From NCBI GenBank assembly GCA_019911795.1, contig JAIOJS010000153.1, positions 1 to 34,264 of the forward strand: a stretch of 34,264 nt of DNA, written 5' to 3'. Numbering within the stretch: position 1 is the first letter of the stretch; each line of letters begins with the position of its first letter. This DNA comes from Thermoanaerobaculia bacterium (GTDB lineage: Bacteria; Acidobacteriota; Thermoanaerobaculia; Multivoradales; JAIOJS01). This document shows positions 1 through 34,264 of the stretch, piece after piece. The position numbers were made by a program, and so were the translations under genes. A model generated the notes under the pieces. The model ran no database searches and was not told the origin of the DNA. It saw nothing but the letters and a program-made list of their open reading frames with translations.

Positions 1-2302
1 TGACGCGGGTTGAAGAGGCCGACGAGGGAGGCACGATGGGTGAAGCCGTCTTGGGCGCGATGGGAGACGTGGCGGAGTCGGGCCGATTCGCCGTCGCCGT
101 CCCAGGAGTTCCGGCGGCTTGGGGTGCGCTGGAACTCTCACCGACGGCGCGGGAAGGCTTCTGCTTGCGCCCGTCCCGGTCGGTTGCGCCGGGCTCGGAA
201 GCCGTTTCCTCCCCGCGAGCGCGCTTCGCCTCGTCGGTGCGAATCCGAAGTGCCTCTTCTGCGGCGGCCTGTTCCTCCGCAGCTCGAATCTGTTGGGAGG
301 TGAGTTTCACGGTGGCTTGGTCGATCACCCCGCCGAAATCGTCAGGCTTCACCGACTGGTCAGCCTCTCCCGGACCCCGTAGGCGGGACTGAGCTGCCTT
401 GAGGACGGCAAGCGCCTCCTGGTTGTCGGGATCGATGGCCAAGGCCTTCTCGATGGCGGCCACCGTGGCCGGCAGCTCCCCCTTCTGGAGGTGTCGCCGG
501 CCCTCTCCGATACTTGCCGCGACTTCTCGCTCGAGCTTCTCCCGTCGCAACTCTCGCACTCGTTGCTGTAGCTCGACGAACGGACCTCCACCATGTTGAG
601 TCTCGGCGGCCTTGAGTGCGGTAAAAGCGGCTTCGAGATGGCCTTCCCTGATCAGCTCTTGGACCCGCTTCAGAATATCCCCTACCCGCTTATCGACCGA
701 GCGCTTCTCTTCGACCGCCTCGGCCAATTGATCGAGTTCGACGTTTTCCGGGTCGAGTCGGCGGAGTGCCGCGAGGGCCTGGGAGGCTGGGTCGACCGAG
801 TCGCTTGCCAGCGCCTCGCGTACGGCGGCGACATGAGTCGCGACCTCCTTCTCGCGGGCGGACCGGACTTCAGCCCCGAGGGTAGCCAACTCCGGATGGT
901 CTCCGTAGTGGCGCTCTAGGGCCTCGAGAAGGCGCAGGGCGCGGCCAAAATCCTTCTGCCCAGCGAGCTCGCGCAGCTCTTTCGCCTTGTTCGCCAGCTC
1001 ACTATCGCGCGCGGTGTTGGCCTCCTTCTCGACGGCTTCGACTCGTAGAAAGAGGCGGGCTAGCTGGTCACTGGTAAAGCCCTCGCGCTCGGCGTCGGCC
1101 AGGAGGACGCGGGCCTGCGCCGACTCCCCCGCTGTTAGGGCCGATTCCACCTCCGACGTCAGCGCGGTTAGACGCTCGTCGTTGAGTTGCTTGGATACCT
1201 CGGCGAGGAGGGTGGAGGCCTCGGCGTGTTTGGGGGTCTCGGCGAGGAACAATCGCAGCGCTTCCTGGGCCGCGGCCGGGTCCCCTTCGGACAGGAGCTG
1301 TCGCGCCCAGGTGACCACGCGGGTGCCGGGGTCGACTTGGTCGGTCGGTTCTTCGGCCTCGATCTCGATCTCGGTCGGAAACTGTCCCGAAGCGACATCC
1401 TCGTCGTCGACCAGGGCTTGCCCGAGGGATGTGAGCCCGCCCTTTCCGGTGGTCAAGATGTTGGTCGTACCGCCCGACATCTTGTCGCTCTCCCGACGCA
1501 TCGCTGCTTGGACTCGGTTGAGACTGCGGATTACCTCGCCGAACGATCCAAAGCGCTCTCCCGGATCCTTTCTCAAACAACGTTCGACGACGTCTGCGAG
1601 TTCCGGCGGGCACTCGGGCCAAAGCTCGTTCATCGGAGTCGGCGCTTCGTTGAGCAGCTGATAGAACAACTTCGAGATGGTGTTCCCGGTGTAGGGGCGC
1701 TCGCCGCTGAGCAACTCGTAGGCGGTCACCCCAAACGAAAAAATATCGGCCCGGTGGTCTACTTCGGCGCCACGGATCTGTTCGGGAGGAAGGTAGGCGG
1801 CGGTTCCGACGGTCATGCCCGTACGGGTCAGGTGGCTGGCGACGTTGGCCAGCTTTGCGATACCAAAATCCAGGATCTTTGCCGAGGCGTCGTCGAGGAC
1901 CCGAATATTGCCAGGCTTGATGTCGCGGTGGATCACGCCCTTGGTGTGAGCGTGCTCGAGTCCCTTGGCAACATCGAGAAGAATCTCCAGTCGCCGATCG
2001 CTGGACAACACCGTCCGACGGGCGATGATCGTGTCGAGGTCGTGCCCCGACAGAAACTCCTGGACCAGGTAAGGAACCTCGTCATGGACCCCGAAGTCGT
2101 GCACCGTGACGATATGTCGATGCTGCAACTTGCCGGCGATCTCCGCCTCGCGGTAGAAGCGTTCCCTAAGTTCCTTGGCTTCCGAGGTGCAAGTCTTGAT
2201 CGCTACGCGTCGTTTGAGGAAGGGGTCGAGTCCCTCGTAGACGACTCCAAAGCCTCCCTCACCGATCTGTCGGACGATGTCGTACTTACCGATTTTGTCC
2301 AT
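1..2302 (-). CDS. Ser/Thr protein kinase with long helical C-terminal region (3' end outside window)
   Basis: A Hanks-type protein kinase that should transfer phosphate from ATP to Ser/Thr of partner proteins. The frame opens at ATG 2302 and has no stop before the window edge, so 767 residues are visible and the C-terminus is missing. Kinase motifs are complete: glycine loop GEGGFG (residues 14-19), VAIK lysine K36, catalytic HRDIKPGN with D127, and DFG with D145, followed by an APE-like PPEQ segment. The kinase domain ends near residue 285. Then come about 370 residues of charged, Ala/Leu/Glu-rich helix that look like degenerate TPR or coiled-coil repeats, and a Ser/Ala/Pro-rich tail from about residue 690. 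No membrane segment is visible, but one could lie beyond the edge. It lies 75 bases after maf and is probably the last gene of that minus-strand run. The kinase call is secure; its substrates cannot be inferred. Confidence 0.93.
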   Translation of the reverse strand, partial: MDKIGKYDIVRQIGEGGFGVVYEGLDPFLKRRVAIKTCTSEAKELRERFYREAEIAGKLQHRHIVTVHDFGVHDEVPYLVQEFLSGHDLDTIIARRTVLSSDRRLEILLDVAKGLEHAHTKGVIHRDIKPGNIRVLDDASAKILDFGIAKLANVASHLTRTGMTVGTAAYLPPEQIRGAEVDHRADIFSFGVTAYELLSGERPYTGNTISKLFYQLLNEAPTPMNELWPECPPELADVVERCLRKDPGERFGSFGEVIRSLNRVQAAMRRESDKMSGGTTNILTTGKGGLTSLGQALVDDEDVASGQFPTEIEIEAEEPTDQVDPGTRVVTWARQLLSEGDPAAAQEALRLFLAETPKHAEASTLLAEVSKQLNDERLTALTSEVESALTAGESAQARVLLADAEREGFTSDQLARLFLRVEAVEKEANTARDSELANKAKELRELAGQKDFGRALRLLEALERHYGDHPELATLGAEVRSAREKEVATHVAAVREALASDSVDPASQALAALRRLDPENVELDQLAEAVEEKRSVDKRVGDILKRVQELIREGHLEAAFTALKAAETQHGGGPFVELQQRVRELRREKLEREVAASIGEGRRHLQKGELPATVAAIEKALAIDPDNQEALAVLKAAQSRLRGPGEADQSVKPDDFGGVIDQATVKLTSQQIRAAEEQAAAEEALRIRTDEAKRARGEETASEPGATDRDGRKQKPSRAVGESSSAPQAAGTPGTATANRPDSATSPIAPKTASPIVPPSSASSTRV

Positions 2303-2377
2303 GAGAAACAGCAGCCTACCACGATGCGGGCTGGTTGAGATGGGTGAAGTGCCGCCTCGCCACGGCCACTGGAGACG

Positions 2378-2977
2378 TCATGAACCGAAGGACCGGAGGT
2401 CAAACCCCAAGCGGCCAAAGAGTTGGTAGGTCTGAGCCAGGGGGAGTCCCACGACGTTGCTGTAGCTTCCTCGGATTTCGGTGACGAAGAGGGCAGCGCG
2501 CCCTTGGATGGCGTACGCGCCCGCCTTGCCCCGGGTCTCAGTTGATCCGACATAGGTGGCGATCTCGTCCTCGCTGAGGTTGGAGAAGACGACGTCGGTT
2601 GTCACGACCACCGACTCGAGCCGATCACTGTCTACGTCGAACAGCGCGACACCACTCGCCACTTGGTGGGTTTCGCCCGAGAGAAGTCGGAGCATCCTGG
2701 CTGCGTCCTCGTCGTCGTCCGGCTTTCCAAAGGCTTGGCCCTGGTGGATCACGACGGTATCGGCCGCCAATCGAAGCTCGCCCGGCCGGAAGTCAGTTCG
2801 TGCCTTCTCGACCGCCAGGCGACGGACCAGATCGAGCGGCCTCTCGTTAGGACGGGGGTTCTCGTCGACGTCCGCCGCACGGATCGTCGGCTCGACGCCG
2901 ACCACCGCCAAGAGCTCGCGCCGCCTCGGTGAGGAAGAGGCGAGGATGAGCTGTGGACCAAGAACTCCTTCGCTCAA
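2378..2977 (-). CDS. maf: Maf-family nucleoside triphosphate pyrophosphatase
   Basis: Maf proteins hydrolyse dTTP/UTP or modified nucleotides to monophosphates in the cytoplasm (house-cleaning pyrophosphatases, historically septum formation inhibitors). The 199-residue product has the family N-terminus ILASSSPRRRELL (11-23), the AADTVV segment with the catalytic Asp D73, and the following GKP and LSG-TH motifs. Length is normal for the family. The start is TTG at 2977-2975, overlapping the TGA stop of the upstream VWA gene as TTGA. A GAGG sequence lies about nine bases before it, so translational coupling is likely. Substrate class (YhdE-like versus YceF-like) is not certain from reading alone. 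Confidence 0.93.
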   Translation of the reverse strand: MSEGVLGPQLILASSSPRRRELLAVVGVEPTIRAADVDENPRPNERPLDLVRRLAVEKARTDFRPGELRLAADTVVIHQGQAFGKPDDDEDAARMLRLLSGETHQVASGVALFDVDSDRLESVVVTTDVVFSNLSEDEIATYVGSTETRGKAGAYAIQGRAALFVTEIRGSYSNVVGLPLAQTYQLFGRLGFDLRSFGS

Positions 2978-5562
2978 GGGTAGTAGCCTCGAAGGGTACG
3001 GGCTGAATGTCCGGGCTTGTCGACGTTGACCTCGATCTCGCGATAGTGGTCCGGATCCGTGTCACCGAGATTGGACTGATACGCAAGCAGATACTGCGAC
3101 CGCAACTCCCGCTCGATCTTGTTGTAGACGCCCTGAAGCTCGCGAGCGCTCTCGATGAAGAAGTAGCGTCCACCCGTTTCATAAGCCAGACGCTGCAGCG
3201 CCATGCGGGCCATCTCGTTGTTGGACGGCAGATTCAACCCTATCGGATAGATCGACACACCGGCATGTCGTGCGAAGTCGAGGACCTCCTCGAAGGCGTA
3301 GCGGCTGGCAGAGTCCTCGCCGTCCGAGATCACCACCAACATCCTCTTCCCCTGCACGCCGCTGAAGTAGTAGAGGGCGTAGATCAAGCTGTCATAGAGG
3401 GCGGTGTCACCTTCGACCACGAGGTTCGCCAGCCCGCCGGCGAGCCGTTCGATCTTGCTGGTGAAGCGCACCTCGAGCTTCGGCTGATCGTTGAAGGTAA
3501 TGACGCTGGCGCGGTCGCGAGGGGTCAGGAGCTTCTCGAAGAAGCCGAGAGCGGCCTGTTCAGCGTCGTCGATCACGGGCAGCATCGAGGTCGAAGTGTC
3601 GAGCAGGATGCCGGCGTGGATCGGGAGGTCGTCCATCCACTCGAAGCGGAGGATCTGCTGCGACTCGCCCTCCTCGAGGATCTCGAAGTCGGATTGCGCC
3701 AGGCCTTCGATGGGGCGACCCCGCCGGTCGACGACGGTGGTGTAGAGCTCTACCAATTGGACGTCGACTTCATCGACCTCTCCGGGGGCGTGGAGGAAGG
3801 CGATGTCCTCCGCTGTTCCCCCTTCAGCGAGGTAGGCCACGGCGCGCACGTAGGAGACGTCGCGGTCGGAGACGGCGTTCAACGGCTGTACGAAGGGCGC
3901 CTGATAGAGCGTCGCCAGGAGGGTCTCGTCCATGAAGATCTCGAGCCTGTCCAAGCGTTCTCCGTCGGGGACCTCGACCACGGCGCGAGCTCGTAGCGGA
4001 GTACCCGCGGGTCGATTGGCCCGCGGCTCGACGAGGCGGACGGCAAAGCGATGGGGCCCGGCGTTGAGCGCGGTCTCGTCGCTGGCCAGAGCCTCTCCCT
4101 GGGCATCGAGGGCAACGGCGCGCACGGTGTGGACCAAGGGAGCCCTTCCGAGATCGAGTTCGACCTCGAAGGGTGGGTTCTTCTTGGAGAGGACCGGCTT
4201 GTCGTCGAGCTCGAAACGAACCCGGGCCACCGCGCTCCCCTTGACCACGGCGTGGACTCGGACAAGGCCGGTGGTCAGATCCTTGGGGACAGGGCCGAGG
4301 GTCACCAGGACTTCGTCGTCAACTTCATCACCCATCTCGCTATCGGAGGCTGGAGCGAGCGCGTCGCTGAACCCAGTGGAGGACGCGATCGATCGAACCT
4401 CGGGTCCGCGGTTTCCCGGCCGCACGACCGGTACCACCAAGTCTCTTTCCTGGCGGAAGAAGGTACCGCCATTGAGGTCCTCGACCTTGACGATGAGGTC
4501 GTAAGAGCCGGGGCGGAGGTAGCGTTCGACGAGGACCGGGATCGAGTCTCCCTCGAGCACGTCGGCAGGAAGATCGAAGCGGTAGCGGAAATGGTCGAAG
4601 AGCTGTCCTTGACGCAGGACCTCGCCGTCGACGAGGAAGGCGAAGGTGGGACGCTCGCCCGCGTCACCGGTCACCGCCGCCGCCTTGGGCACGGTCACCA
4701 GGCCCTGAACTACGGTGCGACTCTGGTGACGACTGGGGAAGCTGATCGCCAGCTGCGCGGGCAGCGCGCCGGCGTTCTCGGGGAGGTCGGTGCTGCGAGC
4801 CGAGAAGGAGGAAACCCACTCGGCATTGGGATGGAGAACCTTGGCCAGGCGCTTCTCGATCTCCGACCATCGGTGGGCGCCCAGCAAGTGATCGGCCAAC
4901 TCGCTGCCCCGGAGACAGCCTTCGCTGATGGCCACGGCCGCCAGGCGCACATCGGTGGGAGCCGAGAAAACGAACAGAGAGTCGAGCCCGCGTACCGGAT
5001 CCCAGAGTTGGTAGATGCCGCCGCGATCTCCACCCGGCTGGACGAAGACCAGGGTGAAGCCACTGCCGACCAAATAGTTCCCTTGATACGACCATACTTC
5101 GAGGGGATCGAGGAGACCACTGCAACGACCCTCGAAGCGGGCGTCGGGGGGACCAAACAACCGGACCAAGGGTGCGCGTGCGTCGTCGGGATCGAACGCT
5201 TCGGCCACCTCAGCGTTCGCCTCCCAACGTTCGTAGAGCTCATTACGAGCGGTGGCGGGATACGGATCGCGGGCCTCCCAGAAGCGTTCGATGAAGGCCT
5301 CGCGTTGGTAGTCGCGACGGAGGGCGAGAAACGCCGCACGCTCCTCCTCTCCCAGCAATAGCTTCACTTCCCCGAGCCAGGCGCGGTGCACCGCGGAGAG
5401 GGCAGCAGCGCCGGGTGGTATGGACTCGGGTGATGGGGACTCGGTTGGCGGTGGGTCGGTGGGTGGAGATTGCGACTCCGACGGTCCCCCGTCGGCGCCG
5501 AGCGGCGCTCCACCGAGAGTGATGAGGAGAACCCCGACCCACTGCCACCATCGTCGCTTCAT
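2974..5562 (-). CDS. Secreted VWFA-related protein with GWxTD-like N-terminal region (paralogue 1)
   Basis: An 862-residue exported protein of unknown function. An N-terminal signal peptide (residues 1-23, basic then hydrophobic) is followed by a Pro/Ser/Thr-rich linker (27-51). A GWxTD-like region includes WEARDPYP (95-102) and FGPPD (136-140), but the GWxTD signature itself is replaced by DPDDAR. Middle beta-rich domains lead to a C-terminal von Willebrand A domain from about 599. Its metal-ion (MIDAS) site is complete: DTSTS with D655, a Thr near 720, and an SDGED Asp near 747. The protein ends in RGYYP. ATG 5562 is chosen because it begins the signal peptide; an in-frame TTG at 5604 would add 14 residues. 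It is the second of two tandem paralogues and overlaps maf. Such VWA domains usually bind proteins or matrix; the target is unknown. Confidence 0.85.
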   Translation of the reverse strand: MKRRWWQWVGVLLITLGGAPLGADGGPSESQSPPTDPPPTESPSPESIPPGAAALSAVHRAWLGEVKLLLGEEERAAFLALRRDYQREAFIERFWEARDPYPATARNELYERWEANAEVAEAFDPDDARAPLVRLFGPPDARFEGRCSGLLDPLEVWSYQGNYLVGSGFTLVFVQPGGDRGGIYQLWDPVRGLDSLFVFSAPTDVRLAAVAISEGCLRGSELADHLLGAHRWSEIEKRLAKVLHPNAEWVSSFSARSTDLPENAGALPAQLAISFPSRHQSRTVVQGLVTVPKAAAVTGDAGERPTFAFLVDGEVLRQGQLFDHFRYRFDLPADVLEGDSIPVLVERYLRPGSYDLIVKVEDLNGGTFFRQERDLVVPVVRPGNRGPEVRSIASSTGFSDALAPASDSEMGDEVDDEVLVTLGPVPKDLTTGLVRVHAVVKGSAVARVRFELDDKPVLSKKNPPFEVELDLGRAPLVHTVRAVALDAQGEALASDETALNAGPHRFAVRLVEPRANRPAGTPLRARAVVEVPDGERLDRLEIFMDETLLATLYQAPFVQPLNAVSDRDVSYVRAVAYLAEGGTAEDIAFLHAPGEVDEVDVQLVELYTTVVDRRGRPIEGLAQSDFEILEEGESQQILRFEWMDDLPIHAGILLDTSTSMLPVIDDAEQAALGFFEKLLTPRDRASVITFNDQPKLEVRFTSKIERLAGGLANLVVEGDTALYDSLIYALYYFSGVQGKRMLVVISDGEDSASRYAFEEVLDFARHAGVSIYPIGLNLPSNNEMARMALQRLAYETGGRYFFIESARELQGVYNKIERELRSQYLLAYQSNLGDTDPDHYREIEVNVDKPGHSARTLRGYYP

Positions 5563-5619
5563 GACGCCCAGTCTAACGCTCTCCCGAGGGTGGGAGGCAG
5601 TCAAGGTAGGAAGAATCCA

Positions 5620-8238
5620 TCAGGGGTAGTAGCCGCGGATTGTCTCCGCCTTCATCCCCGAGGGCGTGGCCACCAGGTCGATGGTTCGGAACTCATCGCT
5701 ATGGCTCGAGTTGGTGGACTGGTAGGCGATCAGATACTGCGAGCGCAGTTCCTCCTCGATCTGCTTGTAGATCGCCGCCAGCGCGGATGCGTCGTCGACG
5801 AAGAAGCTCTGGCCGCCGGTCTCCTCGGCGAGTTTGCTCAGTTTGCGCCGAGCGTCGAACTCGCGCTTCGAGAAGCCGATCCCGATGGTGTAGATGGTCA
5901 CCCCGGCGCGACGGGTGAAGTCAAGAGTCTCTTGAAAGTCAAACTTGGAACTCTCGTCCTTGCCGTCGGAGATCACCAACAGGGCGCGTTGCCCCTTGAT
6001 GCCGTTGAAGTAGTACAGGGCGAACACGACGCTGTCGTAGAGAGCTGTCCCCCGTTCGGCCTTGAGACCAGCGAGTCCGCCTCCCAGGGACACGATCCGG
6101 TTGGTGAACTTCTGAGCGAGGAACGGTCGGTCGTTGAAAGTGATCAGGGCGGCGCGGTCCCGCGAGGAGATCGTCTCCTGGAAGAAGCCGAGGGCAGCGC
6201 GCTGAGCTTCGGGGAGATTCTCCGCCATCGAAGCCGAGACATCGAGCAGGATGGTGGCGTGGAAGGGCAGATCGTCCACCTTGTCGAAGCGGGAGATGGT
6301 TTGCGGAACCCCGTCCTCGACGACCTTGAAGTCCCCTTCGGTCAGACCCTCGACGGGACGTCCGTCGCGGTTGCGCACGGTCGCGAACAGCTCGACGAAC
6401 TGGACGTCTATCTCCTCGAGACCTTCTGGGGCATTGACGACAACCTGGGAATCGGTGCTATTGCCATCGATAAGATAGGCAACGGCGCGGGTGTAGACGA
6501 GCATGTCGGGCTCTGGGAGGACGATCGGCTGCTCGAAGGGAGGTTGGTACAGGGTCGCCACCAGGTCTTGGTCGAGGTAGAACTCGACTCGCTCGACGGC
6601 CTGGCCCTCTGGGACCTCGACGACCGCGTGAGCGCGGAAGCTCTCGTGGTACTTCTCTCCGGGACGCGGGGAGTCGAGGCGTACCGCAAAGCGGTGAGCG
6701 CTGGCATTGATGAGAATCTCGTCGTAGGCGACGACGTCTCCGTTGGCGTTGTGAGCGGTTGCGGCGAGGAGTTGAGACTTTGGTAGCCGCCCCAGATCGA
6801 GATCGACGCTGAACGGCGGCTTCCTCTTGTCGAGTATCGGCTTGCCATCGAGGGAGAAGACGACGTTCTGGATCCCGGACCCGGTGGTCAGCGTGTCGAA
6901 GCGAACGTGGCCGAGTTGCATCTCACCCATCGGCTCTAGGATCTCGAGCGTGTTGTCGTGCTGGGAGATCGCGCGGTTGGCCTCCTCGAGCAGGCGGGCG
7001 GTTTCGGGATCGCTGGGGGGAGGTGGCTGGGTGGCCACGGCGGGAACGTCGAGCGTCAGGTCGGCGCGAAAGAACTGCTCGCGATTCAGGTCTTCCAATC
7101 GAAGGATGAGGCGATAGGACCCGGGACGCAACTGACGCTGAAAGAGGATCGGGATCGTCGGCGCCGCCGAGCCCTCGGTCGGCGTCACGTCGTCGGGGAA
7201 GTCGAACTTGTAGCGGAAGCGATCGAACAAGCCCTCGTCGTGGAGTACTTCACCGGTCAGCAGCAGATTTCGCGAGCGCGATCCCGCCAGTTCGGCGAGT
7301 CCCAGGTCGTCGCCGTCGACCTTGATCTGACCCTGCACCACGGTGCGACTCTGGTGGCGCCCCGGAAAATCAAAGCTGACCTCGGCGGGGAAGGTGGCGG
7401 CGTCCGGCGGAAGATCCGTCGAGTAGGAGGAAAAGGTGGCAACCCATTCGCCCGAGGGTCCTTCGATCGGCGCCATGAGGCGCATGAGCATGGTGGGATA
7501 GCCGAGGGTGCCCTGGGAGTAGGCGAAGTTGAGGACGCCGAGAAGGGCGTCGTCGTCGAGGCAACGATCGCGGATGGCGTTCATCACGGTGCGGTCGTCG
7601 GGGTTGAAACCGAGATCGTCCTTGGCGAGATCGCCGAGTCCGCCGATGGGCTGCCATAGCCGCCATTCGTACTGGCCGTAGCGTTGATAGAAGAGGAGGA
7701 GGAGATCCTCCGGGATTCGTTCATCCTTCTCGTAGTACCACACCTCGGCTGGCCAAACGATCGGGCACCTCACCTCGATGCGAGCGTCCGGGACGCCGTT
7801 GAGCAGCAGTATGCGGGCCCGGTCCTCGTCGAAGTCGACAAAGTTAGCTCGAACTACCTCCAGCCGTTCTTCCCATTGACGTTTGAACTCGTTGCGGGCG
7901 GTGTTGCCGTAAGGGTCGCGACTCCTCCAGAACTCGTCGATGAAAGCGTCCCGTTCGTAGTCCTCGTCGAGACCGAGGAAGATCACCATCTCGTCGGTGC
8001 TGATCAACACATCGACCTCGGCGAGGAACTTCTGGTACTCCGGCGCCAATTGCAGGACCTGTTCCTTCAGCGCCTCCCGTCGCTTCCGATCCTTGCGATT
8101 GGCTTCGGCGGCGCCGCTGAGGGCAAAGCAAGCGATGAGGACCAGCGCGATAGCCCGCGAGCCGGGACCTGAACCGAAGCGACGGCGTAGGCGAGGGTCA
8201 GAGGGCGGTTCGGCGTAGGTGGGGATGGTTGGGGTCAT
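5620..8238 (-). CDS. Secreted VWFA-related protein with GWxTD-like N-terminal region (paralogue 2)
   Basis: An 872-residue exported protein, colinear with the next gene downstream. It has a long basic N-region and a hydrophobic core (about 29-45) ending in an AEA-type cleavage site. A charged helical stretch leads to a GWxTD-like region with FWRSRDPYG (103-111) and NGVPD (147-151), where the GWxTD signature is replaced by DEDRAR. Central beta-rich domains include PGRHQSRTVVQGQ, nearly identical to the neighbour. The C-terminal VWA domain starts about 610 with an intact MIDAS (DVSAS with D666, GTALYD, SDGKD), and the end is RGYYP. The ATG at 8238 has a GGA-type ribosome site about eight bases upstream. 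It is first in a four-gene minus-strand run and is divergent from the cysteine desulfurase. The function is unknown; acidobacterial genomes are known to carry many VWFA-related proteins. Confidence 0.85.
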   Translation of the reverse strand: MTPTIPTYAEPPSDPRLRRRFGSGPGSRAIALVLIACFALSGAAEANRKDRKRREALKEQVLQLAPEYQKFLAEVDVLISTDEMVIFLGLDEDYERDAFIDEFWRSRDPYGNTARNEFKRQWEERLEVVRANFVDFDEDRARILLLNGVPDARIEVRCPIVWPAEVWYYEKDERIPEDLLLLFYQRYGQYEWRLWQPIGGLGDLAKDDLGFNPDDRTVMNAIRDRCLDDDALLGVLNFAYSQGTLGYPTMLMRLMAPIEGPSGEWVATFSSYSTDLPPDAATFPAEVSFDFPGRHQSRTVVQGQIKVDGDDLGLAELAGSRSRNLLLTGEVLHDEGLFDRFRYKFDFPDDVTPTEGSAAPTIPILFQRQLRPGSYRLILRLEDLNREQFFRADLTLDVPAVATQPPPPSDPETARLLEEANRAISQHDNTLEILEPMGEMQLGHVRFDTLTTGSGIQNVVFSLDGKPILDKRKPPFSVDLDLGRLPKSQLLAATAHNANGDVVAYDEILINASAHRFAVRLDSPRPGEKYHESFRAHAVVEVPEGQAVERVEFYLDQDLVATLYQPPFEQPIVLPEPDMLVYTRAVAYLIDGNSTDSQVVVNAPEGLEEIDVQFVELFATVRNRDGRPVEGLTEGDFKVVEDGVPQTISRFDKVDDLPFHATILLDVSASMAENLPEAQRAALGFFQETISSRDRAALITFNDRPFLAQKFTNRIVSLGGGLAGLKAERGTALYDSVVFALYYFNGIKGQRALLVISDGKDESSKFDFQETLDFTRRAGVTIYTIGIGFSKREFDARRKLSKLAEETGGQSFFVDDASALAAIYKQIEEELRSQYLIAYQSTNSSHSDEFRTIDLVATPSGMKAETIRGYYP

Positions 8239-8350
8239 GAAGGTATCCTATGGGACGGTGAGGACGAGCCGCCGAGGCTTCGCAATCTTGAAACGATGGT
8301 ATCTGTTGGTACGCAGGGTGCGATCCGACGGTTGCATTGACCGCTTAGAC

Positions 8351-8367
8351 CTCCGCCTTTTGCGGAG
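8351..8367 (+). promoter_or_regulatory. Small hairpin containing the ribosome binding site of the cysteine desulfurase
   Basis: CTCCGC and GCGGAG form a perfect 6-bp stem with a 5-base loop. The GGAG at 8364-8367 is the best Shine-Dalgarno candidate for ATG 8381 and lies inside the 3' arm, so the stem could mask it. The structure is seen in the sequence; a regulatory role is inference. Confidence 0.35.
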
Positions 8368-8380
8368 TTATGATCGGGCG

Positions 8381-9529
8381 ATGGACGGCTACACCTACTT
8401 CGACAACAACGCCACCACCCCGTTGGATTCCCGGGTGGCAGAAGCGATGATCCCTTGGCTCACGACGCAGCATGGCAATGCGTCGTCCTTGCACCGGGTG
8501 GGTCGTTTGGCGCGAGGAGCGGTGGACCGGGCTCGTATGTCGGTGGCCAAGACGATCGGCGCCGAACCGCTCGATATCATCTTCACCGGTTCGGGGACCG
8601 AAGCGAACAACGCGGTGATTTTCGAAGTGACTCGCGCGGCGGGTCATCGCGGCGAGTTGGTGGTTTCGGCGATCGAGCACCCATCGGTGCTGCGGGCCGC
8701 GGAATGCTGTGCCGCTGCGGGGATGACCCTTCACAAGGTCGCTCCGGGGCGTGATGGTGTGGTTTCGGCCCAGTCGATGATGGACCGGTTGAATGACGAC
8801 ACCAAACTGGTCTGTCTCATGATGGCGAACAATGAACTGGGGACCCTGCAACCGGTGGCCGACGTCGCCCGCGCCTGCCGAGAGCGGGGGATCCTCATGC
8901 TCTGTGACGCGGTCCAGGGGGTCGGTAAGCTCGAGGTCGATGTGGAGGCTCTCGGAGTCGATTTTCTCACCCTTGGGGGTCACAAGTTCCACGGGCCGCT
9001 CGGGGCGGCAGCCTTGTGGGTTCGTCCGGGTACTCACTTCGAAGGCTGGGTCAAAGGAGGGAGCCAGGAACGCCAACTCCGTGCTGGCACCGTCAACGTT
9101 TCGGCGATCGTTGGTCTGGGCAAGGCCTGCGACCTGATCCGGGATGAGCTCGAACTGCGATGCGAGCACCTTCTGGGGTTGCGCAACTACTTCGAAGGGA
9201 GACTGGCGGAGATCCCGGGGGCGTGCCTCCACTGCTGCGATGCTCCCCGGCTACCCCATACCTCCAATGTCGCCTTTGAGGGTTTGGTCGGCTCAGAGCT
9301 GATGATGCGGTTGGACGCGGCGGGCTTTGCCGTCTCGACCGGTTCGGCCTGTGGTTCGGGGCAAGACCATGCGAGTTCGACCGTCCTCGCCCTGGGGATT
9401 GACCCCGAGATGGCGGCGGGCTCCATTCGGATCAGTTTCGGCATGACCAACACCCTGCATGAGGTCGAGACGTTTCTGGACGCACTGGCGGTCGAAACCG
9501 CCGCTCTGCGTTCAGCGGCCTCGGCGTAG
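8381..9529 (+). CDS. Cysteine desulfurase (NifS/IscS family, PLP-dependent)
   Basis: Removes sulfur from L-cysteine as an enzyme-bound persulfide, supplying tRNA thiolation and/or Fe-S cluster assembly in the cytoplasm. The 382-residue product starts with DNNATTPLD, the family N-terminus. It carries SGTEANN for cofactor phosphate binding, the PLP lysine K202 in GGHKFHGP, and the active-site cysteine C324 in STGSACGSG. ATG 8381 is chosen because homologues begin at the YFDNNATT segment; the frame stays open upstream without family similarity. It sits 12 bases before mnmA, its expected sulfur acceptor partner. No iscR, iscU or other Fe-S gene is next to it, so a tRNA thiolation role is favoured here, although one desulfurase may serve both pathways. 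Confidence 0.94.
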   Translation: MDGYTYFDNNATTPLDSRVAEAMIPWLTTQHGNASSLHRVGRLARGAVDRARMSVAKTIGAEPLDIIFTGSGTEANNAVIFEVTRAAGHRGELVVSAIEHPSVLRAAECCAAAGMTLHKVAPGRDGVVSAQSMMDRLNDDTKLVCLMMANNELGTLQPVADVARACRERGILMLCDAVQGVGKLEVDVEALGVDFLTLGGHKFHGPLGAAALWVRPGTHFEGWVKGGSQERQLRAGTVNVSAIVGLGKACDLIRDELELRCEHLLGLRNYFEGRLAEIPGACLHCCDAPRLPHTSNVAFEGLVGSELMMRLDAAGFAVSTGSACGSGQDHASSTVLALGIDPEMAAGSIRISFGMTNTLHEVETFLDALAVETAALRSAASA

Positions 9530-9541
9530 GGTTCTTCGATC

Positions 9542-10630
9542 GTGCGGGTCGCGATGTTGCTGTCCGGGGGCGTGGACAGCTCGGTAGCGCTCCATCTGCT
9601 CCGACGGGCTGGTCACGACGTCACCGCCTTCTACCTCAAGATCTGGCTCGAGGACGAGCTGGCCTACCTCGGGGACTGCCCCTGGGAAGAGGACCTCTCC
9701 TTTGCCCGAACTGTGTGTGAACAGGAGTCGGTGCCCCTCGAGGTCATTCCCTTGCAGCGCCTCTACCACCAGCGAGTGGTCGGTGAGCTCATCGAGGAAC
9801 TGCGCGCCGGTAACACTCCCAGTCCCGACATCTGGTGCAACCGGCGGGTCAAGTTCGGAGCTTTCAACGAAGCTTTGGCCGCTCGGGGAGACACCTTTGA
9901 CGCCATCGGATCGGGTCACTACGCTCGGGTCACAGTGGGAACGGATGGGACGGCGCGACTTCTCTCCGCCGTCGATCCAGTCAAGGACCAGACCTACTTT
10001 CTCTGTCAGATGACGCAGCAACAGCTCGTCAGCTGTCTCTTCCCCCTCGGGGACTATCCCAAGGCCAAGGTGCGCCAACTGGCGGTCGAGGCGGGGCTGG
10101 CGACCGCAGACCGTCCCGACAGCCAAGGGATCTGCTTTCTAGGAAAGTTGGACTACGAGGGGTTCGTGGCGGCTCATCTCGGCGAGAAACGCGGGGCGAT
10201 CGTCGAAGCCGAGAGCGGACGCCGGTTGGGAGATCATCGAGGCTATTGGTTTCACACGCTCGGACAGCGCCGCGGCCTCGGCCTCTCGGGAGGCCCCTGG
10301 TACGTCGTGTCCAAGGATCCGGGGACCAACGAAGTCCGCGTGTCGAACGATCCCCATTCGGGGCTGGGTCCCGGACGGCTCTTCACCGTTCCCGCGCCCC
10401 ACTGGATCCGGGCAGAACCGCAGACTCGAGAGCTCGAGGTCAAGGTTCGCCACGGACCCCAACGGCACGGTGCTCAGGTGCGATCCCTACCCGACGGAAC
10501 GCTGGCGGTCGAACTCTCGACGCCCGATCCAGGTCTGGCGCCAGGGCAGTTTGCGGTTTTCTACGATGGGGATGAGTGTTTGGGAGGCGGCGCCATCCAG
10601 CTGCGGGGTCGCGTTGGTGAGGGTGCGTGA
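9542..10630 (+). CDS. mnmA: tRNA-specific 2-thiouridylase MnmA
   Basis: Adenylates and thiolates U34 of Lys, Glu and Gln tRNAs to give s2U34, using persulfide sulfur relayed from a cysteine desulfurase. The 362-residue length is normal. The PP-loop SGGVDSS is at residues 8-14. The catalytic cysteine pair is present: C99 in PDIWCNRRVKF, and C198 in DSQGICFLG. SGHYAR (124-129) and HTLGQRRGLG also fit the family. The start is GTG 9542. The preceding gene is a cysteine desulfurase, which fits a sulfur-transfer pair. The stop overlaps the next gene start as GTGA. Confidence 0.96.
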   Translation: MRVAMLLSGGVDSSVALHLLRRAGHDVTAFYLKIWLEDELAYLGDCPWEEDLSFARTVCEQESVPLEVIPLQRLYHQRVVGELIEELRAGNTPSPDIWCNRRVKFGAFNEALAARGDTFDAIGSGHYARVTVGTDGTARLLSAVDPVKDQTYFLCQMTQQQLVSCLFPLGDYPKAKVRQLAVEAGLATADRPDSQGICFLGKLDYEGFVAAHLGEKRGAIVEAESGRRLGDHRGYWFHTLGQRRGLGLSGGPWYVVSKDPGTNEVRVSNDPHSGLGPGRLFTVPAPHWIRAEPQTRELEVKVRHGPQRHGAQVRSLPDGTLAVELSTPDPGLAPGQFAVFYDGDECLGGGAIQLRGRVGEGA

Positions 10631-11976
10631 AGGTCGGTCCAACTCACGGATGCATTGCCGGGACTAGGCGGCGACAGCTGCTGGTCGCGGCGACCGTGTT
10701 TGTCTTGGTGCGGCTGGTCTTTCATGCAGTCTACTGGCCGGCCTTCGAGGGCCCGGATGAGCCCTTCCATCTAGCCAGGGCAAGGGCGGTACTAGAGTCG
10801 ACTGGGGATGTGGATGTCCTCGATTCCAGATTGATCGGGTGCATACATACTCTCCCTTGCAGCGAGGACCTATCGCGAGCGCTGGGCTGCACTCCGTTTC
10901 AACTTAGTGATCAGCGGTCCGAGTTCAATATCCTGGGATCCGGCTGCAGGTCCGAGATGGAGGGTCTGCGGACCTACCCCAACTACGAGATCCATCAGCC
11001 GCCGCTCTACTACTGGGCTGGAGCGGTTAGTTTGGTCGCGACCCGCTCGATTACCGATTCCGATCCTCTCCGTGAACTACTTACCCTACGGCTGTTGTCG
11101 GTACTGTTCGTCGCCCTGGGGCTTCTCTTCCCGTTGCGATGGCTTGCTCGTGGTTTGCCTGCGTACTTTCTGCCCACGGTGCTGGTCGCCCTCTCTTTCC
11201 CGGGCGCGGTGGAGTCGCTTGCCCGCGCTGCCAACGACTCGCTGGTCTTCGCCTGGGCGGCGCTCGTCGTTTGGGAGTTGAGCAGCGACCGCGAACATCG
11301 CTGGGCGCAACTCCTGTTGGCCGGCATGGGGCCACTGATCAAGCTGACGGCGTTACCGATCGTCGCCTTGTCGGTCGCGGTCGCCTTCACCCGTCGGGGA
11401 GCAAGAGCCGCGGGTTGGGTTGCCGCCGCAGGACTTCTCTTCTTGCCGGTGCAGTGGATTCGAGGCTGGGCTTGGGGAGGCACCGTCGAACTGAATGCGC
11501 CGACCGGTGGACTGCACGAGGGTTGGTTCTCCATCGCGATGGGTCTCGGCCGCAGCGGCTACACGTTCTTGAAGACCTCGATCTGGTTGGGGGGATGGAG
11601 CTTCCTTCGCGCACCCTGGTGGGTCGTCGGCATCTTGGGAGTCGGCGGGTTCTTGTTGCTTCTCACAGTGCAGCCGCGAGGATCGTGGCGCGAGTGGGTT
11701 CCCAATGGGCTGGCCGGGGCCGCGGCTACGATTGCTACCCTCGGATTCTTCGTCAGCCATCGTTTGTACTTCGGGCAGTGGGGTGGGGTCGGAGGGTGGT
11801 ATCTCTGGGGCTGGCTGCCTTGGCTTGCGTGCGGTGCGGTGTCCTGCTTCCGACCCCGGGAGATATGGCTAGAGCGAGGATCGGCGCCGATCCGATTTGA
11901 AGCCTTCCTCGTCGGCACCCTGTTGGTCGTAGTCAACCTCGCGTGGTGGTTCTCGGTCCACTCGTTTTACTCCTGA
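10627..11976 (+). CDS. Multi-pass membrane protein, GT-C glycosyltransferase-like (DUF2142-like)
   Basis: A 449-residue integral membrane protein with about ten hydrophobic segments. After the first membrane helix (about 18-36) it has EGPDEPFHLARA (41-52), followed by a soluble loop and HQPPLYYW near 120-128. An acidic pair in the first loop and a later H-PPLYY motif are typical of GT-C fold, lipid-linked sugar-using transferases and of DUF2142 proteins. It would act in the inner membrane with its active site facing the periplasm. Substrate and acceptor are unknown. Start GTG 10627 overlaps the mnmA stop (GTGA), so translation is probably coupled even though the two functions look unrelated. 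The family label is by motif resemblance only. Confidence 0.7.
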   Translation: MKVGPTHGCIAGTRRRQLLVAATVFVLVRLVFHAVYWPAFEGPDEPFHLARARAVLESTGDVDVLDSRLIGCIHTLPCSEDLSRALGCTPFQLSDQRSEFNILGSGCRSEMEGLRTYPNYEIHQPPLYYWAGAVSLVATRSITDSDPLRELLTLRLLSVLFVALGLLFPLRWLARGLPAYFLPTVLVALSFPGAVESLARAANDSLVFAWAALVVWELSSDREHRWAQLLLAGMGPLIKLTALPIVALSVAVAFTRRGARAAGWVAAAGLLFLPVQWIRGWAWGGTVELNAPTGGLHEGWFSIAMGLGRSGYTFLKTSIWLGGWSFLRAPWWVVGILGVGGFLLLLTVQPRGSWREWVPNGLAGAAATIATLGFFVSHRLYFGQWGGVGGWYLWGWLPWLACGAVSCFRPREIWLERGSAPIRFEAFLVGTLLVVVNLAWWFSVHSFYS

Positions 11977-12005
11977 TTGACAGAAGTCCGCGCCTGGTTC
12001 ACAAT
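11977..12005 (+). promoter_or_regulatory. Probable sigma-70 promoter of the TetR-type regulator
   Basis: TTGACA at 11977-11982 is a perfect -35 box. CACAAT at 12000-12005 matches the -10 consensus at four of six positions, with a 17-base spacer. The operator-like palindrome starts at the end of the -10 box, as expected for autorepression. Confidence 0.5.
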
Positions 12006-12023
12006 TGACCGGCCGGCCAGTTA
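12005..12023. promoter_or_regulatory. TetR-type operator, site 1 (in front of the regulator)
   Basis: TTGACCGGCCGGCCAGTTA. The 16-base core 12007-12022 is an imperfect palindrome with half-sites GACCGGCC and (complement) AACTGGCC, matching at six of eight positions. An almost identical sequence lies at 12704-12721 in front of the pump genes. The duplicate location flanking a TetR gene is the main evidence. Confidence 0.65.
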
Positions 12024-12065
12024 GCTGAGAGCCGGGACAAGACAACTCAGAGGTAACCCACTCCC

Positions 12066-12683
12066 GTGACCGCAGCCCGCCGTGACCCAGAAGCAACCCG
12101 ACTAGCGATTCTCGATGCCGCCGAGGAGGTCTTCCTCGACCGCGGCGTTGCCGATGCGACGACGTCGGAGATCGCACGCTTGGCTGGGGTTACCAAGAGC
12201 CTGATCCACCACCACTTCGGCGGGAAGCAGGATCTGTGGACAGAGGTCAAGTTGCGGCGGTTCGCCGAGTACGGCGACGGGCAGCGACGCATGCTCCAGG
12301 AGTCGGGGGCCGACGAGGTGCTGCTCCGAGACTCGATGGCGCTGTACTTTCGCTTCCTGCAGAAGAGTCCAGAGATGGTGCGCCTCTTGGCTTGGATGTT
12401 CCTCGAGGACGACGAGAAGTGTGCTGACCTCGACGGAGAACTGATGCGCCTCGGGGTCGAGAGGATCCGTGAAACACAGGCGGCGGGCGGCTTTCGCCCG
12501 GACCTCGACCCGCGCTACATCTTGGTCGCCTTCCTTACGATGACCCAGCACTGGTTTCAGTTTCGCGATGGTTTCTTGCGGGACGTCGGCTTTGAAGGGG
12601 AGCGCGAGGCGCTCGATGATGGGTACCTGGAGTCGATGTTGAAGATCTTTTTTGAGGGAATTGGGCCGAAGGCCGAGGGTTAG
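12066..12683 (+). CDS. TetR/AcrR-family transcriptional regulator
   Basis: A 205-residue DNA-binding regulator. The N-terminal TetR helix-turn-helix is clear: RLAILDAAEEVFLDRGV, then TTSEIARLAGVTKSLIHHHFGGKQDLW (about residues 33-58), which contains the usual recognition helix. The rest is the variable ligand-binding and dimerisation half. Start is GTG 12066, with AGAGG about 12 bases upstream. It is 60 bases before an efflux operon on the same strand. Near-identical palindromes sit in its own promoter and in the pump promoter, so it probably represses both and is released by a pump substrate. The ligand is unknown. Confidence 0.93.
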   Translation: MTAARRDPEATRLAILDAAEEVFLDRGVADATTSEIARLAGVTKSLIHHHFGGKQDLWTEVKLRRFAEYGDGQRRMLQESGADEVLLRDSMALYFRFLQKSPEMVRLLAWMFLEDDEKCADLDGELMRLGVERIRETQAAGGFRPDLDPRYILVAFLTMTQHWFQFRDGFLRDVGFEGEREALDDGYLESMLKIFFEGIGPKAEG

Positions 12684-12703
12684 CTCATTTTTTTGGCTAC
12701 CTG

Positions 12704-12727
12704 TTGACCGGCTGGCCAGTCTATAAC
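12704..12727 (+). promoter_or_regulatory. TetR-type operator, site 2, in the efflux operon promoter
   Basis: TTGACCGGCTGGCCAGTC (12704-12721) repeats site 1 with few changes. Its core 12706-12721 pairs GACCGGCT with the complement of GGCCAGTC at six of eight positions. TATAAC at 12722-12727 directly follows and is a good -10 candidate. A bound repressor would cover the promoter. A clear -35 box at standard spacing was not found. Confidence 0.6.
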
Positions 12728-12743
12728 TGAGGAGAGTAGGACT

Positions 12744-13835
12744 GTGAGAATGACGAAAATAGTCTCGGTGGTGGTCGGAGGATTGCTTCTAGCCGTACTC
12801 GCTGCGAGCGGCGAAGACGAGAGTGGGGACGTGACAGTACGGGTTCGAAACGTCCGCACTGCAAGGGTCGACAGCGCGCCGATCTCGGAGGAACTACCCT
12901 TTGCGGGGGTCCTTCGGGCCGCCGACCGGGCTGACCTGGCCTTCGAGTCGAGTGGGCGTCTGGACCAACGGAGCGTGGACGTTGGAGCCTGGGTGGAGAA
13001 GGGCCAATCGCTAGCCCGCCTGGACGCAGCCACTCTCCGCAATGTCAGTTTGCGGACCAGGGCCCAACTCGCGGAAGCGGCGGCTCGACTCGAGCAGCTG
13101 CAACGCGACCGACAGCGAGTGGTCGAGTTGGTTAGCGAGGGCGCCGCGACCGAGGAGGAGTTGGAGCGGGTCGGATCGTCCCTCGAGGCAGGGCAGGCGG
13201 TGGTCGACGCGGCGCAGACGGCCGCGACGGAGGCCAGCCGTCGTGAGGGGGAGGCCGTCCTTGTCGCTCCCTTCTCTGGTCGCGTCGTGGACGTGCACTT
13301 CGAAGCGGGCGAATGGGTGGATGCGGGACGAACGGTCCTGTCGATCGCTGGTCAGAAAACTCTGGAGGTGGTCGTCGATGTGCCCGAGTCGGTGATCGGG
13401 ATCCTCGAGGTTGGCGCTCCGGTGACGATTCGCTTCCCCTTCGATCGCGGCATGGAAATGACCGGACGGGTAGTTCGTCGCGGCCTCGCCGCGCGAGGAG
13501 CGGGGAGGCTCTTTCCGGTGACTGTCGAGTTGCCGCCCGGGGAGACGGACGCCGCCCGACGGCGCCTTCCCGGGATGTCGGTCGAAGCGGTGTTTCAGTT
13601 GACGACCGCCGAGGAGCTCTCGGTCCCGCTCGCCGCCGTCGTCAACCCCGGTGGGTCCGGAGCCAGGGTGGTTCGCATCTCGCAGCAGGGGACCGCTGAG
13701 CGGGTCGAGGTCGACCCCATTCGGTTGGTCGGTGACCGAGTGGTGATCAGGGGTGGCCTCAACCTCGGGGATCGAGTCGTCGTCGCGGGTGGACACGGGT
13801 TGTCGGACGGGAACCAGGTGGAGGTCGTACCGTGA
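12744..13835 (+). CDS. RND efflux periplasmic adaptor (membrane fusion protein, HlyD/AcrA-like)
   Basis: The adaptor that links an inner-membrane RND pump to an outer-membrane channel in the periplasm. The 363-residue product has an N-terminal hydrophobic segment (8-21). Split lipoyl halves are GRLDQRSVDVGAWVEKGQ (71-88) and LVAPFSGRVVDVHFEAGEWV (173-192). Between them is an Ala/Glu/Arg-rich coiled-coil hairpin (about 100-170). Beta-barrel and membrane-proximal domains follow. The start is GTG 12744 (ATG 12750 is also possible), with AGGAG nine bases upstream. Where a lipobox cysteine would be expected the sequence is LAAS (Ser22), so it is probably not lipidated. Its stop overlaps the pump start by four bases (GTGA). 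Confidence 0.93.
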   Translation: MRMTKIVSVVVGGLLLAVLAASGEDESGDVTVRVRNVRTARVDSAPISEELPFAGVLRAADRADLAFESSGRLDQRSVDVGAWVEKGQSLARLDAATLRNVSLRTRAQLAEAAARLEQLQRDRQRVVELVSEGAATEEELERVGSSLEAGQAVVDAAQTAATEASRREGEAVLVAPFSGRVVDVHFEAGEWVDAGRTVLSIAGQKTLEVVVDVPESVIGILEVGAPVTIRFPFDRGMEMTGRVVRRGLAARGAGRLFPVTVELPPGETDAARRRLPGMSVEAVFQLTTAEELSVPLAAVVNPGGSGARVVRISQQGTAERVEVDPIRLVGDRVVIRGGLNLGDRVVVAGGHGLSDGNQVEVVP

Positions 13836-16800
13836 GCACCTTGCTGACCCTCCTCTCGCGCCGGAAGCTCGTCCTGACGGCCTCCCTCCTCCTGTCCCTG
13901 ATGGGGGCGCTGTTCTGGCTACGCATGCCGCGGCAGGAGGACCCCAGAATGCCCGACTACTGGGGACAAGTGCTCGTGAGTCTGCCGGGGGCGGACGCTG
14001 AAACGGTAGAGCGTCAGCTCCTCGATCCTCTCGAGGAGCAGCTGGCCGGAGTCGATGACCTCGCTGAGATCGAGGCCACGGCCTACCCCGACCTCGTGCA
14101 CCTCCACCTGCAGTTGCGCGAAGGGGTCAAGGATACGCAGCGGGTGTGGGACGATGTGCGCGAGGCTTTGGTGGCAGCGCAACGCGACCTCCCCGCCGGC
14201 GCCTCAGAGCCGGAGCTGGATGACAATCTTCAGGATCAGGAGTCGATCGTCCTGGCCTTGATCGGTGACCCCGACGTGTTGCGGTTGCAGGATGAGGCCC
14301 GAAGGCTCGAAGACCGCCTGCTCGCGCTCCCCTTGGTCTCGAAGGTCCGCCGGATAGCCGATCCCGGTGAGCAGATCACCATCGCCCTCGAGGATGCAGC
14401 CGCGGCTCAGCTCGGCCGCTCAACGGCGGAGATCGTGGAGCAACTGAGGACTCGAACTCAGACCCTGCCGGGCGGGAACCTTCGAGTCGGAGATCATTCT
14501 GTGACCTTGAAGCCAAGGAGCGAGCTGGAGTCGATCGAAGAGATCCGGTCGACGCCGATCCTCCTGGCCGACGGGTCTTCCGTGCCTCTTGGCGCCCTAG
14601 CGGCAGTACAGCTTCAGCCTCGTCAGCCCGAACGAGCCCGGATGAGTCTCTCGGGAGTTCCCGCTGTCGGCTTGGGAGTGATCCCCCGGTCCGGGGCCAA
14701 TCTGGTCGACTTCGGCAATCAGGTTCGCACGCTGGTCGACGGCTACACTCCGCAGGGGCAATCGGTGGAGGTCCGCGAGGTCATCTTTCAGCCTGAGCGG
14801 GTGGCGCAACGCCTCAGCGACCTCAGCCGTTCTCTGCTCCTGGGCATCGCCATTGTCGCCCTGCTTCTGGTGGCCTTCATGGGGCTTAGGGTCGGGCTGC
14901 TCGTCGCCTCGGTAGTGCCGCTCGTCGTCCTCTCCTCCTTGGCCGTCTTCGCGCTGGCCGGGGGAACCCTGCAGCAGATCTCGGTGGCCGCCCTGGTTAT
15001 CGCTCTCGGCATGCTGGTCGACAACGCCATCGTCATGACCGAGAGCCTTCAGTGGCGCCTCGACCACGGCGAGAATCGAACCGAGGCAGCTGTCGGCGCG
15101 GTTCGTGAGCTGGTGGTGCCCCTGGCGGCGGCGACCGCCACGACCCTCGCTGTCTTCGTTCCGATGCTCCTTTCGCAGGGAGCTACCGCGGAGTTCACCC
15201 GGTCGATCCCTATCGTCATCATGATCACTCTCACCATGAGCTACCTCTATGCGGTGTTCTTTACACCCGCCGTGGCCAGCCGGGTACTGCGGCCACGCGC
15301 GGTCGGAAGCGACTCAGCACGTTGGCGGCGGCTCTCTCAGCTCGCCATCCGCCACCGCCGTCTGATCCTCGTTCTCGCGGGGGTCCTCCTTCTGGTCTCC
15401 TTCGTTGCAGCTTCCGGAGTGCGCAAGGAGTTCTTTCCAGCCTCGGACCGGAACCAGTTCTTGGTCGAAATCGAGCTGCCGGAGGGGACCCATCTCGATG
15501 CGACGTCGACGGCCGCCTCCGCGGTAGAAGCGGCGCTGTTGGAGCGTCCCGAGGTGACGTCTGTCCTGACCCTGGTGGGACGTAGCGTGCCCCACTTCTA
15601 CTACAACCTGAACCAGATTCCATGGAGTTCGCACCTAGCCCAGATGGTGGTCGAAACCAGCGATTTGAAGGGTGTTGCCGGTGAAATTGACTGGATCAGG
15701 GCTTGGACCGAGGTCCACCACCCCGAGATCCAGCTGGTCGCGCGGGCCCTCGAACAGGGACCGCCCGTTCTGGCGCCCATCGAGCTGCGACTCTTCGGCG
15801 AGAGCTTGGAGGAGCTGGCGATCGCCGCCGATCTCGTCTCGGCCGAAGTGAGCCGGGTTCCGGGGACGGTAGATGTGCGCCATGACCTCGGTCCAGGGGC
15901 ACCCCTTCTACGGTTCGAGATCGACGATGCAGCGGCCGGGCGTGTTGGCGTCGATCGAAGGTCGGTGGCGCAGGCGCTCTACGGCCGGACCCGTGGCCTT
16001 TCGGTCGGCGAGCTGCGTTCGGGAGATGATCCCATCCCGATTCTGGTCCGCTCCGCCGCCGGTGAGGACTACGGACTCGATCAACTTGGATCCATCGACG
16101 TTCGGACTCCTGGTGGTCAGACCCTGCCACTCTCCCAGGTGGCCAGGACTGAGCTCGAATGGAGTCCGGCGGCGATCAACCACCGAAATCGGCGCCGGGT
16201 GGTGCGAGTGCTCTCACAATTGACTCCGGGCGAGAGCTACTCCGACGTCTTGAGGACCCTGAGGCCGCGTCTGGCCGAAGTCGAACTTCCATCGGGAGTA
16301 GAGATCGAGTACGGCGGAGCGGTGGAGGGATCGGGACAGGCGAACGACGCCATGCTGCGAACCTTCCCCGTCGGCGCGCTCCTCCTCATCGGCATCTTGA
16401 TGGCGGAATTCAATTCTTTCCGGCGCCTCGCGATCATCCTCGCAACGGTGCCTTTGGCGGCGGCGGGAGTGATCCCCGGGTTGCTGCTAGCGGATCAGCC
16501 CTTCGGCTTCATGTCTCTCCTCGGCATCATCGCCTTGGTCGGGGTGGTGGTCAACAATGCCATCGTTCTTCTCGATGTCATCGAGAGTGAACGCGAGGGT
16601 GGTTCCGACGTCGAGTCGGCGGTGGCGAGCGCGGTGGAGCGACGAACTCGGCCGATTCTCCTGACGAGCGCGACGACCGTCGCTGGATTGATCCCCCTCG
16701 CCCTCTCCGGCACGACCCTCTGGCCGCCGCTCGCCTGGACCCTGATCTCAGGGTTGGTAGCGTCGACGGCGCTGACCCTCCTGGTCGTTCCGGCGCTCTA

Positions 16801-18484
16801 CCTGGTCCTCTTTCCCTCTTCCAAGGACACCGTGGAGGGGAGCTCCGTGTCCAGTCACCTGGCCAAGGCGGCTCTCCTCGGCCTAGTGCTCCTGGTTCTG
16901 CCCAGCGGGCTCTCGGCTCAGGCCGAGGTGGCCCAGGCTGAAGCAACCAGGGCTAAAGCAACCAAGGCTGAGACTGGATCGATGTGGACGGTCGAGCGGG
17001 TGGCCCGCGAGGCGGCGAAGCGACCCGCAGCGACGGCTAGTCGATTGCGGACCGAGGCGGCGAGGCACGAGGCTTCGGCAGTGTCCCGAGGTCGATTCGG
17101 TCCGCAGCTGGTGGCCGAAGCCGGAGTAGCCGAACAGGACCGCGATCTGACGCTGAGTACCGCCGTCGGCGATTTCCAGTTCGGGTCCAGTCGACGCGAG
17201 CATGGCGCAATCATGCTGGTCCAGCCTCTGGTGGATCTGGGCCGGCGTTTCGCGGTCGAGAGCGCGCGCCAGGCTTCGATGGCAGAAGGTGGGCTCGAAG
17301 ATCGACGAAGCCAGCGGCTCCAACTAGAAGCCATCGAGGGCCTTCTCGCTCTCTACGAGATCGATGCGCGACTGTCGGCGGGTCGTGAACTCGAGGCTAG
17401 CCTGGACGCTACCTCGCGGGACACCGAGGCCCGGGTGCGCTCCGGACGCGAACTGGAGGTGTCGGCTCTCAAGTTTCGTCTCGCCCTTCTGGAGCTGCGC
17501 CAGCAGTTGGAGGCGCTGGAGCGGCAGCGAGCGGTTGTCGCTTGGGATCTTGCCCGGAGAGTTGCGGTCGATCCGGAGGTCGAGTCCTTCGGACGACTCG
17601 CGGACCTCCCCGACGCGTCCCCGACCAGGCTTCCGTCGAATCTGCCTCTGGCCGTAGCGGAGGCTTTCGAACGGAGACTTGATCTCCGGGCGCGGCAGGC
17701 CGAGGCCGAGGCCACGAGACAGCAGCAGAAGACACAAGAGGCTTTACGATGGCCTCGCCTCGATGCCCAGGTGGGATTTCAGTGGGATTCCTCGACCCCC
17801 TTCGCGGACGACCTCTGGGCGGAGGGCGGTCTCGCGGTGAGTTGGAGACCGTGGCAGTCCGGCAGATCCCAAACCATCCGGGCGTTGGAGAGTCGTCACG
17901 GAGCGCTGGCCGCTGAGCTCGAGGAGTCGCACCGGGACGTCGAACTCGAAGTTCGCCAGGCCTGGGCCGCTCTCGCTACGGCCAGGGAGGAGCGAAGTCT
18001 CGCCGAGGCCTCCTTCGAACTGGCGGCCGAGACTCGGCGGGTGGAAAAGGTCCGCTATGAGGCCGGTCGAGTCACCGCCAACGATCTCCTCGTCGCCGAG
18101 GCTGACCTGGCGCAGCAGAACGCGGGGCGGACCCTGGCCCGGGTGGCGGTGCGAAGGGCGCGAACGCAACTCGACTTCGCACTCGGTAGAGATCTAGCGT
18201 CGCGATCCGATCCTCGGGACACTAGCTTTCGACAACGCGAGGTCGGCGGAGTTGATCGGCTAGCCCTCTGGGGGGAGGGCGGCCCGACTCGCGGTCTCGC
18301 CGCCGAGCACGACGACGATCTCCCCTTTGACGCGCTCGCGTTCACCGAGGATCTCGATCAACTCGCTGAGGGTTCCGCGGAGAACCTCCTCGTGGAGTTT
18401 GGTCAACTCTCGTCCTACGGCGGCTCGGCGGTCTCCGAGAGCCTCCTGGGCATCGCGGAGACTCTTGACGATTCGATGCGGTGA
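13832..18484 (+). CDS. RND efflux pump fused in frame to a TolC-like outer-membrane factor
   Basis: One uninterrupted 1550-codon frame. Residues 1 to about 998 are a full RND transporter: TM1 (12-30), two large periplasmic loops, helix clusters at about 330-480 and 840-995, and the TM4 motif GMLVDNAIV with D397 (the usual second acid is Asn398). It would drive proton-coupled export. Residues 1006-1030 look like a signal peptide ending LSA-QA. Then comes an outer-membrane-factor region (about 1047-1455) with two long coiled-coil repeats and the typical YEAGRVTANDLLVAEADLA segment. A final stretch of about 95 residues resembles nothing and mostly lies antisense to rsmI. A Shine-Dalgarno-like site and GTG at the junction could start a separate outer-membrane factor. 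Start GTG 13832 overlaps the adaptor stop. The efflux role is secure; substrates and the physical state of the fusion are not. Confidence 0.9.
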   Translation: MSTLLTLLSRRKLVLTASLLLSLMGALFWLRMPRQEDPRMPDYWGQVLVSLPGADAETVERQLLDPLEEQLAGVDDLAEIEATAYPDLVHLHLQLREGVKDTQRVWDDVREALVAAQRDLPAGASEPELDDNLQDQESIVLALIGDPDVLRLQDEARRLEDRLLALPLVSKVRRIADPGEQITIALEDAAAAQLGRSTAEIVEQLRTRTQTLPGGNLRVGDHSVTLKPRSELESIEEIRSTPILLADGSSVPLGALAAVQLQPRQPERARMSLSGVPAVGLGVIPRSGANLVDFGNQVRTLVDGYTPQGQSVEVREVIFQPERVAQRLSDLSRSLLLGIAIVALLLVAFMGLRVGLLVASVVPLVVLSSLAVFALAGGTLQQISVAALVIALGMLVDNAIVMTESLQWRLDHGENRTEAAVGAVRELVVPLAAATATTLAVFVPMLLSQGATAEFTRSIPIVIMITLTMSYLYAVFFTPAVASRVLRPRAVGSDSARWRRLSQLAIRHRRLILVLAGVLLLVSFVAASGVRKEFFPASDRNQFLVEIELPEGTHLDATSTAASAVEAALLERPEVTSVLTLVGRSVPHFYYNLNQIPWSSHLAQMVVETSDLKGVAGEIDWIRAWTEVHHPEIQLVARALEQGPPVLAPIELRLFGESLEELAIAADLVSAEVSRVPGTVDVRHDLGPGAPLLRFEIDDAAAGRVGVDRRSVAQALYGRTRGLSVGELRSGDDPIPILVRSAAGEDYGLDQLGSIDVRTPGGQTLPLSQVARTELEWSPAAINHRNRRRVVRVLSQLTPGESYSDVLRTLRPRLAEVELPSGVEIEYGGAVEGSGQANDAMLRTFPVGALLLIGILMAEFNSFRRLAIILATVPLAAAGVIPGLLLADQPFGFMSLLGIIALVGVVVNNAIVLLDVIESEREGGSDVESAVASAVERRTRPILLTSATTVAGLIPLALSGTTLWPPLAWTLISGLVASTALTLLVVPALYLVLFPSSKDTVEGSSVSSHLAKAALLGLVLLVLPSGLSAQAEVAQAEATRAKATKAETGSMWTVERVAREAAKRPAATASRLRTEAARHEASAVSRGRFGPQLVAEAGVAEQDRDLTLSTAVGDFQFGSSRREHGAIMLVQPLVDLGRRFAVESARQASMAEGGLEDRRSQRLQLEAIEGLLALYEIDARLSAGRELEASLDATSRDTEARVRSGRELEVSALKFRLALLELRQQLEALERQRAVVAWDLARRVAVDPEVESFGRLADLPDASPTRLPSNLPLAVAEAFERRLDLRARQAEAEATRQQQKTQEALRWPRLDAQVGFQWDSSTPFADDLWAEGGLAVSWRPWQSGRSQTIRALESRHGALAAELEESHRDVELEVRQAWAALATAREERSLAEASFELAAETRRVEKVRYEAGRVTANDLLVAEADLAQQNAGRTLARVAVRRARTQLDFALGRDLASRSDPRDTSFRQREVGGVDRLALWGEGGPTRGLAAEHDDDLPFDALAFTEDLDQLAEGSAENLLVEFGQLSSYGGSAVSESLLGIAETLDDSMR
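16834..16849 (+). promoter_or_regulatory. Internal ribosome binding site and in-frame GTG at the RND/outer-membrane-factor junction
   Basis: GGAGGGG at 16834-16840 is followed six bases later by GTG 16847-16849, in the same frame as the RND pump (codon 1006). The codons after it encode SSHLAK and then a hydrophobic core ending in LSA-QA, a textbook signal peptide. Sequence and spacing are seen directly; use as a start is inference. Confidence 0.5.
16847..18484 (+). CDS. Possible separately translated TolC-like outer-membrane efflux protein (nested in frame)
   Basis: Alternative product of the fused frame, 545 residues starting at the internal GTG. It begins with a signal peptide (residues 1 to about 20, cleavage after LSA) and a short Ala/Lys/Glu repeat. 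Two homologous alpha-helical halves of the outer-membrane-factor family follow. The second half contains RQAWAALATAREERSLAEAS and a final LDFALGRDL, near residue 450, where family members normally end. This protein would form the trimeric outer-membrane exit duct for the adaptor and pump encoded just upstream. It is listed separately because outer-membrane factors are normally independent polypeptides; whether it is made alone, as a fusion, or both is undecided. Confidence 0.5.
   Translation: MSSHLAKAALLGLVLLVLPSGLSAQAEVAQAEATRAKATKAETGSMWTVERVAREAAKRPAATASRLRTEAARHEASAVSRGRFGPQLVAEAGVAEQDRDLTLSTAVGDFQFGSSRREHGAIMLVQPLVDLGRRFAVESARQASMAEGGLEDRRSQRLQLEAIEGLLALYEIDARLSAGRELEASLDATSRDTEARVRSGRELEVSALKFRLALLELRQQLEALERQRAVVAWDLARRVAVDPEVESFGRLADLPDASPTRLPSNLPLAVAEAFERRLDLRARQAEAEATRQQQKTQEALRWPRLDAQVGFQWDSSTPFADDLWAEGGLAVSWRPWQSGRSQTIRALESRHGALAAELEESHRDVELEVRQAWAALATAREERSLAEASFELAAETRRVEKVRYEAGRVTANDLLVAEADLAQQNAGRTLARVAVRRARTQLDFALGRDLASRSDPRDTSFRQREVGGVDRLALWGEGGPTRGLAAEHDDDLPFDALAFTEDLDQLAEGSAENLLVEFGQLSSYGGSAVSESLLGIAETLDDSMR
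16937..16972 (+). repeat. Short 15-base tandem repeat in coding sequence
   Basis: GCTGAAGCAACCAGG (16937-16951) and GCTAAAGCAACCAAG (16952-16966) are followed by a partial third copy GCTGAG. They encode AEATR, AKATK, AE just after the predicted signal peptide. The repeat is a likely flexible linker grown by slippage. Confidence 0.6.
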
Positions 18485-18982
18485 CTCGAAGATCACGATG
18501 GAGTGGTCGAGTGCTCCCCACTCGGTGTAGAAGCGGCGCCTCTTGCCAGTCTTGACCGGAGGGAAGCCGACGAAGGTGTAGGGCAAGGGAGGCAATCCAG
18601 AGAGCACGAGGGCGGCGAGTGGAGCGGAAGGGCCGGGAACGGCTTCGACCGCATGCCCCGCCTCGATCGCCGCCTTGACGACGTGGTATCCGGGATCCGA
18701 AAGCAGGGGTGTTCCGGCGTCGCTGACCAAGGCTACGGTGAGTCCCCTTTCGAGGGCTTCCAGGAGCTGAGGGACTCGGTTCCGCTCGTTGTGCTCATGC
18801 ACCGAGAGGAGCCGTCGCTTGACCCCGATGTGCGACATCAACCGCCCCGTCCTGCGAGTGTCTTCGCAAGCGATCAGATCGGCCTCTTCGAGACTCGCCT
18901 GGGCGCGCGGAGAGAGGTCGTCCAGATTACCGATCGGAGTGGAGACCACGACCAGTCTCCCGCTCCCCTCCCCTGTGGTCAC
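18260..18982 (-). CDS. rsmI: 16S rRNA 2'-O-ribose C1402 methyltransferase RsmI
   Basis: Methylates the ribose of C1402 in 16S rRNA with S-adenosylmethionine. The 240-residue product has the family hallmarks LVVVSTPIGNLDDLSPRA (9-26), CEDTRRTGRL, SDAGTPLLSDPG and VPGPSA. It also has the later segments FYTEWGALDHSIVIFESPHR and the terminal KGEIVVVLGG. E. coli RsmI is about 286 residues; this one stops soon after the catalytic domain and lacks the small C-terminal helical extension. Start is GTG 18982, 25 bases after the SurA-like gene. Its last 225 bases are overlapped on the opposite strand by the tail of the efflux fusion frame. It is the last gene of the rpmE-to-rsmI run. Confidence 0.93.
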   Translation of the reverse strand: MTTGEGSGRLVVVSTPIGNLDDLSPRAQASLEEADLIACEDTRRTGRLMSHIGVKRRLLSVHEHNERNRVPQLLEALERGLTVALVSDAGTPLLSDPGYHVVKAAIEAGHAVEAVPGPSAPLAALVLSGLPPLPYTFVGFPPVKTGKRRRFYTEWGALDHSIVIFESPHRIVKSLRDAQEALGDRRAAVGRELTKLHEEVLRGTLSELIEILGERERVKGEIVVVLGGETASRAALPPEG

Positions 18983-19007
18983 TGGCGGTCCGCCACTCGG
19001 ACTCCTA

Positions 19008-19724
19008 TCACTCAGTTTCGGCCACCACCGGTGGCAACGGGCGGTCGGGGCGATCGAGATAGATCAAGACATCAGCCTTGGAGCGAAGCTCCTCGGTCCA
19101 ACGACCGAGCTCCTGATTGAGTCGTTCCTGGCGCAGGACCTCTCGGATCTGCTCTCGCACCTCGTCGAGTTCCGGGATCTCGAGGTTGCGCTCTCGGAGC
19201 TCGGGCAGGAGCACGGTGTCGTAGTGCTTCTGGATCTCTTCGAGGCCGACGAAGACACGAGCTCCCAGAAGTTCGTCGACGTAGGTCAACACCGCGAGAT
19301 CGCGTTGGATGCGGCGAGCGAGATCCTCTCGGGAGAGACCGATCTTCGAGAGCTGGGCCTCGAAGGACTCCGGGCTTGGATAGTCCGCTTCCATCTGGGC
19401 CAACTGCTCATCGACCATTCCCTGGGGGACATCGCCGAAGCCATACCTCTCGACCTCGTGGAAGCGCAACCGGCGCTCGACCAGGTCCTCGAGCAGACGT
19501 TGGTCTCGGTCTTTTGGGCTCTCCCCTTGGCGAAGGGCATTGGGGTCGAGAGCGACAAGCTGGTCGAGATCCGATTGCAAGATGGGATCGTCGTCGACGA
19601 CGGCTAGGATGCGGTCGACCAGTTGCTCTTGGGGAAGAGCCGCGAGACCGGCAGGGATGAACACCCACATGCCTAGGCAGAGAAGGCAAAGGAGTCGCGA
19701 GGTTTGACGGCCGGACGGATTCAT
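19008..19724 (-). CDS. SurA N-terminal-domain periplasmic chaperone without a PPIase domain
   Basis: A 238-residue exported protein. The signal peptide (1 to about 28) is followed by LVDRILAVVDDDPILQSDLD, which matches the start of SurA/PpiD-type chaperones (usually VDRIvAVVND-vIt-SEl). A helical region follows, and after about residue 175 a Glu/Arg-rich helix (LDEVREQIREVLRQERLNQE) corresponds to the last helix of the SurA core. The parvulin prolyl isomerase domains of full SurA are absent. It would bind unfolded outer-membrane proteins in the periplasm. It lies between the lytic transglycosylase gene (20-base gap) and rsmI. Start ATG 19724 begins the signal peptide. The chaperone call is by family resemblance. 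Confidence 0.78.
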   Translation of the reverse strand: MNPSGRQTSRLLCLLCLGMWVFIPAGLAALPQEQLVDRILAVVDDDPILQSDLDQLVALDPNALRQGESPKDRDQRLLEDLVERRLRFHEVERYGFGDVPQGMVDEQLAQMEADYPSPESFEAQLSKIGLSREDLARRIQRDLAVLTYVDELLGARVFVGLEEIQKHYDTVLLPELRERNLEIPELDEVREQIREVLRQERLNQELGRWTEELRSKADVLIYLDRPDRPLPPVVAETE

Positions 19725-19744
19725 GGGCGAATGCTAGCAGAGGG

Positions 19745-22012
19745 TCAATCCGGCATTCCGGGGTAGAGCTCCAGATAGTGCGCCCGCGATCGGAGGACCC
19801 GTTCGAGGTAGGCGGCGGTCTCCTTGAAGCCCACTTTGGTCAGGTACTCGGCCTCCTCGTTGGAGAAGCAGTAAGCGGACCAGAGTCGTGACTGATACTC
19901 CCCCGCGTTGTAGGCGGCGATGGTGGCGGGCAACGATCCCTCGAACTCGCTGTCGAGGTCGGCGAGGTAGGCAGCGCCTAGGGAGATGGCGACCGAGGGC
20001 TGGTAGAGCAGGTCGGGGTCGACGGGCGTGGTCAGTCCCACCTCGCTCGCCATGCGATTGGCAGTGGGAAGGATGAACTGGGTCAGACCTCGCGCCGCGG
20101 CCGGAGAGAGTGCGTGAGGGTCGAAGCGACTCTCCTCCCGCATGATGGCGTAGAGAAGGTAGGGGTCGGTTCCGTGCTTGGTGACTGCAGACCGCACCAG
20201 GGCTCGGTAGGGAGTGGGGTACAAGGTCTGCCGAAAGGGCAACGGTAGGAGCGATTCCGGTACTTCGCTCGGCACCCGACGCCGGAGGCTCTCGACGATG
20301 TAGAGAGAACCTCGCGTGGCACCGTCCTCGGCCAACTTCTTGGCGGCGGCAAAGGCGAGGTCGGGGTTGCGACTGGGGAAGAGTCGGAGGATGGGCGCCA
20401 ACTCGACCTCGTTCCAGCGCCCGAGGGTCATCAGTCGCTCGTCGAGACGGAGAGTCGACCGGGTCCACAGTGGCCAATCGACAACGGGAGTGGGCGCGAG
20501 CTTCAGGAAGGGTGCGCTGGTCGGCGATCGAGTGAGCGTTTGATAAAGAGATTGGGTGAGTTGATCGTGTTGCTCGGCATCACCCTCGCTTAGGTACCAG
20601 ACGGCTCGTCGTATTGCGAAGTCGGTCGATCCGCGATGGCGGACGATCGCCCGTGCGACGGCGCCCTTCAGAGGGGGACGAGTGAGGCGTCCTCGGACAT
20701 CGGAGGCGAGCGGATGGTATGGCTCGCGAAGCAAGACACTCTGGTACTGGGCGATCGCCGCCTCGTCACGACCCTGGGCCTCAGCCAGTCGACCCTGCCA
20801 GTAGTCCGTGAGAGTACGATCGACCTTGCGTGACGCTGCCTGGCTGAGCCAGGCACCGGCTCGATCGGTTCGTCCCTGGACCAGATCCGAGGCAGCTAGG
20901 AAGAGGGCCGCCTGACCGGCGAACGAGGTCCAGGTCGATCGCGAGCTGAGGGTTGCGTAGGTGCCCAGCGCCTCCTCTTCGTGGCCCCGTCTCCAATCGA
21001 TGCGGAGAGCGCTGAGGATGGCCGGTCCCGTCCAGTTGTTGGAAGGAGTCAGCAGGGCGGCCTCGGCGAACCGCGAGCGAGCCTCCGGCCACGCGCCACC
21101 GAGTTCCAGGGATCGTCCCGCCTGGTAGATGGCCTTCGCCTTGTGGGTGGGGTCGGTGGTCCTACGAGCGAGATCGAGAAAGACCTCCGCAGCGGTCGAG
21201 AACTCCTCGCTCCAGAAATGGCTTCGAGCGAGAAGATAGAAGAGCTCGAAGTCGTCGTCATTCTCGATCGACCTCGGGAGCCGTTCGACCTCCGGTTGCA
21301 GGTAGGCGATCGCGAGGTCGAAACGCCGATGGTGATGGAACGCCCGCCCGAGCTCCTCTCCGAGTCGGGGGTGCCGATCGGAGGCGGTCTGTCCGAGAAG
21401 CCGGTCGGCGGCGCCGCGGGCAGCATCGTCGTTGTCATTCTCCTCGATCAGTGCCACCAGACCATCGATCGCCTCGGGTTCGCGCCGGCCGGCGAGAGCG
21501 CAGTCAGCCCGAGCGAGGTCGAGCATCCGGCGTTGGAGGTCGGGAAGAGCACCACCGTCGATCGCCGTGAGAAGCCGACAATCACCTCCCTCGTCCAGGC
21601 TCTTCACGAAGAGACGAGTGGTTTCCGCGATCAGGGCCGGGTGGGGCTTACCTCGCAGAATGGATGCCGTCAGCCCGGCGGTGACCTCCGGATGTCCGCG
21701 TTCCGCTTCGATTCGGGCGAGACGCAAACGGCTGTGTTGCTCCAATTCTGGAGTGTAGGAGATGCTGGTAGCAAAGGCTGCGCTCGCCTCGGAGGTCCGT
21801 CCTACCGCTTCCAGGAGGTGTCCGAAGAGGTAGTGAAGTCCGGCCGGGTCTTCGCTGATGGAACCGTTTGGCTGGCCGAGAAGTGCATCAACCAGAACCA
21901 GCGCCTGCTGGTCGTTGGCGGCCTGTGCGACCACGACCAGAGACGGCACCGTGGGTTCGGGTTCGGGGGGGTGGAGGGGAGGAGCTAGGAGGAGAGTGAG
22001 AAGCCAGAGCAT
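19745..22012 (-). CDS. Soluble lytic murein transglycosylase (Slt70-like)
   Basis: Cleaves the MurNAc-GlcNAc bond of peptidoglycan in the periplasm, forming 1,6-anhydro-MurNAc ends. The 755-residue product has a short N-terminal hydrophobic export signal (1-15). About 550 residues of helical TPR-like superhelix follow (repeated LA-R, A--LY-AGRSLE and WQGRLAEAQGRDEAA units). The C-terminal SLT catalytic domain starts near 605. Motifs are YAIMREESRFDP with catalytic E627, AARGLTQFILPTA, LGAAYLADL and ATIAAYNAGE. Length and domain order match Slt70. Start ATG 22012 lies 14 bases after the murA stop, so it is cotranscribed with the peptidoglycan precursor gene. Confidence 0.93.
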   Translation of the reverse strand: MLWLLTLLLAPPLHPPEPEPTVPSLVVVAQAANDQQALVLVDALLGQPNGSISEDPAGLHYLFGHLLEAVGRTSEASAAFATSISYTPELEQHSRLRLARIEAERGHPEVTAGLTASILRGKPHPALIAETTRLFVKSLDEGGDCRLLTAIDGGALPDLQRRMLDLARADCALAGRREPEAIDGLVALIEENDNDDAARGAADRLLGQTASDRHPRLGEELGRAFHHHRRFDLAIAYLQPEVERLPRSIENDDDFELFYLLARSHFWSEEFSTAAEVFLDLARRTTDPTHKAKAIYQAGRSLELGGAWPEARSRFAEAALLTPSNNWTGPAILSALRIDWRRGHEEEALGTYATLSSRSTWTSFAGQAALFLAASDLVQGRTDRAGAWLSQAASRKVDRTLTDYWQGRLAEAQGRDEAAIAQYQSVLLREPYHPLASDVRGRLTRPPLKGAVARAIVRHRGSTDFAIRRAVWYLSEGDAEQHDQLTQSLYQTLTRSPTSAPFLKLAPTPVVDWPLWTRSTLRLDERLMTLGRWNEVELAPILRLFPSRNPDLAFAAAKKLAEDGATRGSLYIVESLRRRVPSEVPESLLPLPFRQTLYPTPYRALVRSAVTKHGTDPYLLYAIMREESRFDPHALSPAAARGLTQFILPTANRMASEVGLTTPVDPDLLYQPSVAISLGAAYLADLDSEFEGSLPATIAAYNAGEYQSRLWSAYCFSNEEAEYLTKVGFKETAAYLERVLRSRAHYLELYPGMPD

Positions 22013-22026
22013 CGCGGTCCGATCGT

Positions 22027-23298
22027 TTAGGGTGTCGGTGGTCCCGGAATTCGTTCGACCCGGGCCCCGAGGCTCTCTAGCTTACGCTCCATCGCATCGT
22101 AGCCCCTATCGAGATGGTAGATGCGGGAGACCTCGGTGACCCCATGGGCCACGAGTCCGGCGAGAACGAGACTGGCGGAGGCCCGAAGGTCGGTCGCCAT
22201 GACATCTGCACCGGAGAGCTGAGTGGGACCGGAAACGGTAGCGGTGTGTTCCTCGACGTGGATATCGGCGCCCATGCGGAGCAGTTCAGCGACGTGCTGG
22301 AACCGGTTCTCGAAGATCGTTTCGTGGACCCGGGAGACTCCGCGGGTTTGGGTGAGGAGAGCCATGAACTGGGCCTGCAGGTCGGTGGGGAATCCTGGAT
22401 GGGGAGCGGTGGAGATATCGCGAGCGACAAGGTCCCCGACTCCCTCGACGCGGATCCAATCGTCGCCGGTGGTAACGCTCGCTCCCACATCCTCCAAGGC
22501 CTCGATCAGGTCCATCAGGTGCTCGGGTCGGGCCCCTTCGAGTCGAACGTCGCCTCGCGTCATCGCGGCGCCGATGAGATAGGTACCGCCCTCGATGCGG
22601 TCGGCGATGATCTCGTGGCGTCCCGTGCCGAGCTCGTCGACGCCTTGGATGTGGATCGTGGGCGTTCCGGCCCCCTCAATCTGCGCTCCTAGGGTTACCA
22701 GCAGGTCGGCGAGGTTCTCGATTTCGGGTTCACGGGCGCAGTTCTCGAGCACTGTTTCGCCCTTTGCCAGGCAGGCCGCCATCATCAGGTTCTCGGTGCC
22801 GGTCACCGTAGGAAGCGAGAAGCTGAAACGGGTGCCCTGTAGTCGCTTGGCATGGGTCAGAACATAGCCGTGCTCGAGTTCGACCTCGGCGCCGAGAGCT
22901 CGAAGTCCGGCGATGTGTTGATCGATAGGGCGAACCCCGATCGCGCAACCGCCTGGAAGGGAGACCTTGGCGCGGCCGCGACGAGCCGTGAGGGGGCCGA
23001 GGACGAGGATGCTCGCCCGCATCTTCTTGACGAGGTCGTAGGGCGCTTCGAAAGAGGAGAGATCGTCTCCGGCCTGCAGGCGCAACGAGCCATCGCTGCC
23101 GTCCTGGCTTTCAATGCCGAGGCCCTGGAGGAGGTCGCGAAGGGTCTTCAAGTCGCGTACGGCGGGGACGCGGTCGAGGGTGAGGGCCTGGTCGGTCAGG
23201 AGGCTCACGGTGAGAGCGGGCAGGGCGGCGTTCTTGGCGCCGCTCGCTCGCACGGTGCCGCGGAGCTGGCTGGGTCCGGTGATTTTGAACTTATCCAT
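22027..23298 (-). CDS. murA: UDP-N-acetylglucosamine 1-carboxyvinyltransferase MurA
   Basis: First committed step of peptidoglycan synthesis: transfers enolpyruvate from PEP to UDP-GlcNAc in the cytoplasm. The 423-residue length is normal (E. coli 419). It starts MDKFKITGPSQLRGTV and has K22 in SGAKNAALP. The catalytic, fosfomycin-reactive cysteine C118 is present in LPGGCAIGVRPIDQH, so the enzyme should be of the sensitive type. The RNRFQHV-type segment near NRFQHVAELLRMGAD is also present. ATG 23298 is chosen because it begins the family N-terminus; the frame extends upstream without similarity. The start overlaps the prmC stop by eight bases (ATGGATAA). Confidence 0.97.
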   Translation of the reverse strand: MDKFKITGPSQLRGTVRASGAKNAALPALTVSLLTDQALTLDRVPAVRDLKTLRDLLQGLGIESQDGSDGSLRLQAGDDLSSFEAPYDLVKKMRASILVLGPLTARRGRAKVSLPGGCAIGVRPIDQHIAGLRALGAEVELEHGYVLTHAKRLQGTRFSFSLPTVTGTENLMMAACLAKGETVLENCAREPEIENLADLLVTLGAQIEGAGTPTIHIQGVDELGTGRHEIIADRIEGGTYLIGAAMTRGDVRLEGARPEHLMDLIEALEDVGASVTTGDDWIRVEGVGDLVARDISTAPHPGFPTDLQAQFMALLTQTRGVSRVHETIFENRFQHVAELLRMGADIHVEEHTATVSGPTQLSGADVMATDLRASASLVLAGLVAHGVTEVSRIYHLDRGYDAMERKLESLGARVERIPGPPTP

Positions 23299-24190
23299 GG
23301 GAAGGCATCTTCCCCGAAGGCGGTGAGGGCGGCAAGGGATTGTGGCGACTCTGCCACAGGACAACCCTCTCGATGCCGGCGTAGTCCACGACCACTCGGA
23401 CCGGACGGAGGTCGTAGGTGGAGGCGAGGGCGGTGAGTTCCTCGAGTTGACCACGACCTATCTCGGTAACCAAGGGAACCTGTGATGCTCGTTCCGAGAT
23501 GGCGGCGAAGAGGCTCGAGTAGTCGGCTAGTCCACCCTCTTCGGCGAAGAGGGCCTCGGAGGGTTCGAAGGCGGCGACCTCGGGTTGGAACTCGCTGGGT
23601 TGCGAGCGGTCGATATAGGGCGGATTGCAGACGACGAGGTCGAACTCCCGGAGTCGAAGGGCGCGGTCCCAATCGGAGGCGATCAGATGGGCACGCTCCC
23701 CTACTCCGAGATTTCGGCGATTCCTCCAAGCTACGGCGAGAGCTCCGAGTGATCGGTCGACCGCCCACACACGAGAGCGGGGAATCTCGGCCACCAGGGT
23801 TAGGGCGATGCATCCCGAGCCGACGCCCAGGTCGAGGATCCGCGGCGCTGTCGGCAAGTCGAGTTCGAGGACCAAAGAGATTAGATGCTCTGTTTCGGGG
23901 CGAGGCACCAGAACTCGCGAGTCGACCTCGAAGGATCGTCCGTAGAACTCTCGCCGGCCCAGAATGTAAGCGCTGGGCTCGCCCTCTGCACGGCGTCGGA
24001 CGACCTCGTCGAATCGTTCGCGGGCCTCCGCGGGGACGGTCCTCTCGTCATGGGCGATCAGCTGAGCCTCGGTGGCCCCCAGCACGTGAGCCAGGAGGAG
24101 CCGGGCTTCCCGAGCTGGGGTCGGTATCCAGGTCGCCTTGAGCCTGGCTCGGGCGTCCTTCAGGAGATCAGCGACGGTCGGCGCGGTCAG
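23291..24190 (-). CDS. prmC: Release factor glutamine methyltransferase PrmC
   Basis: N5-methylates the glutamine of the GGQ motif of peptide release factors with S-adenosylmethionine; its substrate RF1 is encoded directly upstream. The 299-residue product has the N-terminal helical domain (TVADLLKDARARL, then PAREARLLLAHVLG) and the SAM motif LDLGVGSGCIAL (119-130). The active-site NPPY is at 189-192. No ATG, GTG or TTG is available at the right place. The N-terminal domain requires a start near the prfA stop, where CTG 24190-24188 overlaps TGA (CTGA) with GGAG four bases before it. A CTG start is therefore proposed. Later GTG codons would remove conserved helices. Confidence 0.93.
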   Translation of the reverse strand: MTAPTVADLLKDARARLKATWIPTPAREARLLLAHVLGATEAQLIAHDERTVPAEARERFDEVVRRRAEGEPSAYILGRREFYGRSFEVDSRVLVPRPETEHLISLVLELDLPTAPRILDLGVGSGCIALTLVAEIPRSRVWAVDRSLGALAVAWRNRRNLGVGERAHLIASDWDRALRLREFDLVVCNPPYIDRSQPSEFQPEVAAFEPSEALFAEEGGLADYSSLFAAISERASQVPLVTEIGRGQLEELTALASTYDLRPVRVVVDYAGIERVVLWQSRHNPLPPSPPSGKMPSHG

Positions 24191-25266
24191 TGCTCTCCGA
24201 CCTCTTGGGCCATTAGCTGGGCTTGGAAGTGTGCGCTCAACGGTTCGACTAACGCTTCGATCTGCCCGGCCAGCACCGACTCGAGTTGGTGGACGGTGAC
24301 TCCGATACGGTGGTCGGTGACCCGATTCTGGGGGAAGTTGTAGGTGCGAATCTTCTCCGAACGATCGCCACTGCCGACCATCTTGCGCCGTTCCTCGGCC
24401 TGGGCGTTGTGGGCTCGGTCCTGCTCGATCTCGAGAAGTCGGGACTTGAGGACGCGAAGGGCCTTGGCCTTGTTCTTGATCTGGCTGCGCTCGTCCTGGC
24501 AGCTCACCACGAGTCCAGTCGGTATATGGGTGAGTCGCACCGCAGAGTAGGTCGTGTTGACGCCCTGACCGCCGGGTCCAGAGGAGCAAAAACGGTCGAT
24601 TCGAAGATCCTTCTCGTCGACATGGACCTCTACATCATCGGCTTCGGGAAGGATCGCTACGGTGACGGCAGAGGTATGGATACGGCCGGAGGCTTCGGTG
24701 GCCGGTACTCGTTGCACCCGGTGGACGCCCCCCTCGTACTTGAGCTTGCTGAACGCTCCTCGCCCCTCGATGATCGCCGAAACCTCCTTGATGCCGCCGA
24801 CCTCCGACTCGGACAGGTCGATGATCTCGACGCCCCAACGTTGGCCTTCGGCGTAGCGCGTATACATGCGGAAGAGCTCGGCCGCGAACAGGGTAGCTTC
24901 GTCGCCGCCAGTACCGGCGCGAATCTCGAGGACGACGTTGCGGTTGTCGTTGGGATCCTTGGGGGTCAGCCCGACCCGCAGCTCTTGAATGAGCCCTTCG
25001 CGACGCTCGGTGAGGACCTGGAACTCCTCCTCCGCCATCTCGTGGAGTTCGTCGCCGCGGCTGAGCTCGGCGACCAGGGTCCGATTGTCGGCAAGTTCCT
25101 GGTCGACCTCCTTGAGTTCCCGATAGAGACGAACGACAGAATCGAGTTCGGACAGCTTCTTGGTGGCGTCACGGTAGCGCGAGGGGTCAGAGAAGATCCC
25201 CGGATCGGCGAGGCGTGCCGTGATCTCTTCGTGATTCTTCTCGAGTTCCGCCAGCTTGTCGAACAT
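24187..25266 (-). CDS. prfA: Peptide chain release factor 1
   Basis: Recognises UAA and UAG stop codons and triggers peptide release. The 359-residue product has an N-terminal helical domain and RAGTGGDEA (116-124). The codon-recognition tripeptide is PAT (188-190), the P-x-T type that marks RF1 rather than RF2, and the catalytic GGQ is at 232-234. ATG 25266 is preceded by GGGGAGA at a good distance; an in-frame extension upstream has no family similarity. It lies 88 bases after rpmE and overlaps the prmC start, an arrangement seen in many bacteria. Confidence 0.97.
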   Translation of the reverse strand: MFDKLAELEKNHEEITARLADPGIFSDPSRYRDATKKLSELDSVVRLYRELKEVDQELADNRTLVAELSRGDELHEMAEEEFQVLTERREGLIQELRVGLTPKDPNDNRNVVLEIRAGTGGDEATLFAAELFRMYTRYAEGQRWGVEIIDLSESEVGGIKEVSAIIEGRGAFSKLKYEGGVHRVQRVPATEASGRIHTSAVTVAILPEADDVEVHVDEKDLRIDRFCSSGPGGQGVNTTYSAVRLTHIPTGLVVSCQDERSQIKNKAKALRVLKSRLLEIEQDRAHNAQAEERRKMVGSGDRSEKIRTYNFPQNRVTDHRIGVTVHQLESVLAGQIEALVEPLSAHFQAQLMAQEVGEH

Positions 25267-25304
25267 CGTACTCTCCCCGTCTTTCCTGCCTCCAGATATG
25301 CCAA

Positions 25305-25330
25305 GGCCGCTCCGGTTGATGGGAGCGGCC
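25305..25330. terminator. 9-bp hairpin between rpmE and prfA
   Basis: GGCCGCTCC (25305-25313) and GGAGCGGCC (25322-25330) pair perfectly around an 8-base loop. On the minus strand no T-run follows, so a full intrinsic terminator for rpmE is doubtful. It may attenuate or protect RNA between rpmE and prfA. On the plus strand AATTTT follows. Confidence 0.35.
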
Positions 25331-25354
25331 AATTTTCGATGCGCGGCGGAGTCG

Positions 25355-25558
25355 CTACTTCTTCATACCGTAGCGTCGCTGGAATCGCTCCACACGTCCG
25401 GCGGAGTCGATCAGCTTTTGCTTACCGGTGAAGAAGGGGTGGCACTCGTTGCAGATCTCGAGCCTGATGTCGTCCTGCGTGGAGTGGACCTCGAAGGTGT
25501 TGCCGCAAGCGCACACCGCGGTGACCAAGTGCAACTGGGGATGTATATCTGCTTTCAC
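25355..25558 (-). CDS. rpmE: 50S ribosomal protein bL31, zinc-binding form
   Basis: A 67-residue ribosomal protein that bridges the two subunits. It begins (GTG 25558) [10 protein letters not shown] and ends FQRRYGMKK. Cysteines at 16, 18, 36 and 39 (CAC, then CNEC) form the C+ zinc site, so this is the zinc-requiring form. [20 protein letters not shown] is the family signature. AGAGAGG lies about nine bases upstream of the GTG; an in-frame upstream start would add 22 residues without similarity. It is the first gene of the housekeeping run toward rsmI. Confidence 0.96.
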
Positions 25559-25623
25559 GGTGATTCCTCTCTGAGAGTCTCTACGGGGATGGCGACGGAG
25601 TTCGCCCTCCACCCGGATCGGCA

Positions 25624-25652
25624 ACTCTACACTGATTTCGGCTCAAAAGCAA
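25624..25652 (-). promoter_or_regulatory. Candidate sigma-70 promoter of rpmE
   Basis: On the minus strand TTGCTT (25652-25647) and TAGAGT (25629-25624) are separated by 17 bases, about 65 bases before the rpmE start. The boxes match consensus at four of six positions each. Confidence 0.4.
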
Positions 25653-25723
25653 GCTGCGATGCTGTCGCAACCACAGCCGGAGTGGTACTACGAGGTCCCG
25701 TAAGGCCTGACGATTTCATCTAT

Positions 25724-25748
25724 CTCCTACTTTCGCTGAAAGTAGGAG
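25724..25748. terminator. Perfect 11-bp hairpin after the M14 peptidase gene
   Basis: CTCCTACTTTC (25724-25734) and GAAAGTAGGAG (25738-25748) pair fully around a 3-base loop, ten bases past the peptidase stop. No T-run follows on the minus strand. It probably marks the 3' end of the sensor-regulator-peptidase transcript, as a weak or Rho-assisted terminator or an RNA-stabilising stem. Confidence 0.5.
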
Positions 25749-25758
25749 CCCTGATCCC

Positions 25759-28434
25759 TCACCACGACGGCGCCATCATCACCGCGTTCAGCAGCAAGGG
25801 CATCGTTCCACGAGTGAAGAGGCGAAAGGTGGGATCCTGGGCGAAGGTGATCACCTTGCCGTTGCCGTGCTGAGAGTAAGTGACCAGGACCGCTCCCGGG
25901 AGACGTTCCGTGGCCTCGGGCCAAGCGAACCCAGCGATGAGGGCGTGGTCGTCACGGATGGTGAGGAGATCATTCTGAGGGTCGGTGTCGGCGGCGACCC
26001 CGATCGTTCCGAGGAAGAGCCATGGGGGTGGCGACGAAAGGCCCGCCGTCAGTGGGTGGAGGGTAATCTGGGTCGCTACGAAGGCTCCGGGCACGTAGTG
26101 CAGCGGTCCGGATTCTTCGCCGCTCTCCTCTCCTTCGGGATCGGTCTCGCCCTCGGAAGAGCCGCCGTCGTCGCCCTCAGTGAGACCTACCTCTCGAGTC
26201 CAGCCGGAGGCGCTCCCGAGGGTCACCAAGACTCCACCTTGACGCACCCAGGCATCGAGGCGTTGCGCAGTTGCCTCGCCAAGGCGTGAGGAATCCCAGA
26301 TGTCGGGAAGCACGAGGCTGTCGAACTCGTTGAGTGGAAGACGCTCGAGGTGGTCCAGATCGAGGAGTGAGTAGGGGATCTCGAGGTCGCGGTCGAGGAG
26401 ATGCCAGAGCGCTCCGAGGGAGGTGTCGGAGATTCCTTCGCCGGCGATCAAGCCAATGGAGGCCGATCGAATAGCCTCGAAGCGGTCGGATCCGAGGTCG
26501 GCGCCGCGGGAGGTCCAGGAGCTGTCCACCGATATGATCTCGACCGCGGCGCCGAGTGACAGGCCAGAGAGCGTCTGGTTGAGGTCCTTGGCAACGGCTG
26601 CCGACTGATCCTCGACCGCGACCACCAAGGATCCCGGGGGAAAGTCGCGACCTCCAAGTCGGAAGGGCTCGGTGGCGAAACGGTAGTGAAGGCCGGCCCG
26701 ATCGATAGCGGCGGCGAGTCGGTAGGTTGCGATTCCGGCTGCGGGGATGATGTAGCCCACCGAAGAGGCCACCGGCGGCTGACCAAAGGGGGCCGAGTCT
26801 AGGTCGGCGGCGGCGACAGCGGTCGTCACCGGGGCCGACAGGGAGCCTTCGAGGCGCCAAACGGGGAGGTTGAAGGCGAGAGGGAGCGACCAGGCGGTCA
26901 CGTCGTAGAACTCGGGGTCGAGATCCTCTTCGACGCGGCGGCGTTGCTCGCCGACAAAGCCGCTGGGCAGTGCGGCTTCGCGCTCCATGAGTGTTTCGGC
27001 AAGGGTACCCAGAGGTTGGTTGGTCATGACCAGGTAGTCCCCCTGGGATAGGGTGATCTGTTCTGTAACGTCGGTCGCAACCCGCTGTCCCTCGATGGTT
27101 TGATCGTCAACTAGACGACGGACGCGAATCCCGTGCTCGGTCAGCGTTTCGGCCAGAGCCCGTCCTTCGGGGGCCCGCGAGGACCAGAGAAAAGTGTTCG
27201 GATGGCGGGTGGCCTCGGCGCGCCGGCGCTGCGCGAAATCCCGGACCAATCCGCGGGAGTTCGACACGGTGGTCTCGAAGGTGGCCAAGGAACTCGCCAG
27301 GTGGCGGCCGACCCGATCGGCAAGGCTCTTGCGGCGTCCGTCGGGAAACTCGATCAGGGCGCCGGCTCGGCCTCCTCCTCCGACCTCGTAGGTCATCCCC
27401 ACCGCGCCCCGGAGGGTTGGATAGGAGTCACCGTAGCCTGGGTAAAACAGGTCGAACTGCTCCTCGACGTAGTAGGTCCATCCGATGGTGTCGAAGGCTT
27501 GGGCGTTGCCACGACCGAAGGTGTCGAGCCAGGATCTGAGGTTCTCGCCGATGCGGGGATGGACCGGCTCGGCGGGGGGCGGGAAGAAGTAGCTGGACCT
27601 CGCACCCATCTCGTGGAAGTCGACGAAGACCTGGGGCTCCCAGGTGCGGAACGGGACCAGCCGCTGCCGGGTCTCGGTCTGGGTGACCCAGGCCCAGTCG
27701 CGGTTGAGGTCGACCCCGTAGTGATTGCCGCGCCCTCTCGGCCAAGACTCCTGATGCTCACGGGAGGCGGCCTGGGGATTCGACATCACCCCGCGACGAG
27801 AAGCGAATCCATGGACGTAGCGCTCTCGCCCATCGGGATTGACCAGGGGGTCGATAATCACCAAGACGTCGTCGAGCTGTTGCGCGAACTCTCCCTCTGC
27901 GGCAGCTAGGACGTAGGCGGTTGCAAGGGCGGCCTCGGCCGAGGAGGACTCGTTGCCGTGAACTCCGTAGCTGAGCCATAGAACGGCCGGGGACCTCTCC
28001 ACCAGTTGCTTCTGTTGGTCGGGCGTCAGTCCACCGGGATCGCCGAGAACCCGACGATCGGCGGCGAGGGTGTCCAATCGAGAGATATTGTCGGCACTCG
28101 ACACGAAGGCGAGAAGGAGCGGACGTCCTTCGTAGGTCTCACCGTAGGATCGGAGAGTTACACGGGGAGAGGCTTCGGCCAGGATCTCGAGGTAGTCGAC
28201 GATACGGTGATGGGGAGTGAAGTCCGCCCCCAGAGGGTAGCCGAGCACCTGGGCTGGACTGGGCAGCTGCGGGTCGAGTGGTGGCAGGGTGACACCACGA
28301 CCATCGGTGGTCGGGGCCAGCCATGGAGCGACGCTGGGGTTCGCAACACCGGGGCCGACGCCCCATGTAAGACCCAAGAACACAAAAATTAGCACGGGCG
28401 TCGACCCAGCGACGCGTGCCGGCAGTGACTTCAT
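25759..28434 (-). CDS. Secreted M14-family zinc carboxypeptidase
   Basis: An 891-residue exported metallopeptidase. A signal peptide (1-32) precedes the M14 domain (about 75-370). All zinc and catalytic residues are present: HGNE with H159 and E162, H274 in FVDFHEMG, and the catalytic glutamate E350 in MTYEVGGGG. The substrate-binding pair DLNRDW (N244 and R245, approximate numbering) is also seen. A long C-terminal part includes a segment near 690-760 (SLVLPDIWDS, then WVRQGGVLVTLG) that resembles a class I amidotransferase-like Rossmann fold and is probably non-catalytic. Start ATG 28434 has GGAGGACAGG directly before it. It is 28 bases after the response regulator, so it is cotranscribed with the two-component system. 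It would trim peptides or peptidoglycan peptides outside the cytoplasm; the substrate is unknown. Confidence 0.9.
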   Translation of the reverse strand: MKSLPARVAGSTPVLIFVFLGLTWGVGPGVANPSVAPWLAPTTDGRGVTLPPLDPQLPSPAQVLGYPLGADFTPHHRIVDYLEILAEASPRVTLRSYGETYEGRPLLLAFVSSADNISRLDTLAADRRVLGDPGGLTPDQQKQLVERSPAVLWLSYGVHGNESSSAEAALATAYVLAAAEGEFAQQLDDVLVIIDPLVNPDGRERYVHGFASRRGVMSNPQAASREHQESWPRGRGNHYGVDLNRDWAWVTQTETRQRLVPFRTWEPQVFVDFHEMGARSSYFFPPPAEPVHPRIGENLRSWLDTFGRGNAQAFDTIGWTYYVEEQFDLFYPGYGDSYPTLRGAVGMTYEVGGGGRAGALIEFPDGRRKSLADRVGRHLASSLATFETTVSNSRGLVRDFAQRRRAEATRHPNTFLWSSRAPEGRALAETLTEHGIRVRRLVDDQTIEGQRVATDVTEQITLSQGDYLVMTNQPLGTLAETLMEREAALPSGFVGEQRRRVEEDLDPEFYDVTAWSLPLAFNLPVWRLEGSLSAPVTTAVAAADLDSAPFGQPPVASSVGYIIPAAGIATYRLAAAIDRAGLHYRFATEPFRLGGRDFPPGSLVVAVEDQSAAVAKDLNQTLSGLSLGAAVEIISVDSSWTSRGADLGSDRFEAIRSASIGLIAGEGISDTSLGALWHLLDRDLEIPYSLLDLDHLERLPLNEFDSLVLPDIWDSSRLGEATAQRLDAWVRQGGVLVTLGSASGWTREVGLTEGDDGGSSEGETDPEGEESGEESGPLHYVPGAFVATQITLHPLTAGLSSPPPWLFLGTIGVAADTDPQNDLLTIRDDHALIAGFAWPEATERLPGAVLVTYSQHGNGKVITFAQDPTFRLFTRGTMPLLLNAVMMAPSW

Positions 28435-28462
28435 CCTGTCCTCCTCTAGAGGGGACATTCTA

Positions 28463-29836
28463 CTATCCGACGCTCTCCAGGGAGATGTTGAGCCGCTTCA
28501 TCATCTCGTGCAGGGTCGTCGGCTTCAGCTTGAGGAGCTCGGCCGCGTGCTTCTGGACACCGCTCGAAGACTCCAGAGCGCGGAGGATGAGGCGGCGCTC
28601 GTAGGTCTTGACCGCATCCCGGAAGGCCAAGCCGTTGGAGGGCAACTCGACGGCGGGATGGCGGAGAGTGGGACTCTTGACCTGCTCGGGGAGAAGGCTC
28701 TCATCGAGGACTTCTCCGGTGGAAAGCACAACGGCGCGCTCGACGACGTTCTCGAGCTCGCGCACGTTACCCGGCCAGTGATAGTCCATCAGGAGCTGCA
28801 TCGCCGCGGGGTCGATATCCTGAAGCGATTTCTCGTTCTCCTGCGCATAGCGCTTGAGGAAGTGATGAATGAGGAGCGGGATGTCCTCGCTACGATCACG
28901 GAGCGGAGGGAGCTTGACGGTAATCACGTTGAGGCGGTAGTAGAGATCTTCGCGGAAGCGGTTCTCCTGAACTGCGTCTTCGAGGTCAGCATTGGTCGCA
29001 GCGATGATCCGCACGTCGGCTTTGAGGGTCTCGACGCCTCCTAGCCGCATGAACTCACGCTCCTGGATCACCCGCAGGAGTTTGGATTGAGTGTCGGGCG
29101 GGACGTTCCCGATCTCGTCGAAGAAGATCGACCCACCGTTGGCGAGTTCGAACAATCCCTTCTTGGAAGAGATAGCCCCGGTGAAGGCGCCCTTGACGTG
29201 ACCGAAGAGGTTGCTCTCGAGTAGGTCGGGGGGCATGGATCCGGAGTTGACGGTGATGAAGGGACCATCTGCGCGCCGCGAGTGGTGGTGGATCGCCTTG
29301 GCTACCAGTTCCTTGCCGGTACCGCTATCGCCGAGGATCAGGATGTTGCTCTTCGACGGGGCGGCGAGCTGGATGAGTTCGAAGACCTGCTGCATCGGCT
29401 TGCTGCGTCCGATCAAGCGGTGGAAACCGTAGCGACTACGCAACTGGGCCTTGAGGGCCCGGTTTTCGGACGTCAAACGGCGCTTTTCGAGTCCCTTGCG
29501 GAGGGTGTGGAGTACTTCCTCATTCTTGAACGGTTTGGGAATGTAGTGGAAGGCGCCCAGGCGCATCGCCTCGATGGCACCCTCGATCGACGAGTACGCC
29601 GTGATCATGACGATGACCTGCTCAGGATCCACTTCGCGCACCTGGCGTAGCACCTCCATCCCCGACATTCCAGGGAGCATCATGTCGAGGAGGACGAGAT
29701 CGATCTCCTCCCGATCGAGGATGGTCAGCGCCTCCTCGCCGGTTCGGGCGGAGTGGGGGGTGTGTCCCTCGGACCTCACCAGATGGGTGAGGATGTCTTG
29801 GAGTACCTCCTCGTCATCGACGATGAGGACGTTCAA
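28463..29836 (-). CDS. Sigma-54-dependent response regulator (NtrC family)
   Basis: Activates sigma-54 promoters when phosphorylated. The 457-residue product has a receiver domain with acidic D7 and D8, phospho-acceptor D51 in LLDMMLPG, T79 and K101. The AAA+ domain has Walker A GDSGTGKE (169-176), the sigma-54 contact loop GAFTGA intact at 216-221, and Walker B IFFDEIG. A Fis-type helix-turn-helix ends the protein (KHAAELLKLKPTTLHEMMKR). The start is TTG 29836, overlapping the TGA stop of the kinase gene (TTGA), with GGGAG nearby; MNVLIVDDEE is the expected N-terminus. It is paired with the upstream sensor kinase. A sigma-54 promoter and a palindrome precede the operon, suggesting autoregulation. 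Confidence 0.95.
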   Translation of the reverse strand: MNVLIVDDEEVLQDILTHLVRSEGHTPHSARTGEEALTILDREEIDLVLLDMMLPGMSGMEVLRQVREVDPEQVIVMITAYSSIEGAIEAMRLGAFHYIPKPFKNEEVLHTLRKGLEKRRLTSENRALKAQLRSRYGFHRLIGRSKPMQQVFELIQLAAPSKSNILILGDSGTGKELVAKAIHHHSRRADGPFITVNSGSMPPDLLESNLFGHVKGAFTGAISSKKGLFELANGGSIFFDEIGNVPPDTQSKLLRVIQEREFMRLGGVETLKADVRIIAATNADLEDAVQENRFREDLYYRLNVITVKLPPLRDRSEDIPLLIHHFLKRYAQENEKSLQDIDPAAMQLLMDYHWPGNVRELENVVERAVVLSTGEVLDESLLPEQVKSPTLRHPAVELPSNGLAFRDAVKTYERRLILRALESSSGVQKHAAELLKLKPTTLHEMMKRLNISLESVG

Positions 29837-32607
29837 GGAGTCGCTCCCGCGGCGTCTCGATACAGCGGGAGGTCGACCGTGAAGCACGATCCTACGTTGG
29901 GGGTGCTGATGGCGGTGAGATGCCCGCCGTGACGACGGACGATCTGATAGCTAATCGAGAGGCCCAGTCCGGTACCACCGCTGGTCAGCTTGGTCGAGTA
30001 GAAAGGCTGGAAGATGCGCTCGAGTTCGTCTTCGGCCATTCCCGGTCCGTCGTCCTCGACCAGAATCCTGGCCCGAGACTGTTGGAGATCCTCCTCGACC
30101 GTCAAGACGACACGACCCTCACGGGATCCGATGGCGTCGATGGCGTTGGAGATGAGGTTGGTGACCACTTGTTGAAGCTCGCCCTCGCCGCCGAGGACGG
30201 TTACGGGGCTTTCGGGGAAGTTCTTGCGAAGAATGACCGCGGACCGGTCGAGCTTGTCGTCGAGGATGTCGATTGCCTCGTCGATGACCCTGTCCAGTCT
30301 TTGTACGCGCTGATCCTGCTTTCGGTTTCGTGAGAACTCGAGCAAGTTGTTCACGATGCGTGAAGCGCGGAAGGTTTGGCGCTCCACTTTCTCCAACAAC
30401 TCCCGACGGGGATCACCGACCGGAGTGTCGGCCAGCAGCATCTGCGCGTAGCTCGAGATGCCGGTAATCGGCGTGTTGACTTCGTGGGCTACGCCGGCGG
30501 CCAGCATACCGAGCGAAGCGAGACGTTCCTGCTCTTTGAGGGTGTGCTCCATCTCGACCTTCTCGGTCACGTCGACGACGACCAGAACTTCCAGCTGGCC
30601 CCTCTCGTCGTAGGGAGCGGATGAAACCTGAAGGAAGCGTTCCCTGCCCTTGGCGTCGTGAAGGGTCACCTCCCTAAGTGGTTCTCCCGGCTTGGGTAGC
30701 ACGGCGATTGCCAGGACCTCGTGGAGAAGGCGTCCCACGGTCTCGCTACGACTGCCGCCGGTTATTCGACAGAAGGCATCATTGACATTGTCGACAATCC
30801 CGTCGCGTCGGATCACCGCAATCCCGGCCGGCGAGGAATCGAGTATCTGTTCACTGTGTTGCTTGAGTTGGCTGACCTCGACCAACTGCTGGCGGAGGGC
30901 CTCCATCAACTGAGCATTCTCCAGAGCCAGTGCAGTCTGGTCGAGGAGCGATCGGACCAAAACCATCTCCTCGCTGTTGAGGGGCTGGCCGTCCAACTTG
31001 AGCCCGGTCACCAACAGGCCGATCGGACGGCCCTGAAGAGTCAACGGGAAAAGGTACCGGAAGCCGGCTCGGTGGAGTTCCTCGATGGCCGACGACGGTG
31101 CCGTGGGAAGGGTGGCTGACGTCAGTCGATGCCAGCGCCGAGACCAGATCTCGGGAGCGAGCCGTTGACGATCGATGGGGCGGAGGCCGTAGTCTCGGCC
31201 AAGCGGCGTCAGCATATTCTCGTGCTCGACGAGAAGGTCGACTCGTTCGAGTTCGAGACCTTCGCGGAGCTGTTCGGTGAGACGTTGAGCAAGCACCGGT
31301 AGATCCCGTTCTTCGAGGAGTTCCCGCCCGAGCCCGGCCAAGGCCCGTCGCCTCTTGAAGGCGGTGCCGGATTGGAGGCGCTCCAGGCTGCTTCGGACGC
31401 CGCGTTCGGTGGGCACCAAAACGCCGGCGATCAACAACCCGGCTGCGAAGGTCAGGAGATTCCGGGTGAGAAGGCTTTCATCGGGAATACCGCGGGACAG
31501 GCCGAGGTGGACGAGGGAGAAGGAGACGACGCCTAGGATTGACGTGACTGCGTAGGATGCCGCCTGTCGCAGAAGGACTTCGACATCCCACAAGCGGAAC
31601 CGAAAAATGGCCCAGGCGAAGGCGAGGGGGACGAGAGAGAGTGGCACCACCGCAGCCAGAGTGGTCCAAGTCGGCCACCGCAGGTCGAGGGCCCACGGTA
31701 CGACATAGAGGAGGAGGAAGGGGAGGTATCCGGCCCCGAGTCCGGCGGCGATCCACTGGAGCTGCCGCTTCTGCTGCCAATGTTGATTGTGTGCCAGTTG
31801 ATAGACCAGGACGCCGAGGGCGAGGAGCGAGAAGGCGACCAGCAAGCCGACCTCGAGTCGGTCCATGCCGCGGATCGATGTACGGCTGACCCGACCGAAG
31901 AAGATCGCACCCTGGTTGAACATCAGGTCGGCCTGAAGGGTTGCAAGCGCGGCCGAAGGCAGGTAAACGAACGATACGAGCCGCCGGGCTCTCCCCGTCA
32001 GCACGGGCTTGGGGAAGACAAGGAAGAGATGCAAGGTCAATGCGGGAAGGAAGATCCGTGCGAGTTCCTCGACCGCGAAGATGCCGCGAGTGAGGGGGTC
32101 GGGGCTCGAAGGTACGTAGGTGAAGAGATAGACCGTGGCCGAGGCGGCACACCACAGAAAGAATAGGCCAGCTGGCCTTGCTGGGCCCTGAAACAGCACA
32201 TAGAGGCCGAGGGCGAGGTAGAGCAGCGCGGTGGCGGCTAAGGCGAGGTAGGGGTAATCCAGACGGATGCCGGGTCGTTGGTACTCGACGTTGATCAGCT
32301 GCTCGCCCCGTAGAACCGCCAAGGTCGTCGTCTTCTCAGCCTTGAGACGACTTGCCATCTCGGCTGGATTGGAGGGACTGGCCCCGCCGATCAGGACGAG
32401 TTGGTCGCCGACCAGAAGGGAGGGCTGGGCGTCGCCCACTTCGGTGATGAGCCAGGAGCCGGCAGCGCGTTGGGCTTCAAAGCCAAGTGGCTGAAACGAA
32501 GCGACTTTGCGAAATGCACTGAACGAACCCAGAGACGCGATGAGCACGGTGACGATCACGGCGCCCAGAATGAGCGAGATGCGGTGGTTTCGTCTGGTTT
32601 CGGGCAT
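29833..32607 (-). CDS. Multi-pass sensor histidine kinase with PDZ-like, GAF and PAS regions
   Basis: The sensor partner of the sigma-54 regulator, 924 residues. After TM1 (10-31) there is an extracytoplasmic stretch (about 45-112) that reads as a PDZ-like fold with GDQLVLIGG (67-75). About nine further membrane helices run to about 390. A GAF-like domain (about 425-560) and a PAS domain (about 575-680, EQILDSSPAGIAVIRRDG) follow. The HisKA H-box VAHEVNTPI has phospho-acceptor H708. The ATPase domain has the N box NLISNAIDAI, EDDGPGM and GGTGLGLS. ATG 32607 lies 20 bases after the predicted sigma-54 transcription start; GTG 32619 is a possible alternative. The signal is unknown. A PDZ-like loop may bind exposed peptide termini, which would fit the peptidase in the operon, but this is inference. 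Confidence 0.92.
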   Translation of the reverse strand: MPETRRNHRISLILGAVIVTVLIASLGSFSAFRKVASFQPLGFEAQRAAGSWLITEVGDAQPSLLVGDQLVLIGGASPSNPAEMASRLKAEKTTTLAVLRGEQLINVEYQRPGIRLDYPYLALAATALLYLALGLYVLFQGPARPAGLFFLWCAASATVYLFTYVPSSPDPLTRGIFAVEELARIFLPALTLHLFLVFPKPVLTGRARRLVSFVYLPSAALATLQADLMFNQGAIFFGRVSRTSIRGMDRLEVGLLVAFSLLALGVLVYQLAHNQHWQQKRQLQWIAAGLGAGYLPFLLLYVVPWALDLRWPTWTTLAAVVPLSLVPLAFAWAIFRFRLWDVEVLLRQAASYAVTSILGVVSFSLVHLGLSRGIPDESLLTRNLLTFAAGLLIAGVLVPTERGVRSSLERLQSGTAFKRRRALAGLGRELLEERDLPVLAQRLTEQLREGLELERVDLLVEHENMLTPLGRDYGLRPIDRQRLAPEIWSRRWHRLTSATLPTAPSSAIEELHRAGFRYLFPLTLQGRPIGLLVTGLKLDGQPLNSEEMVLVRSLLDQTALALENAQLMEALRQQLVEVSQLKQHSEQILDSSPAGIAVIRRDGIVDNVNDAFCRITGGSRSETVGRLLHEVLAIAVLPKPGEPLREVTLHDAKGRERFLQVSSAPYDERGQLEVLVVVDVTEKVEMEHTLKEQERLASLGMLAAGVAHEVNTPITGISSYAQMLLADTPVGDPRRELLEKVERQTFRASRIVNNLLEFSRNRKQDQRVQRLDRVIDEAIDILDDKLDRSAVILRKNFPESPVTVLGGEGELQQVVTNLISNAIDAIGSREGRVVLTVEEDLQQSRARILVEDDGPGMAEDELERIFQPFYSTKLTSGGTGLGLSISYQIVRRHGGHLTAISTPNVGSCFTVDLPLYRDAAGATP

Positions 32608-32637
32608 AGGGGTTCTCACGCGTCCATTGCGTAAGAG

Positions 32638-32654
32638 AGCAGGATCCGTGCCAC
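32638..32654 (-). promoter_or_regulatory. Sigma-54 (-24/-12) promoter of the sensor-regulator-peptidase operon
   Basis: The minus strand reads GTGGCACGGATCCTGCT. This matches the sigma-54 consensus TGGCACG-N4-TTGC(A/T) at all but one defined position, with GG (32652-32651) and GC (32640-32639) ten bases apart as required. The predicted start is near 32627, 20 bases before ATG 32607. The operon encodes a sigma-54 activator. Confidence 0.7.
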
Positions 32655-32727
32655 GGTATCGTCTGTCAAGGTCCCGTCAAATCGGCCTTCGCCGAAGCTG
32701 ACGCTGTATGTCAGTTCAACATTGTTG

Positions 32728-32753
32728 CATGAATCCAAATTTTTGAATCCATG
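32728..32753. promoter_or_regulatory. Imperfect palindrome, candidate enhancer site for the NtrC-family regulator
   Basis: Arms CATGAATCCAA (32728-32738) and TTGAATCCATG (32743-32753) match as an inverted repeat at nine of eleven positions around a 4-base centre. The site lies about 75-100 bases upstream of the -24 element, the usual distance for an enhancer of a sigma-54 activator. It is in an AT-rich island within GC-rich sequence. Confidence 0.45.
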
Positions 32754-32758
32754 AAAGT

Positions 32759-32809
32759 GAAGGGCGCCTCTCCGCTGACTTGTTGGGGAGTAACTCGGAG
32801 GGCGCCTTC
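32759..32809. terminator. Bulged GC-rich hairpin, possible terminator of the beta-barrel gene
   Basis: GAAGGGCGCCTCTCCG (32759-32774) pairs with CGGAGGGCGCCTTC (32796-32809) over 14 base pairs with two single-base bulges and a 21-base loop. It lies about 140 bases after the minus-strand beta-barrel stop. The U-tract is poor (TTCACTTTC), so a terminator role is tentative. Confidence 0.3.
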
Positions 32810-32946
32810 GTTGCGAGCGCGAGGCCCCGAGGCCGGTCGGTTGGGCCAGGGCGCAGGGGACTGCGGAGTCGCGGTCACTCGGGTTCGCCTACAAGAAGGT
32901 TGGCCCCGAAATGCTGTGGCTGATGAGGCTGACTGAGGAGGTTGGC

Positions 32947-34264
32947 CTAAAAGCGCAGCGAGACGCCGCCACTAACCCGCTGGCGAAGCTCGTCGAAGTC
33001 CTGGTCCTCGAGGGAATAGGGCGTAGTGCCGCGACTCAGCTCGAAGTTGACATGGATCGCCAGGTCGCCGGCCGCTTGCAGCAGGACGTCTAGATCCTGA
33101 CTCAACATCAACTGCAGTCGCTCGAGGTCGAAGGCGGGATCTGACAGTTGATCGGCAAGCTGAGTTTCCAGCGCCTGTTCCAGGTGGTGGAAGGCGAGGA
33201 ACACACCGGTAGAACTCCGTTGGAATCGGGTATCCAGTGAGGTTACCAAGTACCGGACCTGGTTCTGATAGGAGGAGTTGTCGGTGGCGTACAGCATGCC
33301 CCCGCCACCCTCGGCGTAGTTTGACTCGAGCCGAGCCAGAATCTGCGGTGTGATCTGGCGTTGAAACACCACCTGCATTTCGGGGAGTTCGTCACCGCGA
33401 ACCAGGTAGAGGCTTTCCAGCTGGTTGAAAAAGTCGTCGTTGAAGTGCAGTTGGAGGGTCTCGGCAACCTCGCGGTGGGTTGCTGCCACCGAAAACAGGT
33501 TGTTGTCGTGGTCGCCGCTTTGTCGAGACAGCATCAGTCGATAGCAGTGTTCGTCGAGTCCCTGGCAGTTACCGTCGGAGGCGCCGAAACGTACCGGCGA
33601 GCTGAAGAGCTGTTGGGGCTCTCCCTGCTCCATCCGCTGGCTCGCGGAGGCTTCCGTCTGCCAACTGGATCCGAGCTGCACCACGACGTTACCTTGCGGG
33701 GCAAGAGCCATGCTGCCGTCTTGGAGTTGGGTGTAGATGCCGTATTCGACCAGGACGCTGGGCTGCACACGCCAACCGCCGCGGCCGAAGACTTCGAGCG
33801 CCCGTTGGTCCAGCCCGTCACCCGGAGTCAGGGATGAGTAGGCATCCTGTTCGCGGTAGCGGATGCCGGTCTCGAGTGAGGTGCGGTCAGAGATGTCCAC
33901 ACTGTAGGAGCCGGCAACGTTCATCGAGCGGGTAGCGTGCGGAGCGATGACCGGAGCCACCCAGTCGGGCCGGAAGTAGTTCTCCTGAGTCAGGTACTGG
34001 GCCGAGAAGCTGGAGAGGCTGCGTTCTCCGAAAGGCTGGGACCAGCTGAGCTGGTAGCGTTCGAAATCGACGTCGTCCCGGGTGCGAAGTTGATGGTTGG
34101 CGAAACGCTCGTTCACGGTCGTCATGTCGACGCTGCCGTGCCCACTTCCGGCGCCCTTCATGCTCAGGGCCACCGACGTCGCTTCACCCTGGGAGGCGGC
34201 CTGGCGAGGGGCGTCGTTCGCTTGGAGTTGCCAGAATTCACCAGCCAGCCCGATCTCCAGTTGG
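32947..34264 (-). CDS. Outer-membrane beta-barrel protein, C-terminal part (5' end outside window)
   Basis: The frame is open to the window edge, so 438 residues of an incomplete protein are visible; the true start lies outside. It shows alternating polar and hydrophobic strands rich in Tyr, Gln, Ser and Asp (for example ERYQLSWSQPFGERSLSSFSAQYLTQ in two strands, and RSMNVAGSYSVDISDRTSLE). It ends GGVSLRF, with the terminal Phe typical of outer-membrane barrels recognised by the BAM machinery. One loop has a CQGLDEHC pair that could form a disulfide. The specific family (porin, TonB-dependent receptor or adhesion-type) was not recognised. It is upstream of, but separated from, the two-component operon on the same strand. 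Confidence 0.65.
   Translation of the reverse strand, partial: QLEIGLAGEFWQLQANDAPRQAASQGEATSVALSMKGAGSGHGSVDMTTVNERFANHQLRTRDDVDFERYQLSWSQPFGERSLSSFSAQYLTQENYFRPDWVAPVIAPHATRSMNVAGSYSVDISDRTSLETGIRYREQDAYSSLTPGDGLDQRALEVFGRGGWRVQPSVLVEYGIYTQLQDGSMALAPQGNVVVQLGSSWQTEASASQRMEQGEPQQLFSSPVRFGASDGNCQGLDEHCYRLMLSRQSGDHDNNLFSVAATHREVAETLQLHFNDDFFNQLESLYLVRGDELPEMQVVFQRQITPQILARLESNYAEGGGGMLYATDNSSYQNQVRYLVTSLDTRFQRSSTGVFLAFHHLEQALETQLADQLSDPAFDLERLQLMLSQDLDVLLQAAGDLAIHVNFELSRGTTPYSLEDQDFDELRQRVSGGVSLRF

Follow-up and report, generated by a model that had tools for sequence, protein, structure and literature searches.

TolC-type outer-membrane ducts are usually regarded as separately made proteins that are often shared among pumps, and the topology established for AcrB places the C-terminus of an RND permease in the cytoplasm after 12 transmembrane (TM) segments. 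One bacterial membrane protein that continues in frame into a signal peptide and then into a protein facing the periplasm, the two being separated by signal peptidase, is the FbcH cytochrome b / cytochrome c1 polyprotein of Bradyrhizobium japonicum. A search of the open literature produced no paper describing natural fusions of an RND permease with an outer-membrane factor (OMF), or their processing. The RND-OMF architecture is already visible in databases; what is new here is a conserved internal signal peptidase site, the interchange of fused and split forms, and a match to the Bacteroidetes Q-rule in a second pump family.

Analysis of the window (the whole stretch of 34,264 nucleotides that was analysed, from a Thermoanaerobaculia bacterium) showed a frame of 1550 codons at 13832-18484 on the forward strand, open throughout, which encoded a full-length RND permease and then a complete TolC-type OMF without an intervening stop. 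On the same strand, the frame was preceded by a TetR-family regulator (12066-12683; TetR_N, 56.1 bits), the first gene of the conserved neighbourhood, and by a periplasmic adaptor (RND_mfp, 12744-13835; TIGR01730, 200.5 bits against a cut-off of 94.9), the 3' end of which shared 4 bases (GTGA) with the beginning of the RND frame. An adaptor encoded with the RND permease is expected of a tripartite RND pump operon. The order TetR, adaptor and fused RND-OMF was identical in the own-order genomes examined, a TetR relative was upstream of the adaptor in the order-level relatives examined, and the adaptor was directly upstream of the RND part in both the fused and the split loci examined. The own-order neighbourhood stretches examined contained no OMF match besides the fused one. 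On other contigs, the window genome contained a dozen or so further genes, or pieces of genes, for RND permeases, 22-35% identical to the fused RND part, and its sole other OMF match was a separate 463-codon frame (C324:18640-19218).

The RND permease module was located at 13832-16813 on the forward strand (residues 1-994). Its ACR_tran (PF00873) match spanned residues 8-993 and covered profile positions 6-1020 of 1021, with 516.8 bits against a cut-off of 28. The module had the 12 hydrophobic/TM segments of a full-length permease, which places its C-terminus in the cytoplasm. The proton-relay Asp of TM4 was present (LVDNAIV at 395-401, aligned with LVDDAII of MexK), the first Asp of the motif being kept while the second Asp of MexK was Asn in the window. 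The closest solved structures to the RND part were MexK (420 bits) and then the transporter 6vej (409 bits).

The predicted mature OMF, of TolC type, was placed at 16919-18211 on the forward strand (residues 1030-1460). The best stretch of the OEP (PF02321) match covered residues 1274-1452, and the AlphaFold2 model of residues 978-1550 showed a complete TolC topology with helices H1-H8, four long beta strands and the two-repeat fold. In this model, H1 was at about residue 1054, H3 and H7 were long, H8 ended near residue 1451, and pLDDT was above 95 over most of the core. Foldseek with the OMF model matched TolC, OprN, VceC and CusC in the PDB, with an E value of 8e-18 to 1ek9 (TolC). Phmmer with the OMF part alone matched no solved structure, while a profile from 24 fused OMFs did match TolC, the match starting near the mature TolC N-terminus. 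The preliminary description of an RND transporter, a signal-peptide-like segment and an OMF in one 1550-codon frame was borne out by the two Pfam matches and the modelled topology.

As a correction to that description, the duct ends near residue 1460, and the last 75 or so residues are probably not part of the device. The C-terminal tail (18260-18484, forward strand; 225 bases, residues 1477-1550) had low pLDDT in the AlphaFold2 model, produced no family match, and ran antisense to rsmI (18260-18982, reverse strand; TIGR00096, 212 bits). The same-genus relative had no such tail, its frame ending near position 1474. Given the antisense position over rsmI and the absence from this relative, the tail is probably a stop-loss overrun, or a local error, in the window. 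Two near-identical Salinisphaera fusions (L101 and L103) extended past the OMF in long C-terminal tails that finish in a conserved sequence (FKPIEWRAAYFTP...RLRLSQWQPP).

At the junction, TM prediction showed a thirteenth hydrophobic segment (residues 1010-1028) after the 12 of the RND part; the preliminary description had inferred a correctly oriented signal peptide behind a cytoplasmic RND C-terminus. This segment forms the core of a predicted Sec signal peptide at 16847-16918 on the forward strand (residues 1006-1029, VSSHLAK-AALLGLVLLVLP-SGLSA), which is internal to the fused frame, whereas a conventional OMF is encoded by a gene of its own and starts with its signal peptide. The predicted signal peptidase I site was at 16916-16921 on the forward strand, between A1029 and Q1030 (LSA-QA), with the cut between bases 16918 and 16919; an alternative cleavage position was predicted between A1031 and E1032.

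The layout of n-, h- and c-regions was common to the 26 fused genes of the window family, the n-regions being mostly net positive. An [AVST]-x-A site followed the hydrophobic core in 25 of the 26 despite divergent surrounding sequence, the exception being L013 with only AHG-Q. The LSA-QA of the window aligned with ASA-Q of the same-genus relative (L009) and AAA-Q of L010, and AQA-Q, ARA-Q and ANA-Q were also found at the junction of relatives. A loose site score was not significant against shuffles in the Ala-rich linkers of this family, and a narrower test of the Ala-Gln pair was used in its place because of that richness in Ala. Of 24 fused genes, 12 had Ala-Gln at this position, whereas 2000 shuffles gave 4.3 on average and never more than 9, so amino-acid composition alone does not account for the junction site. 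The Ala-Gln test and the Q-rule test described below were the only significant ones for site conservation.

Counting that of the window, 26 genomes contained the fusion, 25 of them others, so the same architecture sought in related genomes was recovered, and genus- and order-level relatives proved to be fused and not uniformly two-gene. The 26 comprised 15 from the window's own order of Acidobacteriota (window included), one from Myxococcota (L044) and 10 from Salinisphaera-like Gammaproteobacteria or organisms close to them, including an isolate contig at 31x (NZ_JAGHQU010000001.1, L042). The 15 own-order fusions included L021, in which a contig end cuts the frame after entry into the OMF, and L089 (genome G027). 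In L089 the RND part was split over several frames, yet its junction with the OMF was intact and in frame, reflecting either a low-quality assembly or a decaying gene. Strong matches to the fusion were obtained in 14 of 72 own-order genomes, in families f1, f4, f6 and f7 only, and in 4 of 247 genomes of a phylum-wide sample. A 2294-codon frame (L048) was rejected as a further fusion; its family match was in the RND part only, and it is an accidental open frame.

Four two-gene relatives (L073, L092, L094 and L096) were placed by the tree inside the same 100/100 clade as the fused forms. In these split loci, the OMF ATG and the RND stop lay in an overlap of the two genes, 8 bases long in L073, L092 and L096 and 4 in L094, and the signal peptide was the normal N-terminal one of the OMF, at the place matching the fused junction. 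The same parts are thus found both joined and separate, which is what cutting of the fused form would predict. Mapped on the tree, the fused/split label required three changes or more, and a single origin without reversals was therefore rejected. Each change may be a fusion or a fission on this tree, in which deep forks were weak in one half of the clade and two members (L039 and L040) were cut by contig ends. Another member of the same RND clade (L075, genome G063) had the adaptor and no adjacent OMF; it presumably uses another duct.

A second pump family showed the same arrangement. Frames of Bacteroidota CusA/CzcA (TIGR00914) pumps were often 1435-1504 codons long, with ACR_tran and OEP in one frame (L111, for example), and complete plasmids of isolates such as Spirosoma linguale DSM 74, Hymenobacter and Chryseobacterium carried fusions of this type. 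The design thus recurs in at least three bacterial phyla, plus a fourth in another pump family. Ala, Gly or Ser followed by Gln ([AGS]-Q) came after the hydrophobic core in all 23 Bacteroidota frames read at the junction, 21 anchored by script and two (L117 and L124) read by eye. Ala-Gln was found in 18 of the 21 frames analysed, against a shuffle mean of 3.3. Under the Bacteroidetes Q-rule, most signal peptidase I substrates expose Gln at +1 (PMC5837995), and the Bacteroidota junction, in fitting this rule, has the look of a genuine processing site. The closest relatives of the window clade were unfused and unfused TIGR00914 frames were present in the same Bacteroidota genomes, which suggests that the CusA/CzcA fusion arose separately from that of the window.

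From the sequence evidence, we infer that the gene product is very probably a polyprotein that signal peptidase I cuts into two mature proteins. The site kept in relatives, the true N-terminal signal peptide of the split forms and the Q-rule match in Bacteroidota favour this reading, and they strengthen the earlier suggestion of a polyprotein cut at LSA-QA. The ribosome would make the 12-TM RND permease with its C-terminus in the cytoplasm, and residues 1006-1029 would then enter the Sec translocon in signal-peptide orientation, taking the downstream chain to the periplasm. Signal peptidase I would cut after A1029 to give a TolC-type duct starting at Q1030, and the freed duct would trimerise in the outer membrane, while the signal peptide would stay on the RND part as a thirteenth TM helix or be trimmed. 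Together with the adaptor encoded immediately before them, the RND part and the duct would form an ordinary tripartite efflux pump with RND to OMF fixed at 1:1, a ratio that may be the benefit of the arrangement.

An improbable alternative is internal initiation, in which ribosomes enter a second time within the frame and produce an OMF that starts with the signal peptide, translation onward from the RND part being incidental. The window has an in-frame GTG at 16847-16849 on the forward strand, preceded by GGAGG at a distance of 8 bases, and this possible second start was absent from the preliminary description; the split relatives use overlapping starts at about the junction position. Such a start is, however, not conserved. 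No in-frame ATG, GTG or TTG was found between TM12 and the hydrophobic core in 8 of the 26 fused genes of the window family or in 10 of the 21 Bacteroidota fusions, nor did the same-genus relative have an in-frame start ahead of the core, and an in-frame start with a Shine-Dalgarno match of at least 5 was present in only 4 of the 26. Extra OMF made from GTG 16847 is possible in the window, where it could add to the polyprotein route but would not generally replace it.

Slightly more improbable is a stable one-piece pump and duct, also proposed earlier and now disfavoured, in which the junction segment stays as TM13 and the OMF is tethered to the RND part across the periplasm. The frame is uninterrupted by a stop, the hydrophobicity of the segment would suffice for a TM helix, and a tether would likewise fix the ratio, at 3:3. 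Yet a pure TM anchor needs no A-x-A-Q site, and the site is kept; two-gene forms also occur within the clade. The reach of the linker bears on the same question. The stretch between the end of the core and duct helix H1, placed from the AlphaFold2 model of the window ten residues before a conserved RP, comprised about 9-13 residues in L044, L097, L009 and L089, and about 29 in the window; fully stretched, these would reach less than about 46 Å and about 100 Å, respectively. The periplasmic part of AcrB measures about 40+30 Å, and the equatorial domain, to which H1 belongs, is at mid-height of the 100 Å alpha-barrel (PMC8277102). By these dimensions, an uncut chain would have to bridge the AcrB periplasmic part plus half of the alpha-barrel, at least about 120 Å. 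With canonical pump geometry assumed, the short linkers imply that an uncut chain could not join such a pump.

Processing of the polyprotein by another protease, or a cut that does not release a working duct, is very unlikely, as the site, the charge pattern and the Gln at +1 are those of signal peptidase I substrates. An assembly artefact, or a stop lost in the window genome only, is almost certainly not the explanation of the junction, although the genome is a draft of 606 contigs and the frame breaks in one relative (L089), given that the fusion is conserved across 26 genomes, isolate contig L042 among them, and that the CusA/CzcA type is found on complete plasmids; the tail at 18260-18484 is excepted.

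The polyprotein reading gives the locus a wider meaning. A pump that makes its duct in the same chain would have a dedicated duct and a fixed stoichiometry, with the internal signal peptide as a bacterial processing site. Somewhat more probably than otherwise, RND pumps have adopted the polyprotein format more than once, with the internal signal peptide as a processing device that fixes the pump to duct ratio at synthesis and delivers a dedicated duct with the pump, which would make this a general way to build tripartite pumps and not a rarity. Because annotation labels the fused proteins as RND transporters and no more, their ducts are missed in any count, and the natural fused/split pairs offer a ready comparison on whether co-synthesis aids assembly.

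Compared with known systems, the locus resembles the MexJK, TriABC (with OpmH as duct) and AcrAB-TolC pumps in its RND part, nearest to MexK, its TolC-fold OMF, its upstream adaptor and its TetR regulator, and differs from them in that RND and OMF are translated as a single chain that contains an internal signal peptide. The Bacteroidota CusA/CzcA fusions share with the window the order of RND part, signal-peptide-like segment and OMF in one frame (PF00873 and PF02321) and the A-Q site; unlike the window, they belong to the heavy-metal RND branch, with about 24% identity to the window RND, and are annotated merely as CusA/CzcA transporters. FbcH is unlike the window in belonging to a respiratory complex, in the second product staying in the inner membrane, and in being unrelated in sequence.
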